Shown: positions 1-61,840 of the stretch, piece after piece
How positions within the stretch are numbered: position 1 is the first letter of the stretch
How the letters are laid out: each line of letters opens with the position of its first letter
NCBI GenBank assembly: GCA_017881585.1
Contig: JADGQS010000003.1
Coordinates: 1-61,840 of the forward strand
Source: Gemmatimonadaceae bacterium
GTDB taxonomy: Bacteria; Gemmatimonadota; Gemmatimonadetes; Gemmatimonadales; Gemmatimonadaceae
Direction of reading: 5' to 3'
Length of the DNA stretch: 61,840 nucleotides
The notes under the pieces: generated by a model
The model's input: the letters and a program-made list of their open reading frames with translations, nothing else
Database searches by the model: none
What the model was told of the DNA's origin: nothing
Translations under genes and position numbers: made by a program

Positions 1-29
1 CAGGTCACCAACTTGCGCCCCCTCCGCCG

Positions 30-1355
30 CTATTTCAAGTCGCGCCCGATGAACGCTTCGATCGCCGCCTTGGCCGTGCGCGCAGTGAAGCGCGCGTTGA
101 TGAGAAGAATTCGCTGAGAGTCGAGCGCCGTCTGCGACGTGAGCAGGTCGAGATACGAGGACGCGCCGAGCGCGTAGCGCGACTGCTGTGCCGAAAGATC
201 CTCCTGAGCCGCGGCGATCTGCAGCGTCTGCAGCTCGACCGTTTGCGCGGCCGTGCGGAACTGATCGATCAACTGGGCGAGCTGGGCCGTCGCATTGAAT
301 CGCGCGTCACGAAGTACGGCCTCAGCATTGTCCGCGGCGACCGTGGCCTGCATGCTGCTCAATTCACGGCTGAAGTTGTTGAAGATGGTGTAGCCCACGG
401 AGAACGTGTACTGCGTCTGAGTCGACGCCGCCGGACCGCCACCCCAGTTGAACGTGGGAGAAGTGAACCCACTCGCGTTGTAGATGTAGCTGGCGCGCAC
501 CTGCGGGATGTACTGGGATGTGAGCGTCGAGCGGCGCCCTTGCTTGGCCGCATCCAAAGCCGCGACCGCCTGCCTGACGCTCGGGCCGTCTTCGGCCATG
601 CGCGCAAGCGAGGCGTCGTCCACGTCCAGGCGGGGAACGTCGCTGGTATCGGATGCGACCGTAGTCACTGGAACATTCGATGCCACGAGACGAGTTAGCG
701 CCGCGTTCGCGTCACGCAGCTGCGCACGCGCATTGAGCAACGAGAGTTGCGCGCTGCCGACCTGGATCGCCGCCTTCAGCGAATCAGTTCGAACGACCTG
801 ACCCACCTTCACTTTCGCCGCCGACGCATTCAGCGCGACCTGCGCCTGCTCGAGCGCGCTCGCACCGGCAGCTTCCAGCTCGCGCGCCTGCAGTATGGCG
901 AAGTATTGCTGCTTCACGGTAGCCGCCACGCCATAGCGCTGAAGCGTTTCGTTCTCCTCGTTCGCCCGCTGACTTGCCAACGCCTGCCGATATCCGAAGT
1001 ACCGCTGACCTCCATCGAACAGCACCATGCTGGCGCTGTATCCCTTTCCGTAGTTCCAAGGATCGCCCTTGTATGGGAGCAACTGACCCTGTTGATAGAT
1101 GCCACCGGAAAAATTCGAGGCACCGTAATTGACGCTGAGGTTCGGCAAGTACTGACCGAGAGCGTTCAACTCGGTGAGCTTGCCGGTGCGAAGCGCATTT
1201 CGAGCGCTTACCGTCAGCGGCGAATTCATCTGCGCGAGTCGCACCGCCTCGTCGAGAGTAATCGGACGCGCGCCGTCGCCGCCCTGCTGCGCTGCCAGAA
1301 GCGCGGGCGCGGCCAGCAGGGCAAGAACGGCCATGCGATTTCGGAACAGTCTCAT
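30..1355 (-). CDS. TolC-family outer membrane efflux protein
   Basis: This is probably the outer-membrane exit duct for the RND pump encoded just downstream on the other strand. The protein has about 441 residues, which fits TolC/OEP proteins. It starts with a signal peptide (MRLFRN, then a hydrophobic Ala/Leu run ending in LLAAQ) and has the long Ala/Gln/Leu-rich helical repeats of the family. An in-frame upstream start would add 31 non-secretory residues. I chose ATG at 1355 because a clear AAGGAG ribosome site sits just before it. It is transcribed away from the NHL gene, leaving about 250 bases of shared upstream DNA. The family call is firm; the pairing with the pump is inferred from proximity. 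Confidence 0.9.
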   Translation of the reverse strand: MRLFRNRMAVLALLAAPALLAAQQGGDGARPITLDEAVRLAQMNSPLTVSARNALRTGKLTELNALGQYLPNLSVNYGASNFSGGIYQQGQLLPYKGDPWNYGKGYSASMVLFDGGQRYFGYRQALASQRANEENETLQRYGVAATVKQQYFAILQARELEAAGASALEQAQVALNASAAKVKVGQVVRTDSLKAAIQVGSAQLSLLNARAQLRDANAALTRLVASNVPVTTVASDTSDVPRLDVDDASLARMAEDGPSVRQAVAALDAAKQGRRSTLTSQYIPQVRASYIYNASGFTSPTFNWGGGPAASTQTQYTFSVGYTIFNNFSRELSSMQATVAADNAEAVLRDARFNATAQLAQLIDQFRTAAQTVELQTLQIAAAQEDLSAQQSRYALGASSYLDLLTSQTALDSQRILLINARFTARTAKAAIEAFIGRDLK

Positions 1356-1607
1356 GCTGCTTCTCCTTTCTCGATGCGATGAAGGACCGCTCTGCTGAAT
1401 GGCAACTTGTGTGCCGCGAACGACTTGGCCCAACTCCATCCCCTGCACAGGGTTGCGTTCGATCCGCCGATGCGCTTACGGGACCGGGCGTTCGAATTCG
1501 GGAATCGGCGGCCCGAAAGCGAACATGTCAACACGGGCACGACTCGCGGCAACACACCGGCCCGCATAGGTTGACCGTTCACCGCGCTTTGCCAAGGAGT
1601 CCATCTC

Positions 1608-2687
1608 GTGAGACGCTTCCAGGCCGTCCTGCTCGCCGCACTCGCTCTCGCCGCCACCAACGCGCCGGCGCAGCCGGTGCCCGCCATCCGGTTCGACGCG
1701 AGTATCGACTTCCTCAAGCTCCCCGCGAACCTGTACCTCGGTGAAGTCGCGGGAGTGGCGGTGAACTCGAAAGGACACGTGTTCGTGTACAGCCGCACGG
1801 GCGAACGCTCGACGGTCCACGGGGCCACCGCCGCGCAGCTGTTCGAGTTCCGACCTGACGGCGCGTTCATTCGCGAGATCGGGAAGGACCTGTACGGATT
1901 CGCCTTCGCCCACACCGTTCGCATCGACCGCGAGGACAACATCTGGGTGACGGACGAAGGCACGAACATGATCATCAAGTTCAATCCTGCCGGACGCGTG
2001 ACCATGGTGCTCGGGCGGCGCGAGGAAGCCGCGGAACCCGCCGCTCCACGCCCGGCGAATGCGCCAACGCCCGCTCCGGGATGGGGGTCGTTCAACCGCC
2101 CGACCGACGTCGCGTGGGACCCGCAGGGGAACGTCTTCATCAGCGATGGATACGCCAACTCGCGCGTCGTGAAGGTGGACAAGAACGGCCGATGGGTGAA
2201 GACGTGGGGCGAACGCGGATCGGGACAGGGCCAACTGAACACGCCGCACTCGATTGCCGCCGACGCGAAGGGCAACATCTACGTCGCCGACCGCGGCAAC
2301 CGCCGCATTCAGGTATTTGACAGCGACGGAGGGTTCCTCCGTCAGTTCACTATCGATGTTCCGTTCGCCGGAGAGCCGAACATCATGCTCGGATCCATGC
2401 CTGCTGCTGCGGGTACCGCAGGTGGCGGGGCGACCATGGCCTCCGGCGCTCCTTGGGCCATTTGCATCAATCCGGGCGCCAACCAGTTCCTCTACGTCGC
2501 CGACGCTGTGCCCGGGCGGATTTACAAGGTCACGCTCGACGGAAAGGTGCTCGGGACCATCGGCGAAGCCGGCAAGCAATTGAAGCAATTCGGCTGGATT
2601 CACGAGATTTCGTGCCCGTCGGAGAACTCCCTGTACGTGGCCGAGCTGCTCAACTGGCGGATGCAGAAGCTGACCCTGCATCCGTAA
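1608..2687 (+). CDS. Secreted NHL-repeat beta-propeller protein
   Basis: The 359-residue protein has a signal peptide (MRRFQAVLLAALALAATNAPAQ region) and several NHL repeats of the type 'GNVFISDGYANSRVVK' and 'GNIYVADRGNRRIQVF', which build a six-bladed propeller. Two low-complexity Pro/Ala and Gly/Ala stretches interrupt the repeats near residues 140-155 and 265-280. The start is GTG, supported by AAGGAG about nine bases upstream. NHL propellers bind proteins or small ligands; some act as peptidylglycine lyases, but no such motif is recognised here. It lies between the TolC-like gene and the RND genes, with no proven role in efflux. Confidence 0.85.
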   Translation: MRRFQAVLLAALALAATNAPAQPVPAIRFDASIDFLKLPANLYLGEVAGVAVNSKGHVFVYSRTGERSTVHGATAAQLFEFRPDGAFIREIGKDLYGFAFAHTVRIDREDNIWVTDEGTNMIIKFNPAGRVTMVLGRREEAAEPAAPRPANAPTPAPGWGSFNRPTDVAWDPQGNVFISDGYANSRVVKVDKNGRWVKTWGERGSGQGQLNTPHSIAADAKGNIYVADRGNRRIQVFDSDGGFLRQFTIDVPFAGEPNIMLGSMPAAAGTAGGGATMASGAPWAICINPGANQFLYVADAVPGRIYKVTLDGKVLGTIGEAGKQLKQFGWIHEISCPSENSLYVAELLNWRMQKLTLHP

Positions 2688-2812
2688 CCGCCCGAAAGGT
2701 GGCTGATGGTGGTCGCAAGCGACTTCGGGCCCTGGTGCGTAGAGCTAATTCGCGATGCTGCGGCCCCGAAGGAATTCAACAGCACCGCCCAACTTTCGAG
2801 CGACCATTCAAG

Positions 2813-4102
2813 ATGATACGTCCTCCACTCTCCGGACACGGCAGCTTCAAGCTCGTCGCGGCTCTCGGAGCGATCCTCGCTGCAGGTGCCTGTTCAAAGG
2901 CGCCTGCGAAACCGGCACGACCCGCCATTTCCGTGGCGGTCGTTCCCGTAAAGAAGGTGACGCTGCCCTACACCCTTGAGGCGAACGGCATCGTCACGCC
3001 GATTCAGACGGCCGCGGTCGCCTCGCAGGTCGACGGCATCATCCTCGATGTTCCCTTCGCCGAGGGATCGGAGGTGACAAAGGGACAGGTGCTCTTCAAG
3101 ATCGAACCGCACCAGTACCAGGCGGCGTACGACATGGCGCTGGCGCAGCTCGCCCGCGACCGCGCCACGGCGGAGAACGCGAAGAGGGACTACGCACGCT
3201 TCGAAACGTTGCGCAAGGAGAACGTCGTGTCGTCGGCGGACGCGGAGCTCAAGGCCGCTACCGCTGGGTCGACCCAGGCCACGGTCGAGGCCGATCTCGC
3301 CGCCGTTTCCAACGCGAAGTTCAACCTCGACAACACCACGGTGCGTGCGCCCATTTCGGGCCGAACCGGCAGCCTGCTGGTGCGCACCGGGAACCTCGTG
3401 CGTGCGGGTGCATCGACACCGCTCGTCGTGATCAACCAGGTGCGGCCGATCTACGTTCGATTCGCCGTTCCGGGATCGTTGCTGCCGCTCGTCCTGCAAT
3501 ACGGCGCCAAGGGCGGCTTGCCCGTGACGGCAACGGCCAGCGCCGCGTCGTCGCCCACAACGCCCAAGGACACATCGAGCTCCTCGATGGACGCCGGACA
3601 GAAGTCGAGTCTCCAGACGGTGAAGGTCGATCCGGCCGCGAGCAATCCGGACGGACACGGCACACAGACGTTCATCGATAACGCGGTGGACACGACGACC
3701 GGCACGGTGCAGCTCAGGGCGAAGTTCGCGAACGCGGGCGGCACGCTCTGGGCGGGACAATTCATGGCTGTCTCGATGCGACTGTTCGACGAGGAGGGCG
3801 CGCTCGTCGTCCCGTCGCAGTGCGTCGTCACGGGACAGCGCGGCACCTACGTATACGTAGTCGATTCGGCGAGCACCGCGTCGCTGCGCATGGTGAATGT
3901 CGAGCGTACGGCGAACGGCCTCTCGGTGATTTCGTCGGGCCTGAGCGAGGGGGAACGGGTCGTTTCGGATGGTCAGTCGCGCCTGACGCCGGGCGCGCCC
4001 GTTGATCTCCGGAGCGCGATGGATTCAGCCGGCGCGACGGGTCGCGGTGGCCGCGGCGGTGGTCGTGGCGGAAGGGGACGCGGCAAGGCACCGACGCCTT
4101 GA
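2813..4102 (+). CDS. RND efflux periplasmic adaptor (membrane fusion lipoprotein)
   Basis: This is the adaptor that joins the inner-membrane RND permeases to a TolC duct. The 429-residue protein starts with a lipoprotein signal (lipobox LAAGAC, Cys27). It then has the barrel-sandwich/lipoyl halves (for example 'VDGIILDVPFAEGSEV' and 'TTVRAPISGRTG') around a coiled-coil hairpin (residues about 100-160). The C-terminus is an unusual Gly/Arg-rich tail (RGGRGGGRGGRGRG). The open frame extends about 360 bases upstream over the previous gene, but ATG at 2813 gives the lipoprotein signal. No good ribosome site is visible. It lies 18 bases before the first permease. Confidence 0.92.
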   Translation: MIRPPLSGHGSFKLVAALGAILAAGACSKAPAKPARPAISVAVVPVKKVTLPYTLEANGIVTPIQTAAVASQVDGIILDVPFAEGSEVTKGQVLFKIEPHQYQAAYDMALAQLARDRATAENAKRDYARFETLRKENVVSSADAELKAATAGSTQATVEADLAAVSNAKFNLDNTTVRAPISGRTGSLLVRTGNLVRAGASTPLVVINQVRPIYVRFAVPGSLLPLVLQYGAKGGLPVTATASAASSPTTPKDTSSSSMDAGQKSSLQTVKVDPAASNPDGHGTQTFIDNAVDTTTGTVQLRAKFANAGGTLWAGQFMAVSMRLFDEEGALVVPSQCVVTGQRGTYVYVVDSASTASLRMVNVERTANGLSVISSGLSEGERVVSDGQSRLTPGAPVDLRSAMDSAGATGRGGRGGGRGGRGRGKAPTP

Positions 4103-4120
4103 TGCGGGGATGAGCGGGAC

Positions 4121-7100
4121 ATGAACCTCACCGGACTCTTCATCAGGCGCCCGGTCATGACGATGCTCGTCATGATCGGGATTCTGGTGTTCGGGATCAT
4201 CGGCTACCGGCAGCTGCCGGTGAGCGACCTCCCGACGGTCGATTATCCGACGATCAGCGTGAGCGCGAATCTTCCAGGCGCCAGCCCGGAGACGATGGCC
4301 GCCACCGTCGCGACACCGCTCGAGAAGTCATTCTCGGCCATCGCCGGCATCGACGAGATCACGTCCAACAGCAGTCTCGGATCGACGAACATTACGCTGA
4401 CGTTCGCACTCGACCGAGACATCGAGTCGGCGGCGCAGGACGTCAACGCGGCGATCTCCAAGACGCTCGCATTCCTCCCGCCGAATATCCTCCCGCCGAA
4501 TTATCACAAGCAGAATCCGGCGGCATCGCCGATCCTGAACATCACGCTGACGTCGAGCGTGCTGTCGATGCAGCAGATCGATGAGTTCGCCGAGACGACC
4601 ATCGGCCAGCAGCTCTCGATGGTGGAGGGCGTGGCGCAGGTGAACGTGATGGGCGCGAGCAAATACGCGGTGCGCGTGCAGCTCGATCCGGCCAAGCTCG
4701 CGAGCCTGGGGATCGGCGTCTCGCAGGTCGCCGCGGCGATCAGGAACAACAACGTCCTGCTCCCGACGGGCGTGCTCTACGGCAAGGACCGGACGCTCAC
4801 GATTCAGGCCACGGGGCAGCTGTCGAATGCCGCCGAGTTTAAGCGGTTGATCGTTTCCTGGAAGAACGGCGCGCCCGTAAGGCTGGGCGACCTCGGCAAC
4901 GTGCTGGACGACGTGCAGAACAACAAGGGAGGCGCCTGGTTCGGCAACGACCGGACCGTCTTCCTGATGATCAACCGCCAGCCGGGCACCAACACGGTGG
5001 AGATCGCGAGCAAGGCCAAGGCGATGCTCGCCGAAATCGAGAAGGGGCTGCCGAAGACGCTGAGCGTGCACATCCAGTACGACCGCTCCGTCTCGATCCA
5101 GCATTCCGTGAACGACGTGAAGTTCTCGCTGTTCCTGGCGCTCGGCCTCGTGGTGATGGTGATCTTCGTCTTCCTGCGCAACATCGTCGCGACGCTGATC
5201 CCGAGCTTCACGCTGCCGATGGCGATCGTGGGGACGTTCTCCGTCATGGCGCTGCTGAACTTCAGCATCGACAACCTGTCGCTGATGGCCCTCACGCTCG
5301 CGGTCGGGTTCCTCGTGGACGACGCGATCGTGATGCTCGAGAACATCTACCGGCATCTCGAGATGGGGAAACCGCCGATGCAGGCGGCGCTCGACGGCGC
5401 GCGGGAGATCGGCTACACGATCCTCTCGATGACGCTCTCGCTCGCCTCCGTCTTCATTCCGCTGATGTTCATGGGCGGCATCATCGGCCGGCTGTTCCGC
5501 GAGTTCGCGATCACCATCATGGTGGCGGTGCTCGTATCCGGATTCGTGTCGCTCACGCTGACGCCGATGCTCTGCAGCCGGCTGCTCAAGGCGCACGGCA
5601 CGGTGACACACGGAAAACTGTTCGAGTCGACCGAGCGGATCTTCGAGGGGGCGAAGCGCGGATACGCGCGCGCCCTCGGCTGGGTGATGCGCCACCGCCC
5701 GCTCACGCTCGTTTTTTCCGCCGTGATCCTCGCCCTGATCGGGACGCTCTGGACGATCATTCCCAAGGGACTGTTCCCGCCCGACGACACCGGATCGCTC
5801 AACGGCACGACGGAAGCGGCGCAGGGAACATCGTACGTCGACATGGTGCGGCTGCAGAAGATCGCGATGGGACGACTGGCGAAGGACACGAACATCGTTT
5901 CCTTCACCTCGTCGATCGGTGGATACGGCGGTGGAAATCAGGGAAATTTGAACGTCACGCTCAAGCCGCAGGGACAGCGCCCGTCGGCCGACGCGATGGT
6001 CGGCGAGCTCACGCGCCGGCTCAGCGGCATTCCCGGACTGGCGGTGTACTTCCAGAACCCGCCCGTGATTCGCATCGGCGGTCGGTCGGCGAAGACGCTC
6101 TACCAGTTCACACTGCGCGGACCCGACATCACCCAGCTCTACTCGGAGTCGGCCAAGTTTCTCACGAAGCTGCAGGCCGAGCCGATGCTCAGCGGCGTGA
6201 CGTCGGACCTGCTGAACCGCAGCCCGATTATCCGGGTGCGCATCGACCGCCATCGCGCGCTTTCGCTCGGCGTCACGCCCGCGAGCATCGAGAACGCGCT
6301 CGCGAACGCGTACAACCAGCAGCAGGTCTCCACGATCTACACCCCCACGAACGAGTACTGGGTGGTGATGGAAACGGTGCCGGAAGCACAGCTCGATGCA
6401 ACCGCGCTGCAGCGCTTCTACATGCCCGGCACGGGCGGGCGGCTGGTGCCGCTCGCCGATCTCGCCACGTTCGAGAACGTCGTGGGACCGCTGAGCATTC
6501 CGCATTCCGGGCAAATGGCGTCGGTGACGATTTCGTTCAACCTCGCGCCCGGCATCGCGCTCGGCGGGGCGGTCGATCACGTGAAGCAGGTCGCGGCGCA
6601 GACCCTGCCCGCGAGCATCACGGCCGCATTCAACGGCACGGCGCAGGCCTTCGAGCAATCGCAGAAGGGGCTCGGCCTCCTGCTGCTGATCACCGTGTTC
6701 ATCATCTACCTGATTCTCGGCGTGCTGTACGAGAGCTTCATCCATCCGATCACGATCCTCACCGGATTGCCGTTCGCGGCGTTCGGCGCGCTGGCCGCTC
6801 TGTACGTGACGAAGGTGGAGCTCGGCGTATACGGGTACGTCGGGATCATCATGCTGATCGGCATCGTACAGAAGAACGCGATCATGATGATCGACTTCGC
6901 GATCGCCACCGAGCGGGCCGAGCATTCGCTTCCCGCCGAGGCGATCATGCGGGCGGCGGTCGTCCGCTTCAGGCCGATCATGATGACGACGTTCTCCGCG
7001 ATCATGGGCACGCTCCCGATCGCGATCGGCGTCGGCGCGAGCGCCGCGTCGCGCCGTCCGCTGGGCATCGCCGTCGTCGGCGGCCTGGTCTTCTCGCAGG

Positions 7101-7243
7101 TCGTGACGCTCTTCGTCACGCCGGTGTTCTACACGTACCTGGACGAGCTACAGACGTGGTTCGGCCGCACGAGCAGGCGCTCCGCCGAGGGAGGTGCACT
7201 CGCTCCCGGCCTCGCGCACGCTTCCACGTCCGCGGGTAACTGA
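4121..7243 (+). CDS. RND multidrug efflux permease, first copy (MdtB/AcrB type)
   Basis: This is a proton-driven inner-membrane exporter of the HAE1 family, 1040 residues, the normal length. It has an N-terminal first TM helix (FIRRPVMTMLVMIG), two large periplasmic loops and twelve predicted TM segments. The proton-relay Asp pair is present in TM4 (GFLVDDAIVMLE), and the TM10 Lys is in 'IGIVQKNAIMMIDF'. It is followed after only 3 bases by a second, different RND permease. That arrangement is known from MdtABC, where two permeases form a heterotrimer. Confidence 0.95.
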   Translation: MNLTGLFIRRPVMTMLVMIGILVFGIIGYRQLPVSDLPTVDYPTISVSANLPGASPETMAATVATPLEKSFSAIAGIDEITSNSSLGSTNITLTFALDRDIESAAQDVNAAISKTLAFLPPNILPPNYHKQNPAASPILNITLTSSVLSMQQIDEFAETTIGQQLSMVEGVAQVNVMGASKYAVRVQLDPAKLASLGIGVSQVAAAIRNNNVLLPTGVLYGKDRTLTIQATGQLSNAAEFKRLIVSWKNGAPVRLGDLGNVLDDVQNNKGGAWFGNDRTVFLMINRQPGTNTVEIASKAKAMLAEIEKGLPKTLSVHIQYDRSVSIQHSVNDVKFSLFLALGLVVMVIFVFLRNIVATLIPSFTLPMAIVGTFSVMALLNFSIDNLSLMALTLAVGFLVDDAIVMLENIYRHLEMGKPPMQAALDGAREIGYTILSMTLSLASVFIPLMFMGGIIGRLFREFAITIMVAVLVSGFVSLTLTPMLCSRLLKAHGTVTHGKLFESTERIFEGAKRGYARALGWVMRHRPLTLVFSAVILALIGTLWTIIPKGLFPPDDTGSLNGTTEAAQGTSYVDMVRLQKIAMGRLAKDTNIVSFTSSIGGYGGGNQGNLNVTLKPQGQRPSADAMVGELTRRLSGIPGLAVYFQNPPVIRIGGRSAKTLYQFTLRGPDITQLYSESAKFLTKLQAEPMLSGVTSDLLNRSPIIRVRIDRHRALSLGVTPASIENALANAYNQQQVSTIYTPTNEYWVVMETVPEAQLDATALQRFYMPGTGGRLVPLADLATFENVVGPLSIPHSGQMASVTISFNLAPGIALGGAVDHVKQVAAQTLPASITAAFNGTAQAFEQSQKGLGLLLLITVFIIYLILGVLYESFIHPITILTGLPFAAFGALAALYVTKVELGVYGYVGIIMLIGIVQKNAIMMIDFAIATERAEHSLPAEAIMRAAVVRFRPIMMTTFSAIMGTLPIAIGVGASAASRRPLGIAVVGGLVFSQVVTLFVTPVFYTYLDELQTWFGRTSRRSAEGGALAPGLAHASTSAGN

Positions 7244-7246
7244 CCG

Positions 7247-10200
7247 ATGAATTTCACGACCCTCTTCATCAAGCGTCCGGTCATGACGACGCTCGTCATG
7301 ATCGGCATCCTCGTCTTCGGCATCGTGGCGTACCGGCAGCTGCCGGTGAGCGACCTGCCGAACGTGGACTTTCCGACGATCACGGTGACCGCGATGCTGC
7401 CGGGCACGAGCCCGCAGACGATGGCCGCCACCGTCGCGACGCCGCTGGAGAAATCGTTCTCGACGATCGCCGGCATCGACAACATGACGTCCACGTCGAG
7501 CCTCGGGCAGTCGCAGATCGTCGTGCAGTTCGCCCTCGACCGCAACGTGGACGCCGCCGCGCAGGACGTGCAGGCCTCCATCGCCCAGACGCTCCGGCAG
7601 CTTCCGCAGGGGATCATTCCCCCGTCGTACCAGAAGACGAATCCGGCCGACGCGCCGATCATGACGCTCGCGCTCACGTCCACGGAGGTGCCGCTCTCGA
7701 CGCTCGACGAGTACGGTGAGACGACCATCGCCCAGCGGCTCTCGATGGTCGGCGGCGTGGCGCAGGTGCTCGTGTACGGCGCGCAGAAGTACGCGGTGCG
7801 GCTGCAGATGGATCCGTCGGCGCTCGCGACGCGTGGCATCGCGCTCGAGGACGTCGTGACCGCCGTGACGAACCAGAACGTCAACCTGCCGACGGGCGTG
7901 CTCTGGGGGCCCAAGACCGCGCTGACCGTGCAGGCCACGGGCCAGCTCGACAGCGCAAGCGCGTTCGGCGACATCATCGTCGCATATCGCAACGGCGCGC
8001 CCGTTCACCTCAGCGAAGTCGGGCACATCACCGACGACGTGCAGAACAACAAGACGGCGAGCTGGTACAACGGAGCGCGCTCGATCGTCCTCGCCATCCA
8101 GCGTCAGCCGGGCACGAACACCGTGGATGTCTCCGCGCGCGTGAAGGCGGCGCTCGCGCGGATCCAGACCGAGATTCCCCCGTCGGTGAAGGTCGACATC
8201 CTCTACGACCGTTCGGCGACGATCCAGGCCTCGGTTCAGGACGTCACCTTCACGCTCGAGCTGACGCTGGCGCTGGTGGTGCTGGTGATCTTCCTGTTCC
8301 TGCGCAATTTCTCGGCGACGTTCATCCCGAGCCTCGCGCTGCCGATGTCCATCATCGGCACGTTCTCGGTGATGTACCTCCTGAACTACAGCCTGGACAA
8401 TCTCTCGCTCATGGCGCTGACCCTCGCCGTGGGCTTCGTGGTGGACGACGCGATCGTGATGCTCGAGAACATCGTGCGCCACCTCGAGATGGGAAAGCCG
8501 AAGCTGGAGGCCGCGATCGACGGCGCCTCGGAGGTCGGCTTCACGATCCTCTCGATGACCTTCTCGCTCGCGGCCGTGTTCATTCCGTTCCTGTTCATGG
8601 GCGGCATCATCGGCAAGCTCTTCCACGAGTTCGCGGTGACGATCGGCGTGGCGATTCTCGTCTCCGGCTTCGTGTCGCTGACGCTCACGCCGATGCTCTC
8701 CAGCCGGTTCCTGCGGTCGTCGCATGCCGACCAGCACGGCAGGCTCTACCAGATGAGCGAGCGCTTCTTCGACGCGTGGCTCGGCCTGTACGAGCGGACG
8801 CTCGCCACCGTGATGCGGCACCGCCCCGCGACGCTCGTGTTCTCGTTCGTGATCCTCGTCGCGACGGGCTACCTGTTCTGGTCCACGCCCAAGGGACTCT
8901 TCCCCACCGACGACACGGGCCAGCTGCTCGCGACGACGGAAGCGGCCGAAGGCGTGGGCTTCGACGCGCTCGTGCTGCACCAGCAGGAAGTGGCCGCGAT
9001 GGTCGCGAAGGATCCCGACGTCAAGTCCGTGACGTCGTCCGTGGGGACCACGGCGGCGGCCAATCAGGGACAGCTGACGATCGACCTCAAGCCCATCACG
9101 GAGCGCAAGCGCAGCGCGGACCAGATCGGGCGCGACCTCTCGAAGACGCTGCTGCAGGTGCAGGACATCGCCGTGTTCGTCCAGAATCCGCCGGCCATAT
9201 CAATCGGCGGGCTCGCGTCGAAGAGTCTGTACCAGTACACGCTGCAGGGCGGCGACATCACCACGCTCAACAGCGCCGCCGCGCAGCTCGAGGCGCGTTT
9301 GCGCCAGCTGCCGATGCTCGCGGACGTCACGAGCGACCTGCTGATCGAGAATCCGCAGGTCACGGTGGAGATCGACCGCGAATCGGCGGGCCAGCTCGGC
9401 GTGTCCGCGAGCGAGATCGAGAACAACCTCTACGACGCGTTCGGCCAGCGGCAGGTGTCCACCATCTACACCGCGACGAACGAGTACTGGGTCGTGATGG
9501 AGCTGCTGCCGAAGTACCAGCAGGACGTGGACGCGCTCGGCAAGCTCTGGGTGCGCTCGACCCGCGGCCCGCTCGTGCCGCTCAGCGCCGTCGCGAAATT
9601 CACGTATTCGGTCGGACCCGTGACGGTGAATCACTCGGGACAGCTGCCGTCCGTGACCATCTCGTTCAACCTCGCGCCGACGGCGTCACTCGGGACCGCG
9701 GTGGACGCCATCACGAAGGAGTCCGCGCTGCTGCTGCCGGCCAACGTCTCGGCGCGCTTTGCCGGCACGGCGCAGGCGTTCATGGCAACGCAGCAGGGGC
9801 TCGCGCTCCTCCTCGTGCTGGCGGTGTTCGTCATCTACATGATCCTCGGCGTCCTCTACGAAAGCTTCATCCATCCGATCACGATCCTCACCGGGTTGCC
9901 GTTCGCGGCGTTCGGCGCGCTCGTCACGCTCCTCCTCTTCGGGCTCGATCTCGACATCTACGGATTCGTCGGCATCATCATGCTCGTCGGCATCGTGGAG
10001 AAGAACGCGATCATGATGATCGACTTCGCGATCGAGACGGAGCGCAAGGAGCACAAGGCGCCGGCCGAGGCAATCCTGCAGGCGGCGAGCGTGCGTTTCC
10101 GGCCGATCATGATGACGACGATGGCGGCGCTGATGGGCGCGCTGCCGATTGCGTTCGGATGGGGTGCGGGCGCGGAGACGCGGCGGCCGCTCGGCGTGGC

Positions 10201-10357
10201 GGTGGTGGGCGGCCTGGCATTCTCGCAGCTCGTCACGCTCTACGTGACGCCGGTGTTCTACACCTATCTGGACGAGCTGCAGACCTGGCTGCGCCGGAAG
10301 CGCGTGAAGGAAGGTGCGCCCATCGAGGTCGGGTCCGCGCATCCCGTCAGCGCCTGA
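7247..10357 (+). CDS. RND multidrug efflux permease, second copy (MdtC type)
   Basis: This second HAE1-family RND permease has 1036 residues and is clearly homologous to the one before it but not identical. It keeps the double Asp in TM4 (GFVVDDAIVMLE) and the TM10 Lys (VGIVEKNAIMMIDF), so it should be able to translocate protons itself. The 3-base gap to the upstream permease suggests translational coupling and equal expression. The likely complex is a mixed trimer with the adaptor at 2813 and a TolC partner. The substrate cannot be read from the sequence. Confidence 0.95.
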   Translation: MNFTTLFIKRPVMTTLVMIGILVFGIVAYRQLPVSDLPNVDFPTITVTAMLPGTSPQTMAATVATPLEKSFSTIAGIDNMTSTSSLGQSQIVVQFALDRNVDAAAQDVQASIAQTLRQLPQGIIPPSYQKTNPADAPIMTLALTSTEVPLSTLDEYGETTIAQRLSMVGGVAQVLVYGAQKYAVRLQMDPSALATRGIALEDVVTAVTNQNVNLPTGVLWGPKTALTVQATGQLDSASAFGDIIVAYRNGAPVHLSEVGHITDDVQNNKTASWYNGARSIVLAIQRQPGTNTVDVSARVKAALARIQTEIPPSVKVDILYDRSATIQASVQDVTFTLELTLALVVLVIFLFLRNFSATFIPSLALPMSIIGTFSVMYLLNYSLDNLSLMALTLAVGFVVDDAIVMLENIVRHLEMGKPKLEAAIDGASEVGFTILSMTFSLAAVFIPFLFMGGIIGKLFHEFAVTIGVAILVSGFVSLTLTPMLSSRFLRSSHADQHGRLYQMSERFFDAWLGLYERTLATVMRHRPATLVFSFVILVATGYLFWSTPKGLFPTDDTGQLLATTEAAEGVGFDALVLHQQEVAAMVAKDPDVKSVTSSVGTTAAANQGQLTIDLKPITERKRSADQIGRDLSKTLLQVQDIAVFVQNPPAISIGGLASKSLYQYTLQGGDITTLNSAAAQLEARLRQLPMLADVTSDLLIENPQVTVEIDRESAGQLGVSASEIENNLYDAFGQRQVSTIYTATNEYWVVMELLPKYQQDVDALGKLWVRSTRGPLVPLSAVAKFTYSVGPVTVNHSGQLPSVTISFNLAPTASLGTAVDAITKESALLLPANVSARFAGTAQAFMATQQGLALLLVLAVFVIYMILGVLYESFIHPITILTGLPFAAFGALVTLLLFGLDLDIYGFVGIIMLVGIVEKNAIMMIDFAIETERKEHKAPAEAILQAASVRFRPIMMTTMAALMGALPIAFGWGAGAETRRPLGVAVVGGLAFSQLVTLYVTPVFYTYLDELQTWLRRKRVKEGAPIEVGSAHPVSA

Positions 10358-10402
10358 ATTCGAATCCGGGACGCGACGAGACGAATCGAAACCCGCCGAT
10401 GA

Positions 10403-10429
10403 TATATTGAGCGGGTGAACAGGACCCGC
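10403..10429 (+). promoter_or_regulatory. Possible -10 box and short hairpin before the rhomboid gene
   Basis: TATATT at 10403-10408 resembles a -10 box. It is followed by a 6-bp hairpin (GCGGGT at 10411-10416 with ACCCGC at 10424-10429) that ends two bases before the ATG. No Shine-Dalgarno sequence is visible. The hairpin may limit ribosome access; this is inference. Confidence 0.3.
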
Positions 10430-10431
10430 TT

Positions 10432-11202
10432 ATGACGCGCTGGGTGCAGCGCCTGCTGATCGCCAACGTCGGGATGTACTTCGTCCAGCAGACGATGCCC
10501 GGCGTGACCGACAGCTTGATGTTCGTCCCGGTTCTCGCGCTCGCGCGACCGTGGTCGATCATCACGTACATGTTCCTGCACGGGAGCATCACGCACATCC
10601 TGTTCAACATGATCGGGCTCTTTTTCTTCGGCCCGCGCGTGGAGCAGCGGCTCGGTGCGAGCCGGTTCCTCTGGCTCTACTTTCTGAGCGGCATTTCGGG
10701 AGCGCTCCTCCACCTCTGGCTGGCGCCGCACTCTCCGATCATCGGCGCGTCGGCGGCGATCTACGGCGTCGTGCTGGCGTTCGCGCGCTTCTGGCCCACC
10801 GACAAGATCTACATCTGGGGCGTCCTTCCGCTCGAGGCTCGCTGGCTGGTGGGCATCACCGTCGTCATGGCGATCTACAGCGGACTCAACGGCTCCACCG
10901 GCGGCGTCGCCGATTTCGCGCACCTGGGAGGATATGTGGGCGCCTATTTGTACCTGCGCTGGCTCGAAGAGACGAAGGGAAGCAAGCGGTTCAGGGAGCT
11001 CGCGGTGACCGCGCCACCCGACCGGCAGCTCTCGAACTGGAAGCGCGTCAACATGCAGTCGGTGCACGAGTTGAACCGCGACGAGGTAAACCGCATTCTC
11101 GACAAGATCAGCGCGTCGGGGCTCGGCAGCCTCACGCCGCAAGAGAAGCAGTTTCTCTCGAACTTCGTGCCGCCCGACGACCGCGTCACGCCCGCTTCGT
11201 AA
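10432..11202 (+). CDS. Rhomboid-family intramembrane serine protease
   Basis: The 256-residue membrane protein has about six TM helices. The rhomboid core is complete: H55xxxN59 (HILFN), catalytic Ser107 in GASAA, and His164 in [11 protein letters not shown], the Ser-His dyad that cuts substrates inside the membrane. After the TM core, a soluble C-terminal region of about 80 residues ends with '[20 protein letters not shown]...LTPQEKQFL', a tail seen in many environmental rhomboids that pack next to TM proteins. It lies 74 bases after the RND operon. Substrates are unknown. Confidence 0.93.
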
Positions 11203-11216
11203 GACGTCTTCCACAT

Positions 11217-11437
11217 GAGGTCTTCTTCTCCGTCGCGCACGACTCAACCGAACTCAACCGGCAGGGTCCGGACGAAGGCACGCAGTACCGGTCGGCGATT
11301 TTCTACGCCAACGCCGATCAGCAGCGCGCCGCGCAGGCCGCCATGCTCATCATCTCACGCAGCCCTACATCGTCTACAACGACCTTCCGAAGGTCGAGAA
11401 CCTGAAGACCAGATATCCCGAGTTGTACCGTCCGTAA
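11217..11437 (+). pseudogene. msrA: Remnant of peptide methionine sulfoxide reductase A
   Basis: Two pieces in different frames read like the C-terminal half of MsrA. The first (from 11217) reads '[20 protein letters not shown]' and then '[20 protein letters not shown]', the MsrA substrate-binding region. After about 11350 the reading frame changes and continues '[19 protein letters not shown]', then 'TRYPELYRP' and a stop at 11437. The N-terminal half with the catalytic GCFWC motif is absent, and residues between the two pieces are missing. There is no start codon or ribosome site. This is a decayed fragment and cannot make an active enzyme. Confidence 0.8.
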
Positions 11438-11456
11438 CCCCATAGCTCCCTACCCC

Positions 11457-14400
11457 ATGCGCACAGTTCGCACGCTGCCGCTGCTGCCGCTGCTGGCACT
11501 GCTGGCATTCGCCTCCGCCGTACCACTCGCGGCGCAGCAGCCCGACTCGCTCACGATCGCCGGCATGCGCTGGCGCAACATCGGACCCGCCAACCATCAG
11601 GGCCGCGTCACGGACGTGCAGGGAATTCCGTGGCCTTCGCGCACGTTCTACGTCGCGAGCGCGGGCGGCGGAGTATGGAAGTCTACGAATGCCGGCACGA
11701 CGTTCCGTCCGGTGTTCGAGAACGAGCACGTCTCCTCCGGAGGGATGCTCGCGATCGCGCCGAGCGACACGAACGTCGTGTATTACGGCACGGGCGAGCC
11801 GAACTCGCGCAACTCCATCTCTCCCGGCGCCGGCGTCTACAAGACGACGAATGGCGGCAAAAGCTGGGAGTTCATCGGCCTCAAGGAGACCGAACAGATC
11901 GGCCGCATCGTCGTGCATCCCCACGATCCGAACACGGTGTATATCGCCGCGCTCGGCCACGCGTGGGGGCCCAACAAGGAGCGCGGCCTCTACAAGAGCA
12001 CCGACGGCGGCAAGACCTGGGCACTGAAAAAGTTCATCAGCGACAAGGCCGGCTTCGTCGACGTGGCGCTCGATCCGCGCGATCCGAACGTCGTGTGGGC
12101 ATCGAGTTACGAGCGCGTGCGCGGGCCGTACTTCCTGCAGTCCGGCGGGCCGGGTTCCGCGTTGTGGAAGAGCACGGACGCCGGCGAAACGTGGACCGAG
12201 GTGAAGGGCGGCGGATTCCCCGAGACGATGAAGGGGCGCATCAGCATCGCCATCGCGGCGTCGGATCCGAACGTCATGTACACGCAGGTCGAGGCGGACA
12301 CGACGGCGAATCCGAAGAAGGATCCCAAGGTGAAGGCGCAGAAGTCGCCGACAGGGCTCTATCGATCCGCGGACGGCGGCAAGACGTGGGAGAAGGTGAA
12401 CGACGAGAACACGCGTCCGTTCTACTACTCGCAGGTCCGCGTGGACCCGACGAATACGAACCACGTGTTCTGGTCGAGCACGCCGATCAAGTTTTCGCTC
12501 GACGGGGGCAAGACCACCGGCAACACCACGAACAGCGTGCACGTCGACCATCACGCGATGTGGATCGATCCGAAGGATCCGTCGCACATCATCGTCGGTG
12601 ACGACGGCGGCGTGGCGCAGACGTGGGATTCCGGCGGCAACTGGGACTCGATGAACCAGCTCCCGATCGGCCAATATTACAACGTCTCGTTCGACATGGC
12701 GGTGCCGTACCACGTCTGCGGCGGCGCGCAGGACAACGGCGCGTGGTGCGGGCCGAGCCGCCGCCGCACGGGCACGATCACGAACTCGATGTGGTTCACG
12801 TTCAACGGCGGCGACGGATTCGTCACCGCGCAGGACCCGACCAACCCCGACATCATCTACGGCGAGTCGCAGGGCGGAAACATCGGTCGCTACGTGGTCT
12901 CGACGGGCGAGCGTTTCGGCCTCGTGAAGCCGCAGTGGCGCCCCAAGTACATCCAGTGGGAGGATTCGGTCGTCGTGCAGTGGCCCGACACGACCAAGCC
13001 GCTGTCGAAGGACGAGAAGAAGCGCGTGGACGGATTCCGCGCGACGCAGAAGCGCGACTCGGTCGATCTCGACATGCGCTGGAACTGGAACACGCCGTTC
13101 CTCATTTCGAAGCACAATCCGCAGGTGCTGTACTTCGGCGCGAACCGCGTGCTGAAGTCGACGAAGATGGGCGACGACATGTACCCGATCTCGCCGGACC
13201 TTTCCTACGCGGACACGACGAAGATCCGCATCTCGACGCAGACGACGGGTGGCATCACGACGGACGCGACGGGCGCGGAGACGTTCGGCACGATCGTCTC
13301 GCTGAACGAGTCGCCGGTCCGCGCGGGAATCCTGTTCGCCGGCACCGACGACGGCCGCCTCTGGACGTCATGGAACGACGGCGGCAGCTGGAACGAGGTC
13401 ACGAAGAACGTGACATCCATTCCGGCGGGCACCTACGTGTCGCGCATCGAGCCCTCGCACTTCGATTCGCTCACGTTCTATGTGACGTACGACAACCACC
13501 GCCGCAATGACTTCACGCCGTACGTGCTCGCCACGAACGACGGTGGCAAGACCTTCAAATCGGTCGCGAGCAACCTGCCGACGGGCGGCCCCGACTTCGC
13601 GTACGTGATTCGCGAGGATCTCAAGAACCAGGACCTGCTCTTCGTGGGAACGGACGTGGGCGCATACGTCTCGACGAACAGGGGACAGAGCTGGCAAAAG
13701 TTCATGGCCGGGCTCCCGACCACGCCGGTGATGGACTTGCAGATTCATCCGCGCGATGGCGAGCTCATCGCCGCCACGCACGGCAGGGGCTTCTGGATCG
13801 CGGACATCGCGCCGCTGCAGCAGTGGAACGCACAGATGGCCGACAAGGCGGTGCATCTCTTCACGCCGAAACCCGCATTCCAGTGGGGTGAGCACGCGTT
13901 CGACGGGCAGTCGGTGGGCCAGAAGCTGTTCGAGGTGCAGAGCCCGACGTATGGCGCGGAAATCGTCTACCGCGTGACGCAGCCGGTGACGGGTCAGGTG
14001 AAGGTGATCGTGCAGGACGCGCGCGGCGACACGCTCGCCACGCTCAACGGCCCCGGCCGCGCCGGCATCCAGCGCGTGGTCTGGAACTATCGCGGCAAGG
14101 CGGCGCCGTCCATCGCGCTCTCGCCAGCCGGCAAGCGCGATTCGATCACGAACGCGCGCAAGCTCGCGACGCTGCTCGACACGGTCGAGAAGGAAGGCAC
14201 GCTCCCGAAGTCGACGGTCGACCGCATTCGCGCGGTGATGGCAAGCGGTGAGGGACTCCAGGGATTGTTCCCGGGCGGATTCGGCGGCGGTGGTGGCGGC
14301 GGCCGCGGCGGATTCAACGAGCGACCCGGCGAGAACATGACGCCGGCACCCGGCGCCCGCGGCGCTGGCGGCGGACGCGGCGCAGGCGTTCCGGCGGGCG

Positions 14401-14708
14401 CGGTTCCGGCAGGTGCGGTTCCGGCAGGTGCCGCGCCGGGCGGCGCGCCCGGCGCTGACGCTCCGATCGACCCGCAGGCGATGTTCGCCGCGCTCGGCGG
14501 CGGCGGACGCGGTTCGGCGCTCGCGCTGATCTTCGGCGGTGGCGGCGGCCGCGGCGGTCCGCCGCCGGTAGTCGGGACGGGCGACTACCTCGTGTCAATC
14601 ACGATCAACGGGCAGACGCAGAAGCAGGTGCTGCACGTCGAGCGCGCGAGCGGAACGGGCGGCGGCGGCGGCGGATTCGAGGAGCTGCTGCGCAAGATCA
14701 AGAAATAG
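11457..14708 (+). CDS. Large secreted VPS10/BNR-repeat (sortilin-like) protein
   Basis: The 1083-residue exported protein has a signal peptide ending near AAQQ. Many BNR/Asp-box repeats (such as 'STDGGKTW', 'TTNGGKSWEF', 'TNRGQSWQKF') form one or two large propellers over residues 40-790, as in VPS10-domain 'glycosyl hydrolase' proteins. A beta-rich domain follows. A long Gly/Ala/Pro-rich region (about 935-1045) contains runs of Gly/Arg and a PAGAV repeat, and the end is charged (EELLRKIKK). Such proteins are abundant in Gemmatimonadota and related soil bacteria; their enzyme activity is unproven. It ends 2 bases before the convergent dctA gene. Confidence 0.88.
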   Translation: MRTVRTLPLLPLLALLAFASAVPLAAQQPDSLTIAGMRWRNIGPANHQGRVTDVQGIPWPSRTFYVASAGGGVWKSTNAGTTFRPVFENEHVSSGGMLAIAPSDTNVVYYGTGEPNSRNSISPGAGVYKTTNGGKSWEFIGLKETEQIGRIVVHPHDPNTVYIAALGHAWGPNKERGLYKSTDGGKTWALKKFISDKAGFVDVALDPRDPNVVWASSYERVRGPYFLQSGGPGSALWKSTDAGETWTEVKGGGFPETMKGRISIAIAASDPNVMYTQVEADTTANPKKDPKVKAQKSPTGLYRSADGGKTWEKVNDENTRPFYYSQVRVDPTNTNHVFWSSTPIKFSLDGGKTTGNTTNSVHVDHHAMWIDPKDPSHIIVGDDGGVAQTWDSGGNWDSMNQLPIGQYYNVSFDMAVPYHVCGGAQDNGAWCGPSRRRTGTITNSMWFTFNGGDGFVTAQDPTNPDIIYGESQGGNIGRYVVSTGERFGLVKPQWRPKYIQWEDSVVVQWPDTTKPLSKDEKKRVDGFRATQKRDSVDLDMRWNWNTPFLISKHNPQVLYFGANRVLKSTKMGDDMYPISPDLSYADTTKIRISTQTTGGITTDATGAETFGTIVSLNESPVRAGILFAGTDDGRLWTSWNDGGSWNEVTKNVTSIPAGTYVSRIEPSHFDSLTFYVTYDNHRRNDFTPYVLATNDGGKTFKSVASNLPTGGPDFAYVIREDLKNQDLLFVGTDVGAYVSTNRGQSWQKFMAGLPTTPVMDLQIHPRDGELIAATHGRGFWIADIAPLQQWNAQMADKAVHLFTPKPAFQWGEHAFDGQSVGQKLFEVQSPTYGAEIVYRVTQPVTGQVKVIVQDARGDTLATLNGPGRAGIQRVVWNYRGKAAPSIALSPAGKRDSITNARKLATLLDTVEKEGTLPKSTVDRIRAVMASGEGLQGLFPGGFGGGGGGGRGGFNERPGENMTPAPGARGAGGGRGAGVPAGAVPAGAVPAGAAPGGAPGADAPIDPQAMFAALGGGGRGSALALIFGGGGGRGGPPPVVGTGDYLVSITINGQTQKQVLHVERASGTGGGGGGFEELLRKIKK
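14386..14430 (+). repeat. 15-bp tandem repeat in the VPS10 protein gene
   Basis: Three adjacent 15-base units encode a PAGAV-type repeat. The second and third (14401-14415, 14416-14430; CGGTTCCGGCAGGTG) are identical and the first is diverged. Copy number may vary between strains. Confidence 0.75.
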
Positions 14709-14710
14709 CG

Positions 14711-15982
14711 TCAGCGGTTCAGGTTCATGCGCGCCTCGGCGAGTTCGGTGGTCGCCGAGGCGCGCATGTTTTCGTCGAACTCGTTTTCGCTGCGCGAGAT
14801 CACGAGCGTCGCAACGCCGTTGCCGATGAGGTTCGTGATCGCGCGCGCCTCGCTCATGAAGCGGTCGACGCCAAGGAGCAGCGCGATCCCCTCGATCGGC
14901 ACCACCTTCATCGCGGCGAGGGTGCTCGCAAGTACGATGAAGCCGGAGCCGGTGACGCCGGCGGCGCCCTTCGACGTGATCATGAGAACCGCGAGGATCC
15001 CGATCTGCTGCACGAGCGTGAGCGGCACGCCGTACACCTGCGCGATGAAGACCGTCGCCATCGAGAGATAGATGCTCGTACCGTCGAGGTTGAACGAGTA
15101 TCCCGTAGGCACCACGAGCCCCACCACGGGCCGCGCGCAGCCGTACCGCTCGAGCTTGGCCATCATGCTTGGCAGCGCGGCTTCGGACGAGCTCGTCCCG
15201 AGGACAATTAGTATCTCTTCACGAATATATTTTAGGTACGCCCACAGGCTGAACCCGTACCACCGCATGATCAGGTTCAGCACCACGAAGACGAACAGGA
15301 ACATCGTGAGGTAGACGTCGAGCATCAGCCGCCCGAGCGGCAACAGCGTCTGCAGCCCGAAGTTCCCGACCGTGAACGCCATCGCGCCGAACGCGCCGAG
15401 CGGCGCGACCTTCATAATGAGCGCCACGATCCGGAAGAAGACGTCGAGCGTCGTCTCGAGCACGCTGGTGAGCGGCGCGGCGCTCCCGCGGAGCATCACC
15501 ATCGCGAACCCGAAGAGGACGGCGAAGAACACGATCTGCAGGATGTCGCCCTGCGCGAACGCGTCCACGGCGCTCGACGGCACGATGTGCGTCACGAAAT
15601 CGACGAACGTCATTCCCTGCCCCTGCGCCGCGTACGCGGACACGTCGCCCTTGGGCATCGCGCTTACGTCAAGCCCCGCGCCGGGCTTCGTGACGTTCAC
15701 CACGGTGAGCCCGATCGCGAGCGCGACCGTCGACACGATCTCGAAGTAGAGGAGGGCCTTCCCGCCCACGCGGCCGATCTTCTTCACGTCGGCGATGCGC
15801 GCGATGCCCAGCACGATCGTGAGGAAGATGATCGGCCCGATCACCATCTTCACGAGCTTCACGAACGTGTCGCCGAGCGGGCGCATCTGCTTCGCGAGCG
15901 CCGGATCGAGCACGCCGAGCGCGACGCCGCAGGCGACGGCGAACAGCACTTGCGCGGTGAGATTGCGCGAGAGGCGTTTCAC
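14711..15982 (-). CDS. dctA: C4-dicarboxylate:cation symporter DctA
   Basis: The 423-residue inner-membrane symporter takes up succinate, fumarate and malate with protons or sodium. The DAACS family signature is complete: N-terminal 'LVKMVIGPIIFLTIVLGI', the Ser-rich hairpin 'GTSSSEAALPSMM', 'PTGYSFNLDGTSIYL' and 'SKGAAGVTGSGF'. Length matches DctA/GltP proteins. The dicarboxylate assignment over glutamate rests on overall similarity. A block of about 12 AT-rich codons (15204-15239) just before the Ser-rich motif contrasts with the rest of the gene. The gene converges on the VPS10 gene, and its last codons hold a 17-bp inverted repeat. Confidence 0.9.
   Translation of the reverse strand: MKRLSRNLTAQVLFAVACGVALGVLDPALAKQMRPLGDTFVKLVKMVIGPIIFLTIVLGIARIADVKKIGRVGGKALLYFEIVSTVALAIGLTVVNVTKPGAGLDVSAMPKGDVSAYAAQGQGMTFVDFVTHIVPSSAVDAFAQGDILQIVFFAVLFGFAMVMLRGSAAPLTSVLETTLDVFFRIVALIMKVAPLGAFGAMAFTVGNFGLQTLLPLGRLMLDVYLTMFLFVFVVLNLIMRWYGFSLWAYLKYIREEILIVLGTSSSEAALPSMMAKLERYGCARPVVGLVVPTGYSFNLDGTSIYLSMATVFIAQVYGVPLTLVQQIGILAVLMITSKGAAGVTGSGFIVLASTLAAMKVVPIEGIALLLGVDRFMSEARAITNLIGNGVATLVISRSENEFDENMRASATTELAEARMNLNR
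14726..14768. terminator. 17-bp perfect inverted repeat after the VPS10 gene, inside the 3' end of dctA
   Basis: CATGCGCGCCTCGGCGA at 14726-14742 is exactly complementary to 14752-14768, with a 9-base loop. It starts 18 bases after the VPS10 stop codon, the right place for a hairpin terminator, but it lies within the last codons of the convergent dctA gene. No long T-run follows. Confidence 0.6.
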
Positions 15983-16004
15983 GACGGAAGAAGAAAGGCG
16001 CCGG

Positions 16005-17585
16005 TCAGGGCAGGCGCAATGCCGACGCGCCGCTCGCCTTCCCCACGCGGTCCACCGCGGTCACCGCGATCAGGTCGGGACGCAACGCAGTGCCACTGGA
16101 CGGTGGAATGCAGAACACGTGCATGGCGCCGTCGATCACGTGCGTCTCCCACGAGCCAGCCGTGCGAAGCTGAATCATCCACCAGCGCACCGCCGCGGCC
16201 GACCCGGGCGCGATGAGCAGCGTGTCGGCTTCCGCGCCCCGCTTGAGTCCGGTCACCGGGTCCGCGGGAGTGCCGGCCATCATCCAGGACGACTCGGGCA
16301 CCAGCGCCGGCTGGGCGTACACCGTGCGCCGGAGCACCGTTCCCACGCTGTCGCGATCGGAGAGGAACGATTCCATCGAGAAGTACACCTCGCCATCGGC
16401 CGCGGGCTGGTCGCGTGTGGCGAGCACCTGTGCGACGATCTCCCCGCTGCGCCACTCGGTGGCCGCGCCCGTTCGCACGCCCGACGTGTAGAGTCCCGGC
16501 CACAGGTGGCGCTGCCGCGCGTTCTGCGCCGCCCACCACCGCATCAACAGGCCGTAGCTGCGCTCCTCGTCCACGCGCCGGTAGAGCTGCGGCGAGAGAT
16601 AGTCCACCCATCCGTTCGTGAACCACTTTCGCGAATCCGCATAGAGCGTGGCGTACGCGTCGAGTCCGGTGGTGACCGACTCCGGATATCCCGGTCGCCA
16701 GAGCTGGAACGGCGAGATTCCGAACTTTACCCACGGTTTCTCCTTCGCGATCTCCTTGTGCAGCGTCTCGATCAGTCCGTCGACGTTGGCCCGTCGCCAG
16801 TCGTCGCGCGCGAGCTTGCCGCCATGCCTCTTGTACGCCTTCCAGCTCCGGTCGTCGGGAAAATCCGTGGAACCGTTCGGACGGCGCTCGGGATACGGAT
16901 AGAAGTAGTCGTCGAGATGCACGCCATCGATGTCGTAGCGCTTTACCACGTCGAGCACCACGCGCAGCGTCTGCGCGCGCACCGCCGGCTCGCCCGGATC
17001 CATCCAGAGCTGCGTGCCGTACTTCTTCACGAGTTCGGGATGACGCCGCGCGATGTGCGTCGACGCGAGCGGCCCTTTTGCCGACGGTTCCTTCGCGCGG
17101 TACGGATTGAACCACGCGTGCAGCTCGAGCCCGCGCGCGTGCGCCTGCGCCACCGCAAACTGCAGCGGATCCCAAAGCGGCGCCGGCGGGACCCCTTGCC
17201 TGCCCGTCAGATACTCCGACCATGGTTCGATCTTCGATGCGTAGAGTGCGTCGCCCGCCGGCCGCACCTGCAGGAGCACCGCATTGAGCCCGAGCGCCGC
17301 CGCGCGATCCATCAGCGCGATGAGCTCGGCCTTCGCGAGCGAGGGCGGCAGGCCCGGTTTCGACGGCCAGTCGAGGTTGCGCACGCTCGCGACCCATACG
17401 CCGCGAAACTCTCGCATGACCGGAGGCGGCACGCAGGCTGTATCGGCTTGCGGACAGGGAACCACCGGCGCCGGCGGCAGCGGAACCGAATGCGCAACCG
17501 GCTGCGAGAGGAGCACCGGCGGCGTGCCGCCGAGGCACACGACCGCCGCGAGGATGCATAGGCGCGACATGGCGCGCGGCTGCAT
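16005..17585 (-). CDS. Secreted family-10-like glycoside hydrolase (DUF187/YngK type)
   Basis: The protein has about 526 residues with an N-terminal signal sequence (MSRLCILAAVV region). It matches the DUF187 'glycosyl hydrolase-like 10' TIM-barrel family: 'EFRGVWVASVRNLDWPS' at the start of the barrel, 'LNAVLLQVRPAGDALY', 'LELHAWFNPYRA', 'YDIDGVHLDDYFYPYP' and 'WVDYLSPQLYR'. Relatives act on peptidoglycan or other envelope glycans. The ATG at 17585 overlaps the stop of the SCO1 gene (ATGTGATG), so translation is probably coupled; a second ATG at 17570 would give a shorter signal peptide. Confidence 0.87.
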   Translation of the reverse strand: MQPRAMSRLCILAAVVCLGGTPPVLLSQPVAHSVPLPPAPVVPCPQADTACVPPPVMREFRGVWVASVRNLDWPSKPGLPPSLAKAELIALMDRAAALGLNAVLLQVRPAGDALYASKIEPWSEYLTGRQGVPPAPLWDPLQFAVAQAHARGLELHAWFNPYRAKEPSAKGPLASTHIARRHPELVKKYGTQLWMDPGEPAVRAQTLRVVLDVVKRYDIDGVHLDDYFYPYPERRPNGSTDFPDDRSWKAYKRHGGKLARDDWRRANVDGLIETLHKEIAKEKPWVKFGISPFQLWRPGYPESVTTGLDAYATLYADSRKWFTNGWVDYLSPQLYRRVDEERSYGLLMRWWAAQNARQRHLWPGLYTSGVRTGAATEWRSGEIVAQVLATRDQPAADGEVYFSMESFLSDRDSVGTVLRRTVYAQPALVPESSWMMAGTPADPVTGLKRGAEADTLLIAPGSAAAVRWWMIQLRTAGSWETHVIDGAMHVFCIPPSSGTALRPDLIAVTAVDRVGKASGASALRLP

Positions 17586-18178
17586 CACATCAGCCGCTTC
17601 AGATCCGACGCGATCTCATCCGGCTTCGACCCGGGCGCGAAAACGAACTTCATCCTGCCGTCGCCGTCCACGAAATACACGCCCGCCGGATGCGACACGC
17701 CGTACTCGCCCATCTTCATTCCCGGCATCTCCTCGCGCTCGACCGCGAAACCCCACGCGGTCTTGATGCTGTCGAGCTGCGCCGCCGACGCGACGAGGCC
17801 CGTGAACGTCGAGTCGAACTGCCGGGCGTAGCGCTGCGCGACCTGCGGCGTGTCGCGTTCGGGATCGACACTCACGAAGACGAAGTGCACCGCGGCGCCC
17901 TTCGATCCGAGTAGCCCCCTCGCACGGGCCCAGTCGCCCAGCGTCGTCGGGCACGCGTCGGGGCAATGCGTGTAGCCGAAATAGACGAACGTGAGCTGTC
18001 CGTGCTGCGCGGCGAGATCGAACGCGCGGCCCTGCGCGTCGGCGAGGTGAAGCGCCGGCGCGGGCAGTGGATCGTCGATGAGCGTGCCGTGCTCGGGCGG
18101 TTTTGCCCGGCACGCCAGGATCAGGACGACGGCGGCGGCGGCCGTGAGGGTGCGAACGGAGTGCGCAGGCATCATCAT
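17585..18178 (-). CDS. senC: SCO1/SenC-family copper chaperone lipoprotein
   Basis: The 197-residue lipoprotein (lipobox LILAC, Cys23) has a thioredoxin-like fold. The copper-binding CxxxC (C72PDAC76P) and the distal His163 (SHPAGVYF) are both present. This is the set needed to deliver copper to the CuA site of cytochrome c oxidase, so it acts on the outer face of the inner membrane. No oxidase genes are in the window. It is the first gene of a two-gene unit with the glycosidase and is divergent from the SDR at 18221. Confidence 0.93.
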   Translation of the reverse strand: MMMPAHSVRTLTAAAAVVLILACRAKPPEHGTLIDDPLPAPALHLADAQGRAFDLAAQHGQLTFVYFGYTHCPDACPTTLGDWARARGLLGSKGAAVHFVFVSVDPERDTPQVAQRYARQFDSTFTGLVASAAQLDSIKTAWGFAVEREEMPGMKMGEYGVSHPAGVYFVDGDGRMKFVFAPGSKPDEIASDLKRLM

Positions 18179-18220
18179 AAAGCCAAATGTAACGTGGCAG
18201 TCTCCAGCTTCGGAGTGCGC

Positions 18221-18985
18221 ATGACGGCGAATCGCTTTTCACTCGATGGCAACGTGGCGCTCGTGACCGGCGGGACGCGCGGAATCGGCAAGGCCATCGC
18301 GCTCGCGTTCGCCGAGGCGGGCGCACGCGTCATGGTCGCGAGCCGCAAACCGGAAGCGGTCGAATCCACGGTGAAGGAACTGCAGGCCGCCGGCGCGAAC
18401 GCCGAGGGCATCGCGGCGAACGTCGGGAAGCCCGGCGAAGCGAAACGGCTCGTGGACGCAACCGTCTCCGCGTTCGGCGACATCGGCATCCTCGTGAACA
18501 ACGCGGCCGTGAATCCCGTCTTCGGGCCGGTCGAGAACACCGAAACCGACGCATTCGACAAGATCATCGCCGTGAACGTTCGCGCCCCGTTCGATCTCGC
18601 CAAGGCGGCGCGCCCGCATTTCATCTCGCGCGGCGGTGGAGTGGTGCTGAACATCGCGAGCATCGGCGCCATCACACCCGATGCCGGACTTGGCATCTAC
18701 AGCGTGAGCAAAGCCGCCCTCGTCTCGCTGACGCAGGTCCTGGCGAAGGAATGGGGCAAGGACAAGATTCGCGCGAACGCGATCTGTCCCGGTCTCATCA
18801 GGACGGATTTCAGCAGCACGCTCTGGCAGAACGAACGAATTCTCGCGCATATGATGAACCGCCAGGCCATCCCGACCCTGGGCGAGCCCGACGACATCGC
18901 GGGGCTCGCGCTATTCTTGTGCAGCGATGCCGGGCGATTCTGCACCGGCGGGATCCACATGGCGGATGGAGGATACACCGCATGA
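18221..18985 (+). CDS. Short-chain dehydrogenase/reductase (complete active site)
   Basis: The 254-residue classical SDR has the NAD(P)-binding glycine motif TGGTRGIG (about residues 16-23), 'LVNNAAVN', catalytic Ser in 'NIASIGAI', and the Tyr/Lys pair YSVSK. It is probably a cytosolic oxidoreductase; the substrate is unknown. ATG at 18221 is chosen because the Rossmann fold starts right after it and a GGAG lies six bases upstream. The open frame upstream overlaps the divergent SCO1 gene and is not expected to be translated. It overlaps the next gene by ATGA. Confidence 0.9.
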   Translation: MTANRFSLDGNVALVTGGTRGIGKAIALAFAEAGARVMVASRKPEAVESTVKELQAAGANAEGIAANVGKPGEAKRLVDATVSAFGDIGILVNNAAVNPVFGPVENTETDAFDKIIAVNVRAPFDLAKAARPHFISRGGGVVLNIASIGAITPDAGLGIYSVSKAALVSLTQVLAKEWGKDKIRANAICPGLIRTDFSSTLWQNERILAHMMNRQAIPTLGEPDDIAGLALFLCSDAGRFCTGGIHMADGGYTA

Positions 18986-20091
18986 CCGTTCCGATGCGGT
19001 GCGTGACGCTGATAGCGCTTCTCGCCGTCGCCGCATGTTCCGGCATGAGCCGATCGGCATCCGGCTCCGGTGGTCCGCTCGCCGACCCGTACGCGGGCGG
19101 TCCTGCGCGATGGCAGCGCCAGTCCGTTCCCTCCACGTCGAGCTGCCGCAGCGTCTCCGCCGTCAGCGCGCTCATCGCATGGGCCGGCTGCAGCGCCGGC
19201 CGCGTGTTCCGCACCGTCGACGGCGGCGTCACGTGGACGGCCTACACGGTGTCCGGCGCGGCGCGCCTCGATTTTCGCGGCATCAAGGCCTTCGACGCGA
19301 ACACGGCCGTGATCGCCAGCGCCGGGCCCGCCGAGCTGGGACAGGCGCACATCTATCGCACGGTCGACGGCGGAAAGCAGTGGTCGCTCGCGTGGAGTGA
19401 CACGACCAAGGGAATTTTTCTGGATGGGATCGCGTTCTGGGATGCCCGGCATGGATTCACGTTCAGCGATCCGGTCGGCGGTCGGCTCGTGATCCTCACG
19501 ACCGATGACGGCGGCTCGAGCTGGCAACGAACCCCCACCGTGAACATTCCGCCAGTGCTGCAACGTGAGGCCGCGTTCGCCGCGAGCAACACGCAGCTGA
19601 CGGTGCAAGGTTCATCCAACGCGTGGATTGCGACGGGCGGCGGGGCCGAGGCGCGTGTCTTTCGCTCCACCGATCGCGGACGGACGTGGAGCGTGTCGTC
19701 CAGCGGTGTTCCGGGTGGCGCGAGCGCGGGCCTGTTCGGCATCGCGTTTTCCGATGCGAAACACGGCCTCGCGGTCGGCGGTGATTACGCAATCGCGCGC
19801 GGCCCGACGGATTACGCGCTTCGCACGAACGACGGCGGCGTGACGTGGACCAGCGCGGGCTCCCAGCGGCCGGACGGCGTCACGCAGGGACTCACGCTGA
19901 TCCCGGCCAGCTCGCCGCCTGCTTTTGTCGCGGTGGGTGCCCACGGCACGGCGTTCACGCGCGACTTCGGCGCCACGTGGATCTTCGGCGACACGCTCAC
20001 CTCGTGGGGCGTGGGCTTCGCAGGACCCGGCACGGGCTGGGTGGCTGGCCCGCGCGGTCGCATCGCAAAATTCACGGGCAGCCCGAAATGA
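18982..20091 (+). CDS. YCF48-like beta-propeller lipoprotein
   Basis: The 369-residue lipoprotein (AVAAC lipobox near residue 15) has a seven-bladed propeller of BNR/YCF48 type. Repeated blades contain 'TVDGGVTWTAY', 'TTDDGGSSWQRT', 'STDRGRTWSV' and 'TNDGGVTWTS'. YCF48/HCF136 relatives help assemble membrane complexes; in heterotrophs the role is unknown. It is coupled to the SDR upstream and the amidase downstream through ATGA overlaps, so the three proteins are made from one message. Confidence 0.85.
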   Translation: MTVPMRCVTLIALLAVAACSGMSRSASGSGGPLADPYAGGPARWQRQSVPSTSSCRSVSAVSALIAWAGCSAGRVFRTVDGGVTWTAYTVSGAARLDFRGIKAFDANTAVIASAGPAELGQAHIYRTVDGGKQWSLAWSDTTKGIFLDGIAFWDARHGFTFSDPVGGRLVILTTDDGGSSWQRTPTVNIPPVLQREAAFAASNTQLTVQGSSNAWIATGGGAEARVFRSTDRGRTWSVSSSGVPGGASAGLFGIAFSDAKHGLAVGGDYAIARGPTDYALRTNDGGVTWTSAGSQRPDGVTQGLTLIPASSPPAFVAVGAHGTAFTRDFGATWIFGDTLTSWGVGFAGPGTGWVAGPRGRIAKFTGSPK

Positions 20092-21755
20092 CATACGACC
20101 TCCGCTCGCTCAAGCTTCCGCGCCTCGGCACGGGTGCACTGCGCCTGTTCGTGTCGGCCCTCGAAAATCCGCTCGTCGGCCCGATGCTTGTGCACCGGCT
20201 GAAGAACGACGCCGGGCTCTCCCGCATCGGCACCGACGACGTCGACGAAGCGCCGACCTTCTTGCCAATGCTCGCCGCCGACGAGCGTGCGACTCCGCCG
20301 CTCGCACGCTCCGCCCCGCCCGGCGAACCGCCCGGATTCCGGTTTCCGGGCGTCGATGACTTCACGCGGTCGTATCGCGAGGGGCGCGCCACACCAGAGC
20401 TGGTCGCCGAACGGTTCCTCGCGCAACGCGACCAGAGCGAGCGCGACGCGCCGTCGCTGAAGGCGTTCATCGCCGTCGATCATGACGATGTGATGGCTCA
20501 AGCGAAGGCATCGGGTGCCCGCTGGCGTGCCGGGGCGCCACTCGGCCCGTTCGATGGTGTACCCGTCGCCATCAAGGACGAACTCGACCAGGCCGGTTAT
20601 CCGACGACCGCGGGCACCAGCTTCATCGGATCCTCGCGCGCCGGGCACGATGCGACCGTCGTCGCGCGCCTGCGCGCCGCCGGAGCGCTGCTCGTCGGGA
20701 AGGCGAACATGCACGAGCTTGGCATCAACGTCACCGGCCTCAATCCCCATCACGGCACGACGCGCAATCCGTACGACGACCGGTTCCACACGGGCGGATC
20801 GTCGAGCGGCCCCGCCACGGTGGTCGCGTCCGGTCTGGCGCCGGTGGCGATCGGCGCGGACGGCGGCGGGTCGATTCGCATGCCGGCGGCGATGTGCGGG
20901 ATCGTCGGGCTCAAGGCCACGTTCGGCCGCGTCAGCGAACACGGCGCGTTTCCGCTCTGCTGGAGCCTTGCGCACATCGGCCCGATGGCCGCGTCGGTGC
21001 GGGACTGCGCCCGAACGTACCAGCTGATCGCCGGCCCCGATCCTCTCGACGACCTCAGTCTCGCGCATCCCACGGTCGAGATCGACGACGCTCCGCCGTC
21101 CGACCTTCGCGGCGTGACGCTCGGCGTCTATTGGCCCTGGTTCCGCCACGCAACGCCGGACATCGTGCAGCGCTGCGAGTCGCTCCTGCGTGCGCTGGTC
21201 GAACGCGGCGCCGCACTGCGCGAGGTGGAGATCCCCGAGCTCGATATGATGCGCGTCGCGCACATCGTGACCATCACGAGCGAGATGGTGGCCGCGATGA
21301 TGCCCTACGACCGCGATCACCGGCACGACTTCGGTCTCGACGCGCGCGCGAACCTGGCGAGCGCGCGCGGCTCGTCGGCGGCGGAGTACGTGAGGGCGCA
21401 GCGCATTCGCACCCGGGCCATCGCGGCATTTCAGCGCGCGCTCGCGAACGTGGACGCGATCGTCACGCCGGCCACGGGAGTCGTGGCGCCGCGCATCAAC
21501 CCCGCCGCGCAACCGTATGGCGAGTCGGATCTCTCGACCACCACCGAGATCATGCGGTTCGCCTTTCCGTCGAACTTCACCGGACATCCGGCAATCAGCT
21601 TCCCTGCCGGCTACGACTCGGGCGGACTCCCCATCGGACTGCAGGCGATCGGCCGGCCGTGGGGTGAGCGCATGCTGCTTCGCATCGCGGCCGCCGCCGA
21701 ACTCATCGTCGAACGGAAGGCGCCGCGCCGATGGTATCCCCTGCTGGACCTCTGA
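20088..21755 (+). CDS. Amidase signature-family hydrolase
   Basis: The 555-residue enzyme of the amidase family is related to GatA and aryl amidases. The Ser-cisSer-Lys triad is visible: Lys in 'PVAIKDELDQ', Ser in 'GGSSSGPATVVASG' and the nucleophile in 'GADGGGSIRMPA'. The first about 100 residues are extra compared with minimal amidases. It probably hydrolyses a small amide in the cytoplasm. It is not the GatCAB subunit by context, because gatB and gatC are absent. It starts in an ATGA overlap with the YCF48-like gene. Confidence 0.92.
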   Translation: MTYDLRSLKLPRLGTGALRLFVSALENPLVGPMLVHRLKNDAGLSRIGTDDVDEAPTFLPMLAADERATPPLARSAPPGEPPGFRFPGVDDFTRSYREGRATPELVAERFLAQRDQSERDAPSLKAFIAVDHDDVMAQAKASGARWRAGAPLGPFDGVPVAIKDELDQAGYPTTAGTSFIGSSRAGHDATVVARLRAAGALLVGKANMHELGINVTGLNPHHGTTRNPYDDRFHTGGSSSGPATVVASGLAPVAIGADGGGSIRMPAAMCGIVGLKATFGRVSEHGAFPLCWSLAHIGPMAASVRDCARTYQLIAGPDPLDDLSLAHPTVEIDDAPPSDLRGVTLGVYWPWFRHATPDIVQRCESLLRALVERGAALREVEIPELDMMRVAHIVTITSEMVAAMMPYDRDHRHDFGLDARANLASARGSSAAEYVRAQRIRTRAIAAFQRALANVDAIVTPATGVVAPRINPAAQPYGESDLSTTTEIMRFAFPSNFTGHPAISFPAGYDSGGLPIGLQAIGRPWGERMLLRIAAAAELIVERKAPRRWYPLLDL

Positions 21756-21756
21756 C

Positions 21757-22509
21757 ATGATCATGGTCGGACTGGCCCTCGCACTCGTCATCGGACTCAC
21801 GCTGGGCCTGTTCGGCGGCGGCGGATCGATTCTCACCGTGCCCGTCTTCGTGTACGTGCTCGGCTTCGATCCCAAGCTCGCGATCGCGATGAGCTTTCCC
21901 GTCGTGGGCGCCACGAGTCTCGTGGGCGCAATCGGGCATTGGCGCGCCGGAAACGTGCGGCTCTCGAGCGCGCTCCTTTTCGGTTTGATCGCCATGGCGG
22001 GCGCGTTCGGCGGCGCACGCGCGTCCGGGCTGCTCGATGGACGCGCGCAGCTCCTGATTCTCGGCGTCGTCATGGCTGCGGCCGCCGTGATGATGCTGCG
22101 CTCCGCGGGGCGCGACTCGGCGGATGTCCGCGTCCCGAACGTGCCGTCTCGCGCGCTGTATCTCGTCGCGCTTTCGGTCGGAGCGCTCACGGGCGTGATC
22201 GGCATCGGCGGCGGGTTCCTCATCGTTCCCGCGCTCGTCGTGTTCGGACAGGTGCCGATGCGCGAGGCGGTGGGCACGTCGTTGCTGGTCATCGCGATGA
22301 ACTGCGTAGCGGGATACGCCGGACAGCGCGACGTTCGCGCGATTCCGTGGTTATTCGTGTGTACCTTCAGTGCGGTTGCGATCGCGGGAATCCTCGCCGG
22401 CACGTCGCTCGCCCGGTTCGTGCCACAGCGTACGCTGAAAAAAGGCTTCGCCGCGCTGCTGCTCGTGATCGCGGTGCTGATGCTCCTGCAAAACCACGCA
22501 AAGCTGTAA
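21757..22509 (+). CDS. TauE/SafE-family sulfite exporter-type permease
   Basis: The 250-residue membrane protein has about eight TM helices. The duplicated TauE/SafE glycine motifs are present: 'LGLFGGGGSILTVPVFVY' in the first half and 'GVIGIGGGFLIVPALVVFG' in the second. The family exports sulfite, sulfoacetate or related sulfur anions. It starts one base after the amidase stop and is followed 21 bases later by a persulfide dioxygenase-rhodanese protein. Exporting sulfite made by that enzyme is the simplest reading, by analogy with cst/bigR-type operons. Confidence 0.9.
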   Translation: MIMVGLALALVIGLTLGLFGGGGSILTVPVFVYVLGFDPKLAIAMSFPVVGATSLVGAIGHWRAGNVRLSSALLFGLIAMAGAFGGARASGLLDGRAQLLILGVVMAAAAVMMLRSAGRDSADVRVPNVPSRALYLVALSVGALTGVIGIGGGFLIVPALVVFGQVPMREAVGTSLLVIAMNCVAGYAGQRDVRAIPWLFVCTFSAVAIAGILAGTSLARFVPQRTLKKGFAALLLVIAVLMLLQNHAKL

Positions 22510-22530
22510 TCGCCCAGGAGAGATCGACCG

Positions 22531-23952
22531 ATGTTCCTCAGGCGTTTCTACGACGAAGGCCTCGCGCAGGCGAGCTACCTGATCGGCTGCGACGGGAGCG
22601 GCGAAGCCGTCGTCATCGACGCGAACCGTGACATCACGCAGTATCTGTCCGCGGCGGCGGCGGAGCGGCTCCGCATCACGCACGTGACCGAAACGCACAT
22701 CCACGCCGATTTCGTATCGGGAAGCCGCGAGCTCGCCAGGCTCACCAGCGCGACGCTGCTCCTCTCCGCGGAAGGCGGGCGCGACTGGCAGTACGGATTC
22801 GCCGCGAGCGACGGCGCCACGCTCCTCCACGACGGCGACGCGTTCCACGCGGGCCGCGTTCGCTTCGACGTGCTGCACACGCCCGGCCACACGCCGGAAC
22901 ATCTCGCATTCCTCGTGACGGATCTCGCAACCTCCGACCGTCCGGTCGGCCTCCTGTCGGGAGACTGCGTGTTCGTCGGCGACGTCGGCCGCCCCGACCT
23001 GCTCGAGCGCGCGGCGAAGGTCACCAACACCATGGAAGCATCCGCGCACACACTCTTCCACTCGCTGACGCGCGTCCGCGACCTCCCCGACTTCGTCCAA
23101 CTCTGGCCCGGTCACGGCGCCGGCTCTGCGTGCGGCAAGGCACTCGGTGCGCTGCCGCAGTCCACCATCGGATACGAGCGCGTCGCCAATTGGGGACTGA
23201 CGACGCTCGACGAGGATGCGTTCGTGCGCGAGGTGCTCGCCGGACAGCCTGAGCCGCCCGCGTACTTCGCGGAGATGAAGCGCATCAATCGCGACGGCCC
23301 GCCGCTCCTCCGCGAGTGGCCGCAGCCGGAGCGTCTCGAGGCGCGCCGCCTGCGCTCGGTGCTGGCGGAGCGCGGCGTCGTGGTCGACACGCGATCCGCC
23401 GAGTCGTTCGCCGGTGGACATGCGCCCGGCACGCTCAACATTCCGCTAGGCAAGTCGTTCTCGACGTGGGCCGGCTGGCTCCTGCCCTACGACCGCGACG
23501 CGTACCTGATCGCTGCGACGCAGGGCGACGCGGCGCGCGGTGCTGGCGAGATGGCGAAAATTGGGCTCGATCGCGTGGCCGGATGGTTTCCGGCCGAGGC
23601 GCTCGCTGCCTGGTCGGACACCGGCGGCGCGGTCGAGCGGGTCGCGCAGACATCACCGGCGGCGATCGCCGCGCGCGTGATGAGCGGCGAGGTGACCGTC
23701 GTCGACGTGCGGAGCGCGTCGGAATGGGCGCACGGCCACCTGCCCGGCGCGCTGCACATTCCGGTGGGTCATCTCACGCAGCGTCTGGCCGAAATTCCGC
23801 GCGGCCGGCCGGTAATCGTGCAGTGTCAGGGCGGCACCCGCTCGGCGATCGCGTCGAGCATCCTGCTCAGTCACGGCGTGCCCGACGTCATCGATCTCCG
23901 CGGCGGCTACGATGAGTGGAGTCGAGAGGCGCTCCCGATCGTGCACGACTGA
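22531..23952 (+). CDS. Persulfide dioxygenase-rhodanese fusion (CstB/ETHE1-like)
   Basis: The 473-residue protein starts with an ETHE1-like metallo-beta-lactamase domain (about 1-240). Metal ligands are H56, H58 and D60 in THIHADF, 'HTPGHTPEH' and 'GDCVFVGDVGRPDL'. This domain oxidises glutathione or other persulfides to sulfite. Two rhodanese domains follow. The last has an active Cys in 'VIVQCQGGTRSA'. The middle one has Ala at the corresponding place ('YLIAATQGDAARGA') and is probably structural. The layout resembles staphylococcal CstB. A good AGGAGAG site precedes the ATG. Its partner is the TauE/SafE permease just upstream. Confidence 0.92.
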   Translation: MFLRRFYDEGLAQASYLIGCDGSGEAVVIDANRDITQYLSAAAAERLRITHVTETHIHADFVSGSRELARLTSATLLLSAEGGRDWQYGFAASDGATLLHDGDAFHAGRVRFDVLHTPGHTPEHLAFLVTDLATSDRPVGLLSGDCVFVGDVGRPDLLERAAKVTNTMEASAHTLFHSLTRVRDLPDFVQLWPGHGAGSACGKALGALPQSTIGYERVANWGLTTLDEDAFVREVLAGQPEPPAYFAEMKRINRDGPPLLREWPQPERLEARRLRSVLAERGVVVDTRSAESFAGGHAPGTLNIPLGKSFSTWAGWLLPYDRDAYLIAATQGDAARGAGEMAKIGLDRVAGWFPAEALAAWSDTGGAVERVAQTSPAAIAARVMSGEVTVVDVRSASEWAHGHLPGALHIPVGHLTQRLAEIPRGRPVIVQCQGGTRSAIASSILLSHGVPDVIDLRGGYDEWSREALPIVHD

Positions 23953-23987
23953 GCGGCCGCGCCGCGGCGGGGTTGTCGGGGGGTAGC

Positions 23988-24848
23988 TTAGGGCGCCTTC
24001 CTGCCGCCGGTCCAGAACGCGATGAGTCCGCACGAAGCATCCGGGGTCGGCAGTGACGGCGGGATCGATGCGCCACGAGGATACACCTCGACCGCGGCGA
24101 CCGCGTTCACACTGAGGAGGTTGTCGAGCAGGACGAATTGCTCGTCGCGAGGCGGCGTAACCACACTTCGCCCGCGGCGCGACGCACCACCCGGCGCGGC
24201 CGGGGATGGAGGGGGTCCGGCGTCGCATCCGTTGTCGGGACAGGCGCGACGACCGTCGATCAGCACCGTCATCTGGCATGTGCCGCCGGAACTCATCGCG
24301 ATGGTCTTGCCGGTGGACGTACGCTGCAGCAAGACGCCGTTGACTCCCTGCAGCAGCGCGCTCACCATATTGGAATTGCGCTTGTCGACCTCTTCCGGCG
24401 TGAGGTAGATGCCGCTGCCAATGCCCCGCTGGCGCGCGAGCATTCGTTCGTAGAACCCGCGCAGGTAGGCCGGGACGCCGTTCGCACTGTACGAGCTGTC
24501 GGTGATCGTCACGGTGAACATTCGGCGCGAGATGCGATGCAGCGTGACCTGTGCGCTCATCACCGTGTCGCCCATCGCGAGCTTGCCGTACCACGGTTCG
24601 TAACCAAGGCGGCGCACGTCGGCGGTCAGCGTGGCCCGTGACGCCGAGCCGATTTCCACCTCTCCCTTCTCATTCGTGATCTTCGGCCGTTCGCCGGCGA
24701 GGGTGACGTTCGCGAAGGCGACCGGCTGGCCATCGTCGCCCATGATCCGAATCGTCCGCTGCTGCGCGAACGCGCCGGACCACGGCGGCAGCAGTCCCGC
24801 GCCTAGCAGCGCGGCAAGCACAGAGGCATTACGCAGGCATGGCGGCAT
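23988..24848 (-). CDS. Exported carboxypeptidase-regulatory/plug-domain protein
   Basis: The 286-residue protein has a signal peptide (to AFAQQ) and a CarboxypepD-like beta-sandwich ('DDGQPVAFANVTLAGE' to about residue 105). A plug-like segment follows with 'SALLQGVNGVLLQR' and 'CQMTVLIDGRRACPDNGC', as in the N-terminus of TonB receptors. There is no beta-barrel, so it is a standalone plug-type protein. Four Cys residues may form disulfides. Such short versions are common in Gemmatimonadota. It converges on the persulfide dioxygenase gene. The function is unknown. Confidence 0.75.
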   Translation of the reverse strand: MPPCLRNASVLAALLGAGLLPPWSGAFAQQRTIRIMGDDGQPVAFANVTLAGERPKITNEKGEVEIGSASRATLTADVRRLGYEPWYGKLAMGDTVMSAQVTLHRISRRMFTVTITDSSYSANGVPAYLRGFYERMLARQRGIGSGIYLTPEEVDKRNSNMVSALLQGVNGVLLQRTSTGKTIAMSSGGTCQMTVLIDGRRACPDNGCDAGPPPSPAAPGGASRRGRSVVTPPRDEQFVLLDNLLSVNAVAAVEVYPRGASIPPSLPTPDASCGLIAFWTGGRKAP

Positions 24849-24929
24849 CGCTTAGTCTCCTCGCGTGGCCTCTTATGTATCGTGTTCCGCGATGGCGCGC
24901 CACCTGTGTCTCAATGGCGGGGCGGCGCC

Positions 24930-24959
24930 TCGACATTCGCGGAAGCACCCCAGTATTGT
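24930..24959 (+). promoter_or_regulatory. Possible promoter of the EAL response-regulator gene
   Basis: TCGACA at 24930-24935 and TATTGT at 24954-24959 are separated by 18 bases, upstream of the start at 25004. The match to a housekeeping promoter is fair only. Confidence 0.35.
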
Positions 24960-25003
24960 TACTTCCGGAATGAGTGGATTTGTCACTACGAGGGAATCTC
25001 CGC

Positions 25004-26239
25004 ATGGCTGACGGACCGATCCTGAACGAGGCGGCGGCGGATTTCGATGCGGGGTCGCTGAAGGTCCTGGTCATCGACGATCAGAGCCATGTGCGAAACT
25101 GGGTTCGCACGGTGCTGGCGAACGTCGGCGTCGTCCAGGTGACCGAGGCCGCAGATGGCGGGCAGGCGTTCGCGGCCGTGACGCGGCCGGGAGCCTGGTT
25201 CGACCTCATTCTCTGCGACCTGCGCATGCCGGAACGCGACGGCATCGAGACGATTCGCGCGTTCGCAGCGCTCGGGCTCGAGTCGGCAATCGCGATCATG
25301 AGCGGCGAGGAAGAGCGCGTGGTCGAGACCGCCGGACTGCTGGCGGAGTTGCAGGGGCTGCGCATCCTCGGGACCGTCGCGAAGCCGCTGACGCGCGAGA
25401 AGCTCGAGTCGCTCTTCAGCAAGATGCGTGAGGTCGCGCCGCATCGTCCCGACGACGCCGGGATGGCGCCCGAAAGCGACCTGATGAACGCGTTCATCCA
25501 TGACGAACTCCAGCTCGTCTACCAGCCGAAGCTCTGGCTGCGCACCGGAAGATTCGCCGGCGTCGAGTCGCTCGTTCGGTGGAAGCATCCGGCGCTGGGA
25601 CTCTTCCACCCGGGGTCGTTCGTTCCCTTGATGGAGGGCTCCGAGGATCTCAGCGCGTCCCTCACCGAGTTTTCGCTGCGCGAGTCGATCGCGTGCGTGG
25701 GCCGGTGGCGCAAGGCGGGGCGTGAACTCCGCGTGGCAATCAACCTCTCGGCGCGCGCCTTCGACCGGCTGGATCTTCCCGAGCGGGTGAACGCGATGTG
25801 TCTCGAACATCGCGTCGAGCCCGACTGCATCACACTCGAGCTCACGGAGACCCACGTGGCGCGGGACGCCGTGCGGTTGATCGACGTCGCAACGCGGCTC
25901 CGGCTCAAGGGATTCACGCTTTCCATCGACGACTTCGGCACGGGTCAGTCGGGTCTGTCGAAGCTTCAGAGGCTGCCGTTCAACGAACTCAAGATCGACC
26001 GGCAGTTCGTGAACGGATGCTCGCAGTCCACCACGCAGCGCTCGGTCGTCGAGGCGAGTCTCGCGCTCGCGCGGAGCCTCAAGATGGTCTCCGTCGCCGA
26101 GGGAGTTCAGGATCGTCCCGACTGGGATCTGCTCGGCCGGCTCGGATGCGACGTGGTGCAGGGCTATTTCATCGCGCGGCCGATGAGCGAGGAAGGGCTC
26201 GAGGCGTGGACGACGCAGTGGACCTTGCGCGAGTCATAG
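25004..26239 (+). CDS. Response regulator with EAL c-di-GMP phosphodiesterase domain
   Basis: The 411-residue protein has an N-terminal receiver domain (about 18-135, phospho-acceptor Asp72 in LILCDLRMPE, Lys in 'VAKPL') followed by an EAL domain. The EAL signature reads ESL ('GVESLVRW'), but other metal and catalytic positions are kept: Asn in 'INLSARAF', Glu in 'LELTETH', 'DDFGTGQSGLS', Lys in 'LKIDRQFV', 'AEG' and 'VQGYF'. It is therefore probably active in hydrolysing c-di-GMP under phosphorylation control. No sensor kinase is adjacent. I chose ATG 25004; GTG 24974 would add ten residues. A strong terminator follows. Confidence 0.9.
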   Translation: MADGPILNEAAADFDAGSLKVLVIDDQSHVRNWVRTVLANVGVVQVTEAADGGQAFAAVTRPGAWFDLILCDLRMPERDGIETIRAFAALGLESAIAIMSGEEERVVETAGLLAELQGLRILGTVAKPLTREKLESLFSKMREVAPHRPDDAGMAPESDLMNAFIHDELQLVYQPKLWLRTGRFAGVESLVRWKHPALGLFHPGSFVPLMEGSEDLSASLTEFSLRESIACVGRWRKAGRELRVAINLSARAFDRLDLPERVNAMCLEHRVEPDCITLELTETHVARDAVRLIDVATRLRLKGFTLSIDDFGTGQSGLSKLQRLPFNELKIDRQFVNGCSQSTTQRSVVEASLALARSLKMVSVAEGVQDRPDWDLLGRLGCDVVQGYFIARPMSEEGLEAWTTQWTLRES

Positions 26240-26279
26240 CGGCGCGAAGTACGGATTCACGCTGAAGGGTCGATCGACG

Positions 26280-26317
26280 CAGAAGGCCGGAAACTCTCTC
26301 GAGTTTCCGGCCTTCTG
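26280..26317. terminator. Perfect 17-bp hairpin after the EAL gene
   Basis: The arm at 26280-26296 (CAGAAGGCCGGAAACTC) is exactly complementary to 26301-26317, with a TCTC loop. It lies 40 bases after the EAL stop. It could also end the tRNA transcript arriving from the other strand. Confidence 0.75.
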
Positions 26318-26411
26318 TACTTCCGTCGTCCCGGTGCGCCCGGACGCGTCTCCAAGCCGACGGCAATACGGTACCACCACTTGCCACCATCATGCAACAC
26401 TTTTCTTCACG

Positions 26412-26483
26412 AGGCGCCGGTCGGAATCGAACCGACGAATGGGAGATTTGCAGTCTCCTGCCTTACCACTTGGCTACGGCGCC
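26412..26483 (-). tRNA. trnC: tRNA-Cys (GCA)
   Basis: The minus strand folds as a tRNA. The acceptor stem is GGCGCCG paired with CGGCGCC, the D arm lies around GCCAAGTGGTAAGGC, and the anticodon stem GGAGA/TCTCC holds anticodon GCA in the loop CTGCAAA. The T arm is GTCGG TTCGATT CCGAC, and the discriminator base is U, as expected for tRNA-Cys. CCA is not encoded. It stands alone in the gap between the EAL and symporter genes. Confidence 0.95.
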
Positions 26484-26534
26484 GCTCTCATCTCAGAGAG
26501 GAAACTAGTCCTCGCGCGAGTCGTACTCAAGTCG

Positions 26535-26633
26535 AATTGCGCATTCCGAATACTTCCGCATCCCGAATTCCCCTTCCGCACCCCGCATCGGGTCGAATTT
26601 CCGCATCCCGCATTCCGCATTCGGGTGAACGCC
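26535..26633. repeat. Short heptad-like repeat CCGCATT/CCGCATC
   Basis: This gap segment between tRNA-Cys and the symporter gene contains several 7-base units of the type CCGCATC, CCGCATT or CCGAATT, some back to back (CCGCATCCCGCATTCCGCAT). Flanking GTCGAATT occurs twice. It ends just before the -10 box of the symporter. The rest of the 409-base gap holds only the terminator and the tRNA. Confidence 0.65.
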
Positions 26634-26634
26634 G

Positions 26635-26640
26635 TATATT
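26635..26640 (+). promoter_or_regulatory. -10 box placed for leaderless transcription of the symporter
   Basis: TATATT lies 8 bases before the ATG at 26649, with no Shine-Dalgarno sequence between. The expected start of transcription would be at or within two bases of the start codon. The -35 region is weak and falls in the heptad repeat. Confidence 0.45.
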
Positions 26641-26648
26641 CGGCGCGC

Positions 26649-28049
26649 ATGTCCATTCTCACTCGCTGGCTCGCGGTCGTCGGATCCGCGCTCGTCGTGC
26701 TCTGGTTTCCGGCGCCGGCGGGGATCTCCGCCGAGTCATGGCGCCTCCTCGCGATCTTCACCGCGACCATCGTCGGCTCCATCGTGCGGCCCGTGCCGGC
26801 GGGCGCGATCGTCTTCCTCGGCGTCTCGACGATCGCGCTCACCAACACGCTGCCGACGGCCAAGGCGCTGAGCGGCTACTCCGACCCGATCGTGTGGCTC
26901 GTGCTCTGCGCCTTCTTTCTGGCGCGCGGGGTGCTCAAGACGGGCCTCGGACGGCGCATCGCGTTCCTGTTCATTCGCGCGCTCGGGCGCAGCTCGCTCG
27001 GGCTCGCGTACGCGCTGGTGTCGACGGACACGCTCCTTGCCGCGTTCCTGCCGTCCAACAGCGCGCGCGCCGGCGGCGTCGTGTTTCCCGTCGCGCGAAG
27101 CCTGGCCGAGGCGTACGACTCGCAGCCCGGGCCGACGGCGAGGCGCCTGGGCGCGTACCTCCTGTTCACGATCTACCAATGCGACGTCGTCGCGTGCGCC
27201 ACGTTCCTCACGGGCCAGGCGTCGAACGTGCTGATCGCGAAGTTCGCGAAGGACACCGTCGCCGTCGATCTGACGTATTCGAAGTGGCTGCTCGGCGCCT
27301 CGGTGCCGGCGCTGGTCTCGTTCGCGTTCATTCCGTGGCTGCTCTTCAAGATCTATCCGCCCGGCATCACGCACACGCCGGACGCGGCGCGGCTCGCGCA
27401 GGAGGAGCTCGCGCGCATCGGCCCGATGCGCCGCGAAGAGAAGATCATGCTGTGGGTCTTCGCTCTCGTCGCGGGACTTTGGATGACGACGGCTCTGCAC
27501 CACATCAACTACGCGGTGGTGGCGCTGCTCGGCATCAGCGTGCTCTTCCTGAGCGGCGTGCTCTCGTGGGACGAGATCACGGGCGAGCGGCCCGCGTGGG
27601 ACGTCTTCATATGGTACGGCGGCCTGCTCGGCATGGCCGAGGCGCTGAGCCAGAGCGGCGTGACGCAGCGGTTCGCGCAGGTTTCGGCGGCGATGACCGT
27701 GGGGTGGGCTTGGGGCGGCGCGCTCGCCGTCCTGCTGCTGATCTACTTCTACGCGCATTACGGGTTCGCGAGCATCACGGCGCACGCAACCGCCATGTTC
27801 ACACCCTTCCTGCTCGTCGTGGTCGCGGCCGGGGCGCCCCCTCTGATGGCCGTGCTTTTTCTTGCCTATTTCTCGAACCTGAGCGCATCGCTCACCCACT
27901 ACGGCACCACGACGGCGCCCATCTATTTTGGCGCCAACTACATTTCCCAGCGTGACTGGTGGCGGCTGGGGCTGATCGTGTCGTTCGCGACGATCACGAT
28001 CTGGACGGTAACCGGTCTCGGATGGTGGAAACTCCTGGGCTGGTGGTAG
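26649..28049 (+). CDS. DASS-family (SLC13-type) anion symporter
   Basis: The 466-residue inner-membrane protein has about 11-12 TM helices. It matches divalent anion:Na+ symporters such as the 2-oxoglutarate/malate translocator: 'FLPSNSARAGGVVFPVA' contains the SNT-like hairpin, and the second is 'FSNLSASLTHYGTTTAPIYF'. The expected substrates are dicarboxylates, parallel to DctA elsewhere in the window. The start is the first ATG that gives a TM-ready N-terminus; the frame runs upstream over the tRNA and repeats, which are non-coding. Confidence 0.9.
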   Translation: MSILTRWLAVVGSALVVLWFPAPAGISAESWRLLAIFTATIVGSIVRPVPAGAIVFLGVSTIALTNTLPTAKALSGYSDPIVWLVLCAFFLARGVLKTGLGRRIAFLFIRALGRSSLGLAYALVSTDTLLAAFLPSNSARAGGVVFPVARSLAEAYDSQPGPTARRLGAYLLFTIYQCDVVACATFLTGQASNVLIAKFAKDTVAVDLTYSKWLLGASVPALVSFAFIPWLLFKIYPPGITHTPDAARLAQEELARIGPMRREEKIMLWVFALVAGLWMTTALHHINYAVVALLGISVLFLSGVLSWDEITGERPAWDVFIWYGGLLGMAEALSQSGVTQRFAQVSAAMTVGWAWGGALAVLLLIYFYAHYGFASITAHATAMFTPFLLVVVAAGAPPLMAVLFLAYFSNLSASLTHYGTTTAPIYFGANYISQRDWWRLGLIVSFATITIWTVTGLGWWKLLGWW

Positions 28050-28107
28050 GGTAGCACGGAGTTGAGCGCGAATGAACGCGGATGTTGTCTCATGCGTCTT
28101 ATACGAC

Positions 28108-31100
28108 ATGAAACGACTACTTCTTGCCGTCGCCCTTTGCATAGTGGCGCTCGGCGTGCCGGCCCTTGTCCGCGCTCAAGTTGGATCGACCACCGACATC
28201 ATCACCGGTAAAGTCACCGGTCCGAACGACGAGCCCATCGCTGGAGCGCGTGTCGAGGTGATGTCCATCGAGACGCAGGTCACGCGATTCCGCACCACGA
28301 ACGAGAAGGGGCAGTACACGCTGCTCTATCCGGACGGCGGCGGGCAGTACCGCGTGACGTTCAAGGCGATCGGGATGGCGCCGTTCGTTCTCAACCTGAA
28401 TCGTCAGGCCGACGAGGATCGCCTCGAGGCCAACGCGAAGATGAGCCCGACGAGCCAGCGGCTCGGCCAGATCGTTGTTCGCGCGGCGCCGAACCCCAAC
28501 GGAAACGAGCGGCCGACGGCGGGCAGTACCGAGAAGGTGCTCAGTGGCGAGCAACTCTATCGCCTGCCGGTCGACGCGTCGGATCCCGCGCTCGTCGCCT
28601 CGCTGGCGCCCGGGGTGATCCTGCTCGGCGGATCGGACTCCACGGCGAATTCGTTCGTGATCGCCGGACAGCGCGCGGACCAGAACCAGATCACCCTCGA
28701 CGGCTTGTCGTTCGGCTCGGGGAGCGTACCGTCGGAAGCGGTACGCAATACCCGCGTCATCACCAACACCTACGATGTCGCCCGCGGGCAATTCACCGGC
28801 GGCCAGGTGGCGAGCACGACGCGCAGCGGCACGAACGTCATCCAGGGCTCGGCCGGCTACGTCATGAACCAGCCGGATTTCGAGTTTCCGGATACGTCGT
28901 CGCAGGCGACCGCACGGTTCACATCCAACCAGCTCAGCTTCGGAGTCGGCGGCCCGTTCGTGCAGGACCAGTCGTTCTGGTTCGTCTCCGCCAACGGGAG
29001 CGCGCGGACGAGCGACATCAACACACTGCTCAACGCCAACAACCTGTTGCTCGAGCGTTCGAACGCCGCGCCGGACTCGGTGGCGCATTTCCTCGGCAGC
29101 CTGAGTCATTACGGAATTCCGACTTCGTCGCTCATCGTCCCGAACGACGCCCTCACGGACCGCTCGACCGCGCTGACGCGCATGGACTTCGCGCTCGGCG
29201 ATCGTCACACGCTGACCGTGCGCGGCGACTGGAACTGGACGTCGCTCGACGCGACGCGACTGAGCACGCTCTCGGTGCCGGCGCACGGCGGCGACACGAG
29301 ATCGCTCGGCGGCGGACTGATGACGTCGCTCAGCTCGCAGTTCGATATCGGCATCATCAACGAAGCCCGCCTCTACTTCAACGACTCGAAGAACAACGCG
29401 CAGCCGTTCCTGACCATGCCGCAGGGCTCGGTTCGCGTCACCTCAGCCCTGCCGGACAGCCTGACCGGCATCAGCAACTTCGTATTCGGCGGCAACGCCG
29501 GAATGCCGACGTCCACCGAGACGAAGCAGTTCGAGTTGACGGACGAAGCCAGCTACTTCAAGGCCGGAAGCGCGCACCGCTTCAAGCTCGGATTCTTCGG
29601 CAACATCACGACCTTCGACAACAACCAGACCACGAACCAGCTCGGATCGTGGAGCTACAACTCGCTTTCGGATTTCGATAACAACCTGCCGAGCCAGTTC
29701 ACGCGGACGCTGACGCCGAGGGTCCACATCGGTGACACGGAGAACGCGGCGGTCTATCTCGGCGACGCATGGCGCGTGTCGCGTGCGTTCCAGATGGTGT
29801 ACGGCCTGCGCGCGGAAGGGACGCGTTTCGACGGACGGCCCGCGTACAACCCGGATATCGAGACGCTGTTTGGTCGAAGCACCAGCAACTTCCCGTCGGA
29901 AACGCACCTCAGCCCGCGGATCGGATTCACGTGGACGGAGGGCTTGCCGCCGGTGCCGGTGCGCGCGCCCGGCGACACCACCAACCGCAACAACGGCCAG
30001 CAGGGCGTCACACAAGGTCAGGGCGGCGGATTCGGCGGCGGATTCGGCGGCGGTGGTGGTCGTGGCGGCGGTGGTGGTCGTGGTGGCGCCGGTGGCGGCG
30101 GCGGACCGAACATGTTCCAGGGCCTCTCGACCACCGTCATTCGCGGCGGCATCGGCGAGTTCCGTGGCAAGGCCCCCACCGGCCTGTTCACGAACGCGCT
30201 CGACGCCACCGGCCTCGCGGGTTCCGAGTCGCAGCTCGTCTGCATCGGTTCGGCGACGCCGATTCCCAACTGGTCGGCGATGATCAACGATCCGGCTGCG
30301 ATCCCCAATCAGTGTCTCGGTGGCGTGAACTCCGGCCCGTCGGTGCTGTCGGCGAACAAGCCGAACGTCACGACGTTCGCCCCGGATTTCCAGGCGCCCC
30401 GCGCGTGGCGCGGTTCGCTCGGCGTGCAGCGTCGAATCCTCCAGCGCTACACCGTGAACGTCGATGCGACGTATGCGCGCGGCACCAACTACTACGGCGT
30501 CACGGACCTCAACCTGAACACGACGGCGCCGCAGTTCATGCTGTCCAACGAATCCAACCGCCCGGTGTACGTCACGCCGTTGGCGATCGTGCCCGCCACG
30601 GGCGCACTGCAGTCGCTCAACTCGCGCGTGCAGAGTGCGTACGGTGACGTGTACAGCGTAAACTCGAACCTCGGCTCCGAGGCGAAGCAGGTAACGGCGT
30701 CGATCAACGGATTCACGCCGCAGGGCATCAACATGTCGCTTTCGTACACCTATTCGCGCTCTCGCGACCAGAGCACCGCCACCGGCGGCTCCGCCGGCGG
30801 CCTGTTCCGCTCGCCAACGACCGCTGGCAACCCGAACATCACGCCGTGGGGAACGAGCGACAACGAACGACGCCACAACATTCAGTTGACCGCGACATGG
30901 CCCGTGCACCCGTCCGTCGAGTTGACGGCCGTGGTCCAGTATACGTCCGGCAGTCCATACACTCCGCTCGTCGGCGGTGACATCAACGGCGACGGAACAT
31001 CCAACGACCGGGCGTTCATCTACAATCCCGCGGCGACCGGCGACACGGCACTTGCAAACGGCTTGAACCGTCTGCTGTCGGCCGCGCCGTCGCGCATCAG

Positions 31101-31950
31101 GAGCTGCCTGGAGTCGCAGCTCGGCCAGATCGCCGGGCGCAACTCGTGCACCACGGCATGGCAGCCGAACGTCAGCATGCAGATCAACTATCGCCCAGAC
31201 CGCTTGGGACTCAAGCGCAACCTGATGATTTCGTTTGCGCTGACCAATCCGATCGCCGGCGCGGACCTCCTGCTGCACGGCCAGAACAACCTTCAGGGGT
31301 GGGGACAGCCGGCGCGTGCCAACAGCCAGCTGCTCTACGTGACGGGCTTCAACCCGGTGACGAACAACTTCACCTACGCCGTGAACGAGAAGTTCGGTGA
31401 CCAGCGCTCGAACCAGCTGATCATCACGCGGCCGTTCCAGGTGCAGCTGACGGCTCGGTACACGATCGGCCCCGACTACGCGCGCCAGGCGCAGCTCGCC
31501 GCGCAAACGGCGGCTCGGGCCCGCGGCGGTAACGCCGCACCGACGGACACATTGGTGCAGTACACGCGCATGGTGCAGCGCTACGTCCCGAACATCTTCC
31601 GGACCATCCTCACGCGTGCGGATACGCTCAAGCTCGACCTGACGGCAAACCAGAAGTCGCTGCTCACCGTGCTGGCCGACTCGCTCGTGCATCAGATCGA
31701 CACGCTCGGCCTCAAGGTCGCCGCGAAGATGCGCGGCATGGGCAACAACGCGGATCAGGCGGCGGTGCAGGTGCAGCTGCGCGGCATCTTCGCCGACGCG
31801 CAGGAACTCGGTGCCCGCTCGATCGCAGAGGCCCAGATCATCCTGACGAAGGAGCAGTGGGCCAAGCTGCCGGACACGGTGAAGCATCCGCAGTCGGTGT
31901 TCGGCCCGATCCAGGGCGGCGGCGGACGGGGCGGTCGACCCCCGCAATAG
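28108..31950 (+). CDS. Giant TonB-dependent receptor with helical LTxxQ-like tail
   Basis: The 1280-residue outer-membrane receptor has a signal peptide (MKRLLLAV...VRAQ). A carboxypeptidase-regulatory domain (about 25-110) and a plug (about 150-240, 'FVIAGQRADQNQITLDGLSF') are followed by a large barrel of the Oar/OmpA-like TonB family. A Gly/Arg-rich loop is inserted near residues 640-670. After the last barrel strands, about 130 residues form a helical region containing 'LTANQKSLL' and 'LTKEQWAKLP', which resembles the LTxxQ motif of Spy/CpxP periplasmic proteins. The end is again Gly/Arg-rich. The substrate is unknown. ATG 28108 is preferred over 28072 because it starts the signal peptide. 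Confidence 0.9.
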   Translation: MKRLLLAVALCIVALGVPALVRAQVGSTTDIITGKVTGPNDEPIAGARVEVMSIETQVTRFRTTNEKGQYTLLYPDGGGQYRVTFKAIGMAPFVLNLNRQADEDRLEANAKMSPTSQRLGQIVVRAAPNPNGNERPTAGSTEKVLSGEQLYRLPVDASDPALVASLAPGVILLGGSDSTANSFVIAGQRADQNQITLDGLSFGSGSVPSEAVRNTRVITNTYDVARGQFTGGQVASTTRSGTNVIQGSAGYVMNQPDFEFPDTSSQATARFTSNQLSFGVGGPFVQDQSFWFVSANGSARTSDINTLLNANNLLLERSNAAPDSVAHFLGSLSHYGIPTSSLIVPNDALTDRSTALTRMDFALGDRHTLTVRGDWNWTSLDATRLSTLSVPAHGGDTRSLGGGLMTSLSSQFDIGIINEARLYFNDSKNNAQPFLTMPQGSVRVTSALPDSLTGISNFVFGGNAGMPTSTETKQFELTDEASYFKAGSAHRFKLGFFGNITTFDNNQTTNQLGSWSYNSLSDFDNNLPSQFTRTLTPRVHIGDTENAAVYLGDAWRVSRAFQMVYGLRAEGTRFDGRPAYNPDIETLFGRSTSNFPSETHLSPRIGFTWTEGLPPVPVRAPGDTTNRNNGQQGVTQGQGGGFGGGFGGGGGRGGGGGRGGAGGGGGPNMFQGLSTTVIRGGIGEFRGKAPTGLFTNALDATGLAGSESQLVCIGSATPIPNWSAMINDPAAIPNQCLGGVNSGPSVLSANKPNVTTFAPDFQAPRAWRGSLGVQRRILQRYTVNVDATYARGTNYYGVTDLNLNTTAPQFMLSNESNRPVYVTPLAIVPATGALQSLNSRVQSAYGDVYSVNSNLGSEAKQVTASINGFTPQGINMSLSYTYSRSRDQSTATGGSAGGLFRSPTTAGNPNITPWGTSDNERRHNIQLTATWPVHPSVELTAVVQYTSGSPYTPLVGGDINGDGTSNDRAFIYNPAATGDTALANGLNRLLSAAPSRIRSCLESQLGQIAGRNSCTTAWQPNVSMQINYRPDRLGLKRNLMISFALTNPIAGADLLLHGQNNLQGWGQPARANSQLLYVTGFNPVTNNFTYAVNEKFGDQRSNQLIITRPFQVQLTARYTIGPDYARQAQLAAQTAARARGGNAAPTDTLVQYTRMVQRYVPNIFRTILTRADTLKLDLTANQKSLLTVLADSLVHQIDTLGLKVAAKMRGMGNNADQAAVQVQLRGIFADAQELGARSIAEAQIILTKEQWAKLPDTVKHPQSVFGPIQGGGGRGGRPPQ

Positions 31951-31967
31951 CCGGCTCGGCCGGCAAC

Positions 31968-32016
31968 GGCGAAGTCAAAGGGGCAGCGCTTGTCGCGCTG
32001 CCCCTTTGACTTCGCC
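31968..32016. terminator. Perfect 22-bp hairpin after the TonB receptor gene
   Basis: Bases 31968-31989 are exactly complementary to 31995-32016, with a TTGTC loop, 17 bases after the receptor stop. No T-tract follows. The stem is far longer than a typical terminator but sits where one is expected. Confidence 0.75.
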
Positions 32017-32039
32017 TCGATGACAGCAGGAGTGGAACG

Positions 32040-32108
32040 ATTTTGCATTTTCAGCATTGAATTTTGCAAATTGAGTCGATAGATTTGCAGAATCTGCACG
32101 ATTTGCAT
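32040..32108. repeat. AT-rich TTTGCA-type repeat upstream of type III glutamine synthetase
   Basis: Units ending in TGCA (or AGCA) recur with spacings of 9, 12, 21, 9 and 9 bases (for example GATTTTGCA, GAATCTGCA, CGATTTGCA). The patch is strikingly AT-rich against the surrounding high-GC DNA. It may be a leader region or a decayed repeat; no gene is recognised in it. Confidence 0.5.
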
Positions 32109-32162
32109 GGCACAGTGCAGCAACCGCCCGTCTTCGACCTCCGCCCTCGACCGCGAAAAAAC

Positions 32163-34385
32163 ATGTCTTCCTCGCTCTCTCCGCGCTCCGCAGCCATGCG
32201 TGCGATCGCCACGCGTGTGGTCACGCCACCCGACATCCCGGCATCGAACGACACGCCCGTCCCGACCTCGCAGTATTTCGGGATGAACACGCTTGGCGCG
32301 CGACAGATGCGCGACAAGCTGCCGAAGGAGATCTACGCAAAGCTCGTCGCGGCGATCCGGCTCGGCAAGAAACTCGACCTCGACATTGCCCCCGCCGTGT
32401 CGCAGGTCATCAAGGAGTGGGCGCTGTCACGCGGCGTCACGCACTTCTGCCACTGGTTCCAGCCGCAGACGGGACTGACCGCCGAGAAGCACGACAGCTT
32501 CCTGGCGTTCGACGAGAACAAGCTCCCGATCGAGCAGTTCACCGGCGACCAGCTCATCCAGAGCGAACCGGACGCCTCGAGCTTTCCGTCCGGAGGGCTC
32601 CGCGCCACGTGGGAAGCGCGCGGATACACCGCGTGGAACCCCGCCTCGCCGGTGTTCATCCTCGAATCGCCCGGCGCGAAGACCCTCTGCATTCCGTCGG
32701 CGTTCATCGGCTACCACGGCGAGGCACTCGACGAGCTCACGCCGCTGCTTCGTTCGAGCGACATCCTTTCACAGAAGACCATCGAGCTGCTCGACCTCAT
32801 CGGCGACAAGGGAGCGCTGCGCGTGTTCACCACGCTCGGAGCCGAACAGGAGTATTTCCTGATCGACCGCACGCATTTCGCCATGCGTCCCGATCTCGTG
32901 ATGGGCGGGCGCACGCTCGTCGGCGCTCCCCCGCCGCGCGGCCAGCAACTCGAGGATCACTACTTCGGCGGAATTCCCGAGCGTATGCTCGCCTGCATTG
33001 CCGAGGTGGAGTTCGAGCTCTACAAGTGCGGCGTGCCGATCATGACGCGGCACAACGAAGTCGCGCCATGCCAGTTCGAGATGGCGCCGGTGTTCGAGGA
33101 GACCGACATCGCGGTGGACCACAACCAGCTCGTGATGTCGATCCTGAGGAAGGTCGCGCTTCGGCACGGGCTGCAGGCGCTGCTCGCCGAGAAGCCGTTC
33201 GCCGGCATCAACGGATCGGGCAAGCACTGCAACTGGTCGATGGCGATCACGTCCGACAACGAGCTCGACGGTGTGAACCTCCTTAAGCCGGGCAAGACGC
33301 CGCACCAGAACATCCGCTTCCTCCTGATTCTCGCGGCCGTGCTGAAGGCCGTGCACAAGCACGCCGGGTTGATCCGCGCGGGCATCGCGACGTCGGGCAA
33401 CGAACATCGCCTTGGCGCCAACGAGGCTCCGCCCGCGATCATTTCGGTTTTCATGGGCGACATGCTGACGCGGGTGATCGACGACATCGCGGCGGGCAAG
33501 ACGGGCAAGCAGGGCGCGGCACAGGCGATGATCCAGCTCGGCGTCGCGAAGCTGCCGGATGTCGCGAAGGACAACACCGACCGCAACCGCACGTCGCCGT
33601 TCGCGTTCACGGGCGCGAAGTTCGAGTTCCGCGCCGTGGGCTCGAGCCAGTCGATCGCGTTTCCGGTGATGCTGCTCAACGCGACGGTCGCGGAAGCGAT
33701 CGGCGAACTCACGGACGCGATCCGCAAGGAATTGAAGACCACCGAATCGCGCGACGACGCGGTGCTCAAGGTGATTCGCGACGCGTTCAAGCAGACGACC
33801 GCAGTTCGCTTCGAGGGCAACAACTACTCCGAGGAATGGGTGCGGGAGGCGAAGAAGCGCGGCCTGCCGAATTTCCGACGCACGCCTGAGGCGCTCGCGC
33901 AGATCATCACGAAGCCGTCGCGCGAACTGTTCATGAACCTCGCCATCCTGACGAAGGAAGAAATCGACTCGCGCTACCACATCCGGCTCGAGCGCTACAT
34001 CAAGGACATGCTCATCGAGATGCACACGCTCGCGGAGATCGCGAACACGATGGTGCTTCCCGCGGGCTACGAGTACCTCGGTTCGCTCGCATCGGCGGCG
34101 GCGCAGGCGAAGTCGGCCGGCGTAAAGCCGGCGCCGCAGCTTCAGGCCGCCAACGAAGCCGGAGTGATCGTCACCGGACTGCAGAAGAGCGCGGCGGCGC
34201 TGGTGAAGGCGATCGACAAGGCCGAATCGCTGCATCACGACCCCGAAAAGCAGGCGCGCTTCCTGACGGCGGATGGTGCGGCCGCGATGGAAGCGGTGCG
34301 CGCCGCGAGTGACAAGCTCGAGATCAACATCGGCGACGGCTACTGGCCGCTGCCGCGCTACAGGGAGATGCTGTTTCCGGTCTGA
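32163..34385 (+). CDS. glnN: Glutamine synthetase type III
   Basis: The 740-residue enzyme makes glutamine from glutamate, ammonia and ATP in the cytoplasm. Length and motifs fit type III: 'YFGMNTLGARQMRDKL', 'CHWFQPQTGLTAEKHDSFL', 'GAEQEYFLID', 'NGSGKHCNWSM', 'NRTSPFAFTGAKFEFRAVGS' and the C-terminal 'WPLPRYREMLFPV'. I start at ATG 32163; the frame continues upstream into the AT-rich repeat, and ATG 32196 is also possible. A type I enzyme is encoded less than 2 kb away. The gene is bounded by a large inverted repeat. Confidence 0.96.
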   Translation: MSSSLSPRSAAMRAIATRVVTPPDIPASNDTPVPTSQYFGMNTLGARQMRDKLPKEIYAKLVAAIRLGKKLDLDIAPAVSQVIKEWALSRGVTHFCHWFQPQTGLTAEKHDSFLAFDENKLPIEQFTGDQLIQSEPDASSFPSGGLRATWEARGYTAWNPASPVFILESPGAKTLCIPSAFIGYHGEALDELTPLLRSSDILSQKTIELLDLIGDKGALRVFTTLGAEQEYFLIDRTHFAMRPDLVMGGRTLVGAPPPRGQQLEDHYFGGIPERMLACIAEVEFELYKCGVPIMTRHNEVAPCQFEMAPVFEETDIAVDHNQLVMSILRKVALRHGLQALLAEKPFAGINGSGKHCNWSMAITSDNELDGVNLLKPGKTPHQNIRFLLILAAVLKAVHKHAGLIRAGIATSGNEHRLGANEAPPAIISVFMGDMLTRVIDDIAAGKTGKQGAAQAMIQLGVAKLPDVAKDNTDRNRTSPFAFTGAKFEFRAVGSSQSIAFPVMLLNATVAEAIGELTDAIRKELKTTESRDDAVLKVIRDAFKQTTAVRFEGNNYSEEWVREAKKRGLPNFRRTPEALAQIITKPSRELFMNLAILTKEEIDSRYHIRLERYIKDMLIEMHTLAEIANTMVLPAGYEYLGSLASAAAQAKSAGVKPAPQLQAANEAGVIVTGLQKSAAALVKAIDKAESLHHDPEKQARFLTADGAAAMEAVRAASDKLEINIGDGYWPLPRYREMLFPV

Positions 34386-34390
34386 ACGGC

Positions 34391-34485
34391 AACGGCGGGT
34401 AGAAGATCATTGGTCATTGGTCGTTGGTTCTTGGCATACAGCCAATGACCAACAACCAATGACCAATGACGTTTTACCCGCCGTT
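34391..34485. terminator. 45-bp imperfect inverted repeat built of TTGGTCA heptads (bidirectional terminator)
   Basis: Arms 34391-34435 and 34441-34485 match at 39 of 45 positions, with a 5-base loop. The inner part is made of TTGGTCA-like 7-base units (TTGGTCA, TTGGTCG, TTGGTTC) and their complements. It exactly fills the space between the convergent type III glutamine synthetase and outer-membrane protein genes, ending in the latter's stop codon. Confidence 0.8.
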
Positions 34486-36152
34486 CATCTCGCCTCTCTT
34501 AGCCCGTCCCGCGATCGCCCAGCGTTGATCCAGGGTATCGTCGACAGCGACACGATCCAGCGGCTCGGCAGCCCCGACCGCCACACGGCCCGGCCGATGT
34601 CGAGCCTGATCGGCGCCTGCGTGGGCTGGTCGCGAATCTGGCGAAGGCCTATGCCGACGATCACGGCCCGATAGTTCGAGGGATCCATGGAGATGCCGTT
34701 GAAGCTGCGCTCGCGATCCGAGAGCGCCGCCCACAGCGCGCCATCGATCACCCAGCGCCCTTCCTTTGCATACACGTGCAGCGAACGCTCCGCCGTCAGG
34801 CTCAGCGCGCGCTCGGCGAGACGGGATGCAGGTGCGAGCAGGCGCAACAGGGGATCGACGGTGGAGAGTGCGAACACATCGGGGTCCGGATTGTAGATTC
34901 GCTCCCATGCGCCGCGGAATATCCAGAGTCCCCGCGTCGCCTTCCGGAACAACGCCAGACTGGCTCGCAACGTTCCGTTCGAGACGGAATCGCTCGACCA
35001 ATAACCGGACGACCACACGTCGCCGGTGAACACCGTGTGGGGTCCGAGCAGCTCCGTGATCCCGGTCCACCCGTCGAGGTGGGTAATGCGCGTGTTTTGG
35101 TAGAGCTCGTGTCCCACGCCGAATACGACCTCGCCCTCGAGACCTTCGCGCAGCTCCGCCGGCGCCTGTCCGGGCACCAGCCAGTCGATCGCCCCGAAGC
35201 GCCGTGAGCGACGCGACAACCCGAGCAGCGGTACGGTGAAGTTCCGCCGCACGCCGTCCTTGCCGAGCGATCCGCCCGGCTGGGTCACGGTCTCATCGGC
35301 GAGTTCGTGCTCCACACCACCGACCACCGTGTACGCCGCCGTCGGTGTCAGCATCACGAGCCGGCTCACGGTGAACGCGTCCGCCCGCTTCGTGATGTCG
35401 ATGTGCGTGCTCGTCGCGGAGTCGTAGCTCAGCCTGCGTTCCTGCGAGCTCGTGAGCGCGACGCGCCACACGTCGCGATCGGACAACTCGCGGGTCCGCA
35501 CACTCCAGGCCCAGGCGCGACCGTCCGAGAAGGTTCGCATGAGCGCGGCAGCCCTGAACCGCGTGTTGATCAGGTGTGGATCGACGAGCGACAGACTGAA
35601 CGCGTTGCGGCCGTTGACGTTTTCTCCCGATACGGAGATCGCGCGGCCCGTACCGAGCACGTTCACTTCGGACAACGAGGCACGCGACGTTCCGGCCTCG
35701 GCGAACCGCAGACCGCCGCGAAGGCTCCACGCGTCGCGCGTCCACAGCGTGAAGTCGGTCACGCCTTCTCCGCACTGCGTTCCCTCGAGCATGACCTCGC
35801 TGTAGAGGCTCGTCGCGCGCAGCCGGCGGATCGACTCCTCCACCGCGAGCGAATCCATGCGATCGCCCGGAGCGAAACTCAATTCGTTGAGCGCGACGTT
35901 CAACTGCGTCGCGCGGTGGACGTAGCGCGCCGCGGTCGTCGCGATCTTGAACGGGGTCTCGACGTTGCGGGTCTTGACGGTGACCTGCCCCACCGTCGTG
36001 CCCAGCCAGCCGCGCGGGAATGTGGCGTCGAGCGTGTCGGCGGTACAGGCGGGAGGTTGCTGCGCGCCCGCAGCCACCTGCCCTGCAATCGTAGACGAGG
36101 CCGCGGTGCTCAGCGCCAGCGCCGCGAGGAGCGGTCGAACCAAAGTCCTCAC
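34485..36152 (-). CDS. Omp85-like outer membrane protein (POTRA plus barrel)
   Basis: The 555-residue exported protein has a signal peptide ending near AGAQQ. Residues about 60-130 resemble a POTRA module ('VEESIRRLRATSLYSEVML'). The rest is a beta-rich barrel with alternating strands such as 'WSLRGGLRFAEAGTSRASL' and 'VNVLGTGRAISVSGENV'. This is the layout of BamA/TamA-like proteins, though much shorter than BamA and without a recognised substrate-gate motif. The start is probably GTG at 36152; the GGAG before it is too close, so a TTG three codons later is possible. It lies between two glutamine synthetase genes. Confidence 0.65.
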   Translation of the reverse strand: MRTLVRPLLAALALSTAASSTIAGQVAAGAQQPPACTADTLDATFPRGWLGTTVGQVTVKTRNVETPFKIATTAARYVHRATQLNVALNELSFAPGDRMDSLAVEESIRRLRATSLYSEVMLEGTQCGEGVTDFTLWTRDAWSLRGGLRFAEAGTSRASLSEVNVLGTGRAISVSGENVNGRNAFSLSLVDPHLINTRFRAAALMRTFSDGRAWAWSVRTRELSDRDVWRVALTSSQERRLSYDSATSTHIDITKRADAFTVSRLVMLTPTAAYTVVGGVEHELADETVTQPGGSLGKDGVRRNFTVPLLGLSRRSRRFGAIDWLVPGQAPAELREGLEGEVVFGVGHELYQNTRITHLDGWTGITELLGPHTVFTGDVWSSGYWSSDSVSNGTLRASLALFRKATRGLWIFRGAWERIYNPDPDVFALSTVDPLLRLLAPASRLAERALSLTAERSLHVYAKEGRWVIDGALWAALSDRERSFNGISMDPSNYRAVIVGIGLRQIRDQPTQAPIRLDIGRAVWRSGLPSRWIVSLSTIPWINAGRSRDGLREAR

Positions 36153-36202
36153 GCTCCGTTCATCAGGCTGACCGTCTCAGGCCGCACGCGTCATCGCGTC
36201 CC

Positions 36203-37534
36203 TCAATATTTCGCGAGATAGTGTTCGAGTTCCCACGACGACACCTGCGTGATGTACTCTCGCCACTCCTGCCGTTTCGCCGCGAGAAAATGCGAACTGA
36301 TGTGCCCGCCCAGCGCGGCCGTGATCACCTCGTCCTTCTCCAGCTCGTCGCACGCCTCGTTGAGGTCGTGTGGCAGGTCGTCGATGCGAAGGCGCCGCTT
36401 TTCGCGATGCGACATCTCCCAGATGTTCGTCTCCACCGGCTCGCGCGACGTGGCCTTCGTGACCACGCCGTCGATCCCCGCGGCCAGCATCACGGCCAGC
36501 GCAAGATACGGGTTGGCCGACGGATCGGGGCTGCGCAGCTCCACGCGAGTCCCGGTTCCGCGGCGCGCGGGAACGCGGATGAGCGGCGAGCGATTGCGCA
36601 TCGACCATGCGACGTTGATGGGAGCTTCATAGCCCGGCACGAGCCTCTTGTACGAGTTGACGAGCGGATTCGTGATCGCGCACATGCCTCGCGCGTGCCT
36701 GAGCAGCCCGCCGATGTACTGGCGTGCAATCTTGGACAGCTCGAACTCGCCTTTCGGATCGAAGAATGCGTTGCGGCCGTCGCGGAAGAGCGACTGGTGC
36801 GTGTGCATGCCGCTGCCGTTCTGCCCGAACACCGGCTTCGGCATGAATGACGCCACGAGCCCGAATTGCTGGGCCACATGCTTCACCACGAAGCGGAATG
36901 TCGCGATGTTGTCCGCCGTCGTCATCGCGTCGGCATAGCGGAAGTCGATTTCGTGCTGCCCATGCGCCACCTCATGGTGCGCGGCCTCGACCTCGAAACC
37001 CATCTGCTCGAGCACATCGACGATCGCACGGCGCGCTTCCTCGCCGAGGTCCATCGGCGCAAGGTCGAAGTAGCCACCCACGTCATGTGTCGTTGTCGCA
37101 GGCCCGCCGTCCGCCGCCGGCCGGAACAGGAAGAACTCCGCTTCCATCCCCGCGTTCATCGTGTAGCCGAGCTTCGCCGCGCGGGCGACCTGGCGGCGCA
37201 ATGCGGCTCTGGGATCGCCGTCGAACGGCTCACCCTCGGGCATCGTGATGTCGCAGATCAGGCGGCCCACCCGGTTCTGCGGGTCCCCGCCTGGAAACAC
37301 CTTGAACGTCGAGAGATCCGGCGTCAGCAGCATGTCGGACTCCTCGATGCGCACGAACCCCTCGATCGACGAGCCGTCGAACATGATGTCGCCGTCGAGC
37401 GCCTTCGAGAACTGTGACGACGGAATCTCGACGTTCTTGTTGACACCGAGAATGTCCGTAAACGTCAGCCGCAGAAACCGCACGCCGTGCGCTTCAGCGA
37501 GCTTCAGGATGTCTTTCTTTGACGCGCCGGTCAT
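36203..37534 (-). CDS. glnA: Glutamine synthetase type I (alpha-like)
   Basis: The 443-residue glutamine synthetase has the usual motifs: 'RFLRLTFTDILGV', 'FDGSSIEGF', metal ligands in 'MEAEFFLF', 'NGSGMHTHQSLFRDG', 'PLVNSYKRLVPGYEAP' and 'RVPARRGTGTRVELRSPDPS'. The size and the absence of the long C-terminal part suggest the I-alpha group, which is controlled by feedback rather than adenylylation. ATG 37534 gives the family-standard N-terminus (MTGASKKDILKL); a GTG at 37582 would add 16 residues. Neither start has a strong ribosome site. Confidence 0.94.
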   Translation of the reverse strand: MTGASKKDILKLAEAHGVRFLRLTFTDILGVNKNVEIPSSQFSKALDGDIMFDGSSIEGFVRIEESDMLLTPDLSTFKVFPGGDPQNRVGRLICDITMPEGEPFDGDPRAALRRQVARAAKLGYTMNAGMEAEFFLFRPAADGGPATTTHDVGGYFDLAPMDLGEEARRAIVDVLEQMGFEVEAAHHEVAHGQHEIDFRYADAMTTADNIATFRFVVKHVAQQFGLVASFMPKPVFGQNGSGMHTHQSLFRDGRNAFFDPKGEFELSKIARQYIGGLLRHARGMCAITNPLVNSYKRLVPGYEAPINVAWSMRNRSPLIRVPARRGTGTRVELRSPDPSANPYLALAVMLAAGIDGVVTKATSREPVETNIWEMSHREKRRLRIDDLPHDLNEACDELEKDEVITAALGGHISSHFLAAKRQEWREYITQVSSWELEHYLAKY

Positions 37535-37704
37535 GTCGGCGAGCAGTGATCGCGATTGGCCAGCCACGCTTACCTCACGCACGGGGATCGGGCGCCGGTC
37601 GGACGCCCTATAACCTTGAAATATCGGGTCTCGACCGCGCGGGGGGCAAATGTCGGGCCCGGCGCCATCCCGCTAGGTGCCTTGTATCGCTTAGCTTTCC
37701 GGCC

Positions 37705-38478
37705 ATGAGTTCATCCGAATCCTCGACGCCCTGCCCTCGCTGCAAGGCACCCGCGAGCGGCCGCTTTTGCGCCAATTGCGGTGCCGCGCTCGCCGGTGCG
37801 AACTGCGTCTCGTGCGACCAGCCCCTCACGCCGGGAGCGCGATTCTGCCATCACTGCGGCTCATCGGTTGGGCCGACAACGACGCCGAGCGCGAGGTCCG
37901 TGCTTCCATGGATCGTTCCTGGAATCGCCGTCATGGCGCTCGTGGCGTTTCTCATCGGGCAGCGCGTCGCGCGCGGCGGCTCGGGTGCAGCCGCGACGGA
38001 CGCCGCGCCGGACGCAACGCCTGTTCCCGCCGGAATGCGGGCGTCGGACATCTCCTCGATGAGTCCGGAGGAACGCGCCAGCCGGCTGTTCGACCGGGTG
38101 ATGCGCTACGGCCAGGAAGGCAAGCTCGACAGCCTGAAAATCTTCGCGCCCATGGCCATCCAGGCGTTCGACATGCTCGGCCCACCGGATGCACACGCAC
38201 GCTACGACGTCGGCATGATCGGGGTGGTGAGCGGCGACGTTCAGCTCGCGCGCGCCGAAGCCGATACCATCCTCGCTGCGAACAAGACACAGCTGCTCGG
38301 CCTCGTCCTGGCCATGAAAGCCGCTGGACTGCGCCAGGACGTGAGTGCCAAGGCTGAGTATCAGCGGAGACTCGTCGCAGCCGCCCCCGCGGAGCGCGCG
38401 AAGAAGCTGAAGGAGTATGAAGATCACAAGGCCGACATCGACGCGGCACTCAAACCAACCGGAGACCGCAAGCCGTGA
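37705..38478 (+). CDS. Double zinc-ribbon membrane protein with helical domain
   Basis: The 257-residue protein has two zinc ribbons at the N-terminus (CPRC...CANC and CVSC...CHHC, residues 10-52), then one TM helix (about 68-86). An outward or periplasmic helical domain of about 150 residues has TPR-like content ('SDISSMSPEERASRLFDRVM' and 'QLARAEADTILAANKTQ'). It may be a cytosolic sensor or scaffold anchored in the membrane. It is the first gene of a three-gene unit with mqnD and an HD-GYP regulator, joined by GTGA and ATGA overlaps. The function is unknown. Confidence 0.75.
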   Translation: MSSSESSTPCPRCKAPASGRFCANCGAALAGANCVSCDQPLTPGARFCHHCGSSVGPTTTPSARSVLPWIVPGIAVMALVAFLIGQRVARGGSGAAATDAAPDATPVPAGMRASDISSMSPEERASRLFDRVMRYGQEGKLDSLKIFAPMAIQAFDMLGPPDAHARYDVGMIGVVSGDVQLARAEADTILAANKTQLLGLVLAMKAAGLRQDVSAKAEYQRRLVAAAPAERAKKLKEYEDHKADIDAALKPTGDRKP

Positions 38479-39338
38479 CACGAGTGATTCACGTCGCCCA
38501 TAGCCCCGATTCCGACGACGCATTCATGTTCTACGCGCTCGCCGAAGGACTCGTCGAGACCGACGGGATCACGTACGTCCACGAACTGCAGGACATCGAG
38601 ACGCTGAACCAGCGCGCGCTTCGCGGCGAACTCGACGTCACCGCCGTCTCCATTCACGCCTATGCGTCGCTCACCGATCGCTACGCGCTGCTTACGAGCG
38701 GTGCGTCAATGGGTGATCGGTACGGACCGCGACTCGTCTCTCGCACGCCGGCCACGCGAGCGGACGTGCGCGGCAAGCGCGTTGCGATTCCCGGACCGCT
38801 CACGAGCGCATATCTGGCGCTTCGCTTGTACGAGCCCGATTTCGTTCCCGTCTTTACGCCCTTCGACAGGATCGAGGACGCGGTGGTGAACGGCGAAGTG
38901 GATCTCGGACTGCTGATCCACGAAGGGCAGCTGACATTCGGCGACCGCGGTCTGCACCTGGTCGCCGACATGGGCGAGTGGTGGTTCCAAGAGACTGGAC
39001 TTCCGCTTCCACTCGGCGGTAACGTCATAAGAAAAGATCTGGGGTTGCCGCTAATGCAGACAATTTCGCGACATCTTCGCGACAGTATCGCATATGGATT
39101 GCAACATCGCCAGCAAGCGCTCGACCATGCAATGCGGTTCGCGCGCGGCCTCGATCGATCCAAGGCCGATACTTTCGTGGGTATGTATGTCAACGACTGG
39201 ACCCTCGACTATGGCGACCGTGGCCGCAGCGCGATTCGAGAGTTGCTCCGTCGCGGCGTTGCGGCTGGATTCATTCCGCGCAGCGTGACGGTGGAATTCG
39301 TCGAAGACGCTGCGCCACGGACACCCGCGGCGAAATGA
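38475..39338 (+). CDS. mqnD: 1,4-dihydroxy-6-naphthoate synthase (futalosine pathway)
   Basis: The 287-residue enzyme is MqnD, which converts cyclic dehypoxanthine futalosine to 1,4-dihydroxy-6-naphthoate in menaquinone synthesis. It is recognised by 'VAHSPDSDDAFMFYAL', 'LTSGASMGDRYGP', 'VAIPGPLTSAYLALRLY', 'GLLIHEGQLTF' and 'LPLPLGGNVIRKDLG'. The GTG start overlaps the upstream stop (GTGA) and has GGAG ten bases before. The other futalosine genes are not in the window. A short patch of AT-rich codons occurs at about 39022-39110. Confidence 0.93.
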   Translation: MTRVIHVAHSPDSDDAFMFYALAEGLVETDGITYVHELQDIETLNQRALRGELDVTAVSIHAYASLTDRYALLTSGASMGDRYGPRLVSRTPATRADVRGKRVAIPGPLTSAYLALRLYEPDFVPVFTPFDRIEDAVVNGEVDLGLLIHEGQLTFGDRGLHLVADMGEWWFQETGLPLPLGGNVIRKDLGLPLMQTISRHLRDSIAYGLQHRQQALDHAMRFARGLDRSKADTFVGMYVNDWTLDYGDRGRSAIRELLRRGVAAGFIPRSVTVEFVEDAAPRTPAAK

Positions 39339-40444
39339 GCGACCAGACTCCCGTCGCTGCACGCATATCGCGGGCCTTCAATTCCATCGGCGAGCCCGCG
39401 ACGCGACGCGTGCTTGTGGTGGACGATGAAGAGTCCATTCGCAACGCGATCGGAAAATTCCTGAAGTCGCGCGGCTACGACGTGGCGGTCGTCGAGAACG
39501 GGGCCGACGCGCTCGACGCGCTGCAGCGAGAGCGATTCGACGCCCTGGTCTGCGACGTGCGCATGCCGGGGATGCTGGGCACCGAGGTCGTGCCGCGTGC
39601 CATCGAACTCCGTCCGGACCTCGCCGTGCTCATGCTCACCGCGGTGAACGACGCCCCCACCGCGACCGAAGCGCTCGCGCACGGCGCGATGGATTACCTC
39701 GTGAAGCCCGTCGAGCTCGACGACCTCGCGAAGGCCGTCGAGCGCGCCGTGCGGAGGCGCGACCTCGAGATCCAGCAGCGGAACGTCGAGCGGATGATTC
39801 GCGAGGAGGTCGCGCTGCGCACGGAGGAGCTGCGCCGCGAACAGGCGCTGCTCGCCGAGATTTCCATCTCGATCGTGCGCGCGCTCGTAAACGCGCAGGA
39901 AGCCAAGGATACGTTCCTCCGCGGCCATTCGCAGCGCGTCGGCGCGATGGGAGCCGCGATCGCGTCGGCGATGGGACTCCCGGACGACGCCGTCGAGGAT
40001 CTCCGGCTCTCGGGCCAGCTGCACGACATCGGGAAGATCGGCATTCCCGAGGCCCTTTTGCACAAGACGAGTCCACTGACCGAGGAGGAATACACGCGCG
40101 TGAAGGAACACGTGCGCATCGGCATGGACATCCTGACTCCGCTCTCGCCGCTCGCGCGCGTGCTCCCCGCCATCCAGGATCATCACGAGCGGTGGGACGG
40201 CAGCGGTTATCCGCGCCAGCTCGCCGGCGAACAGATCTCGCTCGGCGGACGGATCCTCGCCGCGGTCGATGCGTTCGACGCGCTCACGTCACGGCGTGCC
40301 TACCGCGAGCCGCTGACCCCACATGAGACCATCGAACTGCTCTCGAGCAGCGCGGGGGCCCACCTGGACCCGGCCGTGATGGAGGCGCTGCGCCGGATGG
40401 TTCTCGGGCGCACGTCCTTGCATTTCATCGACGAAGCACGCTAA
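39335..40444 (+). CDS. Response regulator with HD-GYP phosphodiesterase domain
   Basis: The 369-residue protein has a receiver domain (about 24-140, phospho-acceptor Asp74 in LVCDVRMPG, Lys in LVKPVELD), then a helical linker, then an HD-GYP domain with 'HSQRVG', 'LHDIGKIGIP', 'HHERWDGSGYP' and 'VDAFDALTSRRAYR'. All metal-binding His/Asp positions appear present, so it should degrade c-di-GMP. It is the last gene of the unit with mqnD (ATGA overlap). With the EAL regulator at 25004 it gives two receiver-coupled phosphodiesterases and no cyclase in the window. Confidence 0.93.
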   Translation: MSDQTPVAARISRAFNSIGEPATRRVLVVDDEESIRNAIGKFLKSRGYDVAVVENGADALDALQRERFDALVCDVRMPGMLGTEVVPRAIELRPDLAVLMLTAVNDAPTATEALAHGAMDYLVKPVELDDLAKAVERAVRRRDLEIQQRNVERMIREEVALRTEELRREQALLAEISISIVRALVNAQEAKDTFLRGHSQRVGAMGAAIASAMGLPDDAVEDLRLSGQLHDIGKIGIPEALLHKTSPLTEEEYTRVKEHVRIGMDILTPLSPLARVLPAIQDHHERWDGSGYPRQLAGEQISLGGRILAAVDAFDALTSRRAYREPLTPHETIELLSSSAGAHLDPAVMEALRRMVLGRTSLHFIDEAR

Positions 40445-40492
40445 CTGTTGGCGGCGCGCGCGCACACGTCCGCTCCAGTGTGGCGCCAGCGC

Positions 40493-40521
40493 TTGACGGC
40501 TTGCCGCGCCCGGTGTATTCA
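40493..40521 (+). promoter_or_regulatory. Housekeeping-type promoter of the H1-like gene
   Basis: TTGACG at 40493-40498 and TATTCA at 40516-40521 are separated by an ideal 17-base spacer. A leader of about 40 bases follows, with a strong TAGGAGG ribosome site before the ATG at 40565. Expression is likely high. Confidence 0.65.
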
Positions 40522-40564
40522 GCGGTTGTAGCATCCGCCAATTTATATTTCGATAGGAGGCACC

Positions 40565-41242
40565 ATGACTCGCGGCGATGACATGCACAACGAGAAATCC
40601 TTCGACCGCGACGACGAGGGGGAAGAACTCGGCGGCTTCACGGGCGGCATTCCGTACGACGAGGAGGAGGACGAGGACGGAGGCTGGGCGATCAACAAGG
40701 ACCATAGCGATTCGCTATGGGACAGCGCCGAAGAGTCCGATGATGACGACGAAGAGACCACGGAACTCGTCGACGCGGGCGAGGGAACCGAGGAAGAGGA
40801 GCCCGACCTCTTCGGCGGCGGACTGAGCACACCTCGCCGCCGCGGACGTCGGCCGGCCGAGAAGCCCGCGGTCGCCGAAATCGCCGTCACGGTCGCCGCC
40901 GCCGCGACCGGCGCGGCACTTGGCGCGGCCGTAGCAAAGAAGGGCGATGCTGTGCCGAAGGCTCTGCCTAAGGCTGCGCCGAAGCCCGTCTCGAAGCCCG
41001 TCTCGAAGCCCGTCTCGAAGCCCGTCTCGAAGCCCGTGGCGAAGGCCGTGAAGCCCGCCAAGGCGAAGGCTGCGCCAAAGGCCAAGAAGGCCGCCGCACC
41101 CAAGAAAAAGCCGGTCAAGACGGCGAAGAAGACGCCGAAAATCAAGGCCAAGAAGGCCAAGAAGGCCAAGAAGGCCAAGAGCGCAAAGAAACCAGCGCCA
41201 AAAGCGAAAAAAACGACGAAAAAGGCGCGTCCGAAGAAGTAA
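40565..41242 (+). CDS. Histone H1-like protein with acidic N-terminus
   Basis: The 225-residue protein has two opposite halves. Residues 1-82 are strongly acidic, with runs such as YDEEEDEDGG and SDDDDEETTE. An RRRGRR stretch and a short Ala/Val-rich segment follow. From about 120 to the end it is Lys/Ala/Pro-rich, with four PVSK units and many KKA repeats like the C-terminal tail of histone H1 and bacterial AlgP/HctB proteins. The basic tail probably binds DNA; the acidic part may mask it or bind partners. It has a strong promoter, a near-consensus ribosome site and its own terminator. Confidence 0.75.
   Translation: MTRGDDMHNEKSFDRDDEGEELGGFTGGIPYDEEEDEDGGWAINKDHSDSLWDSAEESDDDDEETTELVDAGEGTEEEEPDLFGGGLSTPRRRGRRPAEKPAVAEIAVTVAAAATGAALGAAVAKKGDAVPKALPKAAPKPVSKPVSKPVSKPVSKPVAKAVKPAKAKAAPKAKKAAAPKKKPVKTAKKTPKIKAKKAKKAKKAKSAKKPAPKAKKTTKKARPKK
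40982..41029 (+). repeat. Four perfect 12-bp tandem repeats in the H1-like gene
   Basis: AAGCCCGTCTCG is repeated four times without change and a fifth diverged copy follows. Each unit encodes KPVS. The identity at silent positions shows recent expansion. Confidence 0.95.
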
Positions 41243-41245
41243 CCG

Positions 41246-41266
41246 CGCGCCCGCCTGCCGGGCGCG
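41246..41266 (+). terminator. Hairpin after the H1-like gene
   Basis: CGCGCCCG (41246-41253) pairs with CGGGCGCG (41259-41266) around a 5-base loop, three bases after the stop codon. A short TTCC follows. Confidence 0.6.
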
Positions 41267-41270
41267 TTCC

Positions 41271-41299
41271 TCGAAGTTTCCCGGCGCCAGAGTTATCCT
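41271..41299 (+). promoter_or_regulatory. Promoter for leaderless transcription of the MerR-like gene
   Basis: TCGAAG (41271-41276) and TATCCT (41294-41299) are 17 bases apart. The -10 box ends 6 bases before the ATG at 41306, so transcription would start on the start codon. No ribosome site is present. Confidence 0.4.
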
Positions 41300-41305
41300 A
41301 CGCGG

Positions 41306-41851
41306 ATGCCCGACTCCCCCGTCGCTCTGCTCCGTGCGCACGCGCGCCACGCGCCGTGGAACGCTCGCGGGCTCGCGGCGCACGCCACATCGCTGGTCGA
41401 CGCCGCGGGGATGCGGCCCACGAACGCATCGGCTCGCGCCACTCCGAGCGCGCGAGCGATCCGGTTCTACGTCGCGAGCGGGCTGCTCGACCACCCTGAA
41501 GGCAAGGGCACGGCCGCGACCTACCACTATCGGCACCTGTTGCAGTTGCTCGCCATCAAGATCCGGCAGCGCGAGGGACAAACGCTCGACGTCATCAAGA
41601 CGGAAATGCTCGGCGTGACGGGTGATCTGCTTGAGAAGCGTGTCGCGCAGTCGCTTGCCCCCGCGCTCGGCGCCGGTGCGGATCGCGCCGTGGCGCATGA
41701 CGACGACGCGCCGGAGTCCTGGCGTCGCATCGGCGTCGCCGACGGCATCGAGCTCAGCGTCCGGCATGACTCTCCCGCGGCGACCGACGACGCGCTCATC
41801 GCGATTCGCGAAGCGATCCGGGCCGCGCTCGGACGAGAGGACTTGCGATGA
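41306..41851 (+). CDS. MerR-like transcriptional regulator
   Basis: The 181-residue protein has a MerR-type winged helix-turn-helix at about residues 45-100: 'SARAIRFYVASGLLDHPEG' followed by 'YHYRHLLQLLAIKIRQREG'. There is no Cys cluster for metal sensing, and the C-terminal effector region (about 110-181) is not recognised. It is the first gene of a three-gene set, overlapping the SDR by ATGA, which in turn overlaps a Rep-like gene. It may regulate this set. The long N-terminal extension (about 40 residues) is unusual for MerR. Confidence 0.65.
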   Translation: MPDSPVALLRAHARHAPWNARGLAAHATSLVDAAGMRPTNASARATPSARAIRFYVASGLLDHPEGKGTAATYHYRHLLQLLAIKIRQREGQTLDVIKTEMLGVTGDLLEKRVAQSLAPALGAGADRAVAHDDDAPESWRRIGVADGIELSVRHDSPAATDDALIAIREAIRAALGREDLR

Positions 41852-42582
41852 ACGGCGCCGCGCCCGCGCTGCGCTTCGACGGCAAGTCCGTTGTCGTCAC
41901 CGGCGTCGGGCGGGCCGGACAAGTGGGCGAAGTCGTCGCCAAGGAGTTCGCGAAACGCGGCGCGGCCGTCGCGATCATTGACCGCGACGGGGCAGGCGCC
42001 GAGATTCTCGCCGCCGCGATGCGCGCGGACCGGCTCGCCGTCGACGCGTACGGATGCGATCTCACCGACGCCGCCGCGACCGCCGCCACGTTCGCGCGAA
42101 TCGCCGGCGCGAACGGCGGGCGCATCCACGCGCTGGCGAACGTCGCCGGCGGGTTCGCGATGAGTGGGCCGGTCGCCGAGAGCGATCCGGCGGTCTTCCA
42201 GCGACAGCTCGCGATCAACCTCGGATCCGCGTATGGCGCGACTTGCGCCTGCATTCCGTTCATGCGCGCGGCTGGCGGCGGCGGTATCGTGTTCATGGCC
42301 GCGGCCGCGATCCTCCCGGGCGGGAAGGTCGCCGGCATGGCGGGCTACGCGGCGGCGAAGGCGGGAGTCACCGCACTGATGCGCGCGGTGGCTCAGGAGG
42401 AGCGGCCGAACGGCATCCGCGCGAACGCGCTTGCGCCGACGGCGATCCGCACCGACGTGAATCTCGAGTCGATGGGTGCGAAGTTCGCGTACGTGGAACG
42501 GGAGTCCGTCGCGGGAGTCATCGCCTTCCTCTGTTCGACAGAGGCCGCCAACATCACCGGCCAGGTCATCGAACTCGCTTGA
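41848..42582 (+). CDS. SDR-fold protein lacking the catalytic serine
   Basis: The 244-residue protein of classical SDR shape keeps the Tyr/Lys pair (GYAAAKAG). The position 13 residues before Tyr, normally Ser, is Ala ('VFMAAAAILPGGKVAGMAGY'), and no Ser lies nearby. The cofactor loop is altered from TGGxxGIG to 'TGVGRAGQVG', and the NNAG motif reads 'ANVAGG'. It may bind nucleotide without normal dehydrogenase activity. It starts in an ATGA overlap with the MerR-like gene and ends in a TTGA overlap with the Rep-like gene. Confidence 0.85.
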   Translation: MNGAAPALRFDGKSVVVTGVGRAGQVGEVVAKEFAKRGAAVAIIDRDGAGAEILAAAMRADRLAVDAYGCDLTDAAATAATFARIAGANGGRIHALANVAGGFAMSGPVAESDPAVFQRQLAINLGSAYGATCACIPFMRAAGGGGIVFMAAAAILPGGKVAGMAGYAAAKAGVTALMRAVAQEERPNGIRANALAPTAIRTDVNLESMGAKFAYVERESVAGVIAFLCSTEAANITGQVIELA

Positions 42583-43427
42583 CCGCCCCCCGCCGACGGC
42601 AGCTGTCTCGCCTCGTTGTGCTTGATCGCTCACTCGAGGCGCTTCCGCTCTTTCGGCTCAGCGACTCCGCCGATGACTCGGCGATCGATTTCATCGCGGA
42701 AGGCGGAGGACGGTGGCGCGTGCTGCCGGCACCCGGAGAGCGGCTTCCCGGCACGTTCGACCAGGATGTATACGTCGAACTTCTGCGGCGTTTCCACGAT
42801 GCGGATTCGCCGGCCGACGGCGCGGTGTCGTTCACGCTTCACGCATTCCTGCGCTCGATGGGGCGCCGTGTCGACGGCCGCACCTACGAGCAGTTGCGCG
42901 CGGCGCTGACCAGGCTCGAGCGCACCACGCTCGAGTCGCACGGCGTGTATCACGATGCGTCCGCCGGCGGCGTGGTCACCAGGCAGATCACCGTGCTTTC
43001 GTCCGTCCACATCGATCGCCGTCGACTAACCGACCGCGACCAGCTCGCGCTCTTTTCCCTGCTCACGAACAATGAGCCGGGTGACGCGCGCATCGTCTTT
43101 TCGTCGGCGATCCGCGCCAACCTGGCGGCCGGTCACACGGTAACGCTCTCGGCGCCGCGCTACTTCGCACTCAACTCACCGGTGGCCCGCCGGATCTACC
43201 GGTTGCTGGAAGTCGCGCGAGCCGAGAGCGGGCCTTCTTGGCGGCTTTCCCTGGAACGCCTGGCGGCGCAACTGCCGCTCATACAGCGATATCCGTCGCA
43301 TCTCCAGCGCGTCCTGCAGCCGGCGCACGAAATGCTTGTCGCGGCTGGGCTTCTGCGCGCCGCGTCCTTCGAACAGGACGGAAAAGCCTGGTTCGCGGAA
43401 TATTCGCTCGGCCCCAAGGCGTCCTGA
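42579..43427 (+). CDS. Plasmid-type replication initiator protein A homologue
   Basis: The protein has about 282 residues. The pattern resembles the RepA/RPA initiator family: 'LPLFRLSDSADD', a 'GGGRWRVLPAPGERLPGTFD' segment, 'DVYVELLRRF', 'GRTYEQLRAALTRLERTTLE', a mid-protein beta segment and a second winged helix near 'RLSLERLAAQLPL'. No origin iterons, partition genes or transfer genes are nearby, so it is probably a chromosomal relative with another job. There is no ATG; TTG at 42579 forms a TTGA overlap like its neighbours, and GTG at 42618 is an alternative. Confidence 0.6.
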   Translation: MTAPRRRQLSRLVVLDRSLEALPLFRLSDSADDSAIDFIAEGGGRWRVLPAPGERLPGTFDQDVYVELLRRFHDADSPADGAVSFTLHAFLRSMGRRVDGRTYEQLRAALTRLERTTLESHGVYHDASAGGVVTRQITVLSSVHIDRRRLTDRDQLALFSLLTNNEPGDARIVFSSAIRANLAAGHTVTLSAPRYFALNSPVARRIYRLLEVARAESGPSWRLSLERLAAQLPLIQRYPSHLQRVLQPAHEMLVAAGLLRAASFEQDGKAWFAEYSLGPKAS

Positions 43428-43511
43428 AGGGTTTTTGAAAGGAACCCTCCTTTGCGAAGGGCGTATGGAGAGGGTATTCTCCGTGTCCAACCTTCCGTCA
43501 GCTGGAGCCTC

Positions 43512-45125
43512 ATGCCTCGCTTTCCCAAGGCCGCGGTCGTCGGCCTGTTGCTTATCCCGATTTTCGCCGGCGCGTTCGTCATCCAAGAGCGCGGCGCGCA
43601 GCGCGGCGCGAAGTTGTTCGATCAGGTGCTCAGCCTCGTCGCCGATCGCTATGTCGATTCCGTGGATGTCGGCGCACTATATGAGAAGGCGGCGCGAGGA
43701 CTGATCGCACAACTGAAGGATCCGTACGCCGAGCTCTACTCGCCCAAACAGGTTGAGATGTTCAACCAGGGCACCGGCGGCTTCTACGCGGGCGTCGGGA
43801 TGCAGATCGAGGATCTGCACGGAAACATCACGGTCCAGAAAGTCTTCCCGCACACACCGGCCTCGGAAGCCGGAATGATGACGGGCGACCAGATCGTCTA
43901 CATTGACACGTTCAACGTGAAGGGGCGTGGCTGGAAGACGGACTCGGTTTCCGCTCACCTGAAGGGGCAGCCGGGAACGAAGGTCACAGGAAGGTTTCTC
44001 CGCGCGGGCGTACCGGAACTCATCACGGTTCCGTTCGTGCGCCGCGTCATCCGCATTCCGGCCGTCGAGTTCGCGATCATGCTCGACAACAAGACGGCGT
44101 ACATCCCGGTGCAGCAGTTCAACGCTACGGCCGCTTCGGAGGTCGCCGCGGCATTGGAGCGGCTCACCGCCGAAGGCGCGAAGAGCGTCATCCTCGACCT
44201 GCGCGAGAACGGCGGCGGATATCTCGACCAGGCGATCGAGATGACCAACCTCTTCATCCCGAAAGGCAAGGAAATCCTGACCCAGCGCGGCCGCGGCGAA
44301 CCGCCGGTGACGTACACCACCCAGAACCCGGCGATGGTGCCGTCGCTTCCGATGGTCGTGCTCACGGACGGCTATACCGCGTCGGCATCGGAAATCGTCG
44401 CCGGCGCACTGCAGGATCACGATCGCGCGCTGCTCCTCGGCACGACGTCGTTCGGCAAGGGACTCGTGCAAGGGACGTATCCGCTCGACGGTGGCTATAT
44501 GATCAAGCTGACGACCGGCAAGTGGTATACGCCGAGCGGGCGTTCGATCCAGAAGGAACGAATCCTCACGGACGATGGACAGCTGATTGAAGTGCATCCC
44601 GATTCGCTCGAGAGCGATTCGGCGCGCAAGGCGCGTCCGAAGTTCAAGTCGGACGCCGGGCGCGTGGTGTACGGCGGCGGCGCGATCACACCCGACGTCT
44701 ACGTGCAGTACGACACGCTGAGCTCACTGGAACAGAAACTGGCGCGCGCGCTCTCCGGGAAGAACGGACTCGAGACCGCGCTCGGGCTGGACGCGTACTC
44801 GCTCGAGATGAAAACGAAGGTGAAGCTCGACTTCGTCGTCACGGCGGAGATGCGCGACGACCTGTATCAGCGACTCACCAAGCGCGGCGTGGTGGTCGAC
44901 AGGAAGGACTACGACGCCGGCTCGAAATACATCGATCGCGTGCTCGATAGCAGGATCTCGATGTTCGCCTTCGGCGATTCCACCGCGAAGCGCCGCCAGG
45001 TGCCGGAAGACCGGCAGCTCCTGAGGGCGATTGAAATCCTGCGGAAGGGCGCGACCACGAAAGAGATGCTGGCGCTCGCCGCGGCGAACCCCGGCGGCTC
45101 GCCCGACAAGCCGAAGCAGAAGTAG
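43512..45125 (+). CDS. S41 C-terminal processing protease (Ctp)
   Basis: The 537-residue exported protease has a TM/signal anchor (residues 6-24). A PDZ domain (about 90-180, 'GFYAGVGMQIEDL', 'VFPHTPASEAGMMTGDQIV') is followed by the S41 core: nucleophile Ser in 'GYTASASEIVAGAL' and Lys in 'GTTSFGKGLVQGTYPL', the usual Ser-Lys dyad. A long C-terminal helical part (about 400-537) is extra. It cleaves periplasmic proteins at their C-terminus. ATG 43512 is chosen for the GGAG five bases upstream and the signal anchor. The next gene starts 3 bases after the stop. Confidence 0.93.
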   Translation: MPRFPKAAVVGLLLIPIFAGAFVIQERGAQRGAKLFDQVLSLVADRYVDSVDVGALYEKAARGLIAQLKDPYAELYSPKQVEMFNQGTGGFYAGVGMQIEDLHGNITVQKVFPHTPASEAGMMTGDQIVYIDTFNVKGRGWKTDSVSAHLKGQPGTKVTGRFLRAGVPELITVPFVRRVIRIPAVEFAIMLDNKTAYIPVQQFNATAASEVAAALERLTAEGAKSVILDLRENGGGYLDQAIEMTNLFIPKGKEILTQRGRGEPPVTYTTQNPAMVPSLPMVVLTDGYTASASEIVAGALQDHDRALLLGTTSFGKGLVQGTYPLDGGYMIKLTTGKWYTPSGRSIQKERILTDDGQLIEVHPDSLESDSARKARPKFKSDAGRVVYGGGAITPDVYVQYDTLSSLEQKLARALSGKNGLETALGLDAYSLEMKTKVKLDFVVTAEMRDDLYQRLTKRGVVVDRKDYDAGSKYIDRVLDSRISMFAFGDSTAKRRQVPEDRQLLRAIEILRKGATTKEMLALAAANPGGSPDKPKQK

Positions 45126-45128
45126 CCC

Positions 45129-46178
45129 ATGCGTCGCACCCTTTCCGTCCTCGCCGTCGCGCTCGTCGCGGCGGCGGCGCCGGCGGCGCGGGCGCAGGTC
45201 GACCTCGCGCGCGCGCCGCTGCCGGGTGAATCGCACCTCACGAACATTCGCCAGCTCACGAACACCGGAACGCAGGCGGAGGCGTACTTCAGCCGCGACG
45301 GCCGGTGGATCACGTTCCAGTCGACACGCGACGGACGGCCGTGCGACCAGCAGTACGTGATGAAGACCGATGGCACCGGGCTCAAGCGCGTCTCGAACGG
45401 AACGGGAAAGACGACCTGCGGATGGTTTCTTCCCGACGGCAAGACGCTCTTCTTCGGCTCGTCGCACGCAAACGGTGCGGATTGTCCGGCCAAGCCCGAT
45501 CCGTCGAAAGGATATGTGTGGGGCCTCGATCCGTTCGACATCTACACGGTCAACCGCGACGGGACCGGCCTCAAGCGCATCACGAACTACAACACGTACA
45601 CGGCGGAAGGCGTCCTCGCGCCCGACGGCAAGCGCATGGTGTTCACCTCGTTGAAGGACGGCGATCTCGACATCTATACGATGAACGTCGACGGCACGGA
45701 CGTCCGCCAACTCACGCATCAGGCGGGATACGACGGCGGCCCGTGGTGGTCGCCCGACGGCACCAAGATCGCCTACCGCGCCTATCACCCGGCCGACCCG
45801 ACGGAGCTGAAGGATTATCAGGATCTCCTGAAGCAGCGCATCGTGCGGCCGAACAAGATGGAGCTCTGGGTGATGAATGCGGACGGCAGCGACCAGCATC
45901 AGGTCACGCACCTGGGCGGTGCGAACTTCGGCCCATCGTGGACGCACGACGGCACGCGGCTCATCTTCTCGTCAAACTACAAGAATCCGCGCAGTGGAAA
46001 CTTCGACCTCTTCATGGTGGGCCTCGACGGCAGCGGCCTCGAACAGATCACCACGGACGAAGGATTCGACGGTTTCCCCATGTTCAGCCCGGACGGCAAG
46101 AAGCTCATCTGGGCGTCGCAGCGCGTGGACCCGAAATCGAGTGACGTGAACCTCTTCATCGCCGACTTCAAGCCTTGA
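45129..46178 (+). CDS. TolB-like PD40 beta-propeller protein
   Basis: The 349-residue protein has a signal peptide (to ARAQ) and WD40-like PD40 repeats: 'AEAYFSRDGRWITFQSTRDG', 'LAPDGKRMVFTSLKDGDLDI', 'GPWWSPDGTKIAYRAY' and 'PMFSPDGKKLIWASQR'. Such propellers act as periplasmic binding scaffolds. It lacks the TolB N-terminal domain, so it is not TolB of the Tol-Pal complex. It follows the Ctp gene closely and is probably co-transcribed. Confidence 0.88.
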   Translation: MRRTLSVLAVALVAAAAPAARAQVDLARAPLPGESHLTNIRQLTNTGTQAEAYFSRDGRWITFQSTRDGRPCDQQYVMKTDGTGLKRVSNGTGKTTCGWFLPDGKTLFFGSSHANGADCPAKPDPSKGYVWGLDPFDIYTVNRDGTGLKRITNYNTYTAEGVLAPDGKRMVFTSLKDGDLDIYTMNVDGTDVRQLTHQAGYDGGPWWSPDGTKIAYRAYHPADPTELKDYQDLLKQRIVRPNKMELWVMNADGSDQHQVTHLGGANFGPSWTHDGTRLIFSSNYKNPRSGNFDLFMVGLDGSGLEQITTDEGFDGFPMFSPDGKKLIWASQRVDPKSSDVNLFIADFKP

Positions 46179-46276
46179 CAAACCCTCGGCGCAAATACGC
46201 GCGCCGCGTTGCCGGGCCGGGAGCGCGGCGGTAGTATCAGCGGGACGGATCGGTTTCTCCTCACGCCCCGCTCTCC

Positions 46277-47308
46277 ATGTATCTACCCTATTACATTCTC
46301 GTCGCCGTCGGTCTCGGAGCACTCTGGACGGCCGCGCGCTCGTTCAAGATCATCGGCCAGGCCGAGGTCATGGTCATCGAGCGCCTCGGCCGCTTCCACC
46401 GCGTCGCCCGCTCGGGATTCAATATCCTCATCCCGTTCATCGAGCAGCCGCGCTCGATCGACGTGCGCTATCTGGCGTCCGACGCCAGCGGCCAGAAGCG
46501 TCTGATGGCGAGCACGACGAATCGCATCGACCTGCGCGAGCAGGTGCTCAACTTCCCGAGCCAGCCCGTCATCACGAAGGACAACGTCACGATCGACATC
46601 GACGCGGTGATCTACTACCGCGTGGCCGACCCGCAGAAGGCGACGTACGCGGTGCAGAACCTGCCGTACGCGCTCGAGACGCTCACGCGCACGACGCTCC
46701 GCAACATCGTCGGCGAGATGGAGCTCGACCAGTGCCTCGTCAGCCGCGACCAGATCAACAAGCGGATGCGCGAGACGATCGAAGAAGCATCGCTCGGCTG
46801 GGGCGTGGACGTCACGCGCGTCGAGCTGCAGAGCATCGAGCCGCCGCGCGACATCCAGCAATCGATGGAGCTGCAGATGCGCGCCGAGCGCGAGCGTCGC
46901 GCGGCCGTCACCAACGCCGAAGCGGGAAAGCGCGCCGCGATCCTCGAGTCGGAAGGCCAGCGCGAGTCGCAGATCCAGAAGGCCCAGGGCGAGAAGGAAG
47001 CGTCGATCCTTCGGGCGCAGGGGCTCGCGGAAGCGCGGCTCGCGATGGCGAACGCCGAGGGTGAAGCGGTGAAGCTGCTCACGGCTTCGCTGCCGCCCGG
47101 CGAGGCCGCGATGTATCTGCTCGGACTCAAGTACCTCGAGGCCCTTCCGGCGCTCGCGCAGGGCAAGGGCTCGACTATTTTCCTGCCGGCTGAAGCCGCC
47201 GGCGTGATGGGAGCGATCGGCTCGATGCGCGAACTGCTTCGCGGCAGGCAAGTCGACACGAGCCCGCCTTCACTCCCCGGCGTCGGCCCATCCGGCCAGC
47301 TGAAGTAG
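46277..47308 (+). CDS. SPFH/band-7 (stomatin-like) membrane protein
   Basis: The 343-residue protein has one N-terminal membrane segment (2-22). An SPFH domain follows ('AEVMVIERLGRFHRVARSGF', 'QPVITKDNVTIDIDAVIYYR', 'LRNIVGEMELDQCL'), then a long Ala/Glu/Arg-rich coiled coil (about 185-260, 'MRAERERRAAVTNAEAGKRA'). This is the QmcA/stomatin layout that forms large membrane rings, often with an NfeD partner; no nfeD is present. The next gene begins 3 bases later. Confidence 0.93.
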   Translation: MYLPYYILVAVGLGALWTAARSFKIIGQAEVMVIERLGRFHRVARSGFNILIPFIEQPRSIDVRYLASDASGQKRLMASTTNRIDLREQVLNFPSQPVITKDNVTIDIDAVIYYRVADPQKATYAVQNLPYALETLTRTTLRNIVGEMELDQCLVSRDQINKRMRETIEEASLGWGVDVTRVELQSIEPPRDIQQSMELQMRAERERRAAVTNAEAGKRAAILESEGQRESQIQKAQGEKEASILRAQGLAEARLAMANAEGEAVKLLTASLPPGEAAMYLLGLKYLEALPALAQGKGSTIFLPAEAAGVMGAIGSMRELLRGRQVDTSPPSLPGVGPSGQLK

Positions 47309-47311
47309 CCT

Positions 47312-47539
47312 ATGGATAAGATCACGCGTGAGCGCGCGGAGCGAATCGCCCGGGCGCACCCATGCGAAAGCTGCGGGGAATACACGTACAAGAAACTCAC
47401 GGTGAAACCGGCGCCGAAGACGAATCGCACGGAACTGAACGAGGCGTGGGTCGCGAAGAAGACGTGCGGCGTCTGCGGCCTGCAGTCGCTGATGGGCATC
47501 GACGAGGAAGGCGAGATCGTGTGGGTGACGCAGCCGTGA
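47312..47539 (+). CDS. Small zinc-ribbon protein (75 aa)
   Basis: The 75-residue protein has two CxxC pairs (CESC at about 18-21, CGVC at about 52-55), which should bind one zinc. The basic middle ('YKKLTVKPAPKTNR') could touch nucleic acid. It lies tightly between the SPFH gene and the YhaM-like exonuclease gene, 7 bases before the latter, so a link to RNA work is possible but unproven. Function unknown. Confidence 0.75.
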   Translation: MDKITRERAERIARAHPCESCGEYTYKKLTVKPAPKTNRTELNEAWVAKKTCGVCGLQSLMGIDEEGEIVWVTQP

Positions 47540-47546
47540 AGACACC

Positions 47547-48521
47547 ATGAGCGCACTCGATCTCGCGGCGCTCACCGTCGGTGCGCGCGTGCAGCACGAA
47601 CTGATGGTGCGCGGCCGCGAGGACAAGGTCACGAAGAACGGCGATCCGTTCGCGGTGCTGCAGCTCGGGAACGCCAGCGGGCAGATCTCGGCGAACGTGT
47701 GGAAGGAGCAGCTTCCGTTTCTCGAGGGCGTGAAAGCGGGGAGCGTCGTGCAGGTCATCGGCGCGGTCGAGAGTTACCAAGGTCGCCGCCAGCTCAAGAT
47801 CACCGCGCCGCTTCGCGTGGTCGCGGCGTCGGCCGTGAACATCGACGAATTCCTGCCGCGCGTCAGCGTGGACGCGGCGAAGCTGTGGGAGACGGTGGAC
47901 AAGTGGCGGCGCGACATGCGCTCGAAGCAGCTGCGCGCGGCAGTCGACCTGTTCTTCGGCGACGACGCGTTTCGCGTGAAGTTCGAGCGCGCGCCCGGCG
48001 CGCCGCGCGGGCACCACGCGCAGATCGGTGGCCTGCTCATGCACGTAGTGGAGGTCGGCAGCATCGCGCGCGCCTCCGCGAAGACGATGCGCGGCGACGT
48101 CGACCTCGTGACCGCCGGCGCGCTCCTGCACGACATCGGCAAGGTCGAGACGTACTCGATCACCGCCGCGGGGTTCGACTACACGCAGGGCGGATTCCTC
48201 CTCCAGCACATCGTGCTCGGGTCGCTGATGCTCGACCGCCGCTTGCGCACGCTGCCCGAAGGAACGTTGAGCGAGGCGCAGGAGCTCGAACTCCAGCACT
48301 TCATTCAGTCGCACCACGGCATCCAGGAACACGGCGCCGCGGTGCGGCCGATGACGCTGGAAGCCGAGCTGCTGCACTGGGCCGACCAGAGCTCGGCCAA
48401 CGGCAACAATTTCAACGATGCGATCGAGGATCCCGAGCTCTTCCCGGGCAGTGAAGAATTCTCAGTGAAGAAGTCCTGGCGTCTCGACCGGAAAGTGTGG
48501 CGGCGACAGCACGAGTGGTAA
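47547..48521 (+). CDS. YhaM-like 3'-5' exoribonuclease (OB plus HD domains)
   Basis: The 324-residue protein has an N-terminal OB fold (about 12-95, 'KNGDPFAVLQLGNASGQISA', 'VQVIGAVESYQGRRQLKI') and an HD domain (about 150-290, 'HHAQIGGLLMHVVEVGSIAR', 'AGALLHDIGKVETYS', 'LQHFIQSHHG', 'EAELLHWADQSSAN'). This is the architecture of YhaM, a 3'-5' exonuclease on RNA and single-stranded DNA best known in Firmicutes. All HD metal ligands appear present. Confidence 0.88.
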   Translation: MSALDLAALTVGARVQHELMVRGREDKVTKNGDPFAVLQLGNASGQISANVWKEQLPFLEGVKAGSVVQVIGAVESYQGRRQLKITAPLRVVAASAVNIDEFLPRVSVDAAKLWETVDKWRRDMRSKQLRAAVDLFFGDDAFRVKFERAPGAPRGHHAQIGGLLMHVVEVGSIARASAKTMRGDVDLVTAGALLHDIGKVETYSITAAGFDYTQGGFLLQHIVLGSLMLDRRLRTLPEGTLSEAQELELQHFIQSHHGIQEHGAAVRPMTLEAELLHWADQSSANGNNFNDAIEDPELFPGSEEFSVKKSWRLDRKVWRRQHEW

Positions 48522-48536
48522 CGCCGTGGGAGTAGA

Positions 48537-49745
48537 GTGGTAGCGGACGATGCAGCGCCCGGACGATGGGCGATGCTCGCACTGCTTTCGCTGGCCGAAC
48601 TGCTCGGCATGTCGCTCTGGTTTGCGGGAAGTGCGGCCGCCGGCCAGCTTCGCGAACAGTTCTCGCTCTCGGGCGGTGAAGTCGCGGCGCTGACCACCGC
48701 CGTGCAGCTCGGGTTCGTCGTCGGTACGGCCGGTTCCGCATTGCTCAATCTCGCGGACGTCGTGCCGGCGAGGCGATTGTTCGCCATCGCCGCCGCGCTC
48801 GGCGCGGTCGTGAACACGCCGATGGCGTTCGCCTCGACGTATCCGGTGCTGCTCGCGAGCCGCTTCGCCGCAGGCGTCTGCCTCGCTGGTGTGTATCCGC
48901 CCGCGCTCAAGATGGCGGCCACCTGGTTTCGCGCGCGACGCGGCCTCGCGGTCGGCGCCGTCGTGGGCGCGCTCACCATCGGCAAGGCCGGGCCCTACCT
49001 GCTGCACGCGCTTCCGGACGCGGGCGTCGCGCTCATCACGCTGCTCGCATCGGGGAGCGCGCTCATCGCCGCGATCGTCGTGCTGGCGGGATATCGCGAC
49101 GGACCGTTCGCATTCGAGTCGCGGCCGTTCGCGTGGTCGCTCGTCGCCTCGGTGATTCGCGAACGCCGCTGGCGGCTCGCCACCGGTGGCTACCTCGGCC
49201 ACATGGCCGAACTGTACTCGTACTGGACATGGATCCCTGCGTTCGTCGCCGCGAGCGTCGCGCGCGATCCGCACGCGCTGACCGCGCCGTCGTCACCCGC
49301 GGTGGCCGTGCTCTCGTTCGGCGTGATCGCCGTTGGCGGCATCGGCTGCGTCTGGGGGGGACTCGTCGCTGACAGGATCGGCCGCGCACCACTCGTGACC
49401 CGCGCGCTCGTCATCAGCGGCACCTGCTGCGCGCTTGTCGGCCTCGCCTTCGGCCGCTCGCTGTGGATTCTCGCGCCGGTCGCGCTCGTGTGGGGATTCT
49501 TCATCATCGCCGACTCCGCGCAGTTCAGCGTGCTCGTCACGGAAAGCGTTCCGCCGCACGCCGTCGGAACCGCGCTCACACTGCAGATCTCGCTCGGCTT
49601 CCTCCTCACGATCGGGACGATCCAGGTGATTCCGCCGCTCGTGCGGTTCGCCGGATGGCCGTGGGCGTTCGTGCTGCTCGCCGCCGGGCCTTTGCTCGGA
49701 ATCCTCTCCATCCGGCGACTAAATTGGACGGCACCCCTTCAGTGA
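48537..49745 (+). CDS. Major facilitator superfamily transporter
   Basis: The 402-residue inner-membrane protein has 12 predicted TM helices in two halves. Typical MFS signatures are seen: the TM4-5 region 'FAAGVCLAGVYPPALKMAA' and the loop motif 'GGLVADRIGRAPLVTRAL'. It resembles nitrate/cyanate-type or general MFS carriers; the substrate cannot be called. The start is GTG at 48537 with GGGAG upstream. It lies 15 bases after the exonuclease gene and 7 bases before the fumarase gene. Confidence 0.88.
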   Translation: MVADDAAPGRWAMLALLSLAELLGMSLWFAGSAAAGQLREQFSLSGGEVAALTTAVQLGFVVGTAGSALLNLADVVPARRLFAIAAALGAVVNTPMAFASTYPVLLASRFAAGVCLAGVYPPALKMAATWFRARRGLAVGAVVGALTIGKAGPYLLHALPDAGVALITLLASGSALIAAIVVLAGYRDGPFAFESRPFAWSLVASVIRERRWRLATGGYLGHMAELYSYWTWIPAFVAASVARDPHALTAPSSPAVAVLSFGVIAVGGIGCVWGGLVADRIGRAPLVTRALVISGTCCALVGLAFGRSLWILAPVALVWGFFIIADSAQFSVLVTESVPPHAVGTALTLQISLGFLLTIGTIQVIPPLVRFAGWPWAFVLLAAGPLLGILSIRRLNWTAPLQ

Positions 49746-49752
49746 CCCGCCG

Positions 49753-51276
49753 ATGACCGTCATCAAACAGGCCGACCTCATCCAGAGCATCCAGGACGCT
49801 CTGCAGCACATCTCGTACTTCCATCCCGTCGATTTCATCAAGGCGCTCGGCGACGCGTACGAAAAGGAGCAGTCGCCCGCGGCGAAAGACGCGATCGCGC
49901 AGATTCTCACGAACTCGCGCATGTGCGCGGAGGGACACCGGCCGATCTGCCAGGACACGGGCATCGTCGTCGTCTTCCTCAAGGTCGGCATGAACGTCCG
50001 ATGGGAAGCCACAATGTCCGTGGAGGACATGGTGAACGAGGGTGTGCGCCGGGCTTATCTCCAGGCGGACAACGTGCTGCGCGCGTCCATCGTCTCCGAT
50101 CCCGCGTTCAGCCGGAAGAACACGAAGGACAACACCCCCGCCGTCATTCACGTCGACCTCGTGCCGGGCGATCTCGTCGAAGTGAAGATTGCCGCGAAGG
50201 GCGGTGGCTCGGAGAACAAGACGAAGTTCGCGATGCTGAATCCCGGTGACTCGATCGTCGACTGGGTGCTCAAGACCGTCCCGACGATGGGAGCCGGATG
50301 GTGCCCGCCCGGCATGCTTGGGATCGGCATCGGCGGAACGGCCGAGAAAGCGATGCTGCTCGCGAAGGAGTCGCTCATGGAACACATCGACATGACGCAA
50401 CTCAAGGCCAGGGGTGCGGCGACTCCCATCGAAAGGCTTCGCGTCGAGCTATACGACAAAGTGAACGCGCTCGGCATCGGCGCGCAGGGACTCGGCGGAC
50501 TCTCCACCGTGCTCGACGTGAAGATTCTCGACTTCCCCACGCATGCCGCGTCGAAGCCGGTGGCGATCATACCCAACTGCGCGGCCACGCGCCACGCGCA
50601 CTTCACGCTCGACGGAAGCGGTGTCGCGCACCTGCCGGTGCCAAGTCTCGCGGACTGGCCGGCGGTGACGTGGCGACCCGACCGCAATTCGCGCCGCGTG
50701 AACCTCGACACGCTCACGCGCGAAGAAGTGACGCAGTGGAAGGCAGGCGAGCGGCTCCTGCTGAGCGGAAAGTTGCTCACCGGCCGCGACGCGGCGCACA
50801 AGCGAATCGCCGAGCTCTATGCGAGTGGCAAGGGACTGCCGCCCGGCGTGGACTTCACGAACCGCGTGATCTACTACGTGGGTCCGGTCGACCCCGTGCG
50901 CGACGAGGTCGTTGGTCCGGCGGGTCCGACGACGGCCAGCCGCATGGACGGTTTCACCGAGATGATGCTCGAGAAGACCGGACTGGTGGCGATGATCGGG
51001 AAGGCCGAGCGCGGGCCGGTGGGCCTCGAGGCGATCCGGAAGCACAAGGCGGCCTACCTGATGGCGATCGGGGGTGCGGCCTACCTGGTTTCGAAGGCCA
51101 TCCGGGCGTCGCGCTGCGTGGCGTTCGAGGATCTCGGAATGGAGGCCATCTACGAATTCACGGTTGAGGACATGCCGGTGACGGTCGCGGTCGACTCCGG
51201 CGGCAGCAATGTTCATGAAACGGGACCAGCCGAGTGGCGGAAGAGGATTCGCGAGCTGCCGCTGGCGGCCGTATAG
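49753..51276 (+). CDS. fumA: Fumarate hydratase class I (iron-sulfur)
   Basis: The 507-residue enzyme interconverts fumarate and malate in the citric acid cycle. It is the oxygen-sensitive class I type, with cluster cysteines in 'RPICQDTGIVVVF' (Cys66), 'GAGWCPPGMLGIG' and 'IPNCAATRHAHF'. N- and C-terminal halves are fused in one chain. C-terminal motifs include 'GPTTASRMDGFTEMMLEKTG', 'GKAERGPVG' and 'ESGG'-like 'DSGGSNVHETGP'. The gene follows the MFS gene closely. Confidence 0.95.
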   Translation: MTVIKQADLIQSIQDALQHISYFHPVDFIKALGDAYEKEQSPAAKDAIAQILTNSRMCAEGHRPICQDTGIVVVFLKVGMNVRWEATMSVEDMVNEGVRRAYLQADNVLRASIVSDPAFSRKNTKDNTPAVIHVDLVPGDLVEVKIAAKGGGSENKTKFAMLNPGDSIVDWVLKTVPTMGAGWCPPGMLGIGIGGTAEKAMLLAKESLMEHIDMTQLKARGAATPIERLRVELYDKVNALGIGAQGLGGLSTVLDVKILDFPTHAASKPVAIIPNCAATRHAHFTLDGSGVAHLPVPSLADWPAVTWRPDRNSRRVNLDTLTREEVTQWKAGERLLLSGKLLTGRDAAHKRIAELYASGKGLPPGVDFTNRVIYYVGPVDPVRDEVVGPAGPTTASRMDGFTEMMLEKTGLVAMIGKAERGPVGLEAIRKHKAAYLMAIGGAAYLVSKAIRASRCVAFEDLGMEAIYEFTVEDMPVTVAVDSGGSNVHETGPAEWRKRIRELPLAAV

Positions 51277-51424
51277 CCCCGGAATTCGGCGGAAATTGCG
51301 GTCCCGGCACTACGGATTCGAGCCTGGACCGATTAGTTTTCTCCTCAGATAGGCCCAGCCGGAACAAGAGGGTGCGCGCCAGCCGGGATGGGCGGCGCCC
51401 CGGGTTACTTAAGGAGATGTCGTC

Positions 51425-51634
51425 ATGCGCAAGCCACGTCCCGCTTCGTACAATCCCGCCCAGGCACTCAACCTCATCGCCAACGATCGTAACGGAACGC
51501 CGCTCTCATGCCCGTCTTGCTCGGGCGAAATCGAGAAGGATCCTGGCGACAACCCGCCGCCACCGCGCAGTCAGGTAACGTTGCGTTGCACGAATTGCGG
51601 CCGGTTTGCCCGTTACATCGCTGGCGCGGCATAA
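51425..51634 (+). CDS. Small zinc-ribbon protein (69 aa) with a strong ribosome site
   Basis: The 69-residue protein has two zinc-binding pairs, CPSC (about 29-32) and CTNC (about 55-58). The first 25 residues are basic and the gap is Pro-rich (DNPPPPRS). It has its own strong AAGGAGAT ribosome site and its own terminator, so it is probably transcribed well and alone. The function is unknown; it is similar in size and type to the 75-residue ribbon at 47312 but not an obvious copy. Confidence 0.75.
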   Translation: MRKPRPASYNPAQALNLIANDRNGTPLSCPSCSGEIEKDPGDNPPPPRSQVTLRCTNCGRFARYIAGAA

Positions 51635-51657
51635 GTCACCGGACCATAAGCAGATAC

Positions 51658-51687
51658 AAGAGCGGCTCTCGAAAGAGAGCCGCTCTT
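51658..51687. terminator. Bidirectional terminator (13-bp stem, GAAA loop)
   Basis: AAGAGCGGCTCTC (51658-51670) pairs perfectly with 51675-51687 across a GAAA tetraloop. A T-rich tail follows on the plus strand. It ends the 69-residue ribbon gene and also lies 16 bases beyond the stop of the convergent gene at 51704. Confidence 0.9.
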
Positions 51688-51703
51688 TCTTGCTGGTCGG
51701 CTT

Positions 51704-52060
51704 CTACGCCGATAGGGGGAGCTCCATTTGGCGGCGGACGGCGGATCGCCGGTCGGACCAGACCGGCGCCTGCGGTGCGTGGCGCCTGTGGTCGGCGGGG
51801 TCGGCCGGCTCCGGGGAATCGGCCACGACACGATCACTCAGGAGCTGGGCGGTTCGATAGCGGAGCTGGAGGAGCCTCAGCGGCGTGACGGACGGCGCCC
51901 CGGTTCCCGCGGCCCGGCGTTCGGCGGTCGTATCGGCCAGCGCGTCGGGCGACAGGATCCGCGCGAGCGGGTGTGCGAGCAGCCGGTCGATCTCGGAGGT
52001 GTCGCGCGCCGCGAGTGCGGCGAGCAGCGCGTCCAGGTAAGGGAGCATCGGCGTCCTCAT
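51704..52060 (-). CDS. Hypothetical 118-residue protein next to the NrtR-like regulator
   Basis: The protein is small and not recognised. The first about 75 residues look helical ('PYLDALLAALAARDTSEIDR', 'TPLRLLQLRYRTAQLLSDR'); the last 40 are polar and basic. No TM segment or Cys is present. It is downstream of the NrtR-like gene on the same strand. A promoter-like TACATA box lies 7 bases before the ATG, and a half-site shared with the nrtR promoter lies just beyond. It may be a regulated target of the NrtR-like protein. Whether it is a real gene is less certain than for its neighbours. Confidence 0.5.
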   Translation of the reverse strand: MRTPMLPYLDALLAALAARDTSEIDRLLAHPLARILSPDALADTTAERRAAGTGAPSVTPLRLLQLRYRTAQLLSDRVVADSPEPADPADHRRHAPQAPVWSDRRSAVRRQMELPLSA

Positions 52061-52066
52061 TTGGCG

Positions 52067-52087
52067 TTATGTACACATTGCAACTAA
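52067..52087 (-). promoter_or_regulatory. NrtR-like half-site before the 118-residue gene
   Basis: Read on the minus strand the site begins TTAGTTGCA, the same nine bases as the operator in the nrtR promoter, but the second half (TACATAA against TACTAA-type) is diverged. A TACATA box overlaps its end, 7 bases before the ATG at 52060. The -35 region is poor. Confidence 0.45.
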
Positions 52088-52142
52088 TACATACGCATGG
52101 TCAAGACGTTCCGTGTCACCGTTTGGTCGCGATCCGGAGCGT

Positions 52143-52808
52143 TCAGCCGCCGAGCAATTCGAAGCGGACGCCGCCGCGCCCGCCGCGCCGGCGGCGGGGT
52201 GCGTAACGAAACAGCTGCGCGGGGCGGCCGCGTCCCTCGCTCTGCCATTCGTCGGTGGGTTCGACGAGGAACGCCGCCTGGAGGGCGCGGCGGAAACTCG
52301 CCTTGTGCAGCCGCCGTCCGAGCAGGAGTTCGTAGACCGCCTGCAATTCGCTGAGCGTGAAGGTCGCGCCGAGGAGCCGGAAGGCGACCGGGGCGCGGTC
52401 CATGCGTTCGCGCAGCTGCGCGAGGGCGGCGTCGATGATGGCGCGGTGCCGCGGCGCCATGGGCGGCAGGTCGCCGGCCGGAAACCATTGGGCGCCGGTC
52501 GAGGGCCCGAGCGCGCGCGGCGGCGTGACGCCGACGTACGCCACGGAAAGCGCGGCGGCGCCCGGATGCCGGCTCCCGTCCGCGAACGCGCCGGCCTGCG
52601 CGAGCCAGCTCGCACGCGCGCCGGCGGCGCGGAGCGCGATGCGCGCGGCGGTGTGATCGAGCGTGTCGCGCGCGCCGACCGGCGCCCAGGGGAGAGTCCA
52701 TCGTTCGCGCGCCCGTTTTGCTTCGTCGCGCACGAGCAGCACGGCGAGCTGGCGGTCGTGCGCCGTGCACAGGACGATGTCGACCGCATTGGTGGGGGCG
52801 CCGCGCAT
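52143..52808 (-). CDS. nrtR: NrtR-type transcriptional regulator (degenerate Nudix plus winged helix)
   Basis: The 221-residue protein has a Nudix-fold N-terminus (about 1-125), but the Nudix box is degenerate: 'GARDTLDHTAARIALRAAGA' lacks the REXXEE glutamates, so it should sense rather than hydrolyse a ligand. The C-terminus (about 140-205, 'FTLSELQAVYELLLGRRLHK' and 'ASFRRALQAAFLVEP') is the winged helix of NrtR repressors. In known members ADP-ribose releases them from NAD-salvage or sugar genes. Its promoter carries a 21-base imperfect palindrome, so autorepression is likely. No NAD genes are adjacent. Confidence 0.85.
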   Translation of the reverse strand: MRGAPTNAVDIVLCTAHDRQLAVLLVRDEAKRARERWTLPWAPVGARDTLDHTAARIALRAAGARASWLAQAGAFADGSRHPGAAALSVAYVGVTPPRALGPSTGAQWFPAGDLPPMAPRHRAIIDAALAQLRERMDRAPVAFRLLGATFTLSELQAVYELLLGRRLHKASFRRALQAAFLVEPTDEWQSEGRGRPAQLFRYAPRRRRGGRGGVRFELLGG

Positions 52809-52814
52809 CGGTGA

Positions 52815-52844
52815 TAATTAGTAGCTAACTGCAACTAATGTCAA
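52815..52844 (-). promoter_or_regulatory. nrtR promoter with 21-base palindromic operator in the spacer
   Basis: On the minus strand TTGACA (52839-52844) and TAATTA (52815-52820) are 18 bases apart, and TCACCG then leads directly to the ATG at 52808, so the message is probably leaderless. An imperfect palindrome (arms TTAGTTGC and GCTACTAA around a 5-base centre, 52818-52838) fills the spacer and touches the -10 box. A repressor bound there would block RNA polymerase. Confidence 0.7.
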
Positions 52845-52860
52845 GCGAAGCCAGAACCCG

Positions 52861-53139
52861 TCAGTGCGTGATCGTCCCCTGTTTGCTCGTGTCCACGTCG
52901 TCCTGCTGGCCGGCCTTGAACAGGAACGCCTCCATGTTCCGCGTGAGGAACTGCCGCGCCTGCGCGTCCATCACGTTCAGGCCGTAGTGGTTGATCAGCA
53001 TCGTCTGCTGCTTCAGCCAAGCCGCCCAGCAGTCGCGGCACGTCCCCTCGAGGATCCGCGCGCCCATCGCGCCGGGAAACGGCGCTCGCTCGAATCCCTC
53101 CTTCTCCGCGCCGCAGCGCGCGCACTTCACGACCGCCAT
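52861..53139 (-). CDS. yggX: Fe(2+)-trafficking/oxidative damage protection protein
   Basis: The 92-residue protein fits the YggX family (about 90 residues): 'FPGAMGARILEG', 'CWAAWLKQQTMLINHYGLNV' and 'FLTRNMEAFLF'. An extra CARC pair at the N-terminus and another Cys pair (CRDC) could bind metal; E. coli YggX has only one conserved Cys there. The family protects iron-sulfur enzymes and DNA from oxidative damage. ATG 53139 is chosen because it gives the family length; the frame extends further upstream without homology. Confidence 0.9.
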   Translation of the reverse strand: MAVVKCARCGAEKEGFERAPFPGAMGARILEGTCRDCWAAWLKQQTMLINHYGLNVMDAQARQFLTRNMEAFLFKAGQQDDVDTSKQGTITH

Positions 53140-53254
53140 CCGGCCAATGTCCACCACGTGCCTGCCCAGCTTCCGAAATGTGGCATCCGCGGAAGGTATT
53201 AGGACGGGCGGCTCCGGGCCACCGGACAATGCCCGGCCCGCATCGCGCACCCGG

Positions 53255-53260
53255 TATATT
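53255..53260 (+). promoter_or_regulatory. -10 box placed for near-leaderless transcription of the metallo-hydrolase
   Basis: TATATT lies 10 bases before the ATG at 53271, with only GC-rich DNA and no ribosome site between. A start of transcription within about four bases of the ATG is expected. The -35 region is weak. Confidence 0.4.
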
Positions 53261-53270
53261 CCGCGCTCGC

Positions 53271-54317
53271 ATGAGCGCGCCCCCGATCACGCCGCCGCCG
53301 CACCACCGCCCCGACGGGCGCTTCCGCAATCCGTGGCCCGGATCCATCGAGCACGGACTCGGCAGCATCCTGCGGTGGACGATCGACCGCGCGCGGAACG
53401 GAACACTCGGCTTTCGCGCGCGCGGCACGCCGCCGAGTGCCGTCGCCTCATGCCCGGCCCTGCCGCGGTCGAAAGCAGACGAATGCCGCATCACCTGGAT
53501 CGGTCACTCGAGCTTCCTCATTCAGGTCGGTGGCCTCAACGTGCTGACCGATCCGGTGTTCTCCGAGCGGGCTTCGCCGGTGCACTTCGCCGGACCGCGC
53601 CGCCTGGCGCCGCCGGGACTCGCGCTCGACGCACTTCCGCCGATCGACCTCGTGCTGCAATCCCACGATCACTACGACCACTTCGACATCGACACGATCC
53701 GCGTGCTCGCGCGCCGTTCCGCGTCCACGGTCTGGTGCGCGCCGCTCGGCCTCGCAGCGCGGCTCCGCGAGCTCGGCGTACGGTCGGTGACCGAGTGCGA
53801 CTGGCTTGGCTCCGCGGAGCCAGTCCCCGGCGCGCGCGTCGCGTGCGTTCCCGCGCGCCATTTTTCCGGCCGCTCGCCGACGGGCCGCAACGCGACGCTC
53901 TGGTGCGGGTGGACGCTGAGCGCCGGCGCGCACCGCGTGTACTTCGTGGGCGACTCGGCGTTCCATCCGGACTTCGCGACGATCGGCGAGCGCGAGGGTC
54001 CGTTCGACGCGGTTCTCATGCCGATCGGCGCATACGATCCACGCTGGTTCATGAGCGCGGTGCACATGAATCCCGAAGAAGCCGTCGCGGCGTTCCTCGC
54101 CCTGCACTCCGCGCATCCCTCGCATCAGTCGGTGATGGCGGCGATGCATTGGGGCACCTTCGCGCTGACCGACGAGCCGGTGGACGAGCCGCCGCGGCTG
54201 GCGCGCGCGGCATGGGAGAGGGCGGCCCTGTCGCCCGACACGCTTTGGGTCTTCGCCCCTGGCGAGACGCGCGTGCTCGGCGGCTATGCCCGCGCGTCAG
54301 GCAAGGCGGGGCTCTAG
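53271..54317 (+). CDS. NAPE-PLD-like metallo-beta-lactamase-fold hydrolase
   Basis: The 348-residue protein starts with a Pro-rich segment, followed by an MBL fold: 'ITWIGHSSFLIQVGGLNVLT', 'DPVFSERASPVHFAGPRRLA', the metal motif SHDHYDHFD, 'RHFSGRSPTGRNATLWCGW', 'YFVGDSAFHPDF' and a C-terminal His in 'MAAMHWGTFAL'. This set is typical of N-acylphosphatidylethanolamine phospholipase D-like and UlaG-like enzymes acting on phosphodiesters or lactones. It ends by overlapping the convergent hydrolase gene by 21 bases. Confidence 0.9.
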   Translation: MSAPPITPPPHHRPDGRFRNPWPGSIEHGLGSILRWTIDRARNGTLGFRARGTPPSAVASCPALPRSKADECRITWIGHSSFLIQVGGLNVLTDPVFSERASPVHFAGPRRLAPPGLALDALPPIDLVLQSHDHYDHFDIDTIRVLARRSASTVWCAPLGLAARLRELGVRSVTECDWLGSAEPVPGARVACVPARHFSGRSPTGRNATLWCGWTLSAGAHRVYFVGDSAFHPDFATIGEREGPFDAVLMPIGAYDPRWFMSAVHMNPEEAVAAFLALHSAHPSHQSVMAAMHWGTFALTDEPVDEPPRLARAAWERAALSPDTLWVFAPGETRVLGGYARASGKAGL

Positions 54318-55172
54318 CCAGTCCGCCGCAATCCGCTCGATCGCTTCGTGACCGAAGTCCACGGTCACGACATGTCCGCTGCCGGAGACCCAATACAGGG
54401 TCTTGTCCGTGGAACCGATGAGGGCAAACGCCGCCTCGGCCGATGACACCGGAATGCGGTTGTCCTCACGCGACTGAACGACGAGCACCGGTTGTCGCAC
54501 CAGTGGCAGTGCCGCTCGCGCGCGCCGGACGATTTTTTCGAGCTCGACCAAGAGCCGTGGTGTGGACCTTCGGTACGCGATCATCTTCGCTGACGCGACG
54601 GAGTCGTGCACCGACCGCGAGCCGCCGGCGGGCAGATATCGCGCTCCGAGAGCGGCGACCGGCGCAACGAAACGCAGTAGCTCGACCGGCATCGATGCGT
54701 GCAAATACGGTGCGAACGTCACCACCGCCCGCACGTCCGGCTGTTCCGCCGCGAGGACGAAGGCAAGTGCGCCGCCCATCGAGAGCCCGCCGACAGCGAC
54801 CTCCGCGTGCGTCGCACGCAGGGACGCAAGCTCGGAACGCGCCGCGCGCTCCCAGTCCGGAGCACGTGCCGCCGCCCAGTCCTGCAGACGGCGGCCGTGC
54901 CCCGGCAGGAGCGGGACGCTCACGCTCCAGCCGCGCTCATGGAGCGTCGCAGCCATCGACGACATCGACTGCGGTGAGTCATTGTAGCCGTGCAGGAGCA
55001 GCACGGCGCCCGGCCGCGTGCCATGCAACTGGATCGGCTGCGCGCCAGCGATGATACCGGCGGTGTCGCGCTGATACGCCGCCATGAACGCCCGTTCATC
55101 GCGTCGCGCGATCGCCTCGCGAACTCCCCACCACACCACGGCCAGCCCGAAGAACCACCACGCTGTGCTCAT
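54297..55172 (-). CDS. Alpha/beta hydrolase (lysophospholipase/carboxylesterase type)
   Basis: The 291-residue protein has an N-terminal membrane anchor or signal (MSTAWWFFGLAVVWWG). The alpha/beta hydrolase core shows oxyanion loop 'LLLHGYNDSPQSM', nucleophile Ser in GLSMGG, Asp in 'SREDNRIPVS' and His in 'GSGHVVTVDF'. It resembles monoacylglycerol lipase or Est30-like esterases. The ATG overlaps the glycosyltransferase stop (ATGA). It is the last gene of the five-gene minus-strand cluster and shares its 3' end with the convergent metallo-hydrolase. Confidence 0.9.
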   Translation of the reverse strand: MSTAWWFFGLAVVWWGVREAIARRDERAFMAAYQRDTAGIIAGAQPIQLHGTRPGAVLLLHGYNDSPQSMSSMAATLHERGWSVSVPLLPGHGRRLQDWAAARAPDWERAARSELASLRATHAEVAVGGLSMGGALAFVLAAEQPDVRAVVTFAPYLHASMPVELLRFVAPVAALGARYLPAGGSRSVHDSVASAKMIAYRRSTPRLLVELEKIVRRARAALPLVRQPVLVVQSREDNRIPVSSAEAAFALIGSTDKTLYWVSGSGHVVTVDFGHEAIERIAADWLEPRLA

Positions 55173-55975
55173 GCCGCTGCCATGTGTTGGTCGATGCCGT
55201 GCTCGCATCGCGTCACGCCTTCGCGGACCACGTTGAGAGCGAGCTCGAGGTTCGCGGCGTCCGCGTCCGTTGGGCGCGTGCGGTGATGCAGGTGATACGC
55301 AACCGCGGCGAACTTCAGGTTTCGCCGCCGCACCCCGGAGTTCATGAGGCGCGCAACGAGCTCGGTATCCTCGCGGCCCCACCCTTCCACGTCCTCGTTG
55401 TAGCCGTTCACGCGCACGATGTCGTCGCGCCAGTAGGAGATGTTGCAACCGCGCGTGCGATGGACCGGCCCCGGTTCACCCCGCGAGAAGCGCGAGAAGA
55501 ACGGCGCATGGATGCCGTTGATGCGATTGCGCACGTTCGGTGACAGCACGCCAGCCGCGCGCCGGCCCGCGGCGAACGTGCGCGCGGTCGCGGTCTCGCC
55601 CAGCATCATGCGGCTTCCCTGGATGTACCAGCCGCGGCGCGCGAAGCGCAGGTGCGAGCGCACGAACTCCGGATGGATCAGCATGTCGCCGTCGATGGCG
55701 ATGAGATACTCGCCGTTCGCGCGCGCCATCGCTTCGTTCAGGATGCGGCCCTTCCGGAAGCCTTCGTCCTCCTGCCACAGGTGACGCAGCGGCACCGGAA
55801 AGGTGGCCGCCTCGCGGGCGACGAACTCCCGCGTGTCGTCGCGCGACCCATCGTCGGCGATCAGGACCTCGCCGGGCGATACCGTCTGCGCACGCACCGT
55901 CGCGAGCACCAGCGCCAGCGCTTCTTTCCAATTGTAGGTGGCGATGATGAGGCTGTTGCTCGTGTAACCCGACAT
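55169..55975 (-). CDS. Family 2 glycosyltransferase
   Basis: The 268-residue GT-A enzyme reads 'SLIIATYNWKEALALVLATV', 'VLIADDGSRDDT', the DxD-type 'LIAIDGDMLIHPEF', and the C-terminal 'GYNEDVEGWGREDTELVARL', which marks the galactosyltransferase-like acceptor region. It should move a sugar from a nucleotide donor to an envelope acceptor. The ATG overlaps the stop of the aldo/keto reductase (TGATG); a GTG three bases earlier is the alternative. Confidence 0.9.
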   Translation of the reverse strand: MSGYTSNSLIIATYNWKEALALVLATVRAQTVSPGEVLIADDGSRDDTREFVAREAATFPVPLRHLWQEDEGFRKGRILNEAMARANGEYLIAIDGDMLIHPEFVRSHLRFARRGWYIQGSRMMLGETATARTFAAGRRAAGVLSPNVRNRINGIHAPFFSRFSRGEPGPVHRTRGCNISYWRDDIVRVNGYNEDVEGWGREDTELVARLMNSGVRRRNLKFAAVAYHLHHRTRPTDADAANLELALNVVREGVTRCEHGIDQHMAAA

Positions 55976-56889
55976 CACTTCGTGTAGCCGTGCGCCGTGA
56001 GTCCAGGGAGTCCGTCGAAATCCTGCGTCGTCTTGTAGCGCTCGAAGCGTCCGTCACCGGCGACGCCCCGCGCCTTCTGCCGCAGGGCGTCCATCTCACC
56101 GGCGTGAAACGGCTTGAAGTTCAGCGCGAGCTTCAGGTTCTTCCGCAGGATCGCGCTCGATTCCATGCCGCAGATCACGGAGTTCACCGGCAGCGAGAAG
56201 CAATACCGAAGCGCTTCCTCGGGCTTTATCGTGCGCGATCCTGCGATCGCGCCTCCCGCCAGCGGCTTGTTCGCCATCACCGCGATGCCGCGCCGGACCG
56301 CCTCCGGAAGGACCTGCTTCTCGAACGAGCGGAACGAGGAGTCGAGCGGATTCAGCGGCATCATGACGGCGTCCCAGTTGAATCCACGGTTCAGCAGCTT
56401 CAAGTGGATGTGCGGCGACTTGTGACCGCCGAACGCGATCCAGCGTGTCTTGCCCTGTTCACGTGCTTCCTGCGCGGCGTCGAGCCCGCCATGATCGTAC
56501 AGCCAGTCGGGGTCGTTGTCGTAGATCATCTCGTGGAAGGACCAGAGATCGACGGCATCCGTCTTCATCCTGCCCAGCGATTCGTCCACCTGGTGCATGG
56601 CAGTCTTGTAGTCGCGCTGGTGCGCGCAGCACTGCCACACGAGCGTGATGCGCTCGCGATAGCCGTCCTTGAGCGCGAGCCCGAGCCAGCGCTCCGTGCG
56701 TCCGTCACCGTATTCCCATCCCGTTTCGATCACGTTGATGCCGTGGTCGATCGCCTCGCGGACGATCCTTATCGCCTCTTTTTGCCCTGCCCTCGCGAGT
56801 CGCGACGTGCCGAGGGCGAGAATCGAGGTCGGACGCCCGGTGCGGCCCAGCGGGCGTTGCTCCAAAGTGGGAAGCGCTTTCTTCGGCAT
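55975..56889 (-). CDS. Aldo/keto reductase-fold protein with altered active site
   Basis: The 304-residue TIM-barrel protein belongs to the aldo/keto reductase family ('RPLGRTGRPTSILALGTSRL', 'NVIETGWEYGDGRTERWLGL', 'VDESLGRMKTDAVDLWSFHE', 'AVMANKPLAGGA', 'LPVNSVICGMESSA'). Of the four catalytic residues, Tyr and His are present; Asp is Glu (IETGW) and the Lys position reads Trp/Gln (TLVWQCC). Activity is doubtful. ATG 56889 gives a family-like N-terminus; a TTG at 56934 would overlap the Smr gene stop (TTGA) and add 15 residues. Confidence 0.85.
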   Translation of the reverse strand: MPKKALPTLEQRPLGRTGRPTSILALGTSRLARAGQKEAIRIVREAIDHGINVIETGWEYGDGRTERWLGLALKDGYRERITLVWQCCAHQRDYKTAMHQVDESLGRMKTDAVDLWSFHEMIYDNDPDWLYDHGGLDAAQEAREQGKTRWIAFGGHKSPHIHLKLLNRGFNWDAVMMPLNPLDSSFRSFEKQVLPEAVRRGIAVMANKPLAGGAIAGSRTIKPEEALRYCFSLPVNSVICGMESSAILRKNLKLALNFKPFHAGEMDALRQKARGVAGDGRFERYKTTQDFDGLPGLTAHGYTK

Positions 56890-56930
56890 CGGAGTTTTCT
56901 GATTCGGGTCGAAGTGAACTGCGATGGTTC

Positions 56931-57542
56931 TCAATCGTCGTCGAAGGCGTCGCGGGCGGCCTCGACCAGGAACTGCAGGCGCCCTTCACGATCCGTTTCG
57001 TCGGGCGCGACCGCGCTCGAAAGGATCGAGAACTGCCGGACCATTTCGTCGTGCACGAGCCCTTCCGTTCGCGGTGCGCCAAGCACGTCGAGCGAGCGCT
57101 CCGCGAGAGAGCGAAGCAACGCGCGCGTCGGCGCGCCGAGCGCCCGCAGTTCCTTCGGATCGACCGGCTTCACGCGCGCATCGTTCGAGCGCGATCGCGG
57201 CACGGTCTCGAACAGGGCGCGCACCGGCGCCAGCGTCACCACGAACGACCCGGCCGTGTGCTCCGCCACAGCCGCGATCACGCCCTTCCGCTTCAGCGTT
57301 CCGAACAGCTTGCGGATCGCCTCGCGCACCACGGCGATGCCGCCCGGACTTCCCTTCCCTCGCCCCGTGATCACCAGCACGTCGCCCGCGCGCGCCATCT
57401 GGCGCTCGCGGAGCCAGGGCTCGGCGCGCCGGGCCGCCTCAGCCGCACTGGGCATGGAGGCGCGCAGGTCGAGCGTTCGCGCGGGGCCGAAGCGGGCCTC
57501 GTCGAAGGCGCGGTGCAGCCTGATGTGCGCCGTGCGGGTCAT
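56931..57542 (-). CDS. Smr-domain-like protein
   Basis: The 203-residue protein shows a Smr-like core at residues about 22-110: 'RTLDLRASMPSAAEAARRAE', then 'LVITGRGKGSPGGIAVVREA' and 'FVVTLAP'. Smr domains cut DNA or RNA or bind them. The usual LDLHG motif reads LDLRA here, so nuclease action is uncertain. The C-terminal 90 residues are not recognised. It lies 13 bases after the phosphatase gene, in the same transcription unit. Confidence 0.7.
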   Translation of the reverse strand: MTRTAHIRLHRAFDEARFGPARTLDLRASMPSAAEAARRAEPWLRERQMARAGDVLVITGRGKGSPGGIAVVREAIRKLFGTLKRKGVIAAVAEHTAGSFVVTLAPVRALFETVPRSRSNDARVKPVDPKELRALGAPTRALLRSLAERSLDVLGAPRTEGLVHDEMVRQFSILSSAVAPDETDREGRLQFLVEAARDAFDDD

Positions 57543-57555
57543 CCGGCGGCTCGCT

Positions 57556-59160
57556 TCACTTGATCGCCTGCCGAAGCACGTGGCCGTCGAGCTTCTCCAA
57601 TGGCCTCACCCCCGCGAGTTCCGCCAGCGTGGGAGCCATGTCCACCACGCGAACGAAGCCTGCAACCCTGCCCGCCTTCACGCCGTCGCCGTAGAACAGC
57701 ACCGGCACGTGCGCGTCGCTGTCGTGCGGCGATCCATGCGTCGGATAAGACGCGGGCGCCCAGTAGCTGTACGGCGTGAGGGTTATCATGAGCCGCGCCG
57801 CGCCGTCGGGCGCGAACATGTGCAGCCAGCGGCGCGCGACCACGTCTGTCGTCGTGTCGTCCTTCGCGAGAGACGTGACGAGATCCGCGCGGAGCACACC
57901 GTCGACGCGTCTCACGTCCTTCGCGAAACTCTCGATCGCCGAATCGGCGCGCACATGGGCCTTCGCGAACGCCTCCGGCTTCTCGACCACGACCACCGCG
58001 GCGTCCTCGAGCGACACGGCTGCCGAATCCACGCCCGCGGCGGCGAGCCGCGCGCGGAACGCCTTCCACGCGGGCGCGATCGACACGACCTTCGCGTCGT
58101 GGTTCGGATAGATCGTCGACTTCATCGCGGGCAGCGGCGACATCCCGTGATCGGCCGTGAGTGCGATCACCACGCGCTGACGGTCGCGCATCTTGAAGAG
58201 CGAATCGAGGAACACACCGAGGTAGCGATCGAGGCGCAGGATATGATCGTGCATCTCGCGCGAGTCCGGCCCGAACGCATGCCCCACCGCGTCGGTCGTC
58301 GAGAGCGAAATCGCCAGAACGTCGGTGCGGTTCTGCGAACCTCCGAGCCCGAGCTCCTTCAGGCCGGCGAGCGCGAACTGCAGCGTGATCTCGTCCATCC
58401 ATGGATACGCCGCGGCCGACCTCGCGGCCGTGAGCGAGTCCTCGGACACGAAATGCGGAAAGGTGTAGTTCGCGCCGCGGTTTTCGGCCGGCACGCTGTC
58501 CGGCTCGGGATAGGCGCTCTCCGGCAGCAGCAGCGTCCACGCCTTCCCGGCGTACCGCTGCCCGGGTTTGCGCGCGTTGAACCGCTGCACCCACGTGGGG
58601 AGCGAGTCGCGGTAGTAGCGGCTGGTGCTGAACGTTCCGTTTGACGACGTCCACCAGTACACGTCGCCCTTGCTGCGCCCGATCGGAAGAATTGCACCGC
58701 GGTCCTTTCTCGATACCGAGAGGAAGCGCGTCTGGGGATTCGCCGCCTTGAGCCAGTCGATGAGCGTCGTGCCCTGAAAACGGACCGGCGAAGCGGGAAG
58801 GTCGGAGCGATCCGAGCTGCCGATGATCGCTGCGTCGGGGACACCGTTCACGCCGGCAGAGTTCATCGTGATCCCCGTGTGAACCGGGAACCGGCCCGAC
58901 AGGGTCACCGAATGTCCCGGCGCGGTTTCCGTGATCGCGTGATCCTGATATCCGTCGACGAAGAACGCACTGCGGTCGAACAGCGTCCGCAGGCCCCCGG
59001 TCAGCTGTTTATCGAAACGCTGGAAGTAGTCGGAGCGCATCTGGTCCACCGTGATGAACACGATGAGCGTCGGGCGTGGCGTCGCCGAAGGCTGCTGCGC
59101 CGTGGCACATGCCGCAACCAGCGAAAACGGCAGTGTGATCAGGAACGTGCGGAATCGCAT
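57556..59160 (-). CDS. PafA-like alkaline phosphatase lipoprotein
   Basis: The 534-residue exported lipoprotein (LVAAC lipobox) has the alkaline phosphatase fold: 'LIVFITVDQMRSDYFQRF', nucleophile Thr in 'ITETAPGHSVTLSGRFPVHT', 'SLSTTDAVGHAFGPDSREMH', 'LTADHGMSPLP' and late 'THGSPHDSDAHVPVLFYGDG'. The Thr nucleophile is the PafA/NPP group feature, indicating a broad phosphomonoesterase or phosphodiesterase in the periplasm. It is the first gene of the five-gene minus-strand cluster. Confidence 0.93.
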   Translation of the reverse strand: MRFRTFLITLPFSLVAACATAQQPSATPRPTLIVFITVDQMRSDYFQRFDKQLTGGLRTLFDRSAFFVDGYQDHAITETAPGHSVTLSGRFPVHTGITMNSAGVNGVPDAAIIGSSDRSDLPASPVRFQGTTLIDWLKAANPQTRFLSVSRKDRGAILPIGRSKGDVYWWTSSNGTFSTSRYYRDSLPTWVQRFNARKPGQRYAGKAWTLLLPESAYPEPDSVPAENRGANYTFPHFVSEDSLTAARSAAAYPWMDEITLQFALAGLKELGLGGSQNRTDVLAISLSTTDAVGHAFGPDSREMHDHILRLDRYLGVFLDSLFKMRDRQRVVIALTADHGMSPLPAMKSTIYPNHDAKVVSIAPAWKAFRARLAAAGVDSAAVSLEDAAVVVVEKPEAFAKAHVRADSAIESFAKDVRRVDGVLRADLVTSLAKDDTTTDVVARRWLHMFAPDGAARLMITLTPYSYWAPASYPTHGSPHDSDAHVPVLFYGDGVKAGRVAGFVRVVDMAPTLAELAGVRPLEKLDGHVLRQAIK

Positions 59161-59333
59161 GAGGTGGGCGGGAGAGGCGGTGCGATGGAGTCGGTTGTGC
59201 CGGGGCCGCTGTAGGATGCGGGTGGGCTATGGGACCCGCCAGTGGTGTCCCTCGGTTGACCCCCCCGTGACCGGCCTGCAAGTTCTATCTCGGCGCCCGC
59301 CCCGGCGCGAGGACTTCGATGAGGAGGTCGTTG

Positions 59334-60365
59334 ATGGCCCGCCGGTCAGCCCCCGTGCCAATCTGGTCGAACATCCTCCTCAGAACGGTGCTCTACTACG
59401 CCGTATTGGGGGTCCTGCTCTATTGGCTGAAGGGACTCTCCGTCGGCGGGCTCCCGCTCGATGACGACACGGCGGCACTGATTACCGGAGTGGGCAAGAA
59501 GGCCGCGGCGAAGGGGTTGCCGGTGGAAACCGGTTCCGCCTCGCTGCACGTCTTGATCGCGATGATGAGCGCCCTCCTGTTCTCCATTCCGGTCGCGTGG
59601 ATCTACACGATGACCCACAGGAAGAAAGGGTGGAAACAGGGGACGGTGCAGAGCCTGGTGATTCTCCCGGTGGTCATCGCCGGCATCGTGGTGCTCCTCA
59701 AGTACAGCCTTGCCCTCGCCTTCGGCATGGCGGCGATCGTCGCCGCCGTGCGGTTCAAGAGCGCGCTGAACGACACCAGGGACTCGGCATTCATGCTCTG
59801 TGGAATCGGCATGGGGCTCTCTGCGGGCGTCGTGCCGGAAATCGCCGGCGTGCTCTCGTTCGTGTTCAGCGCGGTCGTGGTCGGGATGTGGTACGCGGAC
59901 TTCGGCCGTGCTCCGGCTGCGCTCGAGGGCAAGCTGGCGGAGGCGACGCTCGAGCGCGCGCTCGAACACGCGAGCCGGACCGGCACCTTCGTGGCGCGCA
60001 TGGACGACGAAGTCTTCAAGTCGCTCGCCCCCGACCAGCTCGAGGCCATCGCCGACCGCGCGTGGCGCCGCCGCAAGCGCAACGCGCCCGACCTCGCCGA
60101 CGAAGACCGCACCGTCACGCACGAGGACTACAGCTCGCTGCTGCGCATTCGCACCGCCTCACCCGACAAGCTGCGCGACGCGGTCGAACCGGAATTCGCA
60201 AACCTCTTCAAGCGCTGGCGTTTCGGCGATGTGCTGCACGAAGACGACGGACTGCACACCGTCGAATACGCGGTCGAACTCGGCAGCACGGTCACTCCGG
60301 GCGTCGTGAGCGATACGCTCCGCGCCGTGGCCGCGAATCACCTCGTGCGACTGGAGCTCCGATGA
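59334..60365 (+). CDS. DUF4956 membrane protein
   Basis: The 343-residue protein has four predicted TM segments in the first 190 residues, with the DUF4956 core 'LVILPVVIAGIVVLLKYSLA', 'FGMAAIVAAVRFKSALNDTR' and 'FMLCGIGMGLSAG'. The soluble C-terminus (about 200-343) is a charged helix/sheet domain. In other bacteria DUF4956 proteins sit next to VTC-type polyphosphate polymerase and CotH-like genes; here only the kinase-like gene follows, in an ATGA overlap. A strong GAGGAGG site precedes the ATG. Confidence 0.85.
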   Translation: MARRSAPVPIWSNILLRTVLYYAVLGVLLYWLKGLSVGGLPLDDDTAALITGVGKKAAAKGLPVETGSASLHVLIAMMSALLFSIPVAWIYTMTHRKKGWKQGTVQSLVILPVVIAGIVVLLKYSLALAFGMAAIVAAVRFKSALNDTRDSAFMLCGIGMGLSAGVVPEIAGVLSFVFSAVVVGMWYADFGRAPAALEGKLAEATLERALEHASRTGTFVARMDDEVFKSLAPDQLEAIADRAWRRRKRNAPDLADEDRTVTHEDYSSLLRIRTASPDKLRDAVEPEFANLFKRWRFGDVLHEDDGLHTVEYAVELGSTVTPGVVSDTLRAVAANHLVRLELR

Positions 60366-61399
60366 ACGCTCGTCATCACAAAACCGTGATTGCCGCGATC
60401 GCCGCGATCACGATCGTCGCGCCGCGCGCTCACGCGCAGCGCCTCTTCCGCACCGATTCGACGCTCACGGTGACGATCACGACCGACCTCGGCCCCCTGT
60501 TGAAGCAGCGCGACAGCCTCGAGTTGGTGAAGCACCCGGCGGTGTTCTCGTACGATGCCGACGGAAAACCGGTGAGTGTGCGCGTCAGGCTGCGCGCGCG
60601 CGGCCATTTCCGGCGACAGGCGCACAACTGCGACTTCCCGCCGCTCTGGCTCGATGTGAAGTCGTCCGACGCAAAACAGACGGTGCTGTCGGGGCTGAAC
60701 AAACTGAAGATCACCACCAGCTGCAGGCCGAAGTCCGCCGAGTACGAGCAGTACATCCTGCAGGAATACGCCGTCTATCGCGCCTACGCCGCGCTCACCG
60801 ACGCCAGCTTCCGCACGCGACTGCTGCGCATCACGTATCGCGACACGGCAGGCAAGGTCGCCCCGATCACGACATCGGGATTCTTCACCGAGGTTGCCGA
60901 GGACGTCGCGAACCACCTCCAGCGGAAGGTGCTGCCGGCGAAGGGCGCGAGATTCGCCGACCTGCAGCCCGAACCGCTGTCACTGCTCAGCGTGTTCGAA
61001 TATTTCATCGGAAACACCGACTGGTCGATCTCCGGCCTGCACAACATCGCGCTGCTGCAGGACAGTACGGCCGAGGCGATACCCGTCGCGTTCGATTTCG
61101 ACTGGACCGGCGCGGTCGATGCGCGCTACGCGTTTCCCGACAAGACCCTGCCGATCCGCAGCGTCACGGAACGGCTCTACCGCGGCAATTGCATGACGCC
61201 GGACCAGTTCAAGACCGCGATCGACCGGTTCCGCTCGAAACGCGCGGCGATTGATGCGGTGTTCACTCAGCTGCCTCAGCTCGCGCCCGACCGCGCGAAG
61301 TCGATGAAGCGGTTCTTCGACGACTTCTGGAAGCGTACCGACGATCCCCGCGGCCTCCAGAAGGAGTTCGCGGGAGACTGTCAGAGGGGCGGGAATTAG
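60362..61399 (+). CDS. Exported kinase-like protein (CotH/HipA-like motifs)
   Basis: The 345-residue protein has a signal peptide (to HAQR). The middle reads like the CotH group: 'VRVRLRARGHFRRQAHNCDF' and 'YILQEYAVYRAYAALTDASF'. A kinase-type active-site pattern follows: 'YFIGNTDWSISGLHNIALL' (Asp then Asn of a catalytic loop) and 'PVAFDFDWTG' (DFD metal site). It is therefore a candidate atypical kinase outside the cytoplasm, possibly acting on envelope proteins or carbohydrates. ATP supply in the periplasm is an open question. It is coupled to the DUF4956 gene (ATGA). Confidence 0.6.
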   Translation: MNARHHKTVIAAIAAITIVAPRAHAQRLFRTDSTLTVTITTDLGPLLKQRDSLELVKHPAVFSYDADGKPVSVRVRLRARGHFRRQAHNCDFPPLWLDVKSSDAKQTVLSGLNKLKITTSCRPKSAEYEQYILQEYAVYRAYAALTDASFRTRLLRITYRDTAGKVAPITTSGFFTEVAEDVANHLQRKVLPAKGARFADLQPEPLSLLSVFEYFIGNTDWSISGLHNIALLQDSTAEAIPVAFDFDWTGAVDARYAFPDKTLPIRSVTERLYRGNCMTPDQFKTAIDRFRSKRAAIDAVFTQLPQLAPDRAKSMKRFFDDFWKRTDDPRGLQKEFAGDCQRGGN

Positions 61400-61411
61400 C
61401 CCTGGACCAGG

Positions 61412-61840
61412 TCAGCCGATCACCGTCGCGAGGATGCCGAGGCCGCGCTCGAGATCCGCGCGCGTCATCACGAGTGGCGGCAGAAGTCTCAGCGTGTGTT
61501 CGCCGGCCGAACAAATGAGCAGGCCCGCGTCGAGTGCGCGCGCGACCACGTCCTTCGCGGGGGCCACGATGTCGATGCCCCACATGTAGCCGATGCCGCG
61601 AACGGCGCGCACCTTCGCCGAGCGGTCCGCGATCTTCTGCAGCGCCTTTCGCATCCACGCGCCGTTGCTCTTCACGTGCGCGAGCATCACGGGATCGCTC
61701 AATCGGTCGAAAACATGCAGTGCCACGTGCGAGAGGAACGGTCCGCCGCCGAACGTCGTGCCGTGATCGCCCGGCTGCATGGTGTCCGCGACGTCCTTCG
61801 TCGCGAGGATCGCGCCCATCGGCAGGCCGCCGGCCATGGG
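61412..61840 (-). CDS. argD: Acetylornithine/ornithine-type class III aminotransferase, 3' part only
   Basis: Only the C-terminal 142 or so residues lie in the window; the N-terminus is beyond 61840. Class III PLP aminotransferase motifs are clear: 'MAGGLPMGAILA' (just after the PLP-binding Lys, which is outside), 'HGTTFGGGPFLSHVALHVFD', 'VRAVRGIGYMWGIDI' and 'LLICSAGEHTLRLLPPLVMT'. The 'RLLPPL' ending and the pattern fit ArgD (acetylornithine aminotransferase of arginine synthesis) best. Related ornithine or GABA enzymes cannot be excluded from this part. Confidence 0.8.
   Translation of the reverse strand, partial: PMAGGLPMGAILATKDVADTMQPGDHGTTFGGGPFLSHVALHVFDRLSDPVMLAHVKSNGAWMRKALQKIADRSAKVRAVRGIGYMWGIDIVAPAKDVVARALDAGLLICSAGEHTLRLLPPLVMTRADLERGLGILATVIG

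Follow-up and report, generated by a model that had tools for sequence, protein, structure and literature searches.

The analysed stretch of DNA (the window, 61,840 nucleotides from a Gemmatimonadaceae bacterium) was found to carry the gene for a putative exported kinase, P0001, which belongs to a family that is widespread in bacteria and so far has neither a name nor an annotation. Within the CotH group P0001 likely represents a divergent branch, and it is predicted to be catalytically active. Its gene is coupled to one for a DUF4956 membrane protein, and as the divergent neighbour encodes a PafA/PhoK-type phosphatase, a three-gene locus is the better description. In relatives the neighbouring genes encode polyphosphate-making enzymes and secreted phosphatases, which suggests a polyphosphate-fed phosphorylation cycle outside the cytoplasm. 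The window corresponds to contig C224 in a draft genome (3.1 Mb, 90% complete) whose close relatives are Gemmatimonadota MAGs. It contains the following features:

57556..59160, minus strand: divergent PafA/PhoK-type alkaline phosphatase P0003 (534 aa; PF01663, 1.8e-29; N-terminal lipobox-like LVAAC)
59319..60365 (alternative start 59334), plus strand: DUF4956 membrane protein P0002 (348 aa; PF16316, 4e-9)
60362..60365, plus strand: ATGA stop/start overlap of the DUF4956 and kinase genes
60362..61399, plus strand: putative exported CotH-like kinase P0001 (345 aa; predicted signal peptide at about residues 1-25)
61010..61045, plus strand: predicted catalytic-loop motif GNTDWSISGLHN (residues 217-228; D220 and N228 invariant)
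61094..61102, plus strand: predicted metal-site motif DFD (residues 245-247; both Asp invariant)

P0001 and its family

The kinase ORF starts at the ATG within the ATGA that closes the DUF4956 ORF (TGA at 60363-60365), an overlap described in the first-pass annotation together with a signal peptide and a GNTDW..HN and DFD pattern like that of CotH/HipA-type kinases. The N-terminus, MNARHHKTVIAAIAAITIVAPRAHA with cleavage predicted before QR, displays a Sec/signal-peptidase I pattern (h-region 2.87, AxA) by a heuristic rule only, and the same simple rule is satisfied by 109/134 members of the family. Both sequence motifs are present. In an alignment of 83 homologues from three phyla, with identities down to 29%, G81, R84, C90, C121, E135, D220, N228, D245, D247 and R271 were invariant, while K116, R80, R153, E177, N218 and H227 each differed in one sequence. 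As the catalytic-site residues are identical in all homologues, the motifs are more than a chance resemblance; poor conservation of the Asp and Asn residues, named earlier as an argument against a kinase, was not seen. Homologues are present in 161/395 Gemmatimonadota genomes, and a scan of public genomes disclosed at least 580 loci, 80 of which were kept; these belong to Gemmatimonadota, Bacteroidota (Marinifilum, Spirosoma, Runella, Fibrella and others) and Gammaproteobacteria (Woeseiaceae and others).

P0001 alone gave no useful match in Pfam, NCBIfam or the PDB sequences. A match to AcrF2 (Pfam 0.046, PDB 0.4) was below the cut-off and occurred in 1/83 relatives, and was set aside as due to chance. 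Pfam CotH (PF08757) was matched by 13/83 relatives at E<=1, the best at 1.6e-8, against 2/83 for the next family, and one Gemmatimonadota member (L044) scored 29.0 bits, the curated cut-off being 23.8. Profile searches found no PF08757 match for P0001 itself or anywhere in the genome of the window; the family profile had no match in the PDB, and NCBIfam gave no credible match. When the family was aligned with canonical CotH of the same phylum using hhalign, D220, N228 and D245/D247 fell on the D..N..DxD of CotH, in a weak alignment (E=0.018, probability 2.5%). The catalytic and metal-binding Asp residues of B. subtilis CotH, D228 and D251, whose substitution (D228Q, D251A) inactivates that enzyme (PMC7821199), have their likely counterparts in D220 and D245/D247, invariant in the P0001 family.

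The AlphaFold model of P0001 is confident (pLDDT 93.7, pTM 0.90), and on this model the protein very likely adopts a kinase fold. Its best Foldseek matches in the PDB are PI3K gamma/delta, PI4K, HipA and HipT, with probabilities up to 0.99 and weak statistics (E 4e-3 and above, TM-score about 0.3-0.37); CotH itself (5jd9) is absent from the top 50. The profile and structure comparison with CotH and HipA proposed in the first-pass annotation thus points to atypical kinases as the best, though weak, structural matches, and the predicted structure lacking a kinase-like lobe that would have spoken against the assignment was not obtained. Together with the PF08757 matches and the conserved catalytic residues, this supports the reading of P0001 as a CotH-type kinase. 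The P0001 family shares with CotH the order of motifs, RG(N), K, E, NxD...N and DxD, as well as the kinase-like fold, but is compact, predicted to be exported, has two invariant Cys residues (C90, C121) and a D-to-N spacing of 8 (or 15-16) residues, and occurs in no spore context; where a genome has both (for example G236), canonical CotH is a separate gene. The HipA/HipT toxin kinases resemble the P0001 model with Foldseek probabilities of 0.95-0.99 at E-values of only 0.015-0.017. The HipA family profile did not match P0001, and a single HipA_2 match at 0.01 occurred among the 83 relatives. As P0001 is predicted to be exported and has no HipB-type antitoxin partner, its neighbours being DUF4956 and a phosphatase, a HipA-type toxin was rejected as a resemblance of fold only.

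The DUF4956 and phosphatase partners

The assignment of the upstream neighbour to DUF4956, made in the first-pass annotation, is borne out, P0002 matching PF16316 above the cut-off (E=4e-9; 36.9 bits, cut-off 30.6). The P0002 model has about 5-6 membrane helices (residues 19-193) of modest confidence, the membrane part being low-confidence (pTM 0.50), and a confident C-terminal beta-alpha-beta-beta-alpha-beta domain (residues 273-347) of the ferredoxin/ACT-like type. A matching architecture was described independently for Streptococcus intermedius SIR_1592, in which MgtC-type helices are combined with an ACT domain and whose gene is grouped with those for a polyphosphate polymerase and a secreted CotH (PMC12345266). 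Coupling of the two genes is conserved: among Gemmatimonadota, DUF4956 occurs in 144/161 family-bearing genomes vs 63/234 others (Fisher p=3e-37, odds ratio 23), and the DUF4956 gene adjoins the kinase gene in 64/110 loci, in several gene orders. It is also found near the kinase gene in Bacteroidota and Gammaproteobacteria, orders and orientations varying over the three phyla. As 17/161 family-bearing genomes have no DUF4956, it is not obligatory.

The exported phosphatase is a second partner, absent from the first-pass annotation. P0003 is similar over its full length to solved PafA/PhoK structures in the PDB (3q3q, 2.2e-52, residues 15-529; PafA 5tj3, 1.3e-47). A gene of this type lies beside the kinase gene in 43/110 Gemmatimonadota loci and stays there where DUF4956 is gone (L186-L188, L199, L200). 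In 19/41 loci of Bacteroidota and Gammaproteobacteria the neighbour is instead a metallophosphoesterase with a signal peptide, whose catalytic domain resembles the Shewanella PPP phosphatase (1v73/2z72, 1e-58); one BLAST candidate, L119, has ankyrin repeats only and was dropped from the count. In Marinifilum the phosphatase, DUF4956 and kinase genes stand in a row, and one Gemmatimonadota locus (L063) combines DUF4956 and the kinase with a Shewanella-like PPP phosphatase. That two unrelated types of phosphatase can stand in for each other next to the same kinase speaks for a functional pairing of kinase and phosphatase. The neighbouring exported phosphatases belong to the known Shewanella-like PPP and PafA/PhoK families, but a description of their linkage to a CotH-like kinase was not found in the open-access literature searched.

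A few other features of these loci were recorded. The Gammaproteobacteria PPP phosphatases (L087 808-2730, L088 3001-4818, L125 1979-3808, L126 2971-4776) bear at the C-terminus an additional domain (about 200 aa), the sequence of which recalls secreted kinase-like proteins and for which no Pfam or PDB match was found. In Bacteroidota, exported fusions of ankyrin repeats and a PPP phosphatase adjoin the kinase (L070 3294-4868, L083 2895-4583, L082 6043-7647), and in Bacteroidota of the Spirosoma type (L074, L092, L101, L114, L120) a gene for a PycTM-like (Pycsar effector) membrane protein is convergent to the kinase gene.

Polyphosphate polymerases

The first-pass annotation referred to DUF4956, CotH and a polyphosphate polymerase as known neighbours, and this gene set, with a VTC-type polymerase, is indeed known from Pel clusters (PMC7112168, PMC12345266). 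The window locus shares with the triad a putative secreted CotH-type kinase coupled to a DUF4956 membrane protein with a cytoplasmic ACT-like domain, but has no VTC-type polymerase gene; in P0001-type loci VTC is replaced by PPK1 (adjacent, as CYTH-PPK1, as a DUF4956-PPK1 fusion, or unlinked) and an exported phosphatase is added. The search for VTC genes elsewhere in the genome, suggested earlier, gave no PF09359 match at the profile level, and VTC is absent from 158/161 family-bearing genomes. Mere loss of VTC from the triad was rejected as the full explanation, since G236, of the same genus, carries the canonical set on contig C39 (L182) and the two-gene form on C38; given this coexistence, the two-gene form is to be seen as an independent system rather than a mere remnant of the triad. 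The set on C39 is a canonical triad in a Gemmatimonadota genome, known here from its CotH, VTC and DUF4956 genes alone; CotH-VTC-DUF4956 synteny has been reported as not found outside Pel loci (PMC12345266).

The earlier statement that the polymerase is missing, leaving a two-gene form, is true of the locus but incomplete, as PPK1 is encoded elsewhere in the genome and is kinase-coupled or fused to DUF4956 in many relatives. The single PPK1 gene of this genome (G000:C145, L302, 2812-5055) is unlinked to the kinase gene and is flanked by a ppx/gppA-like gene on one side and by phoU/pst genes on the other, the neighbours being named from reading their translations. In 22/110 loci, from 12 genera and three families and in several gene orders, the kinase has a PPK1 gene no more than 5 kb away; 80 of the 110 loci (L222-L301) were fetched in list order, and 20/80 have PPK1 within this distance. 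The chance expectation is <1% per locus, as genomes carry one to three copies of PPK1, and PPK1 adjacency requires at least 12 changes on a tree of 151 kinases. Directly adjoining kinase and PPK1 genes are mostly separated by -21 to +83 bp, as is typical of operon coupling, and several of the coupled PPK1 proteins bear an N-terminal CYTH domain. The window lacks an adjacent PPK1 gene, and the loci examined from Bacteroidota and Gammaproteobacteria had none nearby either. No Pho box was found above chance upstream (5 in the window vs 4.84 expected).

DUF4956 and full-length PPK1 form a single ORF, with the PPK1 catalytic His motif intact, in five Gemmatimonadota genomes:

L069 (G310), 4777-7512: DUF4956-PPK1 fusion, directly after the kinase gene
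L073, 5960-8773: DUF4956-PPK1 fusion, directly after the kinase gene
L201 (G050), 3960-6878: DUF4956-PPK1 fusion
L202 (G327), 801-3581: DUF4956-PPK1 fusion
L203 (G220), 3929-6721: DUF4956-PPK1 fusion

No paper on such a fusion was found in the open-access literature searched. DUF4956 is thereby tied to two unrelated polyphosphate polymerases, VTC and PPK1, and PPK1 is the likely answer to the missing polymerase of the window locus.

The proposed phosphate donor

The linkage of two unrelated polymerases to the same membrane protein and kinase type, fusions included, allows a specific and testable proposal on how secreted bacterial kinases obtain their phosphate. By analogy with yeast VTC, in which polyphosphate synthesis is coupled to translocation via a membrane channel (PMC9911596), DUF4956 may do the membrane part of polyphosphate transfer. 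We give an even chance to the proposal that the locus encodes an extracytoplasmic kinase/phosphatase pair fed with polyphosphate via DUF4956, its donor, substrate and transport being inferred. P0001, a putatively exported and active phosphotransferase of the divergent CotH branch, would form with the inner-membrane DUF4956 protein and the exported phosphatase a phosphorylation/dephosphorylation module outside the cytoplasm. Phosphate would most likely be supplied as polyphosphate by a cytoplasmic polymerase, VTC-type in the triad and PPK1 in the P0001 branch, and DUF4956, with its ACT-like regulatory domain, would deliver it across the membrane or regulate its delivery. The kinase would then move phosphate onto a protein or glycan via the D220/N228/D245-D247 site, and PafA here, or the Shewanella-like PPP phosphatase elsewhere, would take phosphate off or trim the donor. 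The broader proposal, that exported kinases use polyphosphate from PPK1 or VTC, delivered or regulated by DUF4956, as donor for reversible extracytoplasmic phosphorylation, is tentative, the chances being somewhat against it. If true, some bacteria phosphorylate outside the cytoplasm on polyphosphate rather than ATP; and as the kinase family is common and unannotated, a single biochemical demonstration would allow many genomes to be annotated and a likely function to be assigned to DUF4956.

To our knowledge the periplasm has no supply of ATP, which counts against a scheme where the exported CotH-like kinase uses ATP or another nucleotide reaching this compartment, DUF4956 and PPK1 being linked only by shared phosphate physiology. 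Such a scheme seems doubtful, even though ATP binding is usual for kinase-fold enzymes, K116 and E135 are conserved and PPK1 might regenerate nucleotides. Characterised CotH, that of B. subtilis, does phosphorylate CotB with ATP as donor in vitro (PMC7821199), but the operon coupling, the DUF4956-PPK1 fusion and the known VTC coupling (PMC7112168) would be left unexplained. The linkage to both VTC and PPK1, the CYTH domain on PPK1 and the broad phosphatases found as partners would also fit polyphosphate export and recycling, with DUF4956 as the exporter, the kinase-like protein anchoring polyphosphate to, or transferring it onto, a polymer or protein of the envelope, and the phosphatase degrading it to recover phosphate. 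The position of PPK1 beside pst/phoU genes in the window genome agrees with this, as does the altered Pel-dependent aggregation of S. intermedius CotH/DUF4956 mutants (PMC12345266). It is nonetheless unlikely, since the PPP protein-phosphatase type present in two phyla would suit protein substrates equally well or better. Non-catalytic proteins are known among those with a secreted kinase fold, and the activity of the P0001 family is predicted from sequence and model, but that P0001 is an inactive kinase-fold binding protein is very improbable, since the equivalents of the catalytic Asp, Asn, metal Asp, Lys and Glu are invariant or nearly so in the 83 sequences from three phyla.
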